From NCBI GenBank assembly GCA_030706745.1, contig JAUZNX010000010.1:62001-126000 (forward strand): a DNA stretch of 64,000 bases, in the 5' to 3' direction. The notes below the pieces were generated by a model. The model was not told the DNA's origin. It did not search any database and worked only from the letters and a program-made list of their open reading frames with translations. The number at the start of each line of letters is the position of its first letter. The stretch's first letter is position 1. This stretch comes from Bacteroidota bacterium (lineage in GTDB: Bacteria > Bacteroidota > Ignavibacteria > Palsa-1295). The translations under genes were made by a program, and so were the position numbers. Shown one piece after another: positions 1-64,000 of the stretch.

Positions 1-7
1 ATTTGTA

Positions 8-80
8 GCCGGGGTGGCGTAAGCCCCCGTAACAAGTTCGCCTATTGGATTCGAAGCCCCAGCGGGGCGGCATCTCGATG
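8..80. repeat. G/C-rich hairpin segment upstream of first gene
   Basis: This stretch ahead of the first gene has no coding support. It holds a perfect short hairpin at 56-68 (GCCCC-AGC-GGGGC) and a second G-run/C-run pair around 11-29. It resembles the short intergenic palindromes seen elsewhere in the window, but no second copy of this exact sequence was found here. The remainder of 1-159 shows no recognisable gene end or promoter. Confidence 0.35.
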
Positions 81-159
81 CGTACCTGCGCCTGCTTCTC
101 GAACAACTCAGTGCACTCGCGTTTTGGGGGATTCATTTCGCGATGAACGCAAGTTCACT

Positions 160-1134
160 ATGACAATGATTCAATATTGCTGTTCCTTAACCTTACTACT
201 CTCGAGTTTCCTTCTTGTCGGGTGCAATGGCTCGGACCCGGTGAACGGTCCCAATGGCGGATCGAACCCCAACACCGAGCAACATGCAGGCAAATACCTC
301 TTTGCTGCGACGGGTGATGGCATCTTCCGCTCGAGCGACGATGGCGCGTCATGGACCGAAATGGATAGCGGCGCCGGGCCCAAAGACTTTCGCTGTTTTG
401 GGACGCAAGGTAATTACATCTTCGCCGGCTCGGAAGGCTACGGCATGTTCCGATCGTCCAACAACGGCGTTTCCTGGGACACCACCAACGCGCAAGGTCC
501 TGCCACCAGGATTGCCGTTGCTATGCTGCAGTATGGCAAGCGCCTCTATGCAGCGGTGCCGCCCTGGGGTTTATACGCAACGACCGATGCTGGTAACTCA
601 TGGCAATACGCTGGCAGCGGAGGGTTCGAGGTACACTCGCTTGCTTCGAGTAGCGCGGGGCTCTTCATGGGTACCTCCGATAATGGCGTCTGGTGGTCAA
701 CAGATTCTGGCGGTTCCTGGGGCCACAGTGGGAGCGGCATGGATGGGTCCATCGTAAACGGACTCGCTGCCGAAGGATCGCGAGTACTGGCGGCGACAAG
801 CACGAACGGGCTGTGGCGTTCGCTCAATGGCGCCCGCGTCTGGGAACCGGTTTCTTCTGTGGCGCCCTCGGACGCGCAGTTCAGCGCATTCTTCGATGGC
901 GCTCACGCATACGTCGGGACTGTCTATGGCGTATTTGTATCCTCAGACACGGGGTCCACCTGGACGTACGCAACAGGATTGCCATCGAGCACGACCTATG
1001 CCTTCGCCGCTAACCATGGTTATGTCTTCGCAGCCGCGGGATATGTCTATCGATCGAGTGATAACGGCACGACATGGCAAGTGTGCAACAATGGACTCAA
1101 GGGCACTCCGATTTACGCATTTGGAGTTTGGTAA
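160..1134 (+). CDS. Asp-box (BNR/Ycf48-like) beta-propeller lipoprotein
   Basis: The frame is open from a TTG at 124, but the ATG at 160 is preferred because it places a lipoprotein signal peptide at the N-terminus: a short hydrophobic run ending in LVGC, whose Cys would be lipidated. After a Ser/Pro/Asn-rich linker the protein carries about seven Asp-box repeats of the type S-x-D-x-G-x-T/S-W (for example SSDDGASW, SSNNGVSW, TTDAGNSW, STDSGGSW, SSDTGSTW, SSDNGTTW). This predicts a beta-propeller anchored in the envelope and facing outwards. The family covers sialidase-like and Ycf48-like folds; no catalytic residues could be assigned, so a binding or structural role is as likely as an enzyme. 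It stands alone, convergent to the HNH patch downstream. Confidence 0.75.
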   Translation: MTMIQYCCSLTLLLSSFLLVGCNGSDPVNGPNGGSNPNTEQHAGKYLFAATGDGIFRSSDDGASWTEMDSGAGPKDFRCFGTQGNYIFAGSEGYGMFRSSNNGVSWDTTNAQGPATRIAVAMLQYGKRLYAAVPPWGLYATTDAGNSWQYAGSGGFEVHSLASSSAGLFMGTSDNGVWWSTDSGGSWGHSGSGMDGSIVNGLAAEGSRVLAATSTNGLWRSLNGARVWEPVSSVAPSDAQFSAFFDGAHAYVGTVYGVFVSSDTGSTWTYATGLPSSTTYAFAANHGYVFAAAGYVYRSSDNGTTWQVCNNGLKGTPIYAFGVW

Positions 1135-1222
1135 TGAAGCCCCGCCGCGTAATCTAAGAGGCACAACAACCCCAGGCGATGCACTACGGAGCGAACAAGA
1201 AGCTCAGGCTTCTTGTCGCGGC

Positions 1223-1540
1223 CTAAATCACTTCAAGCACCAACTGATGTTGGAAGAAGACAGCGGACGGATCAAGGAATTGTTGCGCAAACTGCTTGAC
1301 ATCAGACAGTTCATCGCCGGCTAAGACAGGAAATACAGCGTCCGGCTCATGATAGGTCGGCTCTTTGTTGCCGAGCAACAACTCCCATTCGTCACCGTTG
1401 CGAAAAATAGTAGCAACGATATTCGCGCCTTCGCGAATACCGCGCTCATCAGCATCCGATCGATTATGGATCTGGAACTGAGGGATGGTATTGTAATCGT
1501 CATCCACAGGTTCAATTTTGATAATTACGAATTCACTCAT
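1223..1540 (-). CDS. Hypothetical 105-residue acidic protein
   Basis: A short acidic, soluble protein that I do not recognise. Its start codon overlaps the stop of the upstream HNH endonuclease gene by 4 bases (ATGA), so the two are very likely translated together and may function together. There is no signal peptide or membrane segment. The sequence contains several beta-strand-like stretches and ends in hydrophobic LVLEVI. The tight coupling to a nuclease makes an accessory or immunity-type role possible, but nothing in the sequence demonstrates it. Confidence 0.6.
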   Translation of the reverse strand: MSEFVIIKIEPVDDDYNTIPQFQIHNRSDADERGIREGANIVATIFRNGDEWELLLGNKEPTYHEPDAVFPVLAGDELSDVKQFAQQFLDPSAVFFQHQLVLEVI

Positions 1541-2289
1541 TGCTTAAAAATGTTATTACGGTGAAATGCGAACGACTCAGGGTCTGCTTGAAATCGGTCC
1601 GCGGGCTTGATTGGCTGATCGGCTAAAGCAAGCAAGCCGACTTGGGCCAATTGGTTATCGGAAGGAATTGCCACTATACTGCTGACGATAATATGCCGCG
1701 TCTCATCGACTCCGAGAATACCCCGATCAAAGGCTCTATCGTGAAATGCGCAAAGCGCAATTCCATTGCGGGGATCAGCGCGAAGCTCCACGCTCACGCT
1801 CCATGGAATAATATGACTAGCAACCAGCATATCACTCATTCCTAAGCCGCAGAAGCAACAACTGAAATTGTAGCCTGAAAGAACTGTCCTTCGAAAGAAG
1901 GCTTGCACCATCCTTACATGCACGCTACGCAAGGTGTCCGTTGGACCTTCAGGTAATTCGGGAATCGTCGGCTCTTCAATTGAAAGAATCTTCTTTCGCG
2001 CTTCCTCACTTTCAATTGCCAGCGGTTCAGGTCTTTCGCTAAACTCCTCCCAAATTTCAACTTCCCCTTTGCCTCCGTGCGAAAGCCCTCCAACACCGCG
2101 GCTTTGTAGCGCTGGATCTAAACGGGCGAAGTTGCCGAGCTTCATCGAAAGAGCATTCGCACTGCGGCCAATGATCTCGGCCACATGAATAATTTTCGGA
2201 TTCCGTGCCGAAATTTGAGGAAATGGGATTTCGCAGTACAGATTGAATGCTATGAGGAGTTCATCTCTTTGCCAATTGTCTCGCGCCAT
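1537..2289 (-). CDS. HNH endonuclease (restriction-type)
   Basis: Predicted DNA endonuclease of the HNH superfamily, 250 residues. The N-terminal third begins WQRDELLIAFNLYCEIPF and contains ARNPKII and GRSANALSMKL, an arrangement typical of putative restriction HNH proteins with a helical DNA-binding N-terminus. The C-terminal half holds the nuclease core: CCFCG (zinc-type knuckle), SHIIPW (first catalytic His) and NGIALCAFHDRAFDRG (Asn and second His of the HNH motif). All core residues appear intact. It lies third in a minus-strand group that includes another, unrelated HNH gene at 2680-3579 and is coupled by a 4-base overlap to the small gene after it. No methyltransferase is adjacent, so a modification-dependent or standalone role is inferred. 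Confidence 0.85.
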   Translation of the reverse strand: MARDNWQRDELLIAFNLYCEIPFPQISARNPKIIHVAEIIGRSANALSMKLGNFARLDPALQSRGVGGLSHGGKGEVEIWEEFSERPEPLAIESEEARKKILSIEEPTIPELPEGPTDTLRSVHVRMVQAFFRRTVLSGYNFSCCFCGLGMSDMLVASHIIPWSVSVELRADPRNGIALCAFHDRAFDRGILGVDETRHIIVSSIVAIPSDNQLAQVGLLALADQPIKPADRFQADPESFAFHRNNIFKQ

Positions 2290-2312
2290 TCGAGTATTTT
2301 GAATGAAGTCCC

Positions 2313-2552
2313 TTAACCGTTTTGCTGGATAAGCTCAAACAAGGTATCCGGGAGATCAAAGTCCCACAATTCGGGATCAATTGCTTTTAGTGCATCACCG
2401 AAGGTTGAGCACCTTTGACTATTACCTCCCGTGATTAAGATAATATCGTTCTTGCCGAGCGGCATGATAAGCCGCGCAGCCTCTTTAAGCTGGTCGTTAT
2501 CAAAGACAGTGTATTCAGCATCGCAGAAGCTTCTTCGCATCTCCGCCGGCAA
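2313..2552 (-). CDS. Hypothetical 79-residue protein, possibly 5'-truncated by a frameshift
   Basis: Unrecognised small soluble protein with a Rossmann-like stretch (NDIILITGGNSQ). The annotated start is a weak TTG at 2552. The same frame is open a little further upstream (encoding RYYVDELPAEM), then meets a stop. Another frame directly upstream, through about 2650, encodes a protein-like run containing KLYISTIGDGDHNSD. Inserting one base near 2580-2590 would fuse the two. I read this as a probable frameshifted or decaying gene rather than a genuine short one. It sits between the two HNH endonuclease genes on the same strand. Confidence 0.4.
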   Translation of the reverse strand: MPAEMRRSFCDAEYTVFDNDQLKEAARLIMPLGKNDIILITGGNSQRCSTFGDALKAIDPELWDFDLPDTLFELIQQNG

Positions 2553-2679
2553 TTCGTCAACGTAATAGCGTTTCGTTGGTAGTCGCTGTTATGGTCTCCA
2601 TCACCTATAGTACTAATATACAACTTTTTGCTGGTACTTTCATTTCCACGAAGCAGTAATCATAAAGCCCTCCAAGTCG

Positions 2680-3579
2680 TCAAGCCGCAAATCTATGCTC
2701 ATTGTGCCAAACCAGCGATTCACGTGAAGGGCGCAGGATGTCTGGTCCAGGAAGCGAAATAAGCTCTCGACCCTGTAAAGCATAGTAGTCCTTTCCATTC
2801 TCAAATTCTGATTTGATTCGGCTACTCACCTCCACGTGAAGATCAGGCGTCACTGTCAGATAGCCAGCGTCAAAAAGAGTATGAATGTCCGATCGAAGGA
2901 AGAGGCCGTTAGAGACAATGTGCTTACCGTGTTCGCTATAAGGAATAATGTGAGAGGCCTGAAGGACTGGAAGTGTTCGTTCACCTGTGACGGCACACCT
3001 TCGGTTGTAAGCATCCATGACGAGCACGCGAAAACCGCCTTGCCCGACGCGCTGCATGATCGTCTGTTCCTGGTAGCGTTCGTACTCGCTGAAGTCGAGC
3101 CAATTGGCATAGTTGAGGTGCTCCGTTACGGCCGCCCAAATTGCAGCACCATCGGCATTCTCAGTAAGATAGCGCTTACCTTGAACGATTGCATTTCCCC
3201 AAGCCGGTACCGGAACCCACGCCTCCTGTTCAAAGAAAAATGGCTGTGTGAGAATGATGCATCCTACTTGAGGATCTGGTGACGAACGATGAGTATGGCC
3301 AATGATCTTAGCCTTCAAGCCCTCTAACGACCTTGTTCCGTTCTTGCTGCCAAATGCCGCCCAAGCTACTGAAGCAGGCATTACCGAGTAACGGACGAAA
3401 AAGGCTCCTCCTACGATGTAATGCGGGCTGCCTTTAAGCTTAAAGAGAAACGGTTCGCCCGGTTGTAGTAAGTGCCAATCTTCCTTCGCACTGGGCTTCC
3501 AAAAATTGACCTCATCGGCATGTTCAGCTTGCAGCTGGAAGAACCAATCTCGATCAGTGACGCCGGTGAAGAATCTCAT
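2680..3579 (-). CDS. HNH endonuclease with N-terminal EVE/PUA-like region
   Basis: Predicted restriction-type endonuclease of 299 residues. The N-terminal half (about residues 1-170) has features of PUA/EVE-like modules, including W-H-L-L-x-P-G-E-P-F-L-F-K and IVGGAFF. In related proteins such modules read modified bases. The C-terminal half carries an HNH_2-type core: RRCAVTG, ASHIIPYSEHG (first His), SNGLFLRSDIHTLFDAG (Asn/Asp and second His). It is first in the minus-strand group containing the other HNH gene at 1537-2289. The combination of a base-reading module with HNH and no neighbouring methyltransferase suggests a modification-dependent restriction enzyme, which is inference. The family is common in bacteria as a single gene. 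Confidence 0.85.
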   Translation of the reverse strand: MRFFTGVTDRDWFFQLQAEHADEVNFWKPSAKEDWHLLQPGEPFLFKLKGSPHYIVGGAFFVRYSVMPASVAWAAFGSKNGTRSLEGLKAKIIGHTHRSSPDPQVGCIILTQPFFFEQEAWVPVPAWGNAIVQGKRYLTENADGAAIWAAVTEHLNYANWLDFSEYERYQEQTIMQRVGQGGFRVLVMDAYNRRCAVTGERTLPVLQASHIIPYSEHGKHIVSNGLFLRSDIHTLFDAGYLTVTPDLHVEVSSRIKSEFENGKDYYALQGRELISLPGPDILRPSRESLVWHNEHRFAA

Positions 3580-3645
3580 CCTATCACAAAAATACGCTTT
3601 ATTATTCAGTTGGCGGAACAGAACACTTTTGAACCGACCCGATGA

Positions 3646-4407
3646 TCAAATATCCGCCCCTATCTCCGCCGCCAAGCAGGCGGCTTCCCAGAGGCTTCGG
3701 GTGATGACGGTCCACTCGTGGCGCAGGTATTTGGAGTTCATCTTCTCGCCGGGTTTGAGGAGCGCTTCCAGCGCGCGGGCGTGGCTTACGTTTGCCGCTT
3801 CAACGAGGCTTGGTAGAGAAGCGGGATAGTGATGCGTCCGATAAATCTTCGAGGCGAGACTCCGGGCGGATGGGTTCTTGTCCTTGATGATCGTCGCGTC
3901 CCACAACTGGTGCATCTTGCGCTTGTGTCCGTGATAGATCACGACGAGCGTGTTCGCGCCGCGATCGTTATTGTTGTAGCAGTGAAACGGCTGATAGAGA
4001 TCGCCAACGAGATGGAGCCAGAAGAGCAGCGCCTCCTTGCGCTCCGCGCGCAGAGCGTTTTTGTTTTGCACGGTGGCCCGCGCGTGTTCCAGCTCCTTGA
4101 TGATGCAGGTGGGTTCGCAGTCGCGCGCGGCATCGTAGGCATCGGCGGTCGCTGGAATATCGACGTAGTGCCATCGATCCTCGCTCTCCGGCCTGTGCGG
4201 ACGAATGCTGTCGGCCCAGCGACCGATCTCGCCCCAATCGTGCGTCCCCAACAGCTCGTAGACCTTGACCTGCTCCGACCGCTTCATCAGCCGGAGCGCC
4301 ATCCGCACAACGACCTCATGTCCTTCCCTTCCCCACGCGAACGATGATGCGGGCGCGAGAAGCGGGAGGCAGGTCAGGCAAAGAATCAGCAAACGTTTCA
4401 CGGGCAT
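3646..4407 (-). CDS. S1/P1-family zinc nuclease, secreted
   Basis: Exported single-strand nuclease of the S1/P1 family, 253 residues. A Sec signal peptide ends ASSFA, leaving Trp as the first mature residue (WGREGHE). That is diagnostic, because the N-terminal Trp and following His bind the zinc cluster. Further zinc-ligand motifs are visible in order: WAD, RWHYVDIP, HLVGDLYQPFHC, NDRGANTL and HQLWD. The protein would degrade RNA and single-stranded DNA in the periplasm or outside the cell, probably for nucleotide scavenging. It lies just downstream of the PemK-type toxin gene on the same strand (6-base gap), although a functional link is unlikely. Confidence 0.92.
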   Translation of the reverse strand: MPVKRLLILCLTCLPLLAPASSFAWGREGHEVVVRMALRLMKRSEQVKVYELLGTHDWGEIGRWADSIRPHRPESEDRWHYVDIPATADAYDAARDCEPTCIIKELEHARATVQNKNALRAERKEALLFWLHLVGDLYQPFHCYNNNDRGANTLVVIYHGHKRKMHQLWDATIIKDKNPSARSLASKIYRTHHYPASLPSLVEAANVSHARALEALLKPGEKMNSKYLRHEWTVITRSLWEAACLAAEIGADI

Positions 4408-4413
4408 TCAAGC

Positions 4414-4782
4414 TCAGTGGGTCAGGCCGAGCGCTTCGAGGAGAGCTTTATTCAGCTTGAGTTCGATTCGCGCTGCCAGGTCTCCTAATTTTGAATAGAC
4501 GAGTGCGCGATTGAGCAGCACAAGTTTGTGTGCACGCAGAACGGACGTGCGTTTGAGCCCGGTCTTTTGAAAATCGGAATCGGCAGAACTCAGGATAATG
4601 TCCGATGGCAACACCGGATCCGGCAACGAGGATGAGATGAATGCGCACAGCACATCGTCCGCGCTGGCGAGATACTTGTTCGGAGTGACGATCACCGCTG
4701 GCCGAACTTTCGAGTCCGTCAAGTCAGTGAAAGGAAAGCGTACTAATACTACGCTGCCCCGTTGATAGGTTTCTTGGGCCAT
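4414..4782 (-). CDS. PemK/MazF-family toxin
   Basis: Type II toxin of the PemK/MazF fold, 122 residues. The N-terminus shows the family pattern: RGSVVLVRFPFTDLT, then K-x-RPAVIV (beta strands around the catalytic Arg) and later DIIL and TSVLRAHKL, corresponding to the conserved Ser/Thr and strand that complete the active site. The substrate would be mRNA cleaved at short motifs. The gene begins inside the end of the upstream small ORF (4749-4976), a 34-base overlap typical of antitoxin-toxin pairs. The start MAQETYQRG is the only in-frame Met that keeps the first strand intact. Confidence 0.87.
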   Translation of the reverse strand: MAQETYQRGSVVLVRFPFTDLTDSKVRPAVIVTPNKYLASADDVLCAFISSSLPDPVLPSDIILSSADSDFQKTGLKRTSVLRAHKLVLLNRALVYSKLGDLAARIELKLNKALLEALGLTH

Positions 4783-4976
4783 GAGGCCGTGTGGCCGTCG
4801 TTAAGGGAGTAAATGTCTTCGGAAGGATCTTCAAGCCACTTATGCGCTTTCGATGCGGCGGCGAGCGCAATGAGTTCGCGGTCGGATGGCGTGCGCTTCT
4901 GAGGAGCGCTCGCCTTACGACTGCGATTCAACGGCGTGATTATTTTCGCTGTCTTCTGCATCGATAACATCAACAA
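4749..4976 (-). CDS. Putative antitoxin partner of the PemK-type toxin
   Basis: A 75-residue basic/hydrophilic protein immediately upstream of, and overlapping, the PemK-type toxin gene. The N-terminal region is Lys/Arg-rich (about residues 8-32) and could contact DNA. The C-terminal part (KWLEDPSEDIYSLNDG) is acidic and probably disordered, as expected for a segment that wraps around a toxin. No named antitoxin domain could be recognised, so the assignment rests on gene order, size and overlap. Translation could also start at the internal Met at 4961. Confidence 0.65.
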   Translation of the reverse strand: MLMLSMQKTAKIITPLNRSRKASAPQKRTPSDRELIALAAASKAHKWLEDPSEDIYSLNDGHTASWPKKPINGAA

Positions 4977-5004
4977 GACGCTCTATTTCGCGTTCCCGTC
5001 TCTC

Positions 5005-5826
5005 CTAGCTTACCACCCAGGATTCCTTCCAGGTCACGAGCTTTGCTTCGGGCATGGGGCGTCCCAAGAAACGCTCGCCGATCTGCTGGAATTTTCGGGG
5101 CATGTCGCTGACCAGAATGGATGAAGGCAGAGGGATGAGGGTTGAAGGATTCGGCAGCTTCGCTGCCACCACTTTGGCAGCTTCGGCGCCGGAGTTGACG
5201 AGCGTCACGTTCTTCCCTATCGTCTTTTGAATAATATCAAGCAAGACGGGATAGTGCGTGCAGCCCAGTACAAGTGTATCGATATGCTGCTCTCGGAGCG
5301 GACGGAGATATTCTTCGGCGACGAGTTCGGTCGCGGGGTGGTCGGTCCATCCTTCTTCGGCGAGTGGCACGAAGAGCGGGCACGCGACGGAGAACGTCTC
5401 GCACGGTTTGCTTTGCCGATCCGCTTCGATCGCGATGGCGTCCTCATACGCCTGACTCGCTATGGTCGCCTCGGTGCCGATGATACCGATGCGTCCCGTA
5501 CGCGTTGCTCGGACCGCTTCTTTTGCTGTCGGCGCGATCATGCCGATCACCGGAATCGTACCCGCCATGCGCTCGACCTCATCGAGCGCCACGGCGCTCA
5601 CCGTGTTACACGCCACGACGATCATCTTCACTCCATGCGCGAGCATCAGCTCGGTATCCTCACGCGCATACCGCCGAACGGTATCGCGCGATTTCGCGCC
5701 ATAGGGCACGCGAGCGGTATCACCAAAATATACGATGGACTCATGCGGAACGGTCGTGAAGAGCTCCTTCACGACCGTCATCCCACCAATACCGGAATCG
5801 AAGACTCCGATCGGCTTTACGTCCAT
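5005..5826 (-). CDS. murI: Glutamate racemase
   Basis: Converts L-glutamate to D-glutamate for peptidoglycan. At 273 residues the length is normal for the family. Signature motifs are all present: FDSGIGG near the N-terminus (substrate-binding Asp and Ser), VACNTVSA with the first catalytic Cys, and LGCTHYPVL with the second catalytic Cys. Its ATG overlaps the stop of the upstream DUF2059 gene by one base (TAATG), indicating translational coupling. The start is supported because residues 1-12 (MDVKPIGVFDSG) match the usual beginning of the fold. Confidence 0.97.
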   Translation of the reverse strand: MDVKPIGVFDSGIGGMTVVKELFTTVPHESIVYFGDTARVPYGAKSRDTVRRYAREDTELMLAHGVKMIVVACNTVSAVALDEVERMAGTIPVIGMIAPTAKEAVRATRTGRIGIIGTEATIASQAYEDAIAIEADRQSKPCETFSVACPLFVPLAEEGWTDHPATELVAEEYLRPLREQHIDTLVLGCTHYPVLLDIIQKTIGKNVTLVNSGAEAAKVVAAKLPNPSTLIPLPSSILVSDMPRKFQQIGERFLGRPMPEAKLVTWKESWVVS

Positions 5827-6497
5827 TAGTGTACGTGTCCCGAGTCCATCACAGGAGGTTCGGGCGGCGGTGGCATTCCCTCGGGCGGCATTCCGGGCTG
5901 GCCGGGCCGCATTCCCGGACGCGGGCGCATACCGGGGCCACGCATTCCTCCGGGGCCGCCTGGTCCCATACCCGGTGGGCGCTGCATGGGCTTGCGCATC
6001 GGCATGATGACTGTGTTGATCGTGCGCTGAATGTACTGCTCGATCTGTCCGGAGCGCGCGCCAACGAGTCGCGGCTCGATTTCAAGATAGTGCTTGCCCG
6101 ATGGCGTTTTGAAGAACGCGACAAGCGACTTCAGTTCGTCGGCGGTAAAATTCTCGCGATACGCGTTGAAGAGGATGGTCTCATCTTCATTCGGGTTCAG
6201 CGCGAGCATGACGCTATCGACGGCATGGGCGGAATCGATGCCCTGCATCTTGAACATACGAGACATCCGCTGAAGCTGGGCCTCGGCGCGTTCCTTGATG
6301 GTCGGCGTTACGCGAATGAGCGGATACAGCTCCTTGAAGGCAGCTTTGAACTTGACGCTATCGGATTGGGGCGGGGCCTTCTCCTCGGTCGCCGCCGTCC
6401 GGCCGGGGGCGAGTTTTTCTTTTGGCGCTTTCGGCTTCTGCGCCATGGCGCTCGAAGCAAGGAGTAAGACGAGAACGATACTTAGAAGATACTTCAT
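5826..6497 (-). CDS. Secreted DUF2059-type protein with Gly/Pro/Met-rich tail
   Basis: Exported protein of 223 residues. The signal peptide ends near SSAMAQ. The middle region (about residues 55-160) matches the DUF2059 pattern: helices with ENFTADELKSLVAFFKTPSGK, a motif recurrent in that family. The last 60 residues are a low-complexity tail built of GP, GM, RP and PPP runs ending DSGHVH, likely disordered and possibly metal-binding through Met/His. The gene is translationally coupled to murI by a TAATG overlap. DUF2059 has no established biochemical function, so only an envelope location can be proposed. Confidence 0.8.
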   Translation of the reverse strand: MKYLLSIVLVLLLASSAMAQKPKAPKEKLAPGRTAATEEKAPPQSDSVKFKAAFKELYPLIRVTPTIKERAEAQLQRMSRMFKMQGIDSAHAVDSVMLALNPNEDETILFNAYRENFTADELKSLVAFFKTPSGKHYLEIEPRLVGARSGQIEQYIQRTINTVIMPMRKPMQRPPGMGPGGPGGMRGPGMRPRPGMRPGQPGMPPEGMPPPPEPPVMDSGHVH

Positions 6498-6585
6498 GTG
6501 TCAGTTGAACATTGATGGACGCGACGCATCGTATCCGATGCTCGCGGCACTACAAATTGCATCGCGCACGAAAAAGTTTGCATGC

Positions 6586-7296
6586 TCACAGCGGTTTCCA
6601 CGCGCCGCCCTCGAAGATTTCGAAATTCGTCACCGGATGGACCTCCCATTGCGATGCCCTCGACTTGCCAACTTCGTCGGGATGTTCCTCGTCCCACATC
6701 AGCCAGCCGGTCACGCGGACGCGCTCGTGATGCTGCGCGAGGCGCTCAAGCTGATCGATACGCCAATTCGCCCGCACGGATTCCCAGCGCGGGGTAATCT
6801 CCACGACGAGGCCGTTCGCTTTGTCGTTCGTCGGCACATCGCTCACCCAAATGTGGTAATCGTGCAGCGAGTCCGAATAGCCGTTGCAGCTTTCGCGGCC
6901 TTCCTCCTTTGCGCGAACGAGATACCCAACGATCCGCACACCGCGCGATTCTTGCTGCCGCGCATAGTCACGTGCGGCGCCAGACCATCGCTCGCGCTTC
7001 TCGCGACCCGTTTCGGCCAATAGACCAGAGGGAATCTGGATGATGCTGGCCACCGTCAGGTCCGCGACATCGAGCGGCATCGTGTAGCGGTTCTTCTCGC
7101 GATTTAGCTGAGGGTCGCCGCCCTTGCCTTCCAAGCCAACGCCGCCGATTTCCTCCGGCGCAACTGCCGACTCCCGCACGGCTGACTCCGACACCGCTGG
7201 CGCGTGCGAAATCTTCTTGACGGAATTCGCGTACCATACTATGGCGGCGATCGCAATCAGCAAAACCGATAGACTATATTTTTTGTGATTCTTCAC
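6586..7296 (-). CDS. Membrane-anchored hypothetical protein, OB-like C-terminal part
   Basis: A 236-residue protein with an N-terminal hydrophobic anchor (about residues 8-24: SLSVLLIAIAAIVWYAN) and an extracytoplasmic body. The C-terminal 130 residues alternate beta-strand-like stretches (VRIVGYLVRAKEEG, DYHIWVSD, VRVTGWLMWDEEHP, WEVHPVTNFEI) in a pattern reminiscent of OB-fold proteins found in similar genomes. This is a pattern judgement, not a domain hit. The start codon is GTG at 7296, only 10 bases from the divergent gene at 7307, so the two cannot have separate ordinary promoters in the gap. Function unknown. Confidence 0.65.
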   Translation of the reverse strand: MKNHKKYSLSVLLIAIAAIVWYANSVKKISHAPAVSESAVRESAVAPEEIGGVGLEGKGGDPQLNREKNRYTMPLDVADLTVASIIQIPSGLLAETGREKRERWSGAARDYARQQESRGVRIVGYLVRAKEEGRESCNGYSDSLHDYHIWVSDVPTNDKANGLVVEITPRWESVRANWRIDQLERLAQHHERVRVTGWLMWDEEHPDEVGKSRASQWEVHPVTNFEIFEGGAWKPL

Positions 7297-7306
7297 TACT
7301 TCCTCA

Positions 7307-7534
7307 ATGTCCAGCCGATACTATAACATTCCGGACGTTCGCGATGGTCTGACCGAAGTCGAGCGAACGGTGCTGCTCGTCCTGCACGAAGCCCGCAAGG
7401 AATACGGCGATCGCATGATTCCAATGGCGCTCATCTTTGGCCGCGTCCAGGAGCGGCTGGACCTCTCGTGGGAAGAATTTCAACGGGCTATTACGAAAGC
7501 GCAAGTGGTGCAGCCATGGCTCTTTCAGAATTAG
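7307..7534 (+). CDS. Small hypothetical protein
   Basis: A 75-residue soluble, helical protein that I do not recognise. Its sequence looks like a single small winged-helix-type or EF-hand-less helical bundle (LTEVERTVLLVLHEARKEYG, LSWEEFQRAITKAQ), with no membrane segment or signal peptide. The start at 7307 lies 10 bases from the divergent GTG start of the membrane-anchored protein, which is unusual and leaves some doubt about one of the two starts. It is followed 62 bases later by the MFS transporter gene on the same strand. Confidence 0.5.
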   Translation: MSSRYYNIPDVRDGLTEVERTVLLVLHEARKEYGDRMIPMALIFGRVQERLDLSWEEFQRAITKAQVVQPWLFQN

Positions 7535-7596
7535 TCGTTCAGCTGAGTTGATTGCCCGGAAACGCTTTTGATTGAAGTTGCCTATAGTCGGGCTCT

Positions 7597-8883
7597 ATGC
7601 CGCTTAAATCCAAAGAAAAAGTCTTTACCGGGTATCAGATCTTTGTGATCGCGGTACTCTCATTCATGCAGTTCGCGGTCATTTTGGATTTCATGGTGAT
7701 TTCGCCACTCGGTGTAATCCTGATGAAGACGCTTTCGATCACTCCATCGAAATTCAGCCTTGCCGTATCGGCCTATGCGTTTAGTGCCGGTGCTTCCGGA
7801 TTGCTGGCGGCCGGATTCGCAGATAAATTCGACCGAAAGCGGCTCCTGCTCTTCTTCTTCAGCGGGTTCTTGCTCGGCACGGTGCTCTGCGCGATAGCTC
7901 CAACATTCGAGCTATTGTTAGTCGCTCGTATTGTGACTGGCATCTTCGGCGGTGTGATCGGTTCGGTTAGCTTCGCGATTATCACCGATCTATTTCCGAT
8001 GCAAGTTCGTGGCCGTGTGATGGGGTACGTTCAAATGTCGTTCTCGGCAAGCCAGGTGCTCGGAATTCCCGTTGGGCTCTGGCTCGCAAATGCATACGGC
8101 TGGCACGCCTGCTTTTGGATGATCGCTGCGATTGGAACAGTGGCAGGAATCGTGATCGCAATCAAGATGCGACCCGTTCGCGAGCATCTCACACTGAATA
8201 TCGATCGCAATGCATTGCACCATCTGGTTGCAACGCTCTCCAAACCTCGGTATCTGTTTGGATTTCTGACCATGTCCACTCTGGCCTCTGGATTTATGCT
8301 CATGCCGTTCGGAACGGCGTTCGCCACACAGAATTTGGGTCTGACGATGGACCAGCTCCCGCTGCTGTTTCTCATTACTGGTCTCTCGACCATTGTGGTT
8401 GGACCAATTGCTGGCAAGATCAGCGATGCAATCGGCAAGAACCGATTGTTTATTTTCGCAACGCTGGCGAACTTGATTGTTGTCGCAATCTATACAAATA
8501 TGGGAACGACCCCATTCTGGATTGCCTGTGCAATTAGTGTTGCGATCTGGGTCACGAGCACTGCCCGTATGATCCCGGCTGGGGCGTTGGTGACAGCAAT
8601 ACCTGAGAAAGAGGACCGCGGTGCGTATATGAGTTTGAACTCCGCGATCATGCAAATTTCCGGTGGCATTTCGACAGTGATTGCCGGACTTGTTGTAACC
8701 CAATCACCTGCAGGAAAGCTCGTACACTACGATCTCTTAGGGTATCTCGTGGCTGCAATTATGCTCGTCTCGGTCGCGCTGATGTACTTCATCAATCGAT
8801 CGATCGAAGAAAAGTCCCATGCGGTACCGTTACCGGATGTGAGCGAACAGACCTCTCCGGAATTCGCAACTGAAGCGAGCTAA
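7597..8883 (+). CDS. MFS transporter
   Basis: Major facilitator superfamily permease with 428 residues and about 12 hydrophobic segments. The cytoplasmic loop 2-3 motif appears as GFADKFDRKR, and helix 4/5 carries VARIVTGIFGGVIG and MGYVQMSFSASQVLGIPVG, resembling the drug/sugar antiporter branch (motif C-like Gly/Pro-rich helix 5). This fits a proton-driven exporter, but the substrate cannot be inferred. The last 30 residues form a hydrophilic cytoplasmic tail. It stands alone: the next gene is convergent behind a 180-base palindromic spacer. Confidence 0.9.
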   Translation: MPLKSKEKVFTGYQIFVIAVLSFMQFAVILDFMVISPLGVILMKTLSITPSKFSLAVSAYAFSAGASGLLAAGFADKFDRKRLLLFFFSGFLLGTVLCAIAPTFELLLVARIVTGIFGGVIGSVSFAIITDLFPMQVRGRVMGYVQMSFSASQVLGIPVGLWLANAYGWHACFWMIAAIGTVAGIVIAIKMRPVREHLTLNIDRNALHHLVATLSKPRYLFGFLTMSTLASGFMLMPFGTAFATQNLGLTMDQLPLLFLITGLSTIVVGPIAGKISDAIGKNRLFIFATLANLIVVAIYTNMGTTPFWIACAISVAIWVTSTARMIPAGALVTAIPEKEDRGAYMSLNSAIMQISGGISTVIAGLVVTQSPAGKLVHYDLLGYLVAAIMLVSVALMYFINRSIEEKSHAVPLPDVSEQTSPEFATEAS

Positions 8884-8912
8884 GACTCCGATCACTGCCC
8901 AGATATGTGCTA

Positions 8913-9031
8913 GGCGGTGGCGCATGCTTTAGCTTGAGCGAATCTCAGCGTATGGCGATACAGTTCAGAGGTTCCGCTCGAGTGCACACTCGAGCTCGCA
9001 GAAGCTAAACGTCTGCTGTGCACATTCCGCC
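8913..9031. repeat. Palindromic MITE/REP-like element (CATGCTTTAGCTTG family)
   Basis: Non-coding element between convergent genes. Outer arms GGCGG (8913-8917) and CCGCC (9027-9031), then TTTAGCTT (8928-8935) paired with AAGCTAAA (9002-9009), enclose a perfect inner hairpin GCTCGAGT-GCAC-ACTCGAGC at 8976-8995. The 14-mer CATGCTTTAGCTTG at 8923-8936 recurs exactly at 58664-58677, where it forms a perfect inverted pair. I interpret these as members of one dispersed palindromic family; the element may also act as a bidirectional terminator here. Confidence 0.55.
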
Positions 9032-9067
9032 GCCCACGCCTCCAACGGAGCGAAATAGCCGGCAGCG

Positions 9068-10498
9068 TTATTGCCTCGCTTTCACCACTCGCTGCATCGT
9101 CGTTCCGGTGGCGCTTTGGATGCGGAGCAAATAAACGCCACTCTGCAACTGCGAGAGATCGAGCGACATGGTGTTGTCCGCAGCGTGCGCGCTCACATCT
9201 TGCGCGCGTCCTAACTCATCGATGATCGCGACTTGCGTACTTATGGGATTGTATGGGAAGTCGAGCGTGAGCATCCCCGTCGTCGGGTTCGGATAGATTG
9301 CAGCGTCACTGCCCTGGGCGCTGACGGGATGCACTGCCGCTCTCGCTGCTTGCGCGTCCATTGCTGCAACGCGGGCCTGATAAGCAAGATAATACCTGTC
9401 ACCATAGTACATCCAACTGTTGCCGTTCGCAAACGCTGTATCGAGTTTGTGTTCGAACGCCGGTGTCAGAATTTCCGAGCGAGCGACGATGACGCGCTCG
9501 ATCGAATCCGGAGTGGGTGTAATGTCGAGCTTAAGCGTGTAGTTTGTCGCCCATCTCGGGACAATCCAGAACACCCGCACGCCCGGTCTACCGAAATAGC
9601 TCTGTCTCCAAGTCTCAATCATGGCATCGGCTTCCTTGCGGTACAAACCACATACAACTAACGAATCTCGGAATCCGGCAAGCACCGAGTCGAAATTGAG
9701 CGTCCGCGCGTTTGGTGGACACATCGCAGCCCACCCAGTATTGAGGCTTCCAGCCCATAATACGCTTTGCGTGGCGCTGTCATCAGAAAGTTGATAGACA
9801 AATGCATACGGAACCGGCATGTACGTTTCATTGGCAACGACCAAGGTATCGTGCAAATACTGGGTCCAAATCTCTTGGGTTGCAATGGACATCCGCTCTG
9901 CATTGCCGACGCCGCGATAGAAGAGATACTTCTCCACATTGCCAAGCGAATCGGTCACGATATTGGCGTCTGTTGCGCGAGGCGCCTGCCAGGTGTGCGT
10001 CTCGCCCGGCTTCCATAGGCCTAATGTATCATCGGGCGCCTTTGCACGGATCTGAGCATTCCACGCGATCCATCCGTGCTCGGCCGTGTCCTCGAGGTGC
10101 AGCGTATCGAATCTCGAAGGATACGGCTCTCCATCCGCGCGCGGAGGATACCATTGGCTGATGGTCCCGGCGGGCCAATCGACGCGCACCGAAACAGATC
10201 TTGCGACATCCGAATAGAAATAGATGACGGGCGTCTCCATTTTTAGCGTCGCTCCCGAACACGGCATGTAAAGGCCTTTGCTGATTTGTGGCGAAAATCC
10301 GGAGAAACTGCCAACGAAGTAAGGCAGCGATTCCTCTTCGTGATAGAGTCCGGGCAAGAGCCGACCATCGCTCCCTGCGAGGGTAGTGAACGTGCCCCAC
10401 TCATGCACGACAAATGGTTGCTGCGCGCGAATCCCTGCGGCAAAGAATGCGGAAACAAGAACCAATAGGACGACCAGTCCTGCGACGATCCGTTTCAT
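9068..10498 (-). CDS. T9SS-exported protein of unknown function (HEWGTFT-type)
   Basis: Secreted protein of about 476 residues. The frame is open from 10561, but MKRIVAGLVV at 10498 gives a proper signal peptide ending at IRAQ. The mature N-terminus carries FVVHEWGTFTTLAGSDG, a motif I associate with uncharacterised secreted proteins of Planctomycetota and Bacteroidota. The last 75 residues are a type IX sorting tail: IYPNPTTGMLTLDF, IIDELGR and SGVYLLRIQSATG ending in a basic residue stretch. Export across the outer membrane and surface attachment or release is therefore expected. No catalytic motif was recognised. Confidence 0.82.
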   Translation of the reverse strand: MKRIVAGLVVLLVLVSAFFAAGIRAQQPFVVHEWGTFTTLAGSDGRLLPGLYHEEESLPYFVGSFSGFSPQISKGLYMPCSGATLKMETPVIYFYSDVARSVSVRVDWPAGTISQWYPPRADGEPYPSRFDTLHLEDTAEHGWIAWNAQIRAKAPDDTLGLWKPGETHTWQAPRATDANIVTDSLGNVEKYLFYRGVGNAERMSIATQEIWTQYLHDTLVVANETYMPVPYAFVYQLSDDSATQSVLWAGSLNTGWAAMCPPNARTLNFDSVLAGFRDSLVVCGLYRKEADAMIETWRQSYFGRPGVRVFWIVPRWATNYTLKLDITPTPDSIERVIVARSEILTPAFEHKLDTAFANGNSWMYYGDRYYLAYQARVAAMDAQAARAAVHPVSAQGSDAAIYPNPTTGMLTLDFPYNPISTQVAIIDELGRAQDVSAHAADNTMSLDLSQLQSGVYLLRIQSATGTTMQRVVKARQ

Positions 10499-10579
10499 AG
10501 GCGTAGCGGTAAGTTGTAAGACGACGACGACTGTGAAACACAGGGACAGCCGAAGAGTCACACTGCGGATGAGTTGCAG

Positions 10580-11194
10580 TCACCCGTTCTCGGGAATGAG
10601 AGCCTTCCTGAGTCTATCGAGCCGCTCGGCACCCAGTGCGCGAGCCAGTGGCGTATCGAGGAAATCGAGCACAGGAATGCGTTCGCGTTTGCCGCGCGCG
10701 CGGCCACCTTTGCACTCGCTTATTTCTTCGTAGACGATCTCGAACGTGCTTTCGCCAGTTGGATAAATTCGAATGGGAAAAAGGTGGCAACTGATCGGCT
10801 TGGGAAAGCCAGTAATTTCTCCAGCACGATATGCCCTTTCGATTGCGCAATAAGCGATCTCACTATTATTGTCATACATCACAAAAACGCAATCGCGACC
10901 ACGGATGGCCGGAATGGTCAATGTGCCGTCCGACTGCTTCTCGTACACGCCGGTTCGGTCAATAATCTCGAGTGCCTCGGGCGGCAAATACTTACGGACT
11001 GCCGGTAGAACACGCTCGATCTCCTCGATCTCACCGTGTAAGATCGGCGCACCCGCATCCGCAGGCATCGTGCAACATGCACCTTTGCAGACATCGAGAT
11101 CGCACGCGAATTGGACTTCGCCCAGTGCCCGATCCACTTCGAAATGAGCGCGTTCGCTATAGATGGGTAACTCGATCGATTCAGGCCGGGACAT
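10580..11194 (-). CDS. DUF3109 family protein (Cys-rich, metal-binding type)
   Basis: Cytoplasmic protein of 204 residues with the cysteine pattern of DUF3109 and the related YkgJ-type zinc/iron-chelating group: CDLDVCKGACC near residues 30-41, then a Cys in GRDCVF, one in IAYCAIERAY, one in PISCHLFPIR and one near SECKGG. The CKGACC...DAGAP motif is typical of the family in Bacteroidota. A metal or Fe-S cluster is probable but the function is unknown. The gene starts 3 bases after the stop of the sialidase-like gene, on the same strand, so they may be co-transcribed. Confidence 0.88.
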   Translation of the reverse strand: MSRPESIELPIYSERAHFEVDRALGEVQFACDLDVCKGACCTMPADAGAPILHGEIEEIERVLPAVRKYLPPEALEIIDRTGVYEKQSDGTLTIPAIRGRDCVFVMYDNNSEIAYCAIERAYRAGEITGFPKPISCHLFPIRIYPTGESTFEIVYEEISECKGGRARGKRERIPVLDFLDTPLARALGAERLDRLRKALIPENG

Positions 11195-11197
11195 GAT

Positions 11198-12814
11198 CTA
11201 CGGGAGAATTACTTTTGTGACGAGCGTAGAGAAGCTTCCGTTCGCATCATTCGTTTGTGAAATCGTCGTCATACGAATGAGGTAGCCGCCTGGACTAACC
11301 GATGCCGGAAATCGGATACGATACTCGCCTGCTCCATAGGTCCCACTTATCAGCGACTCCACATGCCGGCCAAGCATATCGTAGAGATCGATCGCTACGT
11401 GTTCGTTCTCCGCCAGCGCGAACGCCAACGAAGGACGAATCGCATCCCCAGCAATCCATATTCGATCACGAGTTGATGACGCGGTACTGTGTACTGTTGC
11501 GCTCGCGGCGGTGTCGACAATTTGCGCAGTCCACACACTGAGAAGCGAATCATCCATCCGCACCCACACAGGGTAAATGTGGCGATTGTATGCGGTGATT
11601 CCGATGTAATCCCCAAAGAATATTTTGGACACCGGATTGAAGGCTGTGCCACTGACCTTCTCATTCGTGAATGACTCGCCACCATCCGTCGAGCGTGCCA
11701 GATACACGTCAGTCATCGGCACACTCCATGGTTCGCCGCCGACATAATTGCGGCGATCGTAAAAGACCAGATAGATGCGACCCGTCACCGGATCGAGCGA
11801 CATGCTCGGAAAAAAATGATGGTTGAGGGACGAGTCATCATTTACTCGAATCTCCTTGCTCCACGTCCCGCCGTTATCTGTGGAGCGCGTGAAATAGACA
11901 TCGGTCACGCCACGCCGTTGATCGGACCACATGATATATAGCCTACCGTAATATGGCGATTGTGGATTCAGGTCCGAGGCCATCATCGGGAAACCATTCG
12001 CGCGGGAAATACCCGGAACATTGAAGTCCCATCCACCGGGCTGTTCGGCAATGATACGATCCTTGCCGAAGGTCTCCCCACCATCGGTTGAGCGATCGTA
12101 ATAAATGTGCGTGCGGGCGGACCACGCGATGTTCACAGCACCATTGGGGCTCGCGGCCGTCGTTGCACCCTCGACTGTGTTACTGCTGTCGATACAATCG
12201 CCGCCCGTATCATCAACCCGGATGCGGTCGGACCAGGTCATGCCATGATCGCTGCTCTTCGCGAAAAAGATTCGCGAGCTATCGCCTGGCAACGTACTGC
12301 CGTATTTATCGTCTTCATTCCAGGATTCGAAGATGGTCCCGAGTGATTTGGATTGGGAGCGGTCCAGCCCGAGCCAGCCTTTATCCTGCATGGTGGGGGG
12401 AGCCAGGCCAATCTCTTCCCCATCATCGAATGTGCGGCCGGCATCCGTTGATCGTTGAACGACCATCCGCCAGAGGAATTGCGGATCTTTCCAGTTCTGC
12501 CCCGAGAGATGCTCATAATAGAGAATACCGGAATCGTCGAACATCAGGCATGGGTCACCCCAGAACCCATATTGGGAGCTCATTCGCATCATATCCCAGG
12601 TAAAGCCGGCATCGGACGATGTAAAGAGATAGTTGATGTTCGCGCCGGCGGCGAGTTGATTCAGATTCTTGGGATTTAGCGCGATCGAAACCTCCTCGGG
12701 GTCGCGCAGGCTCGGATCGCTAATGCGAATGTTCACTGGCTGCGCGTCCAGCCGATACGCAGGAGCCAATGCCGCCGCAATAAGTATAGTAGTGAGCCAA
12801 AGGAATGTCCGCAT
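11198..12814 (-). CDS. Secreted sialidase-like (BNR/Asp-box) protein with T9SS tail
   Basis: A 538-residue exported beta-propeller protein. The signal peptide covers the first 24 residues (cleavage near RLDAQ). At least six Asp-boxes are spread along the chain (SSDAGFTW, STDAGRTF, SSDHGMTW, STDGGETF, STDNGGTW, STDGGESF), as in exo-alpha-sialidase-like proteins. The C-terminal 80 residues resemble a type IX sorting tail, with IDLYDMLGRHVESL and PGGYLIRMTT. Canonical sialidase catalytic residues (an Arg triad, Tyr/Glu pair) could not be assigned by eye, so enzymatic activity is uncertain. It is followed immediately by the DUF3109 gene. Confidence 0.82.
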   Translation of the reverse strand: MRTFLWLTTILIAAALAPAYRLDAQPVNIRISDPSLRDPEEVSIALNPKNLNQLAAGANINYLFTSSDAGFTWDMMRMSSQYGFWGDPCLMFDDSGILYYEHLSGQNWKDPQFLWRMVVQRSTDAGRTFDDGEEIGLAPPTMQDKGWLGLDRSQSKSLGTIFESWNEDDKYGSTLPGDSSRIFFAKSSDHGMTWSDRIRVDDTGGDCIDSSNTVEGATTAASPNGAVNIAWSARTHIYYDRSTDGGETFGKDRIIAEQPGGWDFNVPGISRANGFPMMASDLNPQSPYYGRLYIMWSDQRRGVTDVYFTRSTDNGGTWSKEIRVNDDSSLNHHFFPSMSLDPVTGRIYLVFYDRRNYVGGEPWSVPMTDVYLARSTDGGESFTNEKVSGTAFNPVSKIFFGDYIGITAYNRHIYPVWVRMDDSLLSVWTAQIVDTAASATVHSTASSTRDRIWIAGDAIRPSLAFALAENEHVAIDLYDMLGRHVESLISGTYGAGEYRIRFPASVSPGGYLIRMTTISQTNDANGSFSTLVTKVILP

Positions 12815-13006
12815 TCATAAACCCAACACCGATTCGGCAATTTAATTTTCCGATGACGTACTAATGTAGTAACGACAATTCCCGGTAAGTCCGGATTTTT
12901 GTGGTGATAGCAATGTCGCCGGGTTCGAATGTGACGTATTGGATTCGACTGTTCCGTCTGTCGTCCGTTCCTATCTCTGTAAATTCACGTCTTAACCTTA
13001 TCAGTT

Positions 13007-16000
13007 ATGTATCGCTACTACTTCCTGGGCGCGAGGCTGGCCGTGTGCCTCATCGCGCTGTCTTTTTCAACAACCGCGTTTTCGCAGGACATCCCGCATA
13101 CTCTGAGCTATCAGGGTGTCCTTCAGGGCGCGGATAGCAAGATCGTCGCAGATGGACAGTACACTATCACTGTTCACTTGTATTCCGATGCCAATGGCGA
13201 CCGAGAAGTCTGGAAGGAAACACTTCCGACAACCCTATCCAACGGGATATTCAATATCGCGCTTGGGTCCACCATTCCCCTTCCGCCGATGGACCGCCCG
13301 CTCTGGGCTGGCACCCAAATCGGCAATGGCGAAGTGATGAAGCCGCTAACGCCACTTTCAGCAACGCCATACGCCCTTGGCATTGCCGATAATTCGGTCA
13401 CAAAAGGAAAGATGGCGACGGATTACGTAAGTTCGCTCACGCTTAATGGCCAGACCGTCAGCGGCCGCGGGGCTGACATTAATATTCAAACAGGCGATGG
13501 TATCGTTGCTGCGGTCGATCCGGCAACGAATACGCTGCTGCTCAAGTCCGGCCCGACTTCGCTTGAAGGCGCCAAAGGTGGTGCGGTACAGGGCAACACG
13601 ACGATCAGCGGCTCGCTTACGGTGACCGGCTCGTCGTATCTTGGTTCAAGCTCCGCGCCTACGACAATCTATGGCGATGAACATCTTTCAGGTAGCCTCA
13701 TCATGGCATCCGGCAAGACCCTTACGATTCCGGACCTGGCCTCCAGCAGTGTGGTGCGCACGGATGGATCGAGCAATCTGACGACGGGCAAGGTCGGGGT
13801 CTCGGACCTCTCGGCAACGGGATCGGCAAGCAGCACGACATTCCTGCGCGGTGACAATACATGGGCGGCCCCCGGCGGCAATGGTTGGAATCTCACCGGC
13901 AACTCCGGTACGACGTACCGCACGAACTTCATCGGCACGACCGATGGGCAGAACCTGCAAATCCGCGTGAATAACCAGCAGGCGGGGCTGATTGAATATA
14001 ATGGCAATACAAATACCGGCATTGGGTACCAAGTGTTGAATTCCAACACGACCGGTTTCAGCAACACCGCCAGCGGGTTTCAGTCGCTCTTTAGGAACAC
14101 AACCGGCATCCAAAATACAGCCAGCGGCACCTATGCGCTTTTTAGCAATACGACCGGCATCAGCAACACCGCCAGTGGTGCTGCTGCGCTCCTTGAGAAC
14201 ACGACCGGTAGCAACAACACGGCCATTGGCGGCGCTGCGCTCGAGATCAACACGACCGGCGGCGACAACACGGCAACTGGCTTTCAGGCGCTGGCATATA
14301 ATACGGCGGGCGGCAACAACACAGCCAGCGGGTCCTATGCGCTCTTTAGCAACTCGTCCGGCGGCAGCAACACCGCCAGCGGCTACGGTGCGCTCGAATC
14401 CAACACGACTGGCGGCTACAACACATCCAGCGGGGCCAATACGCTCGCGAACAACACGACCGGCACCTACAACACGGCCAGCGGCGCCTCTGCGCTCCGG
14501 GGCAACACAACCGGCAGCAACAACACGGCCAGCGGCCATCAGGCGCTTTATTCCAACACGACCGGCACCTACAACACGGCCAGCGGCGATCAGGCTCTCT
14601 ATAGCAACACGACGGGCAACTTCAACATGGCCAGCGGCAGCGGTACGCTCGCGAACAACACGACGGGCAACTTCAACATGGCCAGCGGCAGCGGTGCGCT
14701 CGCGAACAACACGACCGGCACCTACAACATGGCCAGCGGCGCCGATGCGCTGCTGAACAACACGACCGGCAACAACAACACCGCAAGCGGCCCCAATGCG
14801 CTTTATAGCAACACGACCGCCAGCGGCAATTCTGCATTTGGGTACGGCTCGCTGCAAGCGAACGCCTCAGGTGTTGCCAATGTCGCCGTTGGCGATAGCG
14901 CATTATTTTCAAATACAACTGCCAGTGGAAATACGGCAGTCGGATATCGGTCGATGTGGCGGAACGCGACAGGATTTGGTAATTCTGCTTTCGGCGATAG
15001 CGCATTAATCTTTAACAGATACGGCAACAACAATACGGCCGATGGTTACCAGGCACTCTCTTCCAACACGACCGGCGGCAGCAACACGGCCATCGGCTCT
15101 CAGGCGCTCAATAGCAACACGATCGGTTTCGAGAACACGGCCAGCGGCGCTCAGGCGCTCTTTAGCAACACGACCGGATTCGACAATATGGCCAGTGGCC
15201 TTCAGGCGCTCTATAGCAACACAGACGGGTACGAGAACACAGCCAGCGGCGTCCAGGCCCTCTTTAGCAACACAGACGGGTCCGAGAACACAGCCAGCGG
15301 TTTCGAGGCACTCGAATTCAATACAACCGGCAACTACAACACGGCCAGCGGCTATTTGGCGCTCAATAGCAATACGACCGGCTACTTCAACACGGCCAGC
15401 GGTGCCCAGGCTCTCGTCTTGAATACAACCGGCAACTTCAACACGGCCAGCGGCTATACGGCGCTCTTGAGCAACACGACCGGCGCTTACAACACCGCCA
15501 GCGGCGTCTATGCGCTGCTGAACAACACAACCGCCAGCGGCAATGCTGCCTTTGGTTTTGGTTCGCTCTTTACGAATACCGCTGGTGTTGCCAACGTCGC
15601 CGTAGGTGATAGCGCGCTCTTTAGGAGTACAACTGCCAGCGGAAATACAGCCGTCGGCTACCGGTCGATGTGGCAGAATACGACAGGATTTGACAATTCC
15701 GCTATCGGTGATAGCGCATTGTTCTCTAACACGACGGGCAGCAGCAGCACGGCCAGCGGCGTCTACGCGCTCAAATTCAACACGACTGCCAGCGGCAATG
15801 CTGCCTTTGGTTATGGCTCGCTCTATACGAATACCACCGGTGTTGCCAACGTCGCCGTTGGCGATAGCGCATTATTTTCAAATACAACCGCCAGCGGAAA
15901 CACCGCCGTCGGCTACCGTTCAATCTGGCAGAATACGACAGGGTTTGACAATTCCGCTATCGGCGATAGCGCATTATTCTCAAATACGATTGGCAACAGC

Positions 16001-18136
16001 AATACGGCCAGCGGTTCTCAGGCGCTCTTTAGCAACACAACCGGCACGTACAACACGGCCAGCGGCACTCAGGCGCTCCTTAGCAACACGACCGGCAACT
16101 ACAACACAGCCATCGGCTACATTACGCTCCAAAACAACACGACAGGCAGCAGCAACATGGCCAGCGGCGCCTATGCACTCTATAGCAATACAACTGGCGA
16201 CGACAACACCGCCAGCGGCACCGATGCACTCAATAACAACACGACCGGCCACAGCAACACCGCCAGCGGCGTCAGCGCGCTCTATGGCAACACGACCGGC
16301 AACTTCAACACCGCCAGCGGCTTTCTGGCACTTAACAGCAACACAACCGGAAGCAGCAACACGGCCAGCGGAATCGCAGCGCTGCGACAAAACACGACCG
16401 GCAGCGGGAATACTGCCAGCGGTTACTACGCACTCCAAGCCAACAGCGCAAGCGGCAATTCTGCCTTTGGTTATGGCTCGCTACAAACAAACACAACTGG
16501 TGTTGCCAACGTCGGTGTTGGCGATAGCGCATTGTATTCGAGTACAACTGCCAGCGGAAATACTGCCGTCGGCTATGCATCGATGTGGGAGAACACGACG
16601 GGGTATGACAATTCCGCTATCGGCGATAGCGCATTGTTCTCAAATACGACCGGTTACAACAACACGGCCAGTGGCGTCCAGGCGCTCTATAGCAACACAA
16701 CCGGCTTCGACAATACGGCGAGCGGCGCTTATGCGCTCTTTAGCAACTTATTCGGCGGCAACAACGCCGCCAGCGGCTTCTCTGCGCTCACGAGCAACAC
16801 GACCGGCTGGGGAAACACTGCTAGCGGCTTCTCTGCGCTCGCGAACAACACGAGCGGCGACTACAACACGGCCAGCGGTGCCTATGCGCTCATAAGCAAC
16901 ACGACCGGCAGCTTAAATACGGCCAGCGGCATCAGTGCGCTCTCTAGCAACACGACCGGTGACGAAAATACGGCCAGCGGAGACGATGCGCTCGCTAACA
17001 ACACGACCGGCATCGGAAATACGGCCAGCGGCGTCAGTGCGCTCTATGGCAACACGACCGGCGACGGTAACGCGGCCAGCGGAAAGTGGGCGCTTTTTAG
17101 CAACACGACCGGAAGCTTCAACACCGCCAGCGGCTACCAGGCGCTCTTTTCCAACACGACCGGCATCGAAAATACGGCCAGCGGTAGGCAGGCTCTCGGT
17201 GACAACACGACCGGCGGCAACAACACGGCCAGCGGCACGTATGCGCTTTATAGCAACACGACCGCCAGCGGCAATTCTGCCTTTGGGTATGGCTCGCTGC
17301 AAGCGAACACCACCGGCGTTGCCAATGTCGCCCTTGGTGATAGTGCGCTCTATTCAAATACGACCGCCAGCGGAAACACCGCCGTCGGCTACCGTTCGAT
17401 GTGGCAGAATACGACGGGGCATGACAATTCCGCTATCGGCGATAGCGCATTGTTCTCAAACACGACTGGCTTCAAGAACACCGGCATCGGCTTCGAGGCA
17501 CTTCATAGCAACACGACCGGCGTCAACAACACGGCAACGGGCTTTCAGGCGCTCTATGACAACACGACCGGCAACGACAACACGGTAACGGGCGTTGCGG
17601 CGCTCGAAATCAACACGTCCGGCACCAACAACACGGCCACCGGCGTGGCTTCGCTTGCCAACAACTCGACCGGCAATGGTAACACCGCCAGCGGCTGGGG
17701 GGCACTATCTTCTAACTTAGCTGGCACCAATCTGACTGCAATCGGCATAAGCGCTGACGTGAGTACCGATGGCCTTACAGACGCTACCGCGATCGGGGCC
17801 AATGCTTCAGTCACTGCCAGCCACACAGTGCAACTTGGCAGTTCGACGGTGACGGTGGTCCATACCTCCGGCTCGATCGTGACCACTGCTGGCTTTGCGG
17901 CGGCATATCGCGCGGACAATAGCGCAAGCGTCACCATCCTTGCGACGGACCACATCGTGAAGCTCACGCACGCGGGTTCGACCGGCGTGACCATGCCCAC
18001 GCCGATCGCGGCCGGGCAGGTGATCACGATCTGGAATGCGACCGGATCTGCAACGACCACGACCGTGGTGCCCAATGGCGCCGCCTACGAATTTGTAACG
18101 GATGGTTCAACCTGGTCGCACGTGCCACTGCAATAG
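13007..18136 (+). CDS. Giant secreted repeat protein (YadA-head-like 17-residue repeats)
   Basis: A 1709-residue exported protein. The signal peptide ends near AFSQD and is followed by about 130 residues (PHTLSYQGVLQ, DGQYTITVHLYSD, PLTPLSATPYALG) found at the start of many Bacteroidota surface proteins. From about residue 340 to 1570 the chain is a near-uninterrupted run of some 70 units of 17 residues with consensus NTASGxxALxSNTTGxx, similar in style to collagen-free head repeats of trimeric adhesins. Five copies of a longer super-repeat (ASGNSAFGYGSL...AVGYRSMWQNTTG) punctuate the run. The C-terminal 120 residues form a separate beta-rich domain. No T9SS tail or S74 peptidase is visible. 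Likely a surface fibre or adhesin. The start at 13007 is an ATG directly before the signal peptide. Confidence 0.88.
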   Translation: MYRYYFLGARLAVCLIALSFSTTAFSQDIPHTLSYQGVLQGADSKIVADGQYTITVHLYSDANGDREVWKETLPTTLSNGIFNIALGSTIPLPPMDRPLWAGTQIGNGEVMKPLTPLSATPYALGIADNSVTKGKMATDYVSSLTLNGQTVSGRGADINIQTGDGIVAAVDPATNTLLLKSGPTSLEGAKGGAVQGNTTISGSLTVTGSSYLGSSSAPTTIYGDEHLSGSLIMASGKTLTIPDLASSSVVRTDGSSNLTTGKVGVSDLSATGSASSTTFLRGDNTWAAPGGNGWNLTGNSGTTYRTNFIGTTDGQNLQIRVNNQQAGLIEYNGNTNTGIGYQVLNSNTTGFSNTASGFQSLFRNTTGIQNTASGTYALFSNTTGISNTASGAAALLENTTGSNNTAIGGAALEINTTGGDNTATGFQALAYNTAGGNNTASGSYALFSNSSGGSNTASGYGALESNTTGGYNTSSGANTLANNTTGTYNTASGASALRGNTTGSNNTASGHQALYSNTTGTYNTASGDQALYSNTTGNFNMASGSGTLANNTTGNFNMASGSGALANNTTGTYNMASGADALLNNTTGNNNTASGPNALYSNTTASGNSAFGYGSLQANASGVANVAVGDSALFSNTTASGNTAVGYRSMWRNATGFGNSAFGDSALIFNRYGNNNTADGYQALSSNTTGGSNTAIGSQALNSNTIGFENTASGAQALFSNTTGFDNMASGLQALYSNTDGYENTASGVQALFSNTDGSENTASGFEALEFNTTGNYNTASGYLALNSNTTGYFNTASGAQALVLNTTGNFNTASGYTALLSNTTGAYNTASGVYALLNNTTASGNAAFGFGSLFTNTAGVANVAVGDSALFRSTTASGNTAVGYRSMWQNTTGFDNSAIGDSALFSNTTGSSSTASGVYALKFNTTASGNAAFGYGSLYTNTTGVANVAVGDSALFSNTTASGNTAVGYRSIWQNTTGFDNSAIGDSALFSNTIGNSNTASGSQALFSNTTGTYNTASGTQALLSNTTGNYNTAIGYITLQNNTTGSSNMASGAYALYSNTTGDDNTASGTDALNNNTTGHSNTASGVSALYGNTTGNFNTASGFLALNSNTTGSSNTASGIAALRQNTTGSGNTASGYYALQANSASGNSAFGYGSLQTNTTGVANVGVGDSALYSSTTASGNTAVGYASMWENTTGYDNSAIGDSALFSNTTGYNNTASGVQALYSNTTGFDNTASGAYALFSNLFGGNNAASGFSALTSNTTGWGNTASGFSALANNTSGDYNTASGAYALISNTTGSLNTASGISALSSNTTGDENTASGDDALANNTTGIGNTASGVSALYGNTTGDGNAASGKWALFSNTTGSFNTASGYQALFSNTTGIENTASGRQALGDNTTGGNNTASGTYALYSNTTASGNSAFGYGSLQANTTGVANVALGDSALYSNTTASGNTAVGYRSMWQNTTGHDNSAIGDSALFSNTTGFKNTGIGFEALHSNTTGVNNTATGFQALYDNTTGNDNTVTGVAALEINTSGTNNTATGVASLANNSTGNGNTASGWGALSSNLAGTNLTAIGISADVSTDGLTDATAIGANASVTASHTVQLGSSTVTVVHTSGSIVTTAGFAAAYRADNSASVTILATDHIVKLTHAGSTGVTMPTPIAAGQVITIWNATGSATTTTVVPNGAAYEFVTDGSTWSHVPLQ
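14020..17710 (+). repeat. 51-bp tandem coding repeats with five super-repeats
   Basis: DNA-level counterpart of the 17-residue repeats: about 72 units of 51 bp. Five super-repeat blocks of about 200 bp lie near 14811-15010, 15530-15735, 15780-15990, 16447-16650 and 17262-17465, and are more similar to each other than to the simple units between them. Such an array is prone to recombination and length change. It also keeps two other frames open for hundreds of codons, giving false ORFs on both strands. Confidence 0.9.
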
Positions 18137-18323
18137 ACAGTAAATCTTTCAAACACGCGTCGAGTAGAGAGTTCAAAAGAGGATCCCGCTCCTGTCGCCA
18201 TTCTCATGGTCGCGGCTGGGGCGGGCACTCCTCCTTTTGGGATGGAACGGAAACTACTTTCAATTTATTCATTATGCTGCCCGCTCATTTAGATTCACTT
18301 TTTCTTTCCCTGTTCTTCGGAGT

Positions 18324-19895
18324 ATGGAGGTACTCGAGTCGCGTCTTCAGAAGCTCAGCGCGCAGTTCCGTGTTTATCTGTATTCCGACCCGGAGCGGGC
18401 GTTCGCCATCATGAGCGAGGGCGTCAGTCTTGCCTTGGAACACGGTGAGCAGCGGTGGCACATTTCGTTTTTGATCGCGCAGGCGGAGGTCCGGCTCCTA
18501 AATGGGCGTGCCCAAGAAGCACTCGACATCATCGAGTCCGCTCTGCCACGAGCCAGTCAGTTCGGCGACCCGGAGATGCTCGCGAAGGCGCATGGCGTCC
18601 ACGCTTCGATCCGACGGAATCTTGGCAACGGCCCGGAGCAAATCATCGAGGAGTTGCTGCTCGCCCGCGAATTCGCGAAACAGACAAGCATTCCTCGGCT
18701 ACAGATCTGGATATTGCAAGCGCTCGCCGATGCGTATTGTCACGATTCGATCGACACGGCCTTTGATTTCTACCAGGAGGTTTTGTCGCATGAGGCTGCA
18801 TCGCCCGCCCAACGGGCAAGTGCGCTTACCGAAATGTCAAAGATACACCTGCTGCAGGAGGACTATCATTCGGCACTGACCCTTTCGAGGCAATCATACG
18901 AGCTCTTGAAGGACACAGACGAAGTCAATTCGATCGGTGCTTCCCTACTGGTCTCCGGCAAGGCGATGATGGGTCTCGATCAGCTCGACGCGGCGATCGA
19001 TAAGTTCGAAGAGGTGCTCCGATTGGGCGGTGGCAAGAATACGAATTCTGCCTTGGGCGAGTTGGGAATGGCATATTTGGCGGTCGGGAGACTCCCCGCT
19101 GCCAAGGAGATTCTTCAAAAAGCACTTAGCACTGAGAATCAATATCATAACGTACTGGTCTTGCGACTACTGTTTGCAAAGGTCTTGGTTCTCGAAGGGA
19201 ATAAATCTGAGGCACTCGAAGAAGTGCAGGCGGTGGAGTCCCAGGCTGCGACGGCTGGTGAAATGGAGCGTGCTGCTCTGTACCCGCTCATTTCCCAGGT
19301 ATTTGAACTGCTCGCGATGTGGGAGCAAGCGTTCCGTTATGGCAAGCTGAAAGCAGATCTCGATCATAAGTTACATGCACAACGGTTCGAGCAACGGCTC
19401 TCGGCATTGAACCGCCACGTTGCGATCGGACGAGAGCGCATCGAGAAGGAACGGCAACTCTTGCGCGCGGAACGGCTGGAACGAGAACTGACGACCCAGG
19501 CCCTGCAACTGACCTCCCAGGCAGAACTACTCACGAGCGTTCGCCAAGACTTGCAGGAGCTCGTGCGCGACTCGAATCTGCCCCGCGAGACGGTCAAAAA
19601 GATGAATGACCGGCTGAAGACGCTGCCCTGCAAATCGGTCGATTGGAAGAAGTTCGACACGCAGTTCAAAGCGGTCCATCCCGACTTCGTGCACAGCCTG
19701 ACCACTAAGCACCCGATGCTCTCCGCCGGCGATGTTCGGCTTTGCTCACTGGTCCGTATGCAAATGAAGTCTGACGAAATCGCGAGGCTGTTCTGTCTCT
19801 CGGAGCGTTCCGTGGAGACGCACCGCTTTCGGGTCCGCAAGAAACTACAACTCGAACGCAGTGAAGATCTGACACTTTACCTCACGAAGATATAA
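18324..19895 (+). CDS. TPR-repeat regulator with C-terminal LuxR-type HTH
   Basis: Cytoplasmic regulator of about 523 residues. The frame is open from 18237, but ATG 18324 (MEVLESRLQK) begins the soluble repeat domain. Upstream residues are Phe-rich and unlike a protein N-terminus. Residues 1-370 consist of helical pairs resembling tetratricopeptide repeats (for example LGELGMAYLAVGRLPAAKEILQ). A charged coiled coil follows (about 375-440, rich in RERIEKERQLLRAERLERE). The last 65 residues form a LuxR/GerE-like helix-turn-helix (DVRLCSLVRMQMKSDEIARL, SERSVETHRFRVRKKL). This build is common in Bacteroidota as an orphan transcription regulator; the ligand or partner is unknown. Confidence 0.85.
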   Translation: MEVLESRLQKLSAQFRVYLYSDPERAFAIMSEGVSLALEHGEQRWHISFLIAQAEVRLLNGRAQEALDIIESALPRASQFGDPEMLAKAHGVHASIRRNLGNGPEQIIEELLLAREFAKQTSIPRLQIWILQALADAYCHDSIDTAFDFYQEVLSHEAASPAQRASALTEMSKIHLLQEDYHSALTLSRQSYELLKDTDEVNSIGASLLVSGKAMMGLDQLDAAIDKFEEVLRLGGGKNTNSALGELGMAYLAVGRLPAAKEILQKALSTENQYHNVLVLRLLFAKVLVLEGNKSEALEEVQAVESQAATAGEMERAALYPLISQVFELLAMWEQAFRYGKLKADLDHKLHAQRFEQRLSALNRHVAIGRERIEKERQLLRAERLERELTTQALQLTSQAELLTSVRQDLQELVRDSNLPRETVKKMNDRLKTLPCKSVDWKKFDTQFKAVHPDFVHSLTTKHPMLSAGDVRLCSLVRMQMKSDEIARLFCLSERSVETHRFRVRKKLQLERSEDLTLYLTKI

Positions 19896-19898
19896 CCG

Positions 19899-19977
19899 CG
19901 GCAAGTGTATCGGCGGGTTGCGCTCGCCGACTCCGCAGGCAGGAGCCAGCTCCCCCGGCTGGCGAACCTTGCCGTTG
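19899..19977. repeat. Multi-hairpin palindromic element (GTGTATCGGCG family)
   Basis: Starts a few bases after the stop of the TPR regulator. An outer stem CGGCAAG...CTTGCCG closes two inner hairpins: GGCG/CGCC around TATCGGCGGGTTGCGCTCGCCGA and GCCAG...CTGGC. The first 11 bases (GTGTATCGGCG) and the GCGAG/CTCGC theme recur in the larger palindrome at 54957-55028. It is probably a dispersed repeat, but it could form the first part of a structured leader to the methionine synthase gene. Confidence 0.5.
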
Positions 19978-20094
19978 ACCGCTTGGTTATTGATCTGCGT
20001 GGTGCTTTGACCGATAGCTTGCCGCCACGAGGCGCACCCTGGGGTGCGACAGTAAAGAATGTGCTAAAGCGTCGACGTACCTGCCGTTTTGGAG

Positions 20095-20137
20095 ACTCGG
20101 AGCGTCGGCCTGATAGGTCGTAACTCCGAGTTTTTTT
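20095..20137 (+). terminator. Intrinsic terminator or attenuator just upstream of metH-like gene
   Basis: An 8-bp perfect stem ACTCGGAG (20095-20102) with CTCCGAGT (20124-20131), a nested GGCCT/AGGTC pair in the loop and a run of seven T (20131-20137). The structure ends only 5 bases before the ATG of the downstream gene on the same strand. It may simply end the upstream TPR gene transcript about 200 bases after its stop, or act as an attenuator of the methionine synthase gene. Another strong hairpin (CGCACC/GGTGCG, about 20031-20047) lies between. Confidence 0.75.
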
Positions 20138-20142
20138 ATTGT

Positions 20143-22044
20143 ATGCCGGAACAAGAGCTTACCTGTACCTACGATCCGCTGAAAGAATTTCTCGCGCACT
20201 ATGCCGATGCAAAATCGGTAAAGAGCGAGACATCGTCGTATGCGGACATGACGATCGAGGAGAAACTGAAGCAGCGGATCATCGATGGTGATCGGCTCGG
20301 ATTAGACGACGACCTTCGTGCCGCACTTGGGACGTACTCCGCTCTTCAGATCATCAACGACATCCTGCTCGGTGGTATGAAGGTCGTCGGCGATCTCTTC
20401 GGCGCGGGTGAGATGCAGCTTCCCTTCGTGCTCCAATCGGCGGAGACGATGAAGGCCGCCGTGAAATTCCTCGAGCCCTACATGGAGAAGCTCGAGGGTG
20501 AGCAATCCAAAGGTGTGATGGTGCTTGCGACGGTCAAAGGCGATGTGCATGACATCGGCAAGAATTTGGTCGATATTATTCTCACCAACAATGGCTATCG
20601 CGTAGTCAATCTCGGCATCAAAGTCGCACTCGAACCGATGCTCGAAGCCGTCACGCGCGAGCATGCGGATGCACTTGGCATGTCTGGCCTGCTGGTGAAA
20701 TCGACGGCGATCATGAAGGAAAATCTGGAAGTGATGGAGTCGCGCAACATCCGAATTCCGGTTGTGCTCGGTGGCGCTGCGCTTACGCGGAAGTTTGTCG
20801 AGAAGGATTTGCGCGCACTCTATGCCGGCCCACTCTCTTACGCGCAGGATGCATTCGATGGACTGCACTTCATGGAAGAATTAAAAAATCCGAGTGCGAT
20901 TAGAGACACCTCTTCTTTGCCCATCCCGTCCACTCTGCCCACTAACGGCGCGGAAGATTTTGAGGAAGAACTCGATAACGCCACGGGCGCCGACTCCAAA
21001 ATTCTAATGGCCAGTCGTACGTTGCCCTGGCTGCAACATCCCAAGCAAACAACTTCGGGTGCGGAGAAGAGCATTGAGCTCGAAGCGATGGAGGAGGAGA
21101 TCGCGGAATTCCCGATCGCAGTTCGCAAGATCGAAACCGCGGAAGGCACCGAGAGACTGGTGCGTACCAGCGCGACACCGCACGACAATCCGGTGCCCAC
21201 GCCTCCCTTCTGGGGATCGCGCGTTGTCGATGACATCAAGCTCGAAAAAGTCTGGGAATACCTGAACGAAGTCGCGCTCTTCCGCGGACAATGGCAACTG
21301 AAGCGCGGCAAAAAAACTCCGGAAGAGTTTGCAAAACAGGTCGAAGAAATTGCTCGACCCAAGCTCGCTGAATTCAAGCTCCGTGCAAAACGTGATCGAG
21401 TGCTGGAGCCAAAGGTTGCATACGGGTACTTCCCCTGCTACTCCGAAGCTGATGATCTCGTTGTGCTGAGACCAAAGAACCAGAAGGACCTCTTCGTATC
21501 ATGGGAGCCGTTCGTCCCAGCCGATTTAGAAGAGTGGACCCGCTTTACCTTCCCTCGGCAGCCCACGGCTCGCAGGCTCTGCATCGCGGACTTCTATTTG
21601 CCCAAAGAGGAATCCGAGCGGCGCAACCAGACGGATGTCGTGGCTTTCACTGCCGTGACCGTGGGCCGCGAGGCAAGTCGGTATACCGCGAAGCTTTTTT
21701 CATCGAACGAATATTCGGACTATCTCTTCATGCACGGCCTTTCGGTCGAAACCGCCGAAGCACTCGCGGAGTACTGGCATAAAATCGTACGGACCGAGCT
21801 TGGAATTTCCGGCCAGGATGCACCCGAGATTGCGCGCCTGTTCAGCCAGGGTTATCAGGGCTCGCGGTTCTCGTTCGGCTATCCGGCATGCCCAAACCTC
21901 GATGATCAGACCAAATTGTTTGATCTGATTCGCCCCGAGCGCATTGGCGTGACCCTGAGCGAGGAATATCATCTGGAGCCAGAGCAATCGACGACTGCGA
22001 TCGTTTCCCATCACCCGAACGCGAAATATTTCGCCATTAAATGA
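20143..22044 (+). CDS. metH: Cobalamin-dependent methionine synthase, C-terminal half (split MetH)
   Basis: Contains only the second half of MetH, about 633 residues versus roughly 1200 for the whole enzyme. Order: helical cap domain (about residues 30-120), B12-binding Rossmann domain with GDVHDIGKN (His ligand to cobalt) and VVLGGAALT, a variable acidic linker of about 100 residues, then the AdoMet reactivation domain (PFWGSRVVD, FRGQWQ, RPERIGVTLSEEYHLEPEQST). The homocysteine and methyltetrahydrofolate domains are absent and no frame upstream encodes them, so a separate gene must supply them. The start is taken as ATG 20143: the earlier in-frame TTG would run through the terminator hairpin. 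No Shine-Dalgarno is visible. Confidence 0.93.
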   Translation: MPEQELTCTYDPLKEFLAHYADAKSVKSETSSYADMTIEEKLKQRIIDGDRLGLDDDLRAALGTYSALQIINDILLGGMKVVGDLFGAGEMQLPFVLQSAETMKAAVKFLEPYMEKLEGEQSKGVMVLATVKGDVHDIGKNLVDIILTNNGYRVVNLGIKVALEPMLEAVTREHADALGMSGLLVKSTAIMKENLEVMESRNIRIPVVLGGAALTRKFVEKDLRALYAGPLSYAQDAFDGLHFMEELKNPSAIRDTSSLPIPSTLPTNGAEDFEEELDNATGADSKILMASRTLPWLQHPKQTTSGAEKSIELEAMEEEIAEFPIAVRKIETAEGTERLVRTSATPHDNPVPTPPFWGSRVVDDIKLEKVWEYLNEVALFRGQWQLKRGKKTPEEFAKQVEEIARPKLAEFKLRAKRDRVLEPKVAYGYFPCYSEADDLVVLRPKNQKDLFVSWEPFVPADLEEWTRFTFPRQPTARRLCIADFYLPKEESERRNQTDVVAFTAVTVGREASRYTAKLFSSNEYSDYLFMHGLSVETAEALAEYWHKIVRTELGISGQDAPEIARLFSQGYQGSRFSFGYPACPNLDDQTKLFDLIRPERIGVTLSEEYHLEPEQSTTAIVSHHPNAKYFAIK

Positions 22045-22183
22045 AGAGCTTTGTGCCGGTTTTTGTGTAACCCCCCAGATTTTTTCGTATTTTTACAGTC
22101 GTACAATGGGAATAGACATCCCAGATTGTACACGTCAATATGAACAATTCGGGACGATTCGCTAATGGTCGCCCCGGCTCGCC

Positions 22184-22828
22184 ATGATCCGCATACTAAT
22201 AGCGGACGATCATGCAATCGTCCGTGAGGGCTTGAAACAGATCGTCCAGCAAACGATGGATATCGTCGTTGCTGGCGAGGCATCGAACGCGGCCGAAACT
22301 CTGGAAATGGTTCGGAAACTTCCGATTGACCTCCTCCTGCTCGACATTTCCATGCCTGGCCGTTCCGGACTCGATGTCCTCGTGGAAATCAAACGAGATC
22401 TGCCGAATCTTCCGGTTCTTATTCTAAGTCTGCATCCAGAGGATCAGTACGCACTCCGAATGCTCAAAGCTGGTGCAGCCGGTTACGTCACCAAGGAGAG
22501 CGCTTCCGAACAGCTCATCCACGCAATCCGGAAGGTTGCAAGCGGCGGAAAGTACATGAGTATGCCGTTGGCAGAAAAGCTCGTATTTGGAATGGTAAGG
22601 GATCAAGGGCTTGCGCCCCATGAATTGTTGTCGAATCGAGAATTCCAGGTCTTCCGAATGATTGCTGCTGGCAAATCCGTGGGGGAGATTGCGGAAGAGC
22701 TTTCTCTTTCAGCCAAAACGATTTCTACGAATCGCGCGCGCATTATTGAGAAAATGGGGCTGCGGAACAATGCCGAATTCACCCAATACGCGATTCAACA
22801 TAAGCTCCTGGACGCGACAGTCGCCTGA
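22184..22828 (+). CDS. NarL/FixJ-family response regulator
   Basis: Two-component response regulator of 214 residues. The receiver domain has the acidic pair DD at residues 8-9, phospho-acceptor Asp54 in LLLLDISMPG, and the conserved Lys in TKES near residue 104. The output domain is a LuxR-type HTH (LSNREFQVFRMIAAGKSVGEIAEELSLSAKTISTNRARI). It would bind DNA when phosphorylated. No histidine kinase gene is adjacent, so it is an orphan regulator within this window. The 140-base gap after metH is A+T-rich and probably holds its promoter. Confidence 0.95.
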   Translation: MIRILIADDHAIVREGLKQIVQQTMDIVVAGEASNAAETLEMVRKLPIDLLLLDISMPGRSGLDVLVEIKRDLPNLPVLILSLHPEDQYALRMLKAGAAGYVTKESASEQLIHAIRKVASGGKYMSMPLAEKLVFGMVRDQGLAPHELLSNREFQVFRMIAAGKSVGEIAEELSLSAKTISTNRARIIEKMGLRNNAEFTQYAIQHKLLDATVA

Positions 22829-22835
22829 CAGCAAA

Positions 22836-22862
22836 CCTCTCGGCTCCTGGCAAGCCGAGCAT
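22836..22862 (+). terminator. Hairpin after response regulator gene
   Basis: A perfect 7-bp stem CTCGGCT/AGCCGAG with a 7-base loop lies just after the stop of the response regulator. There is no long T-run behind it, so it is a weak or Rho-assisted terminator candidate at best. Confidence 0.4.
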
Positions 22863-22988
22863 CTCTCGCATATTTCCCCAAAATTGCAGCCTAGCGAAGT
22901 CTTGTAGGACAAACACCTACGTTGCACCGCCTGTTATCCTACCAATTTTACCGCTATTCACCGATTTCATAGCAGTAGTTGTATTTGG

Positions 22989-22996
22989 TATCTTTG
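22989..22996 (+). promoter_or_regulatory. Candidate Bacteroidota-type -7 box
   Basis: TATCTTTG matches the TAnnTTTG -7 consensus of Bacteroidota primary sigma factor promoters. It lies in the 339-base gene-free gap between the response regulator and the XRE gene, about 10 bases before the candidate small RNA. A -33 TTTG element was not clearly seen; TTTC occurs about 26 bases upstream. Confidence 0.45.
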
Positions 22997-23002
22997 TACC
23001 GT

Positions 23003-23123
23003 CAGTAACGAATTGGCAAAACCAGTCGAAATTGGCCCGCGTGAAAGCGCGGTTCTCTTACCACATATTGACGGACCAGGCCCCGGCTCGCTCCCCAAAT
23101 GAGAGCTCGGGGTCATTTTTTTT
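23003..23123 (+). ncRNA. Candidate small RNA with intrinsic terminator
   Basis: The gap 22829-23167 has no ORF, but it contains a promoter-like TATCTTTG, a perfect small hairpin CCGCG-TGAAAG-CGCGG (about 23037-23054) and a strong terminator: CCCCG (23081-23085) with CGGGG (23108-23112), extended by CTC/GAG, followed by eight T (23116-23123). The next gene is on the opposite strand, so this terminator cannot be an attenuator for it, and it is 250 bases from the previous gene. This suggests an independent transcript of about 120 nt. It does not match SRP RNA, tmRNA, RNase P or 6S RNA by motif. Confidence 0.45.
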
Positions 23124-23167
23124 AAAGACATTCCCGGGGCGCTTCGTGTCTCGGCTCTACCAAAAAA

Positions 23168-23536
23168 CTACTCGGGTATTTCTTTTGGTCCGCCCGGTGC
23201 AGGTGCAAATGCCAATTTGAAACCAAGCAAACCCAGAATCTGCTCGAGCTTTTCCAGGGAAAAGTGCCGGCGCTTGGCAAGGACATTTGACAGCGTGCCG
23301 CTATCGATCCCCATTTGTTTGCAGAGACGGTATCGCGTCAGGCCACGCTCGTTATGCGCGCGGTCGAGTAATTCCCGAAGATCGTCACGATAATCGCGGC
23401 CATCGGCGGCAATTGGGCTTTCTGTTGTTGGTGAGGTCATTCCTTGTGCGTTCATTGCAGGTGTAGAGTTGTTGAGTTGCGCTACGCGTATCGGGGTTTC
23501 GGCCCCGAATGTCGTCCGGTCTATGTCATGATTCAT
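23168..23536 (-). CDS. XRE-family helix-turn-helix regulator
   Basis: Small DNA-binding regulator. The frame is open to 23650. The Met at 23536 (MNHDIDRTTFG) is chosen because GAGAGG lies six bases upstream of it; the earlier Met codons lack such a site. The N-terminal 50 residues are low-complexity. The C-terminal 70 residues form a Cro/CI-type HTH (LTRYRLCKQMGIDSGTLSNVL followed by LEKLEQILGLLGFKL). The protein ends APAPGGPKEIPE. Targets are unknown. It is divergent from pfkA across a 360-base A+T-rich gap that presumably contains promoters for both. Confidence 0.8.
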   Translation of the reverse strand: MNHDIDRTTFGAETPIRVAQLNNSTPAMNAQGMTSPTTESPIAADGRDYRDDLRELLDRAHNERGLTRYRLCKQMGIDSGTLSNVLAKRRHFSLEKLEQILGLLGFKLAFAPAPGGPKEIPE

Positions 23537-23899
23537 ATGCATCCTCTCTTCCGCCCCAGCAATCAGCCTCGCTCTGAACGCGACCGGTTGCATGGTTCGG
23601 CTTTCCATAAGTCTCTTCAAAACATAGACCAATCGTATTCTTAACAACAACTTTGCCTGGAAAAAGCCCTTTCTTGAAAATTAATTTATGATTTACTTCT
23701 CATAGAATACGTCTTGGTGTTCTATTTGGGATGTTTTATAGTGTAGCACATCATTATAAATACCATTTTCTGACAGGCTAAAGATCAACTCAAACCGAGC
23801 ATGAGTAATGGATCCGGCGAATCCCAGATATTAAGCATTTTGCCGGGAGCCTCCAATATTCCTTAGATTTGTGTTACAAAGTTCGCGTTATACCAAAGA

Positions 23900-24871
23900 A
23901 TGAATCGAATAGCAGTACTGACAAGTGGGGGCGATGCCCCAGGAATGAATGCCGCGATCCGCGCTGTGGTCCGGGCCGGCAGCGAGAAAGAAATGAAGAT
24001 GTTCGGGGTCCGGGAAGGTTTTGAAGGCCTGATCGCTGGCAATGTCGTCCGGCTTCGCGCCAGGGATGTAGGCGGAGTGATCCAATATGGAGGGACTTTT
24101 CTCGGCAGTTCGCGATCGGAAGCCTTCAAAACTCCTGAAGGCCGTGAACGAGCACTGCGGAATCTCCGGGAGTACAATATTGATGGGCTGGTGGTGATCG
24201 GCGGTAATGGATCGCAATGTGGAGCGTGGGAGCTTTCGAAGATGGGATTCCCCGTCGTCGGCATTGCATCAACGATCGACAACGACCTTTATGGCAGCGA
24301 AGTAACACTCGGCGTTGACACCGCACTCAATATCGCTCTCGAAGCCATCGATCGCCTGAAGGTAACGGCATCCTCGCATAAACGAGCGATCTTAGTCGAA
24401 GTCATGGGACGCAAGTGCGGGTACCTGGCGCTTATGTGCGGAATCGCTGGCGGCGCAGAGGCCGTCGTGATTCCGGAAGCGGAGACAACGCCCGAGGAAA
24501 TTACGAGCGATATGGTGGACGCTTATCGTCGTGGAAAGAACCATGCGCTCATCGTTATTGCCGAAGGCGCGCAAATGAATGCCACCGAGTTGACGAAATA
24601 TATCGAGCAGCACAAAGAGATGCTGGGCTTCACGATTCGGACCACGATCTTAGGTCACGTGCAGCGCGGCGGTGTGCCGAGCGCGTTTGACCGGATCCTG
24701 GCAGCGCGATTTGGTGTCGCGGCCGTCGAATGTCTGGCGCGCGAAGAGAGCGGTGTGCTTGTCGGCCTCGGCAAAGGCGATGTTATCACTACGCCACTGG
24801 CCGACGTTGCAACGATGAAGAAGGAGCTCGATCTAAGTCTCTTTCAAATGTCGCGAGTGTTGGCGACGTAA
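23900..24871 (+). CDS. pfkA: 6-phosphofructokinase
   Basis: Phosphorylates fructose 6-phosphate in glycolysis, using ATP by motif inference. At 323 residues this is a standard bacterial PfkA. Motifs: LTSGGDAPGMNAAIR (nucleotide-binding loop), VIGGNGSQCGA (equivalent of GGDGS), STIDNDLYGSE (catalytic Asp in TIDND), MGRKCGYLAL and VQRGGVPSAFDR. The Gly after the Asn in GGNG argues for ATP rather than pyrophosphate; the usual Mg-binding Asp at that position is Asn here, a substitution worth noting. It is convergent with the ROK kinase gene, which begins right after its stop on the other strand. Confidence 0.96.
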   Translation: MNRIAVLTSGGDAPGMNAAIRAVVRAGSEKEMKMFGVREGFEGLIAGNVVRLRARDVGGVIQYGGTFLGSSRSEAFKTPEGRERALRNLREYNIDGLVVIGGNGSQCGAWELSKMGFPVVGIASTIDNDLYGSEVTLGVDTALNIALEAIDRLKVTASSHKRAILVEVMGRKCGYLALMCGIAGGAEAVVIPEAETTPEEITSDMVDAYRRGKNHALIVIAEGAQMNATELTKYIEQHKEMLGFTIRTTILGHVQRGGVPSAFDRILAARFGVAAVECLAREESGVLVGLGKGDVITTPLADVATMKKELDLSLFQMSRVLAT

Positions 24872-25819
24872 TCACTCGCCGTTGACCAACAGCGCGGCAC
24901 CAATGACGCCGGCGCGATTGCCGAGCGCCGCTTTCCGGACTTCCACCACCGGCCGCAGATTCGTCAGAACATTTGCGCGGAGTGAGGCGAGTGCCGCATC
25001 GAACAAGACTGGCCCTGCTTCGGCAACCCCGCCACCGAGAATGAAAACGTGCATATCGAGCAGGTTCGCAACGTTAGCCAATGCGCGACCAATCAGCGAA
25101 CCTGCTTCTTCGAAGACGCTTCGGGCGAAGGCATCGCCATTGTTCATGGCATCGGCAATGATCTTTGGTGTCAACTCATCCTGAGCGGACAGCTTTGACG
25201 ACATCGCCGGATTGGATTCAAGTTTCCGTTTCGTTCGCTCGGAGAGATAATTCAGTCCAACATACGCTTCGATACATCCTCGCGACCCACAATTACAGGG
25301 CGGGCCGTTGAGATCGATTGACATGTGACCGAACTCCCCTGCCCCGCCGGATGCACCACGATAAATGCCAGTCCACCTTCCTTCCGTAGACCAAACACAC
25401 CCGCCGACTCCGGTGCCAAGCGTGACAAGCAGGAAATGCGAAACGCCGATCCCCGCACCAAACCGAGATTCTGCGAGTGCCGCAACTTTTGCGTCGTTAT
25501 CGACTTCGACGAGATCGAATGTCGGCAGCAATTCTTGAAGGTACGCTTGCAGCGGCTCCTCCTTCCACCCGATCAGGTTCGGAGGATACCGGACCAGCGA
25601 ACGATCGCGGTTCATCGCGCCGGGGACACCGACGCCGATGCGCCTAATCTCGGGATAAGCACTCAAAATATCGTGGACATGCGCGACTAATGCGCACGCT
25701 ACTTCCCGCGCTGAACTTTGAGGTGTCTGGAATGCTGACTCGACTTCGGTTGCGCCAGAATCCGAAACGACCGCGAGCTTTATGGTCGTCGCGCCAATAT
25801 CGACGCCAAGCGTGCGCAC
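24872..25819 (-). CDS. ROK-family sugar kinase (glucokinase-like)
   Basis: Predicted ATP-dependent hexose kinase of 315 residues. N-terminal GVDIGATTIKLAVV is the phosphate-1 motif. VDNDAKVAALAE contains the catalytic Asp, TLGTGVGGC is the phosphate-2 loop, and the ROK zinc signature appears as GEFGHMSIDLNGPPCNCGSRGCIEAYVG. Glucose is the most likely substrate given the adjacent pfkA, but N-acetyl sugars cannot be excluded. The GTG start shares one base with the stop of the CusF-like gene (TAGTG), indicating coupling. Confidence 0.93.
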   Translation of the reverse strand: MRTLGVDIGATTIKLAVVSDSGATEVESAFQTPQSSAREVACALVAHVHDILSAYPEIRRIGVGVPGAMNRDRSLVRYPPNLIGWKEEPLQAYLQELLPTFDLVEVDNDAKVAALAESRFGAGIGVSHFLLVTLGTGVGGCVWSTEGRWTGIYRGASGGAGEFGHMSIDLNGPPCNCGSRGCIEAYVGLNYLSERTKRKLESNPAMSSKLSAQDELTPKIIADAMNNGDAFARSVFEEAGSLIGRALANVANLLDMHVFILGGGVAEAGPVLFDAALASLRANVLTNLRPVVEVRKAALGNRAGVIGAALLVNGE

Positions 25820-26175
25820 TATTTCGGCAGTTTCTCGATCGAGGAGACGACAAATGTCCCGGTCGTTGGCTCTTGCAGCGTAAACCGGACGCTATCGCCA
25901 CTAGCAAGACCCCGCGCCAACTCGGGCCGGCCAAGTGTGTATTCCATTGTCATGGCGTCCATGATTCCGGGAATGTCGTTGTGTGCGAGCGTGATCGTGT
26001 GCAGCGCGGTATCCATGCCTTGCACTTTACCAAGTCCGGTGCCTTGCTTGACCGGTGCTGCCGCCACCGTCGGAGTGGCCGCGGAGTCCGTCGTACCGGA
26101 TTGGCTGGTATTTTTGGAGCATGCCGCGAGTGTAAGGATCGAGGCCGCTGCGAGGAATGTGGTGAGTTTATTCAT
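25819..26175 (-). CDS. CusF-like copper-binding lipoprotein
   Basis: Periplasmic or membrane-tethered protein of 119 residues. Met at 26175 gives a clean lipoprotein signal, MNKLTTFLAAASILTLAAC; an alternative Met lies at 26184. After a Thr/Ala/Pro-rich linker the body shows the CusF-type pattern: GKVQGMDTALHTITLAHNDIPGIMDAMTMEYTL, where the His and the Met residues of AMTM are the usual Cu(I) ligands. It therefore probably binds copper or silver. No copper efflux pump is adjacent; downstream it is coupled to the ROK kinase gene. Confidence 0.85.
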   Translation of the reverse strand: MNKLTTFLAAASILTLAACSKNTSQSGTTDSAATPTVAAAPVKQGTGLGKVQGMDTALHTITLAHNDIPGIMDAMTMEYTLGRPELARGLASGDSVRFTLQEPTTGTFVVSSIEKLPK

Positions 26176-26375
26176 GCGCCCCATAATGAGTGAGACAGGC
26201 AGGATAGTTTCAGGCCGCGGATCGGATCTGCCCAAAGTCCGCTTGCGGCCGGAGCCTAAGCGGCTTACCCGGCGTTAGAGGGCACTCGATTCGAATTCAT
26301 TTTTCTGCCCACCGGCGTAACTATTCGTTCGTTTTTCGTCTAAATGCACGAAATCCCGACCTCATTTGCAGTTCG

Positions 26376-27779
26376 ATGAAAGCACTATTTATTACGCTCC
26401 TTTCGACCGTCGTCAGTTCTCTCGCAATGGCTCAGGGCACCGCGCCGAGCCAATCGACACCCAACCCATCTGCGGTGCCGCAGACGCTGACCCTCGATGA
26501 TGCAATTAAAGCTGCGATCGAACGCAACTATACGGTTCGCACTATCGCAAACAATGCCCGGCGCGACCAAATCGAGGTCACCCGGTCAAAGGATAATCTA
26601 CTGCCTAGCGCCAGCGCAAATGGATCGTGGCAGTATAATTATTCGCTTCAATCGACAGATGCGCGCACTTCGATCGTCTTCGACAAACTGACCGGATTGC
26701 CCACAGCCTTTACGGCGCCAGCAGGTTCGCACACGCTGAGTTACACGGGAAGCGCGTCTTTTAATCTGTATCATGGCGGTTCCGACGTAGCGCGGATCAA
26801 TGGGGCCGAGGCCTCACTCGATGGCTCGCAGAACACGCTCCAATGGACTCGCCAGGATATTGCGTATAATGTTACAAAAGCCTTCATCAACGTGCTTCGG
26901 ACGAATGAACTGGTAGGCGCGGCTGACACAACACTCGCAGAAGGTCTCGCTCAGCTTCGACTGATCCGAGGGAAGTATGAAGCAGGGGTTGTTCCAATCG
27001 GGCAGGTCTATACACAACAGGCTCTTGTTGGGTCGGACTCTCTTGGGCTAATCCAGGCACAGAACGACTATGAGAACGCAAAGGCTGACGTGCTGTTCCT
27101 TCTCAACGTTTCCCCGAACGAGTACAACAACTATTCCTTTTCGCTCGCCGGAATCGACACCTCAATTGCGCCTGCTGCGCGAGCCGCAGTTGATATGAAC
27201 GTGGCGAATGCGCGGCTGAATACGGTCATCGATAACCGTCCGGACATCCTTGCCCAGCGGCAAAGCATTCAGGCCACCGAGTACGCCATCGACAACACTC
27301 GCGGAGCCTTGCTGCCAAAGCTCGATGCTGTCGCCGGAATCGGTGGCTCTGGAGATAACTCAGACCTCATGCGCGTACAACTTAATCACCGTCTGTTCGC
27401 AGGTCTCACGCTCCAAGTGCCTCTCTTCGATCAGATGCAGAACCGCTTGTTTATCGAGGAACAAGAAGTCGATCTCGAAAACCAGCGCATTCAACTTGAA
27501 CAGGATGTGCAACAAATTCGAAGCGACGCGGCAAAAGCAGTGAACAATCTTCAGGCAGCCAGCAAAGCGCTCGATGCAACGGAGACCGGACTGACTGCAG
27601 CAAACGAAAGTCTTCGTCTTGGGGATGAACGACTTCGTGTGGGCGCAGGCACGCAGGTCGATGTTATCATCGCGGAGGCAGCCGCAGTGACCGCGAGAAC
27701 CAACCGTGTCAATGCCAAGTACAATTACGTACTTGCGCAGCGGCAGCTTGCGTATACACTCGGGCAGTGGAAATATTAG
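26376..27779 (+). CDS. TolC-family outer membrane efflux protein
   Basis: Outer membrane channel of an efflux system, 467 residues. The signal peptide ends near SLAMAQ. The mature protein has the two-repeat helical layout of TolC: long coiled-coil helices (LDDAIKAAIERNYTVRTIANN, NTLQWTRQDIAYNVTKAFINVL, QLEQDVQQIRSDAAKAVNNL) with intervening strand pairs. It heads a plus-strand operon with the membrane fusion protein, ATPase and two permeases that follow at short spacings, and would provide their exit duct. Confidence 0.93.
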   Translation: MKALFITLLSTVVSSLAMAQGTAPSQSTPNPSAVPQTLTLDDAIKAAIERNYTVRTIANNARRDQIEVTRSKDNLLPSASANGSWQYNYSLQSTDARTSIVFDKLTGLPTAFTAPAGSHTLSYTGSASFNLYHGGSDVARINGAEASLDGSQNTLQWTRQDIAYNVTKAFINVLRTNELVGAADTTLAEGLAQLRLIRGKYEAGVVPIGQVYTQQALVGSDSLGLIQAQNDYENAKADVLFLLNVSPNEYNNYSFSLAGIDTSIAPAARAAVDMNVANARLNTVIDNRPDILAQRQSIQATEYAIDNTRGALLPKLDAVAGIGGSGDNSDLMRVQLNHRLFAGLTLQVPLFDQMQNRLFIEEQEVDLENQRIQLEQDVQQIRSDAAKAVNNLQAASKALDATETGLTAANESLRLGDERLRVGAGTQVDVIIAEAAAVTARTNRVNAKYNYVLAQRQLAYTLGQWKY

Positions 27780-27802
27780 AATCAAGTTTTATTCGGTAAC
27801 CA

Positions 27803-29185
27803 ATGGCAGTCAGCACAAAGGGAAGAATGGATATGCCGGCCACTGTAGCGGCGGGACCAAATGGCGCAGCCGCACCGAGCACTCAAACCGTGCTCAATCA
27901 GACACTTGAAGCACGCCGGAAGAAACGCCGCCGCACGCGCACGATCCTGATCGTCGCGGGAGGACTTGTGCTCCTCATGGTCATTATTGCACTGGTAACT
28001 GGCGGCAAAGAAAAGCCGATCGCAGTTCAAACCGAAAAGGTCGCGAGACACACGATCACCGAGGTTGTGCAGGCAACCGGAAAGATCCAGCCAGAAGTAC
28101 AAGTGAAAGTCTCGCCGGAAGTGCCCGGCGAAATTATCGAGTTGCCGTTCAAAGAAGGCGATCACGTGAAGAAGGGCGATCTGCTTGCGAAGATCAAGCC
28201 GACCACCTTCGAAGATCAATACGCCGGCGCCGAAGCACAGCTTAACTCCGCCAAAGCTCAGAGCGAGCAACAACGCGCGGCGGTGATTCAGGCGAATCAG
28301 GATATGACCCGCGGAGAGAAATTGCTCGCGCAGCATTTGATTTCCGAGCAGGATTTCGATGCACTCAAGGCCAAACACGATGCTGCTGAGGCAGGGATGA
28401 ACTCAGCTAACTTCCAGGCCGCCGCCGCCGCAAGTCAGATGCGGCAATACAAAGAAGCATTAAGAAAGACGAGCGTCCTCTCGCCGATGAATGGCGTGGT
28501 CACTTCGCTCATCTCCCAACTTGGCGAGAAGGTCGTCGGCACCAGTTCGTTCGCCGGTACCGAGATGATGACTGTAAGCGATCTGACCGTGATGAACGCC
28601 ATGGTCGATGTCGATGAAAACGATGTCGTGAACATTAAGCTTGGCGATGCTGTGAAGATCTCGATCGACGCATTTCCGAACAGAATTTTTACTGGCAAGG
28701 TCCTCGAGATCGCAAACAGCGCAAAGCTAACTGGCGCCGGCAGTCAGGACCAATCAACGAACTTCACGGTCAAAGTCCGTCTGGACGATTTCGGAGCCGC
28801 CGATCTTCGTCCCGGAATGACGTGCACAGCACGCATCGAGACGCTGACCAAAGAGAATGTACTCGCTGTGCCAATGCTCTCGGTTACGCGCCGCGATAAC
28901 GAGGACGCCAAAGCTGCCGACTCCATGAAGAAAGTCCGCCAGGCAAACAAAGGTGAATTCCACGAGGGCGACGAAACGCCAACGATTGTATTCACTGTGG
29001 ATAAAGGCGTCGCGAAAAAGGTGCACGTAAAGACTGGTGTCTCTGACAATGCCTACGTCGAGATCCTTTCTGGTTTGCAGGGTGGCGAGGAAGTCGTCAA
29101 GGGAAATTTTCGAGCGGTCTCCAAGGACTTGGATGATGGCAAGAAGGTGAAGGTCGATAATTCAGGCAAGACCGTTGCGGAGTAG
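27803..29185 (+). CDS. Periplasmic adaptor (HlyD/MacA-type membrane fusion protein)
   Basis: Inner-membrane anchored adaptor of 460 residues. A cytoplasmic stub of about 45 residues rich in Arg/Lys precedes one TM helix ([19 protein letters not shown]). The periplasmic part has a lipoyl/barrel-sandwich hybrid ([31 protein letters not shown]), a helical hairpin (about residues 150-215) and beta-barrel ([30 protein letters not shown]). It should bridge the TolC channel and the MacB-like ABC transporter encoded directly after it. Confidence 0.93.
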
Positions 29186-29196
29186 ATAACGACACG

Positions 29197-29958
29197 ATGG
29201 AAACAGATCAGGTCAAAGGCGGCATCGCACATACGGCGGAGAACTCTGTCATCTATCTGGAGAATATCCAGAAGATTTACAAGATGGGGCAAGAGTTCGT
29301 CTATGCCTTGCGTGGCGTAACCGTCGGAGTGCAACGAAACGAATACGTTGCGATTATGGGACCATCCGGCTCCGGCAAATCAACTTTGATGAACATCATT
29401 GGCTGTCTCGATACACCGACCACGGGCAACTACTACTTCAACAAGGTAAACGTTGCGGGATTGGACGATAACGATCTCGCAGAAATTCGGAATCGCGAGA
29501 TCGGCTTTGTATTCCAGACATTCAATCTCCTTCCCCGCTCGGACTCGCTGCACAATGTGGAGCTACCACTGATCTATGCAGGTGTTGGCAAAGATGAACG
29601 ACGCAAGCGCGCGCTCGAAGCACTCGATCACGTTGGCCTTGCCGATCGCGCCTCACACAAGCCGAACGAACTCTCCGGTGGACAACGGCAGCGCGTCGCA
29701 ATTGCCCGCGCGCTCGTCACGCGCCCATCAATCATTCTTGCGGACGAACCGACCGGTAACCTCGATTCCAAAACCGGCGAAGACATCATGCGCCTTTTTC
29801 ACGAACTGCACGACCAGGGCAATACTATGCTCGTTGTCACGCACGAAGAAGATGTTGCCCGTCACGCCGAACGCATCGTTCGGATCAAGGATGGACTAGT
29901 CGAGCGCGACGAAATGATCCCGGCAAGCGAACGCATTTTCGCCGTCGCTCAGAGCTGA
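29197..29958 (+). CDS. ABC transporter ATP-binding protein (MacB/LolD-type)
   Basis: ATPase subunit of 253 residues driving the MacB-like exporter. Walker A is GPSGSGKST, the Q-loop is in [10 protein letters not shown], the signature is [15 protein letters not shown], Walker B is [12 protein letters not shown], and the switch His is in VVTHEEDVA. Sequence style (N-terminal [14 protein letters not shown]) is that of the MacB/LolD/FtsE branch. It lies 11 bases after the adaptor and 7 bases before the first permease gene. Confidence 0.95.
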
Positions 29959-29965
29959 CACCGCT

Positions 29966-31216
29966 ATGGCTCGCATTATTCAAGACACGGTCGAAGGACT
30001 TCGCATGGCGCGCGCGGCACTCCGCGCGAATCCGTTACGCTCGGCCCTTACGATGCTTGGCATTATCATTGGCATCGTCACCGTCACCTTGATGAGCGCA
30101 TTTGTGACCGGCCTGCATGATTCGTTTCACAATGCGATGAGCTTCATGGGCGCCGATGTGTACTACATTGACAAACACTCCTGGCAAGGCGGCGACTGGA
30201 TGATGCAGCGCAATCGGCCAAACATCAGCGCAGAGAATGCACGTGAACTTCGACAACGCATGACTACAGCCCAGGCGGTCAGTGTCAGCGCCAGCGAATG
30301 GAGCGTGAAGCTCAAATACGGAACGAATGAGATTGAGAATATTCGTGCAAGTGGCGTCGATCGCGATTATCAGGCAACGAACTCCCTCGATATGGACCAG
30401 GGCCGTTTTTTTGCCGAGCAAGAACTTGCCAGTGCGCGGCCAGTCTGCATTATCGGATATGATGTATGGGACCAGCTCTTTCATAAGAGCGATCCCATTG
30501 GCAAGACAATGCGCGTCAATGGCTATCCACTCGAGGTCATTGGGGTCGCCAAGCGTGCCGGTGGGATGTTCGGGTTCTGGTCGGTCGATCACGAAATTAT
30601 CACGCCGCTCCAGACATTCTTCAGCGCATTCGGCGATCCGAACCGATCGCTGACTATCGCGATCAAGGCCAAGAACGTCCTGGACAAGGAAGATACCAAG
30701 GCGGAAGCAATCTATCAGATGCGGGCCGTCCGTGGCCTGAAGCCCGGCGAAGCTGACAACTTCGGCGTCAATAGCGAAGACCAGTTCAACGCGGAGTTCG
30801 ACAAACTGACGACGACGCTTCAAATGATCGGGCTTGTCATTACCGGTCTGTCGCTGCTGGTGGGCGGTATCGGCATTATGAATATCATGTTCGTGAGCGT
30901 CAAAGAGCGGACGCGCGAAATCGGAATTCGAAAGGCTATTGGAGCTCGCCGCCGCATGGTGCTCGCGCAGTTCCTTACCGAGGCGTCGATGCTATGCATT
31001 ATTGCCGGCTCGATCGGATTGCTGCTTGCCTTCGGCGCAGCGACCTTCCTCAATCATAATGTTTTAGGGAAGGATTCGACCGTGCAACTCCATTTCCCGC
31101 TGGCGCTTATCGTGTCCGGGCTTGGACTTTCGCTGGCCATCGGTGTGGCAAGTGGTATCCTGCCAGCCTGGCGCGCCAGTAAACTCGATCCGGTCGATGC
31201 GTTGAGATACGAATAA
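29966..31216 (+). CDS. MacB-type ABC permease 1
   Basis: Permease of 416 residues with the FtsX/MacB plan: one N-terminal TM helix (LRSALTMLGIIIGIVTVTLMSAFVTG), a periplasmic domain of about 240 residues, then three TM helices near the C-terminus with the cytoplasmic coupling motif ERTREIGIRKAIGARR. It ends PAWRASKLDPVDALRYE, the usual closing sequence. The next permease starts on the base directly after its stop codon, so a heterodimer of the two is likely. Confidence 0.94.
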   Translation: MARIIQDTVEGLRMARAALRANPLRSALTMLGIIIGIVTVTLMSAFVTGLHDSFHNAMSFMGADVYYIDKHSWQGGDWMMQRNRPNISAENARELRQRMTTAQAVSVSASEWSVKLKYGTNEIENIRASGVDRDYQATNSLDMDQGRFFAEQELASARPVCIIGYDVWDQLFHKSDPIGKTMRVNGYPLEVIGVAKRAGGMFGFWSVDHEIITPLQTFFSAFGDPNRSLTIAIKAKNVLDKEDTKAEAIYQMRAVRGLKPGEADNFGVNSEDQFNAEFDKLTTTLQMIGLVITGLSLLVGGIGIMNIMFVSVKERTREIGIRKAIGARRRMVLAQFLTEASMLCIIAGSIGLLLAFGAATFLNHNVLGKDSTVQLHFPLALIVSGLGLSLAIGVASGILPAWRASKLDPVDALRYE

Positions 31217-32452
31217 ATGCAGACTTCCGAAAACGTCCGTCAAGCCTTCCAATCAATTCGCGCGAACAAGCTGCGGAGTAGCCTGACATTGCTTGGAATC
31301 GTCGTCGGGGTTTTCTCCATCATCGGCGTCATGACGGCACTCGGTGCGCTTACGAACAGCGTGGATGAATCGCTATCCCAACTCGGCGCGAACACGTTTA
31401 CGATCAAAAAGTGGCCATCCATTCAGATGGGCGGAGGCGATTGGGTCAAATACATGAAACGCAAGCAGATCACGTATGAAGAAATTCGTCTGGTCCGATC
31501 GAATGCAGCGCTTGCCTTAGCCGTCAGCGCGGAACATACACTCGCGCCTCTCACCGCTGCCTACGCGGATGAAAAAAGCGATCCCCAGTTCTATCTCGAG
31601 GGCTCCGACGATAATTATTCTGTCAACCACAATCGAGATGTCTCCGCGGGCCGCATGCTCTCCGCAGATGATGTGCAATACGCCCGCGATGTCGCTGTCA
31701 TTGGACAGGATATCGTCGATCGTATCTTCAAGCACAGCGAGGACCCAATTGGTAAGACCATTAAGCTGAACGGGCATAATTATACCGTCATCGGTGTCCT
31801 CGATAAAAAAGGCGGGGGCATGGGACAAAGTCAGGACGGCTTTGCACTCATTCCAATTACGAACGAGCTGAAGTACTTCATTCAGCCGGAGTTCACCTCG
31901 CTTCAGATGACCGTCCGGGCGCGCTCCAAGGACAAGTTCGATGAAACGCAGGATGAAGTCATTGGCGCCATGCGCGCCGCGCGGGGCGTCAAGCCTGGCG
32001 TGGACAATGATTTCGAAGTCGAAGACAACACCAGCCTCACGACGCAGTTCGAGTCCTTTTCGAAATATCTGACCTATGCCGGCTTTGGCATCAGCGCGAT
32101 CGCGTTGCTTGCAGCTTCCATCGGCATCATGAACATTATGCTCGTCAGCGTCACCGAACGGACAAAAGAAATCGGAATCCGGAAAGCCATGGGCGCAACG
32201 AAATCCGACATTACCGGTCAATTCCTCATGGAAGCTGTTGTCCTCTGTGAAGTTGGCGGCGTGATTGGTATTGCCATTGGCATCGGACTCGGCAATATCA
32301 TTGCGATGCTGATCCATGCAAGCGTTTATGTCCCTACGATGTGGATTGGGATCGGTCTCGGGGTCTGTTCGCTCGTTGGTATCGTCTTCGGACTCTATCC
32401 CGCCATGAAGGCCGCGAACATGCACCCAATCGATGCGTTGAGGTTCGAGTAA
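31217..32452 (+). CDS. MacB-type ABC permease 2
   Basis: Second permease, 411 residues, with the same topology: TM1 (LRSSLTLLGIVVGVFSIIGVM), a periplasmic MacB-like domain, TM2-4, the coupling motif ERTKEIGIRKAMGATK and the C-terminal end PAMKAANMHPIDALRFE. It is clearly paralogous to the preceding gene but well diverged, as expected for an old duplication making a heterodimer. It completes the TolC/adaptor/ATPase operon. The lnt gene begins 23 bases downstream on the same strand. Confidence 0.94.
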   Translation: MQTSENVRQAFQSIRANKLRSSLTLLGIVVGVFSIIGVMTALGALTNSVDESLSQLGANTFTIKKWPSIQMGGGDWVKYMKRKQITYEEIRLVRSNAALALAVSAEHTLAPLTAAYADEKSDPQFYLEGSDDNYSVNHNRDVSAGRMLSADDVQYARDVAVIGQDIVDRIFKHSEDPIGKTIKLNGHNYTVIGVLDKKGGGMGQSQDGFALIPITNELKYFIQPEFTSLQMTVRARSKDKFDETQDEVIGAMRAARGVKPGVDNDFEVEDNTSLTTQFESFSKYLTYAGFGISAIALLAASIGIMNIMLVSVTERTKEIGIRKAMGATKSDITGQFLMEAVVLCEVGGVIGIAIGIGLGNIIAMLIHASVYVPTMWIGIGLGVCSLVGIVFGLYPAMKAANMHPIDALRFE

Positions 32453-32475
32453 AATCTAATTTTCGCGAGCCCCAG

Positions 32476-34317
32476 GTGACATTTCTTTCAACGCGCACCC
32501 GCCATTTCCTGACGACTGCCTTTTGGCTGCTACTTGGCTGCACGTTGTTTGCAACTATTGATGGTTTAGTTTACCCCACACTCGCATTCCTGGCGCTCAC
32601 GATTGTTGCAGGTGCGGTCTTAGCCCTATCTTCGCTCGGCCGTATGCAAGTCGCACTTGCGGTGCTCTCCGGGATCCTCCTCGGAGTTGCATATCCTCCG
32701 ACAGGCCTCGCTGGCGGACTGTTGGCGTTTGTTGCACTCGTGCCGCTACTCATTGCACTGGAGTCATCGGAGTCTCTCGGCAAGACGTTCTACACGTCGT
32801 TCATCGCAATGTTCGTCCTCGGTCTGGTCTCGAACTACTGGGTGGGCGGATGGGCCTCAACAGGGGAAGTCGATAAATTTCTGATGGTGGGCGGTGTGCT
32901 TCTCTCTATCGTCCACCCGTTTTTTCTTGTTGTTCCGTTCTTGCTCTACGAGGTCGTGCGCCGGCGATTTGGTCGCACTACAGCACTCTACAGCTTGCCA
33001 ATTCTCCAGGCCGGTTTCGAATATGCTCATTCCTTCGGTGACCTCGCCTATCCGTGGCTTAACCTGTATAATACGCAGACATATAATCTGGTCTACGTTC
33101 AGTTTATCGAGTGGACTGGACCTTACCTCTTGTCGATACTTATTGTTCTCGTCAATGTCGAGATATTCCAGTTGATTCGCCGCTCGACAAGAGTATCTAT
33201 GCGTGATCATATTCTTGCGCTTGGACTTCTCATCGCTGTTCCTCTTGTTTATGGTCTCCACGCGGTCGATCAACACGAGGAGTCGCGGTCGTCGCTTCGC
33301 GTGACGGTCGTGCAGCCGAACATCGACCCGTGGGCGAAGTGGTACACCGATTATCAGCGAACACTCGACACGAACTTCTCCGCTACACGAACGGCGCTCC
33401 AAGCGGCACACGATTCTACCGATCTGGTGCTGTGGCCCGAGACGGCGATCACATTCTATATCACTAGCCCGGCCAAGAGCTATGAGCTTGGTGAATTATA
33501 CCACTTCATCGCCAGTATCGGCCGTCCGGTTCTGACAGGATTTCCCGATCGTCAAGACTATCAGGCAGGACGAGACTCCATCCCGCCGGACGCCAACTAC
33601 TCTGGAGTCGATGGATTCTACTACCGGAGCTGGAACGCGGCGATGGTAGTCTATGAAGACTCGAATGGTCGTATGCACCGCGAAGTCTATCACAAACAAA
33701 AACTTGTGCCGCTCGGTGAGCATGTTCCATTTATCCAGTACATTCCCTTCCTCGGAAAGTGGTTTCAATGGAATGTGGGCATCGGAAGTTGGAACTACGG
33801 CGAAGGCTTTACTCCATTAGCACTTCCGCTTCCCTTTCAACACGACACACTTCGCATCACTCCGACGATCTGTTACGAGTCGATCTATCCAAGCTTCGTG
33901 CGGCACTTCGTCGAGCACGGCGCGAATATGCTCGCAGTCATTACAAACGATGGCTGGTATGGCCGGTCCTCAGGTCCATATCAGCACGAGCAATTCGCCA
34001 TGCTGCGCGCCATCGAGTGCCGTCGCTGGATCGTCCGTTCCGCGAACACCGGCATATCGACTGTGATCGATGACCGTGGCCGATTCGTCAAGTCCTTGCC
34101 ACTCTTTACAAGCGGTTCGATTACGGAGCGCATTCCGCTTATCGAGCGCAAGACCCTCTATGTTCGCTGGGGGGATTTCATTGCCATCCCGTCGATGATC
34201 TTTGGGATGTTGGTGTGGCTTTATGCGCTACTCACTTGGATTGCTTGGCGACGCAAGGGTTCGCGAGCCTCGCTTACCGAATCACCCGAATCGCTTCCGG
34301 TTGAATCTCCACAGTAA
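32476..34317 (+). CDS. lnt: Apolipoprotein N-acyltransferase
   Basis: Transfers a third acyl chain to the N-terminal Cys of lipoproteins at the inner membrane. GTG at 32476 is chosen as start because in-frame residues before it overlap the permease gene and are not protein-like; this leaves 613 residues. About eight N-terminal TM helices come first, then a nitrilase-type periplasmic domain with the catalytic triad in WPETAI (Glu), KQKLVPLGEHVPF (Lys) and CYESIYPSFV (Cys), plus ITNDGWYGRSSGPYQH. A final TM helix (PSMIFGMLVWLYALLTWIAW) closes the protein. It overlaps the convergent lipid kinase gene by 44 bases. Confidence 0.94.
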   Translation: MTFLSTRTRHFLTTAFWLLLGCTLFATIDGLVYPTLAFLALTIVAGAVLALSSLGRMQVALAVLSGILLGVAYPPTGLAGGLLAFVALVPLLIALESSESLGKTFYTSFIAMFVLGLVSNYWVGGWASTGEVDKFLMVGGVLLSIVHPFFLVVPFLLYEVVRRRFGRTTALYSLPILQAGFEYAHSFGDLAYPWLNLYNTQTYNLVYVQFIEWTGPYLLSILIVLVNVEIFQLIRRSTRVSMRDHILALGLLIAVPLVYGLHAVDQHEESRSSLRVTVVQPNIDPWAKWYTDYQRTLDTNFSATRTALQAAHDSTDLVLWPETAITFYITSPAKSYELGELYHFIASIGRPVLTGFPDRQDYQAGRDSIPPDANYSGVDGFYYRSWNAAMVVYEDSNGRMHREVYHKQKLVPLGEHVPFIQYIPFLGKWFQWNVGIGSWNYGEGFTPLALPLPFQHDTLRITPTICYESIYPSFVRHFVEHGANMLAVITNDGWYGRSSGPYQHEQFAMLRAIECRRWIVRSANTGISTVIDDRGRFVKSLPLFTSGSITERIPLIERKTLYVRWGDFIAIPSMIFGMLVWLYALLTWIAWRRKGSRASLTESPESLPVESPQ

Positions 34318-35191
34318 TCCGTCGTATGCCATCGGCAGGAATCGCCAGGATTTCGCCATCGGCGTGAATCACAAGCGGACGATCCGAACTCAGCGACAGC
34401 CGATGAAACGATCGTGTGAAAAATGCCGATGAGGAGAGGTGAGTCCCTCGTAAAACACGCGGCAACAGGGAGAGCATCATTAGCCGCGAAACCGGCTTTG
34501 CGAGTAACATTTCCAACTGCCCATCATCGATACGAGAGTTTGGTGTGGTGTAGAATCCTCCGCCTTCCCGCGGACCATTGCCAAGCGTTAGCATGAGGGT
34601 GCGTTCTCGGAAGCGATGATGATCGACCGACAGTTCGATTTCGAATGCCTCGTGGTCGCGAATCAATGTGAGTAAGGTTGAAACAAGATAAAGCGCTCTG
34701 CCGCGAAGTGAGCGAAACCGGCGGCTTTGTACCACAACCTTGGCATCGAACCCTAACCCCAAGGTATTTGTCCAGAAGCCCACTCCCTCGCCCATATCAA
34801 TCGACCCAATGTCGGAGGCAATAGTCTCGCCGCGAAGGATGACATCTAGCGCCTGCTGTAGATCGGTAGGGATACCCGCTGCAAAGGCAAAATCATTTCC
34901 TCCTCCGACCGGTAGAATCCCAAGCTTGGGTCGTGCCGATGGCGGAAGAGACATCAAGGCATTGACGATCTCGTGGACCGTCCCATCACCGCCCACTGCG
35001 ATAATTGCCTCGGCACCTTCGAGAGCGGCTTCGCGGGCAATGACCGATGCTTCACCAGCCACCGTTGTCTGCCGCCACGGGTATCGTCCCCCCAACACCC
35101 GCTCCAGGCCACGAACATCATCCGTCCGCTCCCCTTGATTGGAGTGCGGATTATGGATAAAGAACAACAGCGGTCGGCTCATTGTCGGCAA
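34274..35191 (-). CDS. Diacylglycerol/lipid kinase (DagK/YegS-type)
   Basis: Cytoplasmic or membrane-associated lipid kinase, 305 residues. The DAG-kinase catalytic domain shows FIHNPHSNQG at the N-terminus, IIAVGGDGTVHEIVNALM (nucleotide-binding GGDGT), GILPVGGGNDFA and, later, GFDAKVV. The C-terminal domain carries NGPREGGGFYTTPNSRIDDGQLEM, typical of this family. The substrate is a lipid such as diacylglycerol or a sphingoid/isoprenoid, not resolvable by eye. Its 3' end overlaps the end of lnt on the other strand. Confidence 0.93.
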   Translation of the reverse strand: MPTMSRPLLFFIHNPHSNQGERTDDVRGLERVLGGRYPWRQTTVAGEASVIAREAALEGAEAIIAVGGDGTVHEIVNALMSLPPSARPKLGILPVGGGNDFAFAAGIPTDLQQALDVILRGETIASDIGSIDMGEGVGFWTNTLGLGFDAKVVVQSRRFRSLRGRALYLVSTLLTLIRDHEAFEIELSVDHHRFRERTLMLTLGNGPREGGGFYTTPNSRIDDGQLEMLLAKPVSRLMMLSLLPRVLRGTHLSSSAFFTRSFHRLSLSSDRPLVIHADGEILAIPADGIRRITVEIQPEAIRVIR

Positions 35192-35262
35192 TCAACAGGG
35201 CGTATGTATTGGAACTCCTCGTCCCAAAACTGCAAAATACAAAGAAAACTCGGGGCAGGCGC

Positions 35263-36294
35263 TTAGGCGGCCAATGCGAGCGCGTCCGCCGACGGATTTT
35301 CTTGCTCCAATTCAAGGTCAGGCGGGACCTCTCCGTTCTGGGCAAACCGCTCCAATCGCTCGACGACAGCCTCGACAGAAGTAATTTGCATCAGGTCCGA
35401 ACGCAATCGCCCGATACCTGGTACGCCGCGGAAATATCCGGCATAGTGCTTCCGGAAAGCAAAGATCCCACGGCGCTCTGTGCGAACCTCGCAGGAATGA
35501 ATAAGATGCCGGATGCAAAGCCGGACCCGCTCGTCCAGGCTCGGCTGCGCGTAACTGCCAGTTTCGCGAAGCTCCTTGATCTGTCGGAAGATAAAGGGAT
35601 TGCTGATTGCCGCGCGCGCGATCATGACTCCATCGGCGCCAGTCTCGTGAAATGCTCGCTCGGCATCTTCGGGTGTCTTCACATCACCATTGAGGAAAAC
35701 CGGAATCGAAACGACTTGTTTAATTTTGGGAATCCAGGACCAATCGGCATCACCAGTGTGACCCTGCGAACGGGTGCGGCAGTGGATGGTCAATGCTTGT
35801 GCGCCGGCCTGTTCGAGCATCGGCGCGATCTCCAATATGTTGATCGCATTATGATCCCAACCAAGGCGGGTTTTGACAGTAACAGGAAGCTTCACCGTAT
35901 CGACAACAGCGCGGACCATCCGCTCCATCCGCGGCGGATCTTTGAGCAATCCGGCCCCGGCTCCATGCCCAACAACATTGCGCACCCAACAGCCACAATT
36001 GATATCAATGAAATCGGGTCCGGCCTCTTCAGAAATTCGAGCCGCCTCGCGCATCACATCGGGATCGCCGCCATAAATCTGAATGGCGACCGGACGCTCC
36101 GCCTCATGCGTGACAAGCTTCTTCATGGACTTTGCGGCGGCCCGAATTAGCGCCTCACTGGAGATAAACTCGGTATAGACGGCATCCGCCCCCTGCTCGC
36201 GCGCAATCAGGCGGAATGCCACATCCGTCACATCCTCCATGGGCGCAAGGAGGAGGAGGTTTTCACCGAGCTCCAAATTTCCGAGTGTTACCAT
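35263..36294 (-). CDS. dusB: tRNA-dihydrouridine synthase
   Basis: Flavoenzyme reducing uridine to dihydrouridine in tRNA. The Met at 36294 (MVTLGNLELG) is preferred over 36315 because it places the usual APMEDVTDVAFR motif at about residue 20. FMN-binding and catalytic features are DFIDINCGC (catalytic Cys), GAGAGLLKDP, VTVKTRLGWD, LTIHCRTRSQG and VFLNGDVKTPEDA. The remaining C-terminus is helical. About 344 residues is normal. The assignment to the B subgroup is by overall resemblance only. Confidence 0.93.
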   Translation of the reverse strand: MVTLGNLELGENLLLLAPMEDVTDVAFRLIAREQGADAVYTEFISSEALIRAAAKSMKKLVTHEAERPVAIQIYGGDPDVMREAARISEEAGPDFIDINCGCWVRNVVGHGAGAGLLKDPPRMERMVRAVVDTVKLPVTVKTRLGWDHNAINILEIAPMLEQAGAQALTIHCRTRSQGHTGDADWSWIPKIKQVVSIPVFLNGDVKTPEDAERAFHETGADGVMIARAAISNPFIFRQIKELRETGSYAQPSLDERVRLCIRHLIHSCEVRTERRGIFAFRKHYAGYFRGVPGIGRLRSDLMQITSVEAVVERLERFAQNGEVPPDLELEQENPSADALALAA

Positions 36295-36339
36295 CAGAAT
36301 TGCATCAACTCCCACTCATGGTGAGACGTTCACAAAAGC

Positions 36340-37944
36340 TCAGTCGCGGCGCCTGAATAATCTATAACCACCGATTGTGGTATCATATGCATAATGTGGC
36401 ATGATCTCGCTATCAAATCCGGGGATTTCGTGAACCATCTGTAATGGAGTCTCCCGAATCCAATTGAAAATCTCGACCGACTGTGCGCTAATGACAATAA
36501 AAGTGGGGCGCGCCGAACGCAGAGAATCAATATATTCGCGACGCCATGCTTGTTGAAATGGAGGGTGGCCTCCACTCGGCGTGGAGACGATGAGCGGATA
36601 GAGTGTGGTAAATCGTGATGCACTCATTCGTCCGGTATGCCATCTGACACCGGGAGTGATCGTCACAGTCTCAAAGCGGGCGCCAGGCGGCGACATCCGA
36701 TCGATATAGGCCGCGACGCCAAAATCCGCACTTCGCGGATAACCCGAATCTGCCTGAAGTGTATCCTGCAATGACTCCAGCGGATGTGGCACGCCATGCA
36801 TCACATTGCTGAGATAGGGCTGTATGATATAGTCTGGGAAAATGCGAAGGACCGAGTAGCCGATCAGCAAAAGAACGGCCGCCCACTGCAGAATGCGCGA
36901 AGGAATCGCAACAACGAGGGTCTCAAGCGCAATCGCGCCGAACGGCACAATAATAATCAGAATCGGCTCGAAGTGGTAGGGCCAAAATTTTCCCATCACC
37001 CAAATCGAAATGATGCCGCAAAGAGCGTATCCTGCAATCAACAGACGATCGCGGGACGCCGGCGCCACAAAACGCTCCCAGAACGCTTTGACCTTTCCTC
37101 GTCCTCGAAGAGACGGCAGAAACGCAAACAGGAGTCCGATGAAAGCCGAGCCAAAAAACAATTTCTGTAATCGAAACTGAAGGAGTAGCATCCGTGGTAT
37201 CCGGACGACACCATAGAGTTCGAGATTGTACCGAATGGTTGTCAGATAAGCTTGCTCCAGCCCTCCCGGATAGAAGAGATATGGCATCACAAGCGCAATC
37301 ACAAGCGCCATGACTCCGGCAAGATATGAAGTGACTCGTTTTGCGCGAAGTTCGGGTTGTCGCCAAAGATAGACTATCCCAATCGGAATAAAGATGGCAT
37401 ACGTAAGACGGAGAGTCATCATCATGGCGATACAGAACCCGGCTCCGAATCCGGCCACCAAAGTAATCGGACTGATTGGGGCCTCCTCCGCTCTGTCAAC
37501 TCTCATCAGGAGCAGCGTACCCAACAGTAAGAAGCATACAGCGAATGCATCTCGCTGACCTGCAAACCAGAAGTTGGAGATGTAGTGAAGATTATAAAAG
37601 ATCACCGATAGAAATGCCGAACGCGGCGGTAGCCATCTTCGCAGGACGACAAACAACATCCAGGACATGCCGAGGTGGACCAACAGATCAAACACCCGAA
37701 ATCCGAGTGCGGTATCTCCGAAAAGCACAATCGCCAGCCAATGGACGTAGACCGTTCCGGGAAAATCATGTGCCCAGGAACCGAGAATCGGCAGCCGGTG
37801 GAATCGAAAGAGATCCATTGCCATCGACTGAAAGATCTCATTATCAATGCTGAGTGGAAACAGCAGTTGACAGGAGAGAAGAATCAGCGAGCCAATCAAC
37901 GTGGCGGCCAGATACTTTCGATGTATCTGCTCGATTTGGTCCAT
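36340..37944 (-). CDS. GT-C-type membrane glycosyltransferase / mannosyltransferase-like protein
   Basis: Integral membrane protein of about 534 residues with 10-12 hydrophobic helices in the first 380 residues and a C-terminal soluble domain. The luminal loop after helix 1 has an acidic motif (SIDNEIFQSMAMD), as expected for the catalytic carboxylate of GT-C enzymes using polyprenyl-phosphate sugars. No closer family could be assigned. ATG 37944 (MDQIEQIHRK) follows a possible GTG at 37956. It is just downstream of trpS (gap 14 bases), and the same strand also carries dusB. Confidence 0.75.
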   Translation of the reverse strand: MDQIEQIHRKYLAATLIGSLILLSCQLLFPLSIDNEIFQSMAMDLFRFHRLPILGSWAHDFPGTVYVHWLAIVLFGDTALGFRVFDLLVHLGMSWMLFVVLRRWLPPRSAFLSVIFYNLHYISNFWFAGQRDAFAVCFLLLGTLLLMRVDRAEEAPISPITLVAGFGAGFCIAMMMTLRLTYAIFIPIGIVYLWRQPELRAKRVTSYLAGVMALVIALVMPYLFYPGGLEQAYLTTIRYNLELYGVVRIPRMLLLQFRLQKLFFGSAFIGLLFAFLPSLRGRGKVKAFWERFVAPASRDRLLIAGYALCGIISIWVMGKFWPYHFEPILIIIVPFGAIALETLVVAIPSRILQWAAVLLLIGYSVLRIFPDYIIQPYLSNVMHGVPHPLESLQDTLQADSGYPRSADFGVAAYIDRMSPPGARFETVTITPGVRWHTGRMSASRFTTLYPLIVSTPSGGHPPFQQAWRREYIDSLRSARPTFIVISAQSVEIFNWIRETPLQMVHEIPGFDSEIMPHYAYDTTIGGYRLFRRRD

Positions 37945-37958
37945 AGTGGCTGGCACAG

Positions 37959-38960
37959 CTATACAACCAACCCCATCTTTCGCTTCACGTCTGCAAGCCG
38001 CGGCCCGCTGATGGCGCGGGCTTTTTCGGCGCCTGAGCGCATGATGCGTTCAAGTTCGCCGCGATCGGTGGCAATTTCGGCGAACCGTTTGCGGACTGGC
38101 TCGGCTTCCGCAATCACAACTTCCGCGACGCGCTTTTTGAGATCACCATAGCCGCGCGCCGAAGCGAAATCTTGCTCTACTTCGTCCCGCGTCTTCGCTG
38201 TAAGCACCTGATAGATTGTCAGCAGATTATTCACGCCAGCCTTCTCGGGTTCATTCGAGAAACGAATCTCCGAACCAGAATCGGTTTTGGACCGCATAAT
38301 CGCCCGCTCGATTTGCTTCGGCTCATCGAGTAGACGGATCGCATGTCCTTGAATGTGCGCCATGCTCTTCGACATCTTCATCGTCGGATCGTCCAATCCC
38401 ATGATGCGTGCACCGGCCTTTGCGATCACCGGCTCGGGCACGATGAACGTCTCACCATAATGAAAATTGAACCGCTCGGCGATATTGCGTGCCAGTTCGA
38501 CGTGCTGCTTCTGGTCTTCCCCGACCGGCACCTCGTGTGTGTCGTAAAACAAAATGTCCGACGCCATCAGGACGGGATAATCCAGCAGACCCGCAAGGAT
38601 CGTCTCCTGCTTCTGAGACTTATCCTTGAATTGCGTCATCTTGTTCAACCATCCCAAAGGCGTAATGCAATTGAGCAACCAGCCACCTTCGGCATGGACG
38701 CTGACGTGGCTCTGCACGAAGAGTGTGCTCTTCTCGGGGTTGAGGCCTACCGCAAGGAAGAGCGCCATAAGTTCGAGCGTCCGCTCACGCAGAACTTCCG
38801 GATCCTGCTTGACGGTGAGAGCGTGCAGATCGACGACGCAATAGATATTATCCTTGGCCGGATCATCTTGGAGCGCAACCCATCGCTTCACTGCACCAAT
38901 GTAATTACCGATGTGGATCACTTCCGAAGGCTGGATACCGCTAAAGACTCTGCGTTTCAT
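37959..38960 (-). CDS. trpS: Tryptophanyl-tRNA synthetase
   Basis: Class I aminoacyl-tRNA synthetase of 333 residues. The HIGH motif appears as HIGNYIG after SGIQPSEV, and KMSKS is exact in TMKMSKSMAHIQG. VGEDQKQHVELARNIAERFN, the substrate-site helix, is also present. Length and N-terminus (MKRRVFSGIQP) match bacterial TrpRS. It is first of a minus-strand group with the glycosyltransferase and dusB. Upstream is a 195-base gap shared with divergent asnB. Confidence 0.97.
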   Translation of the reverse strand: MKRRVFSGIQPSEVIHIGNYIGAVKRWVALQDDPAKDNIYCVVDLHALTVKQDPEVLRERTLELMALFLAVGLNPEKSTLFVQSHVSVHAEGGWLLNCITPLGWLNKMTQFKDKSQKQETILAGLLDYPVLMASDILFYDTHEVPVGEDQKQHVELARNIAERFNFHYGETFIVPEPVIAKAGARIMGLDDPTMKMSKSMAHIQGHAIRLLDEPKQIERAIMRSKTDSGSEIRFSNEPEKAGVNNLLTIYQVLTAKTRDEVEQDFASARGYGDLKKRVAEVVIAEAEPVRKRFAEIATDRGELERIMRSGAEKARAISGPRLADVKRKMGLVV

Positions 38961-38972
38961 CTATGCTTATAG

Positions 38973-38991
38973 GGACGTACTGCACACGTCC
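38973..38991. repeat. GGACGT/ACGTCC inverted repeat
   Basis: A 6-bp inverted repeat separated by 7 bases in the trpS-asnB divergent spacer, followed 20 bases on by another GGACG...ACGTCC-like pair (about 39013-39031). A perfect relative (GGACGTG-CGCG-GCACGTCC) occurs near 59025-59043. They may be short palindromic repeats of one family or operator-like sites. Confidence 0.4.
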
Positions 38992-39155
38992 TGTTTCATG
39001 TTTCATAACCCCTGAGAACGGACGCAATACGTCCCGAACTACAGCGCGGAATAGCACGCAGGTTGTCAAGAAAGTTCAATCGCAACGTAAGAACGCGGGC
39101 TACGCATCCCCATGGGCTGCGAATCATAATCGCTCCAAATTCGTAGTGTCACCCC

Positions 39156-41063
39156 ATGTGTGGAATCGGCGGCGTCTTCGATTACGGCTATAAGGCTCAA
39201 CCTCAGGTGACGCCGGAGTTGCTCACGCGTATGTCGGATGCCATCGTGCATCGCGGCCCGGACGATGCCGGATTCTACATTGCGCCGACTGGCCTCTGTG
39301 GCCTGACGTTTCGGCGCCTCGCGATTGTCGATCTCTCCCCCGCCGGGCATCAGCCAATGTCAACACCCGATGGGCGCTACACGCTGGTCTTCAACGGCGA
39401 GATCTACAATCATCTTTCGATTCGCGCGGAGCTTGAGGCGAAGGGCTACAAGTACAAATCCAGAAGCGACACCGAGACGATTCTCTATGCCTATCAGGAA
39501 TGGGGCGAGGCATGCCTCGAGAAATTCCACGGCATGTTCGCCATCGCGATCTGGGACGAGAACGAGCAAGAGTTATTCCTTGCAAGGGACCGTATCGGCA
39601 TCAAACCGCTATATTACGCTACGCCAAGCGGGCGCTTTATCTTTGCCAGTGAGATCAAGGCGATGCTGCAGCATCCCTCGCTGCGTGCGCGACTGAACGA
39701 GAACGCACTACCGCACTATCTCTCGCTCATGATGCCGCCCGCACCGGACACGATGTTCAAGGGCGTTCATAAACTCGAAGCCGGACACGCAATGCGGGTC
39801 AAGTCCGATGGCACGATCACGAAGCGCGAGTGGTGGTCGCTGCTCGATGCCGGCGCGCCACTCGAAGAGATTTCCGAAGAAGAGGCTATCGAAGAAATTC
39901 GCCGGCTGCTGCGGCAGTCCATCAAGGACCGCATGATGTCCGATGTCCCGTTCGGCGTGTTTCTTTCGGGCGGCATTGATTCGAGCCTGAACGTCGCGCT
40001 CATGGCCGAACTCATGGATCGGCCCGTCCAAACTTTCTCCGTCGGATTCAAAGAACTGGAGAAGTACAACGAGATGAAGTACGCGCGCTCCATCGCTGAG
40101 CGATACGGCACCGATCACCACGAAGTCCTGATCGATTCGCGCGATGCCGAAGGTGTCATGGCAAGCCTTGCCTATCATGAGGACGAACCGAACGGCGATC
40201 CGGTCTGCATTCCGCTTTATTTCGTGAGCAAGCTTGCGCGCGAGTCCGGTACGATCGTCGTGCAGGTCGGCGAAGGCTCGGACGAGGAATTTGCCGGCTA
40301 TCCGTGGCTCGTGCGGGACATCAAACTATACGATCGCCTCTGGCGACCACTCGGCAAGGTCTCGCCGAAGATCATGCGCCGCGCCGCGGTGCTGGCCACA
40401 AGTCCGCTGGTGAAGAATCCGCTGGTGCGCGAATACATGCGCCGCTTCTCGCGTGGTGAAGAACTCTTCTGGGGAGGCGCGCTGGCTTTCACCGAAGAAC
40501 ACAAGCGGCAGTTGCTCCAGAATTATTCGAGCGCCATGTCATCGAATGCGTTTGCGAACACATGGCATAAGGAAGTCCGCGCCGCATATCCTAAGAGCGA
40601 GTATACGCGCCGCATGATGTATCTCGAATTCAAGCAGCGATTGCCAGAGCTATTACTCATGCGTGTGGACAAAGTCTCGATGGCAACCAGCCTCGAGGCT
40701 CGCGTGCCGTTCCTGGATCACCGGATGGTCGAATTTGCATTCCGCTTGCCGCGACGCATCAAGCTGGGACCGAACTATGTGCCGAAGTATATTCTGAAGA
40801 AAGCCGCGGAGGGCATTCTTCCGAAGGAGCATATCTATCGCAAGAAGATGGGATTCGCCGCGCCGGTCAATGAGTGGCTGAAAAGCGAATTGCGCACCTT
40901 CACCGAAGACCGGCTCTTCCAAAGCGAGTTACTGAAGACGCACATGAATATGGAATACGTCCGCCGACTCTTCACCGAGCACACTACCGGTGCGCGCAAT
41001 AATGGACAACTCCTCTGGTCCCTGCTGAATTTGGTATTGTGGGAAGAACAGTATCTCAGATAG
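39156..41063 (+). CDS. asnB: Asparagine synthetase (glutamine-hydrolysing)
   Basis: Makes asparagine from aspartate with glutamine as nitrogen donor, or acts as an AsnB-type amidotransferase in surface polysaccharide pathways. The 635 residues begin MCGIGGVFDYG, giving the N-terminal nucleophile Cys2 of class II glutamine amidotransferases; LVFNGEIYNH and RSDTET follow. The synthetase half has the PP-loop FLSGGIDSSLNVAL and the conserved EARVPFLDHRMVEFA near the C-terminus. The gene is divergent from trpS, and its end almost abuts the convergent YfhO gene. Confidence 0.94.
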   Translation: MCGIGGVFDYGYKAQPQVTPELLTRMSDAIVHRGPDDAGFYIAPTGLCGLTFRRLAIVDLSPAGHQPMSTPDGRYTLVFNGEIYNHLSIRAELEAKGYKYKSRSDTETILYAYQEWGEACLEKFHGMFAIAIWDENEQELFLARDRIGIKPLYYATPSGRFIFASEIKAMLQHPSLRARLNENALPHYLSLMMPPAPDTMFKGVHKLEAGHAMRVKSDGTITKREWWSLLDAGAPLEEISEEEAIEEIRRLLRQSIKDRMMSDVPFGVFLSGGIDSSLNVALMAELMDRPVQTFSVGFKELEKYNEMKYARSIAERYGTDHHEVLIDSRDAEGVMASLAYHEDEPNGDPVCIPLYFVSKLARESGTIVVQVGEGSDEEFAGYPWLVRDIKLYDRLWRPLGKVSPKIMRRAAVLATSPLVKNPLVREYMRRFSRGEELFWGGALAFTEEHKRQLLQNYSSAMSSNAFANTWHKEVRAAYPKSEYTRRMMYLEFKQRLPELLLMRVDKVSMATSLEARVPFLDHRMVEFAFRLPRRIKLGPNYVPKYILKKAAEGILPKEHIYRKKMGFAAPVNEWLKSELRTFTEDRLFQSELLKTHMNMEYVRRLFTEHTTGARNNGQLLWSLLNLVLWEEQYLR

Positions 41064-41071
41064 AACCGGGA

Positions 41072-43540
41072 TTACGCAGATGATGCGGATTGCGCGGATT
41101 GATTTTTCGGATTGTACTTGACGATAAAGAATATAATTCCAAAGAGCGTCGATACAGCCGCGAGGCCACTCAGCCCCAGGCTCGCGGTAAACAGATCAGG
41201 CTCGAATCGAAACACAATGACGGACTTCCCTGCCGGCACTTCGACACCACGCATCGCGAAGTTGACTCGATAAATCGGGCGCCGGAGACCATTCACATAG
41301 CACTTCCACCCCGGATAATAGGTGTCGGTCATGACGAGGAAGGACTTTGCGTTCGTATTCGCATCGATCGCAATCTCTTCGTTGCTTACGTCGCGAACTT
41401 GCATCGTTCCGCTTGTATCATAGCGATCCGCAAACTTATTCCATGCATCCGGGCGCCTGATAAGCGCCGTGGAACCATCGAAATCACTTTGCAGCATCGT
41501 TTGACTAACAGCGGCATCTGAATCCAATATCTTCACCGACGACGCAAAGTATGCCCGCGGCTTTACTCGGAGATTCTCATAGATCGTTAGCCCATCAGCA
41601 GCGAGAACCCGCCGAACAGCCGAATCTGTAATCACCCGGCTCCGCGTCACCACATACTTGACGTTCGCCAGTCCTAGCAGGCGAAGATTGATCGAGTCTG
41701 GTAAAATATGGTGATGATACAGCACGCTCATTGTGCCGGGCATGAGGCTCTCATACCCATCGAAGTCATTCGTGTGATACACATCCGAGCTATTGGGCCG
41801 CAACGTATATGCATCCTTCTGCGGATCGGGCCAGACGATAAAGCGGCCTTCCGAGGCATGCTCGTGGAGGAACGTCGTGACAGCACTCGGCGGGTAGATG
41901 GGAAACTTCGCCGGATCGACAGAGGGCAGCCACATTCGAACGAACAGCAGCAGTGTCACTAACGTCGAAGTGGTAACGATGGTCAGTAGACCCGCTCGCT
42001 CAAGTCTGCCCATCGCGTAGCGGTAAATGGCAATGGCCGCAATGAGCGCGAACACGATGGGCAGCCATAACTCGATGGATGTAAATGAGAAATAGTCGAG
42101 CGTCTTTCCAACGCGAGCGAGTAGCCAGGCTGAATTCTCGCGGCCAAACGCGGAATTGGAGGTGGCAAGCATTCCAGTCAGTTTGCCCGCGAGTGCAGGG
42201 TGTTCAAGCGTCGTATATCCACACAGAAGTGCGATTGCGCCGGCAAATATTCCACTCGCCACCATGATTCGTTTAGATATCCGGACAACACTTTCCCGAT
42301 CAACATTACGATCGAGAAACGCCTGAAACATCACCGCACCGACGACGGAGAAGCAAAGCGTGGCAACGATAAAGACACGATGATACAAGATGGCATAAAG
42401 CGGCGTCAGGATTGGGAGAATAATCGCGGCGGCGGCCATCAGACAAAATGGTAGCACCTCTTTCCGCTTCCTCAGTGCGAAACAACCCCAGACCGCAAAG
42501 ACCATCGGCACGAACGCGATTGCGCCGTTGAAATCGGTTACGTCCGCTCCGGCCAGCTTCTTCAGGTTGAACACTTCCGGACTTCCGAGTAGAGCGGGAA
42601 AAGAAAGCAACAGTAGAAGCGGAAAGGAAAGCACGCGTTGGAGCACTCCGTAGTGCGCGAACACACTGGTCGAATTCAGGCTGCCTCGCCAGAGCGTTTG
42701 CGCGAACAACTGCACCGTCGGCGACCACATCGGAGCAGAAAGCGAGAATGCGAGACCGAACACAACCGCGAGCCTCACAACACGGCCGCTCCACCGCAAA
42801 CTCTTCTCACCGGAAGGATAGAGCAACATCAGACACGCAACCACACACGTTACAAAGAATGCTGATTGCAGCGTGCCTGCAAGGTAAGAAAGCGCTAGAT
42901 AGATTGATGCATAGAGCATATCCTCCTTTCGCCCGACACTCAGATGTCGAATGAGCATGAGCACGACGAACGGCATCCAGCAAAACGATGCAACTGCCCA
43001 GCGAGACATTGCACTCGCAACGAACATGCTGTTTAGCATATAGGCCGATGAGAAGATCAAATTAGCCCACACCCGGACACCGAAAAAACGGAGCAAGAAG
43101 CACATTCCAATGCCCGCGATCAGGAATTCGACAAGCGTCTCCGCAAGAATGGCATGCCAGGCATCGAGCCAAATGCCAAAGACATTGAACACATCGAAAC
43201 CATCGGATTCGGCATATTGCGGATAGCCGCCGAGGATGTGCGGATTCCAATATGCAAGATGCCCGCTCCGCAATCCGTCCTGGGCCGCTATTTTCCACGG
43301 ATAGGTCTGCACGATTCCATCCAGAACATAGAAATTCTGAGCCTGCGGCGGGCCGTACTGCGCATTCAGAGGCGCTGTCATCGTGTCGAACATGTCCGCC
43401 GGCAGGAAGATCTTGCCTTCGAACAGGTAGGGAAAGAACGCGATGCTGAGGATCGCCAAAAGGGACACGATCAGCCATCGAATTGAATATCGGGCGGGTT
43501 GCACGGCGAACGAACTGCCACTCCGCACAGTCCGTTTCAT
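41072..43540 (-). CDS. YfhO-family membrane protein
   Basis: Large integral membrane protein of 822 residues with about 12-13 hydrophobic helices in the first 560 residues and a soluble domain of about 200 residues before a last TM helix near the C-terminus. The C-terminal region shows a typical YfhO pattern (LVMTDTYYPGWKCYVNG and VEVPAGKSVIVFRFEP). Members are thought to act on lipid-linked glycans, in B. subtilis for lipoteichoic acid glycosylation. The substrate here is unknown. It ends eight bases from the stop of asnB on the opposite strand. Confidence 0.9.
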   Translation of the reverse strand: MKRTVRSGSSFAVQPARYSIRWLIVSLLAILSIAFFPYLFEGKIFLPADMFDTMTAPLNAQYGPPQAQNFYVLDGIVQTYPWKIAAQDGLRSGHLAYWNPHILGGYPQYAESDGFDVFNVFGIWLDAWHAILAETLVEFLIAGIGMCFLLRFFGVRVWANLIFSSAYMLNSMFVASAMSRWAVASFCWMPFVVLMLIRHLSVGRKEDMLYASIYLALSYLAGTLQSAFFVTCVVACLMLLYPSGEKSLRWSGRVVRLAVVFGLAFSLSAPMWSPTVQLFAQTLWRGSLNSTSVFAHYGVLQRVLSFPLLLLLSFPALLGSPEVFNLKKLAGADVTDFNGAIAFVPMVFAVWGCFALRKRKEVLPFCLMAAAAIILPILTPLYAILYHRVFIVATLCFSVVGAVMFQAFLDRNVDRESVVRISKRIMVASGIFAGAIALLCGYTTLEHPALAGKLTGMLATSNSAFGRENSAWLLARVGKTLDYFSFTSIELWLPIVFALIAAIAIYRYAMGRLERAGLLTIVTTSTLVTLLLFVRMWLPSVDPAKFPIYPPSAVTTFLHEHASEGRFIVWPDPQKDAYTLRPNSSDVYHTNDFDGYESLMPGTMSVLYHHHILPDSINLRLLGLANVKYVVTRSRVITDSAVRRVLAADGLTIYENLRVKPRAYFASSVKILDSDAAVSQTMLQSDFDGSTALIRRPDAWNKFADRYDTSGTMQVRDVSNEEIAIDANTNAKSFLVMTDTYYPGWKCYVNGLRRPIYRVNFAMRGVEVPAGKSVIVFRFEPDLFTASLGLSGLAAVSTLFGIIFFIVKYNPKNQSAQSASSA

Positions 43541-43795
43541 GATAGGAAATCAAGATCGGTTGCCGTGATTGCCAGACAAATAAAAGCAGAGGATGGCCGT
43601 CAGAGTATACGCATCGCCACCGAAGCTTGGACACCCGAGAAAGGGCACGGCTACGGAGGTCAGCGTGTTCACTTACAAACGGGTCGGAAAGCATCCAATC
43701 CCCGCATTCCCCGCTCTTGCGAGGTCGCGGTGTAGCGGTCCAGATATGGGCACGTAGATGGATTACCTTCCCATCGTGGGCAGTTTATGGTCTGC

Positions 43796-43833
43796 GATCC
43801 ATCGTCAACGATCCATCGTAGAGGATCTATCGT
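43796..43833 (+). repeat. Three 10-bp direct repeats at 14-bp period upstream of ftsH
   Basis: GATCCATCGT at 43796-43805 and 43810-43819, then GATCTATCGT at 43824-43833, spaced exactly 14 bp start to start. They are followed by a hairpin TGGGC-TTTCG-GCCCA ending about 12 bases before the ftsH ATG. The whole gap 43541-43860 (320 bases) has no supported gene; one 61-codon minus frame in it looks random. The repeats could be regulator sites or remains of a 7-bp-phased simple repeat. Confidence 0.5.
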
Positions 43834-43860
43834 GGGCTTTCGGCCCATAGCCAATTCTTA

Positions 43861-46143
<2,283 letters not shown>

Positions 46144-46152
46144 CAATTATCG

Positions 46153-47151
46153 ATGCAGTATTTGAAAATTGGTGTTGCGGGTGTTGGACATCTTGGTCGT
46201 GTCCACACCAAACTCTGGAAGGAAGTCGACGCTGTTGAACTCGTCGGACTGTACGATGAGAATCGGGCTATCGCCAGCGCGGTCGCGAACGAGTACAAGA
46301 CGCAGGATTTCGACTCACTCGAAGCATTGCTCGACAACGTCGATGCCGTTTCGATTGTAACGCCGACGCAATCGCATTATGCGATCGCCGAGGCGGCGAT
46401 CGCGCGCGGCAAGCACGTTCTTATCGAGAAGCCAATGACGACGACGACCGAGCAGGCCAAGTCACTCATCGAGCAAGCTCGTACACAAAATGTCAAGATT
46501 CAGGTTGGGCATGTCGAGCGGTTCAATCCGGCGCTGCTGGCGGCCGAACCATACCTGAACGATCCCCGCTTTTTCGAGTCGCACCGCATGGCGCAGTTCA
46601 AGCCGCGCGGGACGGACGTAGCCGTCGTCCTCGATCTGATGATCCACGACATCGACGTGATCCTCTCGCTCGTGAAGTCTCCGGTGAAGTCGATCGATGC
46701 TTCGGGCGTTGCAGTGGTCTCCACCGAGCTGGACATTGCGAACGCGCGCATTAAGTTCGAGAATGGCGGAGTGGCGAATGTAACGGCCAGCCGCATCTCT
46801 CAGAACCCGATGCGCAAGTTGCGGATATTCGAGAAAGATGCCTATCTCTCGCTCGACTTTGGAGCAAAGTCGGTCGATGTGTTTCGGCTGATCGATGAGA
46901 ACACCCAGAGCTATGGCAAGCCGAAGGGTCTGACCATGAAACTCGGCGAGATCGAGAAAGGCGATGTCCCCCGCTCCATCATTTACGAAAAGCCGGAAGT
47001 CCGCGACATCAATCCGCTCAAATACGAACTCGAGTTGTTCCGCGACGCCATCGCACGGGACACGCGACCTGTCGTCAGCGGCGAGGACGGCCTCCGCGCC
47101 CTCGAAGTCGCCGAGCAGATTTTGCTGGCGATTGAGAGTAATATCTCGTAG
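46153..47151 (+). CDS. Gfo/Idh/MocA-family oxidoreductase
   Basis: NAD(P)-dependent oxidoreductase of 332 residues acting on a sugar or sugar nucleotide. The N-terminal Rossmann fold begins KIGVAGVGHLGRVH, followed by VSIVTPTQSHYAIAEAAIARGKHVLIEKPM, which holds the EKP motif with the catalytic Lys. LMIHDIDVILSLV contains the conserved His/Asp of the C-terminal domain. It begins nine bases after ftsH and may be co-transcribed. A fragment of its last 31 codons is found again at 49432-49526, part of the tandem duplication next door. Confidence 0.92.
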   Translation: MQYLKIGVAGVGHLGRVHTKLWKEVDAVELVGLYDENRAIASAVANEYKTQDFDSLEALLDNVDAVSIVTPTQSHYAIAEAAIARGKHVLIEKPMTTTTEQAKSLIEQARTQNVKIQVGHVERFNPALLAAEPYLNDPRFFESHRMAQFKPRGTDVAVVLDLMIHDIDVILSLVKSPVKSIDASGVAVVSTELDIANARIKFENGGVANVTASRISQNPMRKLRIFEKDAYLSLDFGAKSVDVFRLIDENTQSYGKPKGLTMKLGEIEKGDVPRSIIYEKPEVRDINPLKYELELFRDAIARDTRPVVSGEDGLRALEVAEQILLAIESNIS

Positions 47152-47155
47152 CCAG

Positions 47156-48625
47156 TTACTTCCCGATCAGCGCGACTTTTCCGGCGGGGATCATCTGGCC
47201 GTCGCGCTCGATCATCACCGAGTAGATTCCGCGCGGAAGTTGGGATACATCGAGTGTGAGCGTGCCATCGGCAGGGATGAATCCGCTCAAAGCCTCTCGG
47301 CCCATGACATCGAGCAGTCGCATTTGGCTTCTCTCGCTCACCAAAGTAATCTTAAGAGAAGCGGTGGCAGGGTTCGGATAGAAGATCGCCTTTGGCGTCG
47401 GCAGCGCGGACCCTGTGACTCCTAAATTCACCTTTTCCAAGCGAGCAACAAATGATGGTGCGCTAATCGCAGGCGGGCTGGCAGCAAATATGCCGAGGCA
47501 GTGTCCGTCCCCGGTTACCGCCAGACTCAGGATCGCCAGTGGATTGATCGTATCCTGAAGGAGCGTATCAACCTCCCATTCCATCCCATGATCGACACTT
47601 ATTAAGATGCGTCGCTTGCCGGTTAAGCCACCAAGGAACACAACGTCACGGTCAAGAGAGGACATACAGTGAAGATCCTCGACGAGAGTATCAGGAAGTG
47701 TGATGGGCATCCAGTGATATCCTCCGTCCACACTTTTGGTGATATAAGATGGCTTGTCGAAGACATTCAATTCTCCAGGGCCATTGTTTTGTGCTCCAAA
47801 GCCTACAATTGTATCTTCGCCTCTAAAGTTAACGGAGAATAGTGAGTGGATCGTATCATCGATTGGAATTATGCGTGGGGTCGAATCCACTGTTTGCCAA
47901 TTATCAGCCGTACTGTATACGGGACCTGTCCAGTAGGAAACGACGCGGAATCTATCGCCCCGATCCGAATGGCAGGACCAAGCAAATAAGTGAGAAAAAG
48001 GGGCCAAATCCCAGTGATTCCCTCCGTCATGCGTAGTAAATATCTTACCGTTCGATTGAGTTACAATACCTGTCGCCGGATCTGAAAAATGGACATCGAA
48101 AACACGATATGAAGAATTTGGAGGCTGGCTGGTTAGCGGGAGATTTTGCTTCTGCCAAGTTAGTCCGCCATCGAATGTTCTGACGATTAGTCCTGAGTCG
48201 CCAATGACGACCGCATTTAGAGAATCAATTTGCTGAATCTTTTGGACAAACCGATTGGGAAGGATGTCGGTTGGAAGACCCGGATCTTGCTCACTCCAAG
48301 TAAGTCCTCCGTCTAAGCTACGATAGAACATGATAGCATACGGTCCAATAAAGCTCCCAGTGGAAGAGTCTAGCTTTATCGGCCCAAGCGAAGTATCCAT
48401 CCTCAGAGCAGCGGCGGTGCATACTTCTCCGGCGCAATCGAGTGATGTGAAGTCATATTGATACTTGCCAGCGGTAACGCCAGGGAGTGTCATGTGCCAG
48501 CGGTATTGCGCTCGCGTGCCTGTCGAGATCATCAGACACGCGAGTAGCGCAAAGAGATATGGCGAATATGGACTTCGGCCTTTCATCAGTTGCAGGCGTC
48601 GCGGCATGGCACGGAATAGCACCAA
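47156..48625 (-). CDS. T9SS-exported Asp-box beta-propeller protein, copy 1
   Basis: A 489-residue secreted protein. A hydrophobic N-terminal segment (YLFALLACLMISTGTRAQ) is the signal peptide; translation could start at an internal Met (MPRRLQLMKG or MKGRSPY). The body carries several Ycf48-like Asp-boxes (SLDGGLTWSEQD, TFDGGLTWQKQ, THDGGNHWDLAPF, SVDGGYHWMPI, SVDHGMEWEVD). The final 80 residues form a type IX sorting tail (FYPNPATASLKITL, LLDVMGREAL, PRGIYSVMIERDGQM). The gene overlaps the upstream Cys-rich gene by 40 bases. It is paralogous to 49531-50958; the last 25 codons are almost identical in DNA while the middle has diverged. Confidence 0.88.
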   Translation of the reverse strand: MVLFRAMPRRLQLMKGRSPYSPYLFALLACLMISTGTRAQYRWHMTLPGVTAGKYQYDFTSLDCAGEVCTAAALRMDTSLGPIKLDSSTGSFIGPYAIMFYRSLDGGLTWSEQDPGLPTDILPNRFVQKIQQIDSLNAVVIGDSGLIVRTFDGGLTWQKQNLPLTSQPPNSSYRVFDVHFSDPATGIVTQSNGKIFTTHDGGNHWDLAPFSHLFAWSCHSDRGDRFRVVSYWTGPVYSTADNWQTVDSTPRIIPIDDTIHSLFSVNFRGEDTIVGFGAQNNGPGELNVFDKPSYITKSVDGGYHWMPITLPDTLVEDLHCMSSLDRDVVFLGGLTGKRRILISVDHGMEWEVDTLLQDTINPLAILSLAVTGDGHCLGIFAASPPAISAPSFVARLEKVNLGVTGSALPTPKAIFYPNPATASLKITLVSERSQMRLLDVMGREALSGFIPADGTLTLDVSQLPRGIYSVMIERDGQMIPAGKVALIGK

Positions 48626-49259
48626 TCAGCTACCCAAGCGGTGGCGACAGTGGGTGCAGGGCTATCAACACACGCACAGCCGGTCGGGCCGGTGCATCGG
48701 CAATTTGAAATTATATCAGCGCCAGTAGTATCGCGGCATACGTCACAAGTCGACTGACAATAGCACCCGGCAAGGGAAGTGCATGCTGTATATTGTGACT
48801 GACCTGTAGCAGGATTCGGGTTACGCTTCCAGCATCCCGGCACACAGGATGTTACCACCTGACTTGCTCCCTGCCCGCATGGGTTGATCTGCATACCATC
48901 CAAGAGATACTCGCGTGCGACAATCTCGGCTCCCCAGATCATTAGTACCGGATTAACATCGCAATCACTGCTGCTTGGCACATCTACCTCGTAGACCCAG
49001 AGCTGTAAGATGCCTGAGCACGCTCGTGAGCAATAATAGACCTTCCGAAACATGTTGTGCCCGAAATGGGAAAGTAGGTCCATCCACCAGGGATCCACGC
49101 ACAAGAGTCTGGGTTCGGCGCAGGTCCGGTACTATCAGGGCACTGTGCCCTCATGCTAGTCGCGAATGAAACGAGAAGCATGAACAAAGCTGCCAGCGCG
49201 CTTAGCTTGTTGAGCGCTGGGTGCTGAGTCAGCGACTTTTCATTCAAAGAGTTTCTCAT
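48586..49259 (-). pseudogene. Cys-rich secreted protein, copy 1, with a frameshift
   Basis: The 5' part (49259 to about 49050) encodes a signal peptide and AQCPDSTGPAPNP...SGTTCFG. The 3' part, in another frame, encodes KVYYCSRACSG...WVYEVD...VPGCW...GCYC...CTGPTGCACVD...PCRDACN. Together they match the intact-body paralogue at 50925-51524 along the whole length (there GTSCYVTVYYC). Alignment places a one-base deletion at 49041-49049. About 18 Cys residues in the mature protein suggest a disulphide-rich extracellular domain of unknown function. Its 3' end overlaps the Asp-box gene downstream. Whether the break is real or a sequencing error cannot be told from one sequence. Confidence 0.75.
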
Positions 49260-49358
49260 GGTGTAAGAGCATTAAATGAGAACGATGATTAATTTACACA
49301 ACCACGGGCGGTCTCGGGATCTCGAGTGGACGCTACATGAAAGACCTTTCACCCGGCA

Positions 49359-49430
49359 TTAATTCCCAGCGCGGAAGATCATCTCGCCGGGCCGCTTCAT
49401 GTTGTAGCGTTCACGGGCAATGTGCTCGCT
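49359..49430 (-). pseudogene. Duplicated 3' fragment of the divIC/ftsB-like gene
   Basis: This stretch matches the last ~25 codons of the septum protein gene at 51745-52059 (encoding ERYNMKRPGEMIFRAGN) with only a few substitutions. It continues downstream into the shared, near-identical flank around 49313-49358. It is the right-hand end of the first unit of a tandem duplication and has no start of its own. The match stops abruptly near 49428. Confidence 0.8.
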
Positions 49431-49431
49431 A

Positions 49432-49526
49432 AGGACACCCGCCCCATCGTCAGCGGCGAGGACGGCCTCCGCGCCCTCGAAGTCGCCGAGCAGATTTTGC
49501 AGGCGATTGAGAGTAATATTTCGTAG
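49432..49526 (+). pseudogene. Duplicated 3' fragment of the Gfo/Idh oxidoreductase gene
   Basis: In frame with the original gene this fragment encodes DTRP-I-VSGEDGLRALEVAEQIL-Q-AIESNIS and a stop, matching the last 31 residues of 46153-47151 with two changes. It is joined directly to the divIC fragment at about 49428-49432, marking the novel junction of the tandem duplication. There is no start codon or upstream coding sequence, so it is a relic. Confidence 0.85.
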
Positions 49527-49530
49527 CCAG

Positions 49531-50958
49531 TTACTTCCCGATCAGCGCGACTTTTCCGGCGGGGATCATCTGGCCGTCGCGCTCGATCACGACCTCATAC
49601 ATCCCGCGTGGAAGCGAGGAGACGTCGAGGGTAAGGGTACCATCGGCAGGAATGATGTCACGGACCACCTCGACACCAACCACATTGAGAAGCTGCACGA
49701 CACATCGCATCTCAGGGGAGATAATTGTGATAGCCGAAATGGCGGGATTAGGATAGAAATCGCTGACTCTAGTCGGTGGCGCGTTTGATTTGATGTCCAA
49801 AGGAATCGGATCGCCCCGAGCAAGAACTGCTTGCCCCCACGAGAAAGGATTGTCGGAGAGTGCACCCACCGCATGGCCCGAGGGCGTAACGCTAATGCTA
49901 TAAACGAAGGACGGGTCATAAGCGGTATCCATCATCAGTGTATCGATCCTCCAACTCATGCCATGATCCGAACTCACGATAATTTTGTGAAAGTTTGCCC
50001 CCCCGACAAAAACGATACCCCGGTCAGGTGAAGACATGCAGTGAGCATTAGTCACAATAGTGTCAGGCACGTCAACTTTTGTCCAACTCATGCCGCCATC
50101 GACGCTCTGTAGGATATAAGAAGGCATACTCAGACTTAAGAACGTATCGACGACTCCATAAGCAATGATCGTATCCGAGCCTCTAAATCCGAACCCAGTG
50201 AGTAAGTGAATTCGGTCTCCGTCTGGAATAATGGGTGGTGTCGAGTCCACAGTTATCCAGTTATCTGAAGTCTTGTAGATCGGGATATTTCGCCCGCTGT
50301 AAGGTGTCATGCGAAATGAATTGCCGCCATCCGCGTGACAAAATCCAGGCGATCGCCAAGGCGTAAATGGTGCGAGCAGCCAATTTTGCCCACCATCGTG
50401 CGTAATAAGTATATCGGAGCGGGAAACCAAGCCTGTGTCTGGGTGTGACATTACGAGGATCCCATTCATTGGGTCAGAAAAACTCACATCCTCAATAAAG
50501 TGTTTAGAGTGGGCGTCCTGGGTTTGCCATGTCTTTCCACAATCGGATGTTCTTAGAATTAGACCTGAATCGCCAACAGCCACTGCGGTTAGTGAGTCTA
50601 TCTGCTGTAATGAATATACGGGATTCGGGTCGTCGCTCTGAAAATGAGGCAGACCAGGATCTTGCTCTATCCAATTGAGTCCGGCATCCGTGCTTCGAAA
50701 GAATAATACCCGATTTCGGTCAATAGTCTTCAAGGTCGTGTCGCGTTTCACTCCCGTCGCGGTGCAGACCTCCCCGGCACATGAGACTATATTAAAGTGA
50801 AAAATAGACTGGGCATCGCGGCCTGAATGAGAAATGTGCCAGCGATACTGCGCCCGCAGGCCTGACGAAATGGTCAGGCCTGCGAACACGATTCCGAGCA
50901 TCGTGAGTACAAATAATCTATTCCTCATGGGCAAGGCTGGCAAGGCACGGAGACGCAA
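49531..50958 (-). CDS. T9SS-exported Asp-box beta-propeller protein, copy 2
   Basis: Secreted protein of 475 residues and paralogue of 47156-48625. The signal peptide (LFVLTMLGIVFAGLTISSGLRAQ) is followed by YRWHISHSG, as in copy 1 (YRWHMTLPG). Asp-boxes include STDAGLNWIEQD, TSDCGKTWQTQD, THDGGQNWLLAPF, SVDGGMSWTKV and SSDHGMSWRID. The sorting tail reads FYPNPAISAITIIS, LLNVVGVEVV and PRGMYEVVIERDGQM. Its start overlaps the upstream Cys-rich gene by 34 bases, repeating the overlap seen in copy 1. Export to the cell surface is likely; the function is unknown. Confidence 0.88.
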   Translation of the reverse strand: MRLRALPALPMRNRLFVLTMLGIVFAGLTISSGLRAQYRWHISHSGRDAQSIFHFNIVSCAGEVCTATGVKRDTTLKTIDRNRVLFFRSTDAGLNWIEQDPGLPHFQSDDPNPVYSLQQIDSLTAVAVGDSGLILRTSDCGKTWQTQDAHSKHFIEDVSFSDPMNGILVMSHPDTGLVSRSDILITHDGGQNWLLAPFTPWRSPGFCHADGGNSFRMTPYSGRNIPIYKTSDNWITVDSTPPIIPDGDRIHLLTGFGFRGSDTIIAYGVVDTFLSLSMPSYILQSVDGGMSWTKVDVPDTIVTNAHCMSSPDRGIVFVGGANFHKIIVSSDHGMSWRIDTLMMDTAYDPSFVYSISVTPSGHAVGALSDNPFSWGQAVLARGDPIPLDIKSNAPPTRVSDFYPNPAISAITIISPEMRCVVQLLNVVGVEVVRDIIPADGTLTLDVSSLPRGMYEVVIERDGQMIPAGKVALIGK

Positions 50959-51524
50959 TAGTCCGTGGGCCAGACTATTGGATACTGTGGAGCTGGATCA
51001 TTTACGCATGCACAGCCGCTTGGCCCAGTGGAACGGCAGTTCGTATGTGAGAATTCCCCCGGATGGTCATAGTGGCATACGTCCCAAGTCAGTTGACAGT
51101 AACAGCCAGCCTGTGGTGTGCAGGCAGCGTACTTTGATCCAGTTGTCGGATTGTATTGATACTTCCAACATCCAGGGACGTAGGATGTCACCGTTGAAGT
51201 TATCGGGCCCCCGCAGTATGCCGGAGGCGCATAATTGATAAGGGCGTCATAAATTGCGATATCCCCTGCATCCCAGATTAATTGGATTGGGTCAATCGCA
51301 TTGCAGGCACTCGTTGGATCGGGGTCTACCTCATAAACCCAGACCTCCGTGGAATATCCCTCGCAACTTCTCCAGCAATAATAGACAGTGACATAGCATG
51401 ATGTGCCGGGAATGATCTTGTAAGCCGAGGCGCTATGCCAAGGGCACGTTGCCGGATCTGGTGCTGGGCCAGTGTTATCAGGACATTGCGCCCGTGCACT
51501 ACTCGACAACGAAACGAGGAGCAA
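50925..51524 (-). CDS. Cys-rich secreted protein, copy 2 (start out of frame across a heptamer tract)
   Basis: The body is 200 residues with about 20 Cys, beginning AQCPDNTGPAPDP and ending VSVPCQPCP, homologous to copy 1. The in-frame TTG at 51524 would leave only MLLVSLSSSARA as leader. Upstream in the same frame the codons give ALSILWALAPLLLLLVSLSSSARAQ, a proper signal peptide, but no ATG. The only sensible ATG (51631, MQLSKKTKPTG) is in another frame, and the intervening 6.6 copies of a 7-bp repeat separate the two. Adding one repeat copy (or one base in the adjacent A8 tract) would fuse them. The gene is therefore probably phase-variable and OFF in this sequence. It overlaps the copy 2 Asp-box gene downstream. 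Confidence 0.7.
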   Translation of the reverse strand: MLLVSLSSSARAQCPDNTGPAPDPATCPWHSASAYKIIPGTSCYVTVYYCWRSCEGYSTEVWVYEVDPDPTSACNAIDPIQLIWDAGDIAIYDALINYAPPAYCGGPITSTVTSYVPGCWKYQYNPTTGSKYAACTPQAGCYCQLTWDVCHYDHPGEFSHTNCRSTGPSGCACVNDPAPQYPIVWPTDYCVSVPCQPCP

Positions 51525-51551
51525 GAGAAGTGGAGCAAGAGCCCATAATAT

Positions 51552-51597
51552 GCTGAGTGCTGAGTGCTGAGTGCTGAGTGCTGAGTGCTGAGTGCTG
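51552..51597 (-). repeat. Heptanucleotide tandem repeat in signal-peptide region
   Basis: Six and a half copies of CAGCACT (AGTGCTG on the plus strand) within the 5' coding region of the Cys-rich gene. Copy 1 has a related, non-iterated sequence here (encoding LTQHPALNKLSA). A second slippage-prone tract of eight A lies at 51613-51620 on the minus strand, just after the ATG at 51631. Each gain or loss of a 7-mer shifts the reading frame by one. Confidence 0.9.
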
Positions 51598-51744
51598 AAC
51601 CAGTTGGTTTTGTTTTTTTTGAGAGTTGCATGTCACAAAAGCAATTAGATGAATACAACATATGAATCACACAACCACGGGTGGTCTCGGGAGAGCTTCT
51701 CGGGATCTCGAGTGGACGCTACATGAAAGACCTTTCACCCGGCA

Positions 51745-52059
51745 TTAATTCCCAGCGCGGAAGATCATCTCGCCGGGGCGTTTCATGTTGTAGCGTTCGC
51801 GGGCAATGCGCTCGATGGTGCCGGCATCTTCCAGTTTGAGTAGCGCAATGTGGCGACTGACTGTCTCTTCGTCAGTCTGAAGTTTCGCCATATAGGTTTT
51901 GCGCTCGTTGATCTCGTGGCGGAGCGAGATGTGCCGCCAGAGTCCCTTGTTCGCGAAGAGCAACGTCATGCCGAGCACGGTGAGCACGCCGGTGATAAGC
52001 AGCATGCGCGGGTTTCGGAGAATCCGCTTAAGTCGTTTTTTTATTGAGGTTCTGGTCAC
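51745..52059 (-). CDS. Septum formation initiator family protein (FtsB/DivIC-like)
   Basis: Small bitopic cell division protein of 104 residues. A basic N-terminus is followed by one TM helix (LLITGVLTVLGMTLLF), an extracytoplasmic coiled coil (EINERKTYMAKLQTDEETVSRHIALLKL) and the family end motif TIERIARERYNMKRPGEMIF, which contacts FtsL/FtsQ partners in known systems. Length and order are typical of FtsB/DivIC. Its 3' end is duplicated at 49359-49430. Confidence 0.9.
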   Translation of the reverse strand: MTRTSIKKRLKRILRNPRMLLITGVLTVLGMTLLFANKGLWRHISLRHEINERKTYMAKLQTDEETVSRHIALLKLEDAGTIERIARERYNMKRPGEMIFRAGN

Positions 52060-52375
52060 GATCTCATCTGCTCATCGCGCGAAGTGGATAACTCTGGGCA
52101 GGAGTCACTTCGCCTCTGCACGCCGAATCAATTTTGTCTTTCTTGCCGAGCGATCGTGAGGGGTATCACAATTCTTGACTTCAGTAACATGCAAATATAC
52201 ATCATTTTCAAAGCCATGTCAAGAGTCTATTTAAATTATTCCTCTCTTTGGGTCCATTTTTAAACCAGAAATGGGATTTAAAGGGTTGAATTTTAAACCT
52301 GTGGATAAGGGAAGTAACGGGTAACGGGTAACGAGTATCGAGCAAAGGGTACCGTACCAGGCAACGAGTTGAGTC
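52060..52375. other. Gene-free spacer with heptamer-like repeats
   Basis: No supported gene in these 316 bases. The part near 52180-52300 is A+T-rich and probably carries the divIC promoter (minus strand). At 52314-52355 about six degenerate 7-bp units can be read (GTAACGG, GTAACGG, GTAACGA, GTATCGA, then two weaker). The region also contains inverted TTTAAA-flanked segments around 52260-52300. Confidence 0.55.
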
Positions 52376-53629
52376 TTACGCTTCTTGCAGCCGCCGTCGG
52401 AGCAATTCGAGCGCGGCGTTGGTGGTGCGATCGCGGTTGACCGTTCGGCCAAAATCGAGAGAGAGCTTTTTCGTAATGGTCTTCTTGCCGCGCTCGGCAA
52501 GCGCGATCCAGATCGTGCCGACCGGCTTTTGGGGAGTGCCGCCATCTGGTCCGGCAATGCCGGTGGCGCTGAGGGCGAAATCTGTTTTGAGCTTTTTACA
52601 CGCGCCTTCAGCTAATTGGATTGCCGTCTCTTCGCTGACGGCGCCGTGCGAATCCAGTGTCGCTTTGCGAACGCCGAGCATCGACACTTTTACCTCATTG
52701 TGATAGGCGACGACCGACCCGGTAAAGACTGCGCTCGAGCCCGGGATATCTGTGATGCGTGTCGCAATGAGGCCGCCGGTGCAACTCTCGGCTGTCGACA
52801 AGGTCTTATGCTTCTCGGTAAGTAATGCCACCACGTTGGATTCCAGCGATTCATCCTCCGCTCCGACGATATGCTGAGCGGCCCGCTTGCGGAGAATGGC
52901 TTCAACCCGGGCGATCTCGCGCTCGGCAGCGCCGCGTGTTTTCGCGGTGGTGCTGATGCGGAGCCGCACTGTGCCGGCGCGCGGAAGAAACGCGAGCGTC
53001 GTGCCCTTTCCAAGAAATGTCTTTGGATCGCCGATCTTCGCAGCCAGCACCGACTCACCGATCCCACTCGTGTGCAACGTGCGGTGAACGATCGTTGAAA
53101 GCTGCTTGCGGTATGTACGGCGCAAAAATGGCGCGACGCCGGTCTGCATCGTAAACTCCATTTCAACCGGGACGCCCGGAAGGATCACGAACGTCTTCTT
53201 CCCTTTGTGATAAAGCAGCCCCGGCGCGGTGCCGCGATCGTTACACAGGACATGGAATCCCTCCGGCACCATCGCCTGCCCGACATTCACCTCCGGCATC
53301 TTCGTGTATCCCAACTTTGCGAACCGCTCACGAACGAGCTTCAGCGTGGGCTTGTGTAGTATAAGCTTCTTGCGAAAGAACTTGGCGACTAAATCTTTGG
53401 AGATGTCATCATGCGTAGGGCCAAGTCCGCCGGTCACGATCACAACTTCGTGTTGCTTCCATGCAGCACGGAAGGCGGCCAGGATTGCTGCTCGGTTATC
53501 GCCAATGGTTGTTGTTCGCGCGACCGAAATTCCCGTTTCGTTTAGTACCTTGGCGATGTAGCTGGCGTTGGTATTGACGACTTGCCCAATCAGGAGTTCA
53601 TCGCCAATGGTAATAATCTCAGCGGTCAT
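52376..53629 (-). CDS. cinA: CinA family nicotinamide-nucleotide amidase / competence-damage protein
   Basis: Two-domain cytosolic enzyme of 417 residues in pyridine nucleotide salvage. The N-terminal COG1058/MoCF-like domain starts AEIITIGDELLIGQVVNTN and includes VTGGLGPTHDD. The C-terminal PncC-like amidase domain shows LSTAESCTGGLIATRITDIPGSS, VVAYHNEVK and SATGIAGPDGGTPQKPVGT. Its ATG overlaps the stop of pgpA by one base. The cluster pgsA-pgpA-cinA is frequently conserved in bacteria, suggesting co-expression. Confidence 0.95.
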   Translation of the reverse strand: MTAEIITIGDELLIGQVVNTNASYIAKVLNETGISVARTTTIGDNRAAILAAFRAAWKQHEVVIVTGGLGPTHDDISKDLVAKFFRKKLILHKPTLKLVRERFAKLGYTKMPEVNVGQAMVPEGFHVLCNDRGTAPGLLYHKGKKTFVILPGVPVEMEFTMQTGVAPFLRRTYRKQLSTIVHRTLHTSGIGESVLAAKIGDPKTFLGKGTTLAFLPRAGTVRLRISTTAKTRGAAEREIARVEAILRKRAAQHIVGAEDESLESNVVALLTEKHKTLSTAESCTGGLIATRITDIPGSSAVFTGSVVAYHNEVKVSMLGVRKATLDSHGAVSEETAIQLAEGACKKLKTDFALSATGIAGPDGGTPQKPVGTIWIALAERGKKTITKKLSLDFGRTVNRDRTTNAALELLRRRLQEA

Positions 53630-54174
53630 TACGAGTAGAGAAAGTGCAGTACGATGCGCGTGGCAACGTTCGCATAGATACCGGCGACGACATCATCCAG
53701 CATAATACCAAGTCCGCCCTGCCGGCGCTCGAAGAATCGGGCGGGCGGCAGCTTGATCACATCAAAGATGCGAAAGAAGACAAATGCCAGAAGTACTGTG
53801 CTCGTCATGTGATTGAACTCCGGCGGGATCGCAAGCAACGCGACCCACTGACCGAGCACTTCATCGATCACGACGATCCCAGGGTCCTGCACCGCAAGCG
53901 AACGCTCGACAATACCGGCAGACCACGGTCCGGCGATGAGCACGAGGAGACATGCGATCGACAGAAAAACCGTATGTTGGAGTGGTGGTGTAATGAAATA
54001 GAGGCCTGCCGCCACAAGACTACCCACGGTGCCGGAAGCGAACGGAGAAAGTCCGAAGAAGAAGACGGTCCCGACAACCAGCGGGAGCTTTGGAACGGTG
54101 GAAAGCTTGGGATTCCGCGCCCACAATCGCGAGCGCGCTTTTTCCAGCCAATCGAATTGTTCGTTGCCGCTCAA
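53629..54174 (-). CDS. pgpA: Phosphatidylglycerophosphatase A
   Basis: Removes phosphate from phosphatidylglycerol phosphate to make phosphatidylglycerol. At 181 residues it has four hydrophobic segments. Motifs typical of PgpA: GTVFFFGLSPFASGTVGSL near residue 35, DPGIVVIDEVLGQWVALL (acidic active-site residues) and FRIFDVIKLPPARFFERRQGGLGIMLDDVVAGIYAN. It lies between pgsA (4-base overlap) and cinA (1-base overlap), so the two phospholipid steps are coupled. Confidence 0.94.
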   Translation of the reverse strand: MSGNEQFDWLEKARSRLWARNPKLSTVPKLPLVVGTVFFFGLSPFASGTVGSLVAAGLYFITPPLQHTVFLSIACLLVLIAGPWSAGIVERSLAVQDPGIVVIDEVLGQWVALLAIPPEFNHMTSTVLLAFVFFRIFDVIKLPPARFFERRQGGLGIMLDDVVAGIYANVATRIVLHFLYS

Positions 54175-54791
54175 TTTGCCTCTTGCCCGGTCCGCCGCAA
54201 AATATACCGGCGCGTGATGAGCCGCAGCAGGGACCAGTTATCGTATGAGTAAACGACAGCGGATGCCACCGTCAGCAGCGTGATGGCGCTCATGAGCCAC
54301 ACCACAAGCCCGGAATCCAGAGTCATGTGCGCCTCCTGCGCGACTGCCGGTCCCAACGGACCCGTCTGCAGAAGCAGCAACAGAAGCACGGCAATGATAA
54401 ACGTCATCTGCCCGAAGGTCTTCACCTTTGCGAGATAACTCGTCTTCACATGAATGGAGACACCATCCGCGGCGGTGCGAAGCACGGTCATATACACATC
54501 GCGCGCAATGACCAGCACGACCATCCACAGAGGGACGTAGTCCTTCAAGGCGAAGGCAACGAGCGCGGCGCCGGTTAAGAATTTGTCGGCCAACGGGTCG
54601 AGAAACGCTCCAAGCGTAGAAGTCGTCTTCATCACACGGGCCAGGTGTCCATCCCACCAATCAGTCGCCGCCGCAACAGCAAAGACCGTAGCTGCCCAGC
54701 CGATCATGGGTGGCTCGACAAGCGCAAATAGCACGAAAAACACCACCGCAAGGGCGATTCGGAGAACGGTCAGTTGCGTTGGCAGGGTCAT
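54171..54791 (-). CDS. pgsA: CDP-diacylglycerol-glycerol-3-phosphate 3-phosphatidyltransferase
   Basis: Makes phosphatidylglycerol phosphate from CDP-diacylglycerol. The 206-residue membrane protein starts MTLPTQLTVLRIAL and carries the complete CDP-alcohol phosphotransferase signature D-x2-DG-x2-AR-x8-G-x3-D-x3-D in TDWWDGHLARVMKTTSTLG followed by AFLDPLAD. Several TM helices flank it. It begins the pgsA-pgpA-cinA group; its ATGA overlap with pgpA implies translational coupling. Confidence 0.95.
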   Translation of the reverse strand: MTLPTQLTVLRIALAVVFFVLFALVEPPMIGWAATVFAVAAATDWWDGHLARVMKTTSTLGAFLDPLADKFLTGAALVAFALKDYVPLWMVVLVIARDVYMTVLRTAADGVSIHVKTSYLAKVKTFGQMTFIIAVLLLLLLQTGPLGPAVAQEAHMTLDSGLVVWLMSAITLLTVASAVVYSYDNWSLLRLITRRYILRRTGQEAN

Positions 54792-54956
54792 TCGGTTCGG
54801 ACAACAAGGGTATCAGTGAGAGGGTTTAGGGTATAGTATGAGAAGTGTGGTCAATACATCCACACCTGTTAACTTGCCCTCGGAGCGAGCAATCCCACAG
54901 TCTCCCCCCTTTTCTTCGTAAATTGTAGTCTAAACAAGAGGCACCTATCGCCCGGG

Positions 54957-55028
54957 TGTATCGGCGAGCTCTACTCGCCGAGCCCTGGTGAGCGGCGCCA
55001 CGGGTCGGCGAGTGCAACTCGCCGGTAC
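54957..55028. repeat. Large imperfect palindrome (GTGTATCGGCG family)
   Basis: Outer arms GTGTATCGGCGAG and CTCGCCGGTACAC enclose two symmetrical hairpins, CGGCGAG-CTCT-ACTCGCCGA and TCGGCGAGT-GCAA-CTCGCCG, joined by a GC-rich centre (GAGCGGCGCC). The element ends 11 bases before the ATG of the truncated methyltransferase. It shares its end sequence with 19899-19977. Probably a non-autonomous palindromic repeat. Confidence 0.65.
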
Positions 55029-55039
55029 ACAACGTTACG

Positions 55040-55210
55040 ATGAACAAACTCTATTTCGGCGATAACCTCCACATCCTCCGCGAGCACATCAAGGATGAGA
55101 CGGTCGATTTGATTTATCTCGATCCGCCGTTTAATTCGAAGCGCGATTACTCCGTGCTCTTCAAGACACCGAAGGGACACGAAAGCGATGCGCGGATCAC
55201 CGCGTTCGAG
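55040..55210 (+). pseudogene. DNA methyltransferase, 5' fragment (disrupted)
   Basis: The first 57 codons encode the start of a site-specific beta-class N4/N6 DNA methyltransferase: MNKLYFGDNLHILREHI, then DLIYLDPPFNSKRDYSVLF with the DPPF catalytic motif, ending SDARITAFE. The frame then runs into the repeat arm of the transposase element and stops at 55306. Roughly 350 residues, including the AdoMet-binding F-x-G-x-G region, are missing; the C-terminal part resumes at 55900. The enzyme cannot be functional as it stands. Confidence 0.88.
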
Positions 55211-55899
55211 AGTCTAAGTCGCGGAGCGACGCAGTACCCGCAGCCCAGGGTGAAGCGAAGCGGAACCCTGGGTACGGAAAGCAAACTGAATTCTAAGCCC
55301 TGTTAAGGGCGTTGTTTAGCGCATGGCACAATCGTTCGGCCCGGTATACATCCACATCGTCTTCAGCACGAAGCATCGGGAGAGTCTTCTATCGAACGAC
55401 CTTCACACCGAATTCGCGAGATACATCACACCGATCCTCAAAGATTGCAAAGCCCGATTAATCACCGAAGGCGGAATGCCCGATCACGTTCATCTCCTGA
55501 TCGATCTCGGACGCGAATCGTCGGTTGCAGCGGTCTTGCGCGAAATCAAAGCGAAATCATCGGCGTGGTTACGGAAAAAGACAGGCAAGAGTTTTGGTCG
55601 GCAATCGGGGTATGGTGTGTTCAGCGTGAGTCCAAGTCATCTTCCGAATGTCATGAGTTATATCGAACATCAAGAGGAGCATCACCGGCACACGACATTC
55701 CAGGAGGAGTTCGAGGAGATGTTAAAGACCGCCGGTGTTGAATATGATCCGAAATGGTTGTGGCATGATGATGACGCCGAATAACATCGCCCTTTCAGGG
55801 CTATACAATTCAAATGCTATCGTTACCCAGGGTTCCGCTTCGCCGCAAGCGGCTACGCTGCACCCTGGGCTGCGAGTACTCCGTGGCTCCGCCACTCAG
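55210..55899 (+). mobile_element. RAYT/IS200-like element with REP-type inverted ends
   Basis: The transposase gene 55323-55784 is flanked by related inverted sequences. Left end (55210-55274): hairpin GTCGC-GGA-GCGAC, then CCCAGGGT...ACCCTGGG. Right end (55824-55899), in inverted orientation: CCCAGGGT...ACCCTGGG, then GTGGC-TCC-GCCAC. Each end is a pair of hairpins, the organisation of REP/BIME units mobilised by REP-associated tyrosine transposases. The element lies precisely between the two fragments of the methyltransferase gene. Confidence 0.8.
55323..55784 (+). CDS. Y1 transposase (IS200/REP-associated tyrosine transposase)
   Basis: Single-strand DNA transposase of 153 residues. The HUH metal-binding motif is in MPDHVHLLID, and the catalytic Tyr is in NVMSYIEHQEEHH, with further conserved features FSTKHRESLL at the N-terminus and the C-terminal YDPKWLW. 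Chemistry in this family is strand cleavage and joining through a 5'-phosphotyrosine at hairpin ends. The flanking inverted hairpin pairs fit a RAYT or a short IS200-like element. The reading frame is intact. Confidence 0.93.
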   Translation: MAQSFGPVYIHIVFSTKHRESLLSNDLHTEFARYITPILKDCKARLITEGGMPDHVHLLIDLGRESSVAAVLREIKAKSSAWLRKKTGKSFGRQSGYGVFSVSPSHLPNVMSYIEHQEEHHRHTTFQEEFEEMLKTAGVEYDPKWLWHDDDAE

Positions 55900-56493
55900 A
55901 CGCGCCGCATCGACATCACGCACCTCGCGATCACGCTCATCGAGAAGCGGATGAAGGAGGCATTCCCCGGCATCGTGTTCGAAGTCGAAGGGACGCCGAA
56001 GGATTTGGACGGCGCGCGCAATCTGGCCGTGCGCGATAAATACCAGTTCCAGTGGTGGGCCTGCTCGCTCGTCAACGCGCAACCCTATCAAGGCAAGAAA
56101 AAAGGCGCCGACTCCGGCATCGATGGACTCATCTTTTTCCACGACGATAAATCCGGGGCCAAGAAGATCGTCGTCTCGGTCAAGGGCGGCGAGAACGTGT
56201 CGGTTACTATGATCCGCGATTTGGGACACGTCATCGAACGCGAAAAAGCCGCAATGGGATTTTTCGTCACGCTCGCCGAGCCGACGCGCCCGATGACGCA
56301 GGAAGCCGTCTCCGCAGGATTCTACGACGAACCGCGCTTCGGCACCGAATACCCGAAGCTCCAAATCCTGACGATCGAAGGACTGATGAACGGCACCGAA
56401 CGCCCACGCTACCCGGATTTATCGCTCGGCCGCTCGACGTTTAAGAGAGCACAAGTGGAGGATGTGAGCGGGGAGCAGGGGAGGTTGCTATGA
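55900..56493 (+). pseudogene. DNA methyltransferase, 3' fragment
   Basis: Begins abruptly after the right repeat arm with TRRIDITHLAITLIEKRMKE, which in full-length relatives follows the DPFCGCGT/GIDxTHLAI segment of the methyltransferase. It continues with KDLDGARNLA, YQFQWWACSLVNAQPY, GADSGIDGLIFF (restriction-endonuclease-like C-terminal domain), IVVSVKGGENV and GLMNGTERPRYPDL. It ends with EDVSGEQGRLL, whose coding DNA is repeated at the end of the next gene. The frame is open from 55735 but that part is repeat DNA. Stop and next start overlap (ATGA). Confidence 0.88.
56456..56480 (+). repeat. 25-bp direct repeat, copy 1 (coupling tail)
   Basis: Identical to 57136-57160, 680 bp apart. 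It encodes EDVSGEQG at the C-terminus of the methyltransferase remnant and contains purine-rich GGGGAGCAGGG, which acts as a plausible ribosome-binding site for the next start, 10 bases on. Sequences after it are also similar (GAGGTTGCTATGA versus AGGGTTATTTTGA). Confidence 0.92.
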
Positions 56494-57173
56494 ATCCCTA
56501 CATTCCAATTCTTGGCTCGGTAATAACAGCAGCGGCAGCTTGGTTCGCAATCACAAGACGAATTCGATACTCAGTGCTTCATGAGAAAAGAGCCCAAGTA
56601 TTGGAACACGTCTACGCCAACGCACTTGAATTAAGTGATTCAATGCGGATGCTCGGGTACGATTGGATTTCGAACGAAGACCTGAGGAAACAACTCGAGA
56701 TGATTCGCGGCGCGAAAGAGAAGATTACATTGCAACAAAAAGACGCACTTTACCTGAATAGACGCACGTCTCAAATACTTTTTCAACTGCAATTTCATGC
56801 TATGGCGCTATGCTTCGAGTTCGATGATGCAATGTGGCCTAGTAAGCCGGTTTCAGAAGGAGGCGGCTGGCGAACACAAAATGAAGTTGAGGTAGGCATT
56901 GCAAAAGTCCGCAAGGATGCCGAAGTCATACTTAAGTACCAAATGCCAAAGTTGATGGATAACCTAAAATATGAATTTCAAAAACTCCTTGGTGTCGAGT
57001 CGAAGACATCAAGAATGGCATACGCCTTCTTAGACCTCATGCGACTCAGAATTCATCGATTCAAATTCAAAGCTGGAAAGCTGCCACGTCTATTTGCATA
57101 TTCGCATGACAAGGTAACGAAAACAAGTGCACCTATGGAGGATGTGAGCGGGGAGCAGGGAGGGTTATTTTGA
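56490..57173 (+). CDS. Single-pass membrane protein of unknown function
   Basis: A 227-residue protein that I do not recognise. One N-terminal hydrophobic segment (about residues 5-21: IPILGSVITAAAAWFAI) is followed by a long, mostly helical and charged cytoplasmic or periplasmic domain; the basic residues right after the helix (TRRIRY) favour a cytoplasmic body. The C-terminus EDVSGEQGGLF duplicates the tail of the upstream methyltransferase fragment at DNA level. The gene overlaps both neighbours: ATGA with the fragment, TTGA with the cyclase-like gene. Base composition is more A+T-rich than the housekeeping parts of the window. The context suggests an effector or sensor of a small accessory system. 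Confidence 0.75.
   Translation: MNPYIPILGSVITAAAAWFAITRRIRYSVLHEKRAQVLEHVYANALELSDSMRMLGYDWISNEDLRKQLEMIRGAKEKITLQQKDALYLNRRTSQILFQLQFHAMALCFEFDDAMWPSKPVSEGGGWRTQNEVEVGIAKVRKDAEVILKYQMPKLMDNLKYEFQKLLGVESKTSRMAYAFLDLMRLRIHRFKFKAGKLPRLFAYSHDKVTKTSAPMEDVSGEQGGLF
57136..57160 (+). repeat. 25-bp direct repeat, copy 2 (coupling tail)
   Basis: Second copy of the 56456-56480 sequence, again at the extreme 3' end of a gene and again directly before a stop/start overlap. The two copies bracket the membrane protein gene, which looks like a cassette inserted or duplicated at this site. Confidence 0.92.
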
Positions 57174-57925
57174 AAGCAGTTCAGGAACATCAGTCAGAAC
57201 CCAAGAGACGGCTAATAACCTATGATGATAGAGTTGTCGCCTTTATGGATATTCTCGGATTTCAAAGTCTCGTTCCTCATGATAATGAAGGTGCCGACCG
57301 CCTTGCAACGGCCCTCTTAGCAGCCCAGGGCATTTTCGCTCCATTAAGAGCCGCTGGAGAAACAAAAAGGAACGCAGGTCGCACAGTGACGCATTTTTCC
57401 GACTCTATCGTTCTTTCATTTAAGGAGAACGAAAAGAGTGGTGTGTATTATAATCTTCTTCTTATTCTCCATCTTCATATTAGGCTTATTGAACTTGATA
57501 TTCTGGTTAGAGGTGGTATCGCAATCGGCAAGGTGGTCCACAATGGGAATCTTCTATTCGGGCCCGCAATGAACGACGCGTATTTGCTGGAAAAAAATGC
57601 AGCTCTGTATCCGAGAATAATCGTGACTCCTGATATCTTCTCTTTGGCAAGAAAGCACCACGCAGACCATCTTAACAGCGCGGACGAGGAAATGGCCGTT
57701 CATGATATTGTTAAGAAGGACGCTGACGGAATGTTCTATATCGATTACTTCGATGGAGCTGCCAGTGAGGTGGAGCACAATACGTTTTACGGTTATAAGC
57801 TTAGAGAAATAATTAGGTTGGGCTTGAACTCTAATCGAGTCGATCTTCAAGTAAAGTACATGTGGATGCGCGAAAAGTTCAACGACTCAATCTGGGTAAT
57901 CAGGTTCAAGCTTCCACCTCTGTGA
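57170..57925 (+). CDS. Class III nucleotide-cyclase-like protein
   Basis: A 251-residue soluble protein with the layout of class III cyclase homology domains. FMDILGF (Asp27) matches the first metal site, HFSDSIVLSF (Asp78) the second, and LVRGGIAIGKVVHNGNLLFG (113-131) with AMNDAYLLEKNAALYPRIIV the RxGIxxGxV...N.A..LE..A.P motif of cyclases. Asn135 is kept, but the transition-state Arg four residues later is Leu139, so cyclase activity is not assured. Translation starts at TTG 57170 overlapping the upstream stop, behind GGGGAGCAGGGAGG. Standalone proteins of this kind are widespread and uncharacterised. The position after a membrane protein recalls cyclase-effector defence pairs such as Pycsar; this is inference. 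Confidence 0.75.
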   Translation: MKAVQEHQSEPKRRLITYDDRVVAFMDILGFQSLVPHDNEGADRLATALLAAQGIFAPLRAAGETKRNAGRTVTHFSDSIVLSFKENEKSGVYYNLLLILHLHIRLIELDILVRGGIAIGKVVHNGNLLFGPAMNDAYLLEKNAALYPRIIVTPDIFSLARKHHADHLNSADEEMAVHDIVKKDADGMFYIDYFDGAASEVEHNTFYGYKLREIIRLGLNSNRVDLQVKYMWMREKFNDSIWVIRFKLPPL

Positions 57926-57942
57926 CTTTATGATGAATCAAG

Positions 57943-58524
57943 ATGCCCAGAATCACCCTTGAGAGCATTCCGAAGCTTGATGCAGCCATTCGCCAAACAG
58001 AAGCTGCGATTGATCTGTACTTCTTGGACTATGATCCGTGTGCTACCCATACGCTTGCATTTGCTGCGTATGGTATTCTCCGCGATCTCAACGCCAAGGA
58101 TAATCAGATAGACCTCTATAGCGAATTTGAATGGGCGAAAGACGAGGAAGAGCGACAGAAACTGAAAGTAGCTTCGCGTCGCGCTGCCAACTTCTTCAAG
58201 CATTCCGATCGCACAGGAGACAAAGACGATTCATGGGTTGAACTCAATTCGAGATTCACAGAGATGTTCATCTACGATTGCTGCAGAGCTTATGCTTCTC
58301 GGTCACGCTCGACCCAAAGGTTGGCAATGTTCGCAGCATGGTTTCTTGCCCACAACTTGGACGTCGAGTCAATCTCAGAGATTCCTAAGGAAGCTATCGC
58401 AAGGATACTAGACGAGTACAAATCGGATGAAGGCAGAAGATTCTATTACGATCATATTGCAAGAATGGATAATCCACTTATGGCCGTTCACGATGTGAAA
58501 AGCCTCCTCACTTCAAAAGCTTGA
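57943..58524 (+). CDS. Helical hypothetical protein with an R-x6-H motif
   Basis: A 193-residue, mostly helical soluble protein belonging to an uncharacterised family I recall from other bacteria (LYFLDYDPCATHTLAFAAYGILRD and RRAANFFKHSDR are its hallmarks). R80-x6-H87 in RRAANFFKH resembles the catalytic motif of HEPN ribonucleases in spacing only; the polar residue normally after the Arg is absent, so this is weak. It follows the cyclase-like gene by 17 bases on the same strand and probably belongs to the same transcript. It ends at a long non-coding region. Confidence 0.7.
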   Translation: MPRITLESIPKLDAAIRQTEAAIDLYFLDYDPCATHTLAFAAYGILRDLNAKDNQIDLYSEFEWAKDEEERQKLKVASRRAANFFKHSDRTGDKDDSWVELNSRFTEMFIYDCCRAYASRSRSTQRLAMFAAWFLAHNLDVESISEIPKEAIARILDEYKSDEGRRFYYDHIARMDNPLMAVHDVKSLLTSKA

Positions 58525-58663
58525 ACTTCAGGTAGTGTTTTACTTCCTGCCGCGCACAGGTGTCCTCTCCCTTCGTCCTCCGCGTCAGGTGTGTTCGCGT
58601 GCAACCAAACCCACACGCGGCCCTTCGGCACGCTCCCGGCGCGGCGGGCAGGCGGGTGTGGGA

Positions 58664-58720
58664 CATGCTTTAGCTTGTCCCTGGCTGCCGCCCACTGGTA
58701 TCAGCGCAAGCTAAAGCATG
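58664..58720. repeat. Perfect 14-bp inverted repeat (CATGCTTTAGCTTG)
   Basis: CATGCTTTAGCTTG at 58664-58677 and its exact complement CAAGCTAAAGCATG at 58707-58720. The left arm also forms a local stem GGACA...TGTCC. Same 14-mer as at 8923-8936. Confidence 0.8.
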
Positions 58721-58857
58721 CGCTACACCGCGGCGGCATGCCTTTTCTAAAAAGAAACAGGTGCCCGTATGATTAATTCTTCGATCGCCTCTTGGCTTCC
58801 TGATTTAGCGTCCCGTATATTCAACTGAGGGTTGATAGGCACCCTTTCTGGGGAAAA

Positions 58858-58885
58858 GATGAAATATGAAGTATGAAAGATGAAG
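58858..58885 (+). repeat. Heptamer repeat GATGAAA/TATGAAG
   Basis: Four 7-bp units: GATGAAA, TATGAAG, TATGAAA, GATGAAG. Closely related to the array at 59133-59160. Confidence 0.75.
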
Positions 58886-59132
58886 CGAGGGTGCCGCAAT
58901 TTGCTCATTGACAACTTAGGCGCGTCGTCCCCGCAGTTGCGCACCGGGTCGATCTAAAAGATCGATTGCACAGCCGAGAACGGCTGTTCCACTGATTAGC
59001 GATTACGGTTTGGGCAACGGTCAGGACGTGCGCGGCACGTCCCTACGATTATTTGCAGAATTCATCGAAAATATGCGATGCCGGAGGTATCGAACAACGT
59101 TATATTAGGTGGAGGGGGGTCTCTCGGGAAAA

Positions 59133-59160
59133 TATGAAATATGAAGTATGAAATATGAAA
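59133..59160 (+). repeat. Heptamer repeat TATGAAA
   Basis: Four 7-bp units: TATGAAA, TATGAAG, TATGAAA, TATGAAA, non-coding. Confidence 0.8.
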
Positions 59161-59387
59161 TTGGCTCTTTTCAATCAAGAAGCATGGTTGGCCAGGTGAC
59201 ACCGTAGCTCGTTCATGAATATTTTCCGAAAACGCAATATAAAATTATATAGCGTGTCTGATGGCACAGTGAGTGAGAATCGCGAGAAAGGAGAGGGCGT
59301 TCATTAAATGACAATTCAAAAGAGAGAATTAAAGCACTACTTTAACTTTGGGCACCTATTTCAATAGGCAAACAACCCTCGGTTGAA

Positions 59388-60662
59388 TCAGACTGGATTC
59401 TTTCGGAGTCTTGCCGCGAAGAATCCGTCCATGTTCTGGGTATCGGGGCGAGTGCGAAGGACTTCCTCGATCTGGAATTCGGGATGCTGCTGGGTGAACC
59501 ACTCCATCTGCTGCTCCCCTTCTTCCTGGAGCACAGAGCATGTCGCAAAGACGAGCGCGCCACCCAGTTTGACGAATGCTGCGTGGTCATCCAGGATACT
59601 GCGCTGCTTGGCGACGAGTTCGGAGAGCATCTGCTCGGTGAGCAGCCACTTGATGCCGGGATTACGCCTGAGCGTGCCGGTGCCAGTGCAAGGAGCATCG
59701 ACCAGAACAAGATCGAACCAGCCAAGCTTCTCGGGACCGAGCCACTTTTCGCGATCGTCCGGAAATACGAGACGAATATTTTGCGCTCCGGCCCGACGAG
59801 AGCGGCGCTTGAGTTCTTCGAGCTTGTACGGATCGATATCGGCAGCGAAGATTTCGCCGTGGTTCTTCATCAGCGCGGCAAGGTGCAAAGTCTTGCCGCC
59901 AGCACCGGCGCAAGCATCGAGCGCTTTGATCGCGGTCTTGCGAATGTGCGCCATCGGCACGACGAGCTGGCTGGCTTCATCCTGGACTTCGAAGGCACCA
60001 CGCGTGAACGACTTGAGTCCGAAGACATTGACACGCTTCTCGAGCTTCAGTGCCTCGCTGGCAATGTCGGATCGCTCAGAGGGGATGCCTTCCTCTTCCA
60101 TTTCGGAGATAAGCGACTCGCGATCGGTGATCAGGGTATTCGTCCGCAGCCAAAGCGGGGACGAGCCATTCAAAGCTGTGAGGATGGGCTCCGTGTCATT
60201 GCCATACTCTGCGCGAAGGCGAGTGACGAACCACGTTGGGAATGAGTGGAGCGTGGCAAGCCGCTCATCATCGGTCAGCGCAGCCAGGCGAGTGTTTTCG
60301 CGAGCGCGATCGGCAAGGGCTTCGGCGTCTGGAAGTGAAAGCTTCTCGCCATCCTTGAGTGCATCGAAGAAATCAACCACTTCTTGCGCAGGATGGCCAT
60401 CAATGGCGATCAGGTACGCGGCAACCGATTTCGAAGCGGTCAGCTCCTTATCCTCGAAGCAATCCCGGACGAGGGCATCCAGGCGCAGCCAATGCTTGAC
60501 GGCACCGAAGAAGTGATCGGCAATAAAGCGCCTGTCACGAGCACCAAGATAACGGCGATCGTGAAAGAAGGCGCGAATGACGGCATCGGCCGGAACGAGT
60601 GGATTCTTCCGAAATTTCGCGAAGACTTCCGTAGTATGGCCAACAAGGCTGGAGGTATGCAT
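59388..60662 (-). CDS. rsmB: RsmB/NOP2-family rRNA (cytosine-C5) methyltransferase
   Basis: AdoMet-dependent 5-methylcytosine RNA methyltransferase of 424 residues. The N-terminal 150 residues are a NusB-like helical domain, as in RsmB. The catalytic part has DACAGAGGKTLHLAALM (AdoMet loop), VLVDAPCTGTGTLRRNPGIKW (motif IV with PC) and VFATCSVLQEEGEQQM (motif VI TCS with the catalytic Cys). It is last in the uvrC-tsaD-rsmB run; its ATG shares a base with the tsaD stop (TAATG). The gene symbol is by family resemblance; the exact target position in 16S rRNA is not proven. Confidence 0.9.
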   Translation of the reverse strand: MHTSSLVGHTTEVFAKFRKNPLVPADAVIRAFFHDRRYLGARDRRFIADHFFGAVKHWLRLDALVRDCFEDKELTASKSVAAYLIAIDGHPAQEVVDFFDALKDGEKLSLPDAEALADRARENTRLAALTDDERLATLHSFPTWFVTRLRAEYGNDTEPILTALNGSSPLWLRTNTLITDRESLISEMEEEGIPSERSDIASEALKLEKRVNVFGLKSFTRGAFEVQDEASQLVVPMAHIRKTAIKALDACAGAGGKTLHLAALMKNHGEIFAADIDPYKLEELKRRSRRAGAQNIRLVFPDDREKWLGPEKLGWFDLVLVDAPCTGTGTLRRNPGIKWLLTEQMLSELVAKQRSILDDHAAFVKLGGALVFATCSVLQEEGEQQMEWFTQQHPEFQIEEVLRTRPDTQNMDGFFAARLRKNPV

Positions 60663-61696
60663 TATATGTTAATAGACGTTCGGCGCGCTAGTGGTTGTCG
60701 TGGCATGGCGACCAGCGTGAAATCACTCGAGTGCCCTCGCGCAAGCTTGAGTGCGCCGAGCATCGCGATCATTGCGGCATTATCTGTCGAAAATAATGGT
60801 CGCGGCGCAAAGAATCGCATCCCATGGCGCTGGCACTCCTTCTGGAACCGCTCGCGTAGTTCCGAGTTGGCGCTAACGCCGCCGGCGCAAATAATGTCAC
60901 GGACTTCCAGGCGATCGGCGGAATCGACCGTTTTTGTCGCCAATACGTCGACGACTGCTCGCTGGAATGAGGCCGCAATATCGGGAATGGTATACGATTC
61001 TTCAGAATGTTTTTTTAGCCAATTCGACACGGATGTCTTAATCCCGCTGAAGCTAAAATCATGATTGCCTTCCTCCATCATCGCTCGCGGAAAACGGATA
61101 AAGTTGGGATTGCCATCACGCGCGAGTTTGTCGATTTCGGGACCGGCAGGATACGCGAGTCCCAGGAGCTTTCCAACCTTATCGAATGCTTCGCCGGCAG
61201 CATCATCGAGTGTCTCGCCAATGAGTTCGTACTCGCCAATGTCCTTGACGAGCACGAGCATCGTGTGTCCACCGGACACGATGAGCGCGACAAACGGAAT
61301 ATCGGGATGATTCTGTTCGAGCAAAACACTGAACACGTGTGCCTCGATATGATGCACGCCAATAAGCGGCACCCCGAGCCCGATTGCGAGCCCTTTCGCG
61401 ACACTGAGTCCAACGAGGAGCGACCCCATAAGGCCTGGGGCGTACGTCACGGCCACCGCGTCCAATTCGGAAGCGGAAATATTCGCTTGGCGAAGGGCTT
61501 CTCGAATGATCGGCAATGCCGAGCGAACGTGAGCCCGCGACGCCAACTCTGGAACAACCCCGCCAAACCGCTCATGGAAAAACTGCGAGGAAACCACAAC
61601 TGACGCCAGTTCGCCATTTCTAAGCACTGCGGCACTGGTTTCATCGCAAGACGATTCGATACCGAGAACAGTACCATTCATGGGAAGCGAGATCAT
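60662..61696 (-). CDS. tsaD: tRNA threonylcarbamoyladenosine transferase
   Basis: Transfers the threonylcarbamoyl group to A37 of ANN-decoding tRNAs together with TsaB/TsaE. The 344 residues carry GIESSCDETSAAVL at the N-terminus, the metal site GVHHIEAHVFSVL, VSGGHTMLVLV, GEAFDKVGKLLGL, GGVSANSELR and STDNAAMIAMLG, a complete set for TsaD/Kae1. It overlaps uvrC by four bases (ATGA) and rsmB by one, so it is translated in a coupled chain. Confidence 0.97.
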   Translation of the reverse strand: MISLPMNGTVLGIESSCDETSAAVLRNGELASVVVSSQFFHERFGGVVPELASRAHVRSALPIIREALRQANISASELDAVAVTYAPGLMGSLLVGLSVAKGLAIGLGVPLIGVHHIEAHVFSVLLEQNHPDIPFVALIVSGGHTMLVLVKDIGEYELIGETLDDAAGEAFDKVGKLLGLAYPAGPEIDKLARDGNPNFIRFPRAMMEEGNHDFSFSGIKTSVSNWLKKHSEESYTIPDIAASFQRAVVDVLATKTVDSADRLEVRDIICAGGVSANSELRERFQKECQRHGMRFFAPRPLFSTDNAAMIAMLGALKLARGHSSDFTLVAMPRQPLARRTSINI

Positions 61697-63765
61697 TGTG
61701 GGATAACCTCTTCTTCCGGTTCTTGTGGAAGCTCAATATCGGCGGCCTCAGCCAAAGCCTGATCCTTGAAGTAGTTGACAATAACCTTCATAGCTTTAAG
61801 CCCCACAGTTGCAACCAGTTCCGGTTCACTGGCAGCGCGGACGCCTTCGACAGAGCCGAACCGTTCGAGTAATTTGATCGCGGTCTTCTTCCCGACACCG
61901 GCAATGTTTGTCAACTCTGTCTGGAATGTTCGTTTCTCTCGCAACTGGCGATGATACGTGATGGCGAATCGATGCGCCTCGTCACGAACCTGCTGAAGAA
62001 GCCTGAGACTGCTGGAAGAACGGGGCAAGACCAGTGGATCATGGGAGCTCATCGTATATAACTCCTCGAGCCGCTTGGCAAGACCAAACATTGGGATCGA
62101 TTGAAGCCCAAGTTCCGACATCACTTCGTACGCGCTCGAAAGCTGGCCTTTTCCGCCATCGATGATAATGAGATCTGGCAATTCGCTTTTCTCCTCGAGT
62201 GCGCGTCCGTACCTGCGAGTCACCACCTCGCGCATTGCTGCAAAGTCATCGTTTTCGGTTATTGTTCGGATCTTATATTTCCGATAATCCGACTTTTTCG
62301 GCTTGCCGTCGCCAAAGACGACCATCGCCCCAACGTATTCAGTGCCTTGCAGATGTGAATTGTCAAAGCATTCGATACGACGCGGAGGCTTGGTCAGGTG
62401 CAGATCCCGTTCGATCGCCTTGAGCACATGGGGAATGTGCTCGGAATCCTTCATCTTCTGAAGTTTGATCTCGCCGAGAAGGTATTTGGCATTCGTCCGG
62501 ACCATCTCCATGAGCTTGGCCTTCTCGCCGATCTTCGGATGGATAAGCTTCGGCGGCTTCATTGCCCCATCGGAATCCGCATCCAGTTCTCGCGCCCTTC
62601 GGACTAGCCATGCCGCAAGCGTGTCTTCATCTTCGAGCTCAGAAGGAAGTAGAATTTCTTCTGGAATGTAGTCTGATGCCGAATAATATTGTTCGAGTAA
62701 AGCACCCAGAATCTCGCTATCAGACTTCGCTTCGGTGTTCGCGAAAAAGAAATGCTGCTTGCCAATCAGCTTACCATCGCGCACTTTGAAAACGATTCCG
62801 CAGGCATCATCATCCTCGTGTGCAAGCGCGAAAACATCGCGATCGGCATTTTCTTCGGTGACGACCTTTTGCTTGCTCGCGTAGTCTTCCAGGACCATTA
62901 GTTGATCACGCACTTTCGCCGCTTCTTCGAAGCGCATTTCGTTCGAGAGACGCTCGATGTCCGAACGCATGGTACGGGCAACGTCTCGCGTCCGACCCGA
63001 CAGGAGCTGACGGACCTTCAGGATCATTCCTTGATACTGTTCGAGCGAGACAAGTCCTTCGCACGGTCCCTCGCATTTCTTGATGTGATATTCAAGACAG
63101 ACTTTTATCTTTCCACGAAGTATTAGCTGCTCGTCAATATAATAATCACAGGTGCGAATCGGAAAGATGTCACGCAACGTCTTGAGAAGATAACGCAGAT
63201 ACCCTGCTTCAGTGTATGGCCCATAGTATTTCGAGCCATCACGGACCTTGTGACGCGTTGCAAAAACACGAGGGTAAGGCTCGTTCGTCACGACGACATA
63301 CAGATAGGTCTTATCATCACGTAGGCTGACATTATAACGCGGCTTTAGCTTCTTAATGAGTGTGTTCTCGAGAATCAGCGCCTCGACATCACTATCGGTC
63401 AGGATTAACTCGACATCAGCGATCTTGCTGACCAATGCGCGAAGCTTCGCATCGCCGGTTCCGCGACGGTAATTCTGAAAATACGAACGGACACGGCTGC
63501 GCAGAACCTTCGCTTTACCGACATAAATAACGCGGCCAGCACCATTCTTGAACTGATATACGCCCGGCTCTTTGGGAAGACCTTCGAGTTTTTCATCCAA
63601 CGTGAAATCGTCCGCCGTGACGGTCAGACGGATGTGGGTGCCATCCTCCGCGATTTGCGTTGCGTCTTCTTCCTGTTCGAGTTCGTCGTCATGGAACGGA
63701 ATCTGATCGAACTCGTCTGGATTAGTGGGCGAGTGCAAATCGTCCATGGGCACAGAATTCTCCAT
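61693..63765 (-). CDS. uvrC: Excinuclease ABC subunit C
   Basis: Nucleotide-excision repair nuclease making both incisions with UvrB. The 690 residues are longer than the usual ~610 owing to an acidic N-terminal extension of about 60 residues. Domains in order: GIY-YIG nuclease (EPGVYQFKNGAGRVIYVGKA), the Cys-rich linker (CDYYIDEQ...CLEYHIKKCEGPCEG), UVR motif (IERLSNEMRFEEAAKVRDQL), RNase-H-like endonuclease (RRIECFDNSHLQGTEYVGAMVVF, DLIIIDGGKGQL) and C-terminal helix-hairpin-helix pair (NIAGVGKKTAIKLLERFGS). It starts directly after the epimerase stop codon. Confidence 0.97.
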   Translation of the reverse strand: MENSVPMDDLHSPTNPDEFDQIPFHDDELEQEEDATQIAEDGTHIRLTVTADDFTLDEKLEGLPKEPGVYQFKNGAGRVIYVGKAKVLRSRVRSYFQNYRRGTGDAKLRALVSKIADVELILTDSDVEALILENTLIKKLKPRYNVSLRDDKTYLYVVVTNEPYPRVFATRHKVRDGSKYYGPYTEAGYLRYLLKTLRDIFPIRTCDYYIDEQLILRGKIKVCLEYHIKKCEGPCEGLVSLEQYQGMILKVRQLLSGRTRDVARTMRSDIERLSNEMRFEEAAKVRDQLMVLEDYASKQKVVTEENADRDVFALAHEDDDACGIVFKVRDGKLIGKQHFFFANTEAKSDSEILGALLEQYYSASDYIPEEILLPSELEDEDTLAAWLVRRARELDADSDGAMKPPKLIHPKIGEKAKLMEMVRTNAKYLLGEIKLQKMKDSEHIPHVLKAIERDLHLTKPPRRIECFDNSHLQGTEYVGAMVVFGDGKPKKSDYRKYKIRTITENDDFAAMREVVTRRYGRALEEKSELPDLIIIDGGKGQLSSAYEVMSELGLQSIPMFGLAKRLEELYTMSSHDPLVLPRSSSSLRLLQQVRDEAHRFAITYHRQLREKRTFQTELTNIAGVGKKTAIKLLERFGSVEGVRAASEPELVATVGLKAMKVIVNYFKDQALAEAADIELPQEPEEEVIPQ

Positions 63766-64000
63766 TCACTCCCCTTCTTTCCGTGGAAGGAGGGTTCCAT
63801 TTTGACACAGCTCGATCAGCACGCCATTTGTGGATTTCGGATGCAAGAATGCGATCAACATCCCATGCGAACCCAACCGAGGCTTCTCGTCAATCAGTTC
63901 GACACCATCGCGTTTAAGGCGGGCAAGCTCTGCGGCCACATCATTCACTTCAAATGCGATATGATGGATACCTTCTCCCCGTTTGGTGAGAAATTTCGAG
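63766..64000 (-). CDS. mce: Methylmalonyl-CoA epimerase (partial, 5' end beyond the window)
   Basis: C-terminal part of a vicinal-oxygen-chelate fold protein running off the window end. Visible motifs are RGEGIHHIAFEV (metal His), LKRDGVELIDEKPRLGSHGMLIAFLHPKSTNGVLIELCQ (second metal-binding Glu), matching methylmalonyl-CoA epimerase of propionate metabolism. An ATG-less upstream continuation is in frame to 63999, so the small 60-codon ORF from 63948 is not the true start. The uvrC ATG follows its TGA without a gap. Confidence 0.88.
   Translation of the reverse strand, partial: SKFLTKRGEGIHHIAFEVNDVAAELARLKRDGVELIDEKPRLGSHGMLIAFLHPKSTNGVLIELCQNGTLLPRKEGE

Follow-up and report, generated by a model that had tools for sequence, protein, structure and literature searches.

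A perfect heptanucleotide array in the leader of a gene for a secreted, Cys-rich protein, here called gene A, probably forms a contingency locus at which translation is phase-variable; the switch probably extends to a module of two genes for secreted proteins. The window analyzed is the whole 64,000-nucleotide stretch of a contig from a Bacteroidota bacterium, and all gene A features lie on its minus strand. The array (CAGCACT x 6.9, 48 bp, 51551-51598) is open in all three frames and stands between an ATG at 51629-51631 and the core of the signal peptide. A preliminary description of the sequence was right about the existence of the array; the 6.6 copies given there are replaced by 6.9 copies of period 7 according to TRF, with six whole CAGCACT units at 51597-51556. 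The ATG is the probable start codon of gene A, judging from frame arithmetic, from its position and from homologues that have an ATG at the equivalent place. It opens an n-region (MQLSKKTKPTG) that contains an A8 tract (51613-51620), a possible second slippage site, and its frame differs from that of the mature protein as assembled. The hydrophobic leader LWALAPLLLLLVSLSSSARA (51489-51548), which comprises the h- and c-region of a signal peptide, aligns with the in-frame leaders of homologues and is in frame with the mature protein (50925-51488, stop codon at 50927-50925). ATG 51631 lies 107 nt from the mature frame (2 mod 3), so that a change of +1 mod 3 (+7, -14 or A9) restores the frame. 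Frame arithmetic thus bears out both earlier claims, namely that the ATG, the A8 tract and the array are out of frame with the leader and mature protein and that one 7-mer more or two fewer would bring them into frame. As assembled, the frame of ATG 51631 encodes 101 unrelated residues up to a stop at 51328-51326, and the mature frame runs for 199 codons with no stop and with the family cysteines kept.

On this model, slipped-strand mispairing would alter the number of CAGCACT units (or of As) and would bring ATG 51631 into, or take it out of, the reading frame shared by the signal-peptide core and the mature Cys-rich protein, about one in three copy numbers being ON. The assembled 6.9 units would represent an OFF state, in which a 101-residue out-of-frame peptide would be made and the ribosome would stop about 400 nt before the gene A stop. 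Directly following gene A is a companion gene for a secreted BNR/YCF48-like (sortilin-like) protein with a T9SS sorting tail (49531-50928, minus strand), whose ATG overlaps the gene A stop codon (ATGA). Translational coupling through such gene overlaps is known (PMC10666635). Because the companion starts within the gene A stop codon, and because ribosomes in the OFF state would stop so far upstream of it, the switch probably lowers translation of the companion too, and the two-gene secreted module would then vary together. Slippage at the gene A locus, the choice of start codon, the coupling to the companion and the benefit of switching are steps that we infer; cells may gain from varying a protein that is secreted or exposed at the surface, for example in relation to phages, predators or partners.

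The survey of the heptamer background covered 464 kb of the genome, made up of the window and twenty stretches of 20 kb. This sample contained nine perfect period-7 arrays of at least 18 bp, the longest being that of gene A (48 bp) and the next measuring 27 bp; shuffled sequence submitted to the same test contained none. The gene A array is the only one in this genome with at least three exact CAGCACT units, and near-doublets of CAGCACT/TAGCACT occur four times elsewhere, each on or next to a gene boundary. Heptamer arrays in this genome are mostly located outside ORFs, and in the lineage they are found at about 3% of the sampled gene starts. Given this frequency and the doublets at four other sites, the gene A array alone could belong to a lineage-wide pool of heptamers. 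The argument that a heptamer by itself proves phase variation was therefore rejected: such arrays are habitual in the lineage, a heptamer alone is weak evidence, and the family needed examining. We found no second genome with the gene A locus at another copy number, the nearest sister genome, G001, being without the cassette; in place of a strain series for the locus, the family was tested.

Homologues of the mature protein are present in the same genome, in sister species and in other families of the same class, and 11 cysteines are invariant in an alignment of 22 family members. A BNR/YCF48-like T9SS gene lies directly downstream in 39 of the 81 family stretches (about half), and among the 34 pairs of family member and companion in which the start is clear, 16 overlap or are directly adjacent. 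Gene A itself has no match in Pfam or NCBIfam and no C-terminal Por_Secre_tail domain (T9SS type A sorting); this domain was detected in one homologue of A and in the companions of both gene A and its paralogue, P. Structure prediction of gene A with P gave a mean pLDDT of 53 and the Foldseek search no match at E <= 0.001, for which reason no fold is claimed. A profile search of solved structures returned a single match at chance level (E 0.15).

We then analyzed the family leaders for strong non-triplet SSRs within -130 to +120 of the match start, in the 81 members with the leader covered. Such tracts were present at 18 of the 81 family leaders versus 32 of 588 gene starts drawn at random from the members' genomes (p 4e-6) and, with heptamers excluded, at 15 of 81 versus 13 of 588 (p 5e-8), both p values being too small because the members are not independent and paralogues share tracts. 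In the same genes, taken as a control, SSRs were found at 2 of 79 3' ends and at 1 of 73 middles. The tract units differ between members, and classes such as poly-G are spread over the tree, not confined to one clade. Tracts in coding leaders lie between the n-region and the hydrophobic core, i.e. at the n/h junction. Apart from CAGCACT in gene A, they consist of the 8-mer ACACTCAA x 3.9 in G007:C5, G8-G9 in four G002 genes, G7 and G9 in G313, G10 and G11 in G018, G10 in G076:C128, A9 in G104:C98 and the 16-mer TTCTGGCCGACACGCC in G025; the tract in G151 is CAGACAG x 6 (exact units). G104:C98 has a close paralogue, G104:C110, whose leader is in frame and lacks a tract of this kind. In further homologues the tracts lie upstream of the ATG ((AAATT)14, TTAAG and TTTTA pentamers, T14). 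The occurrence of quite different repeats at the same spot in relatives suggests selection in favour of the switch. One family member with a T9SS-like tail, L058 (G383:C53), carries its (AAATT)14 array (71 bp) 42 bp upstream of the ATG, which makes it a candidate for transcriptional phase variation.

ON and OFF states were judged by the natural ATG for 14 coding tracts; those of G151 were excluded, as two ATGs compete there. Eight are OFF as assembled (gene A in G000, G007:C5, G002:C6b, G002:C50, G313:C31, G018:C69, G076:C128 and G104:C98) and six are ON (G002:C6a, G002:C22, G313:C247, G018:C96 and both G025 genes), which is compatible with the ratio of about 2:1 expected from free slippage. 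Behind almost all of the 14 tracts the mature frame is intact. The OFF members, too, mostly keep it open; one of them, G313:C31, also has a stop in its mature part. Four poly-G genes, with G7 (G313:C31, L025), G9 (G313:C247, L059), G11 (G018:C69, L168) and G10 (G018:C96, L208), have near-identical upstream DNA, promoter and n-region. G313 and G018 are two sister species of one genus, and the mature parts of these four genes differ between the two pairs. Between the 9-G and 10-G copies, the extra G is compensated by the loss of one base in the n-region of one copy, so that both read through the leader. In G025, one paralogue contains 5 whole 16-mers and the other 2, and because these tracts differ by 48 bp the frame is unaffected. 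The frame-switch reading of the preliminary description thus has strong, if indirect, support: unrelated hypermutable tracts recur at the same site far more often than in three controls, ON and OFF states are mixed, and lengths differ in near-identical leaders of sister species and between paralogues. This support is at the level of the family; for this exact gene A locus, switching is likely rather than proven.

Paralogue P (48586-49259, minus strand) had been taken as undisrupted. Its leader (MRNSLNEKSLTQHPALNKLSALAALFMLLVSFATSMRAQC) is indeed comparable and in frame, but a frameshift of one base near 49040-49053 interrupts the mature part. This shift lies outside any repeat and suggests some decay in the cluster. 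At the place equivalent to the array the P leader carries TCAGCACCCAGCGCTCAAC, which corresponds to about 2.7 degenerate copies of the CAGCACT unit. A seed for the array would thus have existed in coding sequence, making it plausible, as had been proposed, that the repeat expanded there. P is followed by its own companion, a second BNR/YCF48-like T9SS protein (47156-48586, minus strand) whose start overlaps the P stop (TGATG). The cassette insertion is flanked by a DivIC-like septum formation initiator (51745-52059, minus strand), and the DNA between the two cassettes (49360-49530) repeats 3' fragments of the two flanking genes, DivIC and the oxidoreductase gene. These copies are near-identical to the originals over about 100 bp, whereas the identity between A and P is only about 50%; a tandem joining of two different cassettes via flanking homology fits this better than a simple duplication followed by slow divergence. 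The fragments accordingly suggest tandem duplication or joining, or an exchange of cassettes, through flanking homology. In G001, whose DivIC is 91% identical, DivIC faces the oxidoreductase directly with no cassette, and neither G001 nor the sister genome G004 has a copy of gene A.

The absence of gene A from these sister genomes, its out-of-frame state as assembled and the frameshift of P outside any repeat would all agree with a pseudogene that was broken by the repeat expansion and is decaying together with P. We consider this unlikely, as the 199-codon mature frame of gene A is stop-free with its cysteines kept, homologues that bear tracts are often in frame, those that are OFF mostly have intact frames, and tracts concentrate at leaders and not elsewhere in genes. 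An error of assembly or sequencing, the true genome being in frame and invariant, is very improbable. The genome is a draft of 30 contigs and the homopolymer cases in relatives could be misread, but ordinary short reads span a 48-bp array, the counts of 7-mers, 8-mers and 16-mers are not typical sequencing errors, and the recurrence of the tracts cannot itself be an error.

The start codon determines where the array lies: it is coding if ATG 51631 is used and upstream of the start if translation begins at TTG 51524 (51522-51524), the earliest ATG, GTG or TTG of the open mature frame. With a start at this TTG or at a non-standard codon, the array would be mere 5' untranslated sequence, like the intergenic heptamers of other bacteria. 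The TTG is in frame, heptamer arrays in this genome mostly avoid ORFs, and TAACTGA repeats are found just upstream of starts elsewhere (PMC4679880); we nevertheless regard this explanation as very unlikely. TTG 51524 lies within the hydrophobic core, and a start there leaves MLLVSLSSSARA, a product with no n-region and with most of the core missing, for which reason it was rejected as an ordinary start. Complete leaders in homologues begin upstream at an ATG, and the homologous tracts lie between this ATG and the core, in some cases demonstrably in frame (G002:C6a, G018:C96, G025).

The proposed translational switch at ATG 51631 can be compared with three known systems. In Neisseria opa, slippage at a CTCTT repeat in the coding sequence of the leader peptide brings the gene into or out of frame (PMC3745409). 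Gene A resembles opa, a multigene family of surface proteins, in having a non-triplet repeat within the leader coding sequence. It differs in being Cys-rich, without a Pfam match, from another lineage and unrelated in sequence, in family units that vary by member (1, 7, 8, 16 nt) where opa has one conserved pentamer, and in the second secreted protein that follows in an overlapping gene. In tests for Opa-type features, gene A had no homology to the Opa beta-barrel (Pfam/NCBIfam), its unit was CAGCACT and not CTCTT, and the pentamers of its relatives were upstream of the ATG. The oipA (hopH) gene of Helicobacter pylori is turned on and off by frameshift through a CT tract in the signal-peptide region (PMC10564699), and gene A likewise has a tract in this region with a predicted frameshift switch. 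However, oipA has a dinucleotide tract and encodes an outer-membrane Hop protein unrelated to gene A in sequence. To our knowledge it has no coupled companion. The TAACTGA heptamer direct repeats of Beggiatoaceae, Cyanobacteria and Bacteroidetes lie for the most part between genes, a short distance upstream of starts, and regulator binding has been proposed for them (PMC4679880). They share with gene A perfect heptamers near gene starts, and the gene A lineage also has intergenic ones. In contrast, the gene A array lies between ATG 51631 and the signal-peptide core and would alter the frame, and many genome-wide arrays of one unit, as in the TAACTGA case, were not found for CAGCACT.

At even chances, in our estimate, stands the broader proposal that one class of uncultured T9SS-bearing bacteria harbours an undescribed family of phase-variable two-gene modules, each consisting of a Cys-rich exported protein and a translationally coupled BNR-propeller T9SS cargo. 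In these modules a slippery tract would have arisen several times, with different units, at the n/h junction or upstream of the gene, and cassettes would have been shuffled via flanking homology. A literature search, incomplete in its coverage, gave no account of the gene A family or of cargo of this type being switched by SSRs. Phase variation by SSRs is known mostly from host-adapted pathogens. If true, this proposal would mean that hypermutable DNA has been recruited repeatedly, and apparently by convergence, as a switch for a secreted module in bacteria other than the usual pathogens: across a whole family of exported proteins in a little-studied class, tracts with units of 1, 7, 8 or 16 nucleotides would serve at one site of the signal peptide. 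Fluctuating selection would then be likely to act on the module, which would also offer a case, open to experiment, of one switch that may control two proteins via translational coupling.

More short or degenerate heptamer arrays (GTAACGG, AAATATG) are present in the window at 52314-52342, 58855-58885 and 59130-59161, as part of the lineage-wide heptamer habit. In L111, L117, L124 and L135 the ORF starts run through heptamer arrays (MTNDK..., MRITNYELRMTN..., SITNYELRIT...), so that for many genes of this lineage the predicted N-terminus may be incorrect or subject to switching. The window also encodes, at 13007-18136 on the plus strand, a secreted ORF of 1709 aa consisting largely of 17-aa repeats (like NTASGxxALxSNTTGxxN), with a DNA period of 51 bp and also of 102, 153 and 255 bp; it is apparently a large repeat surface protein.
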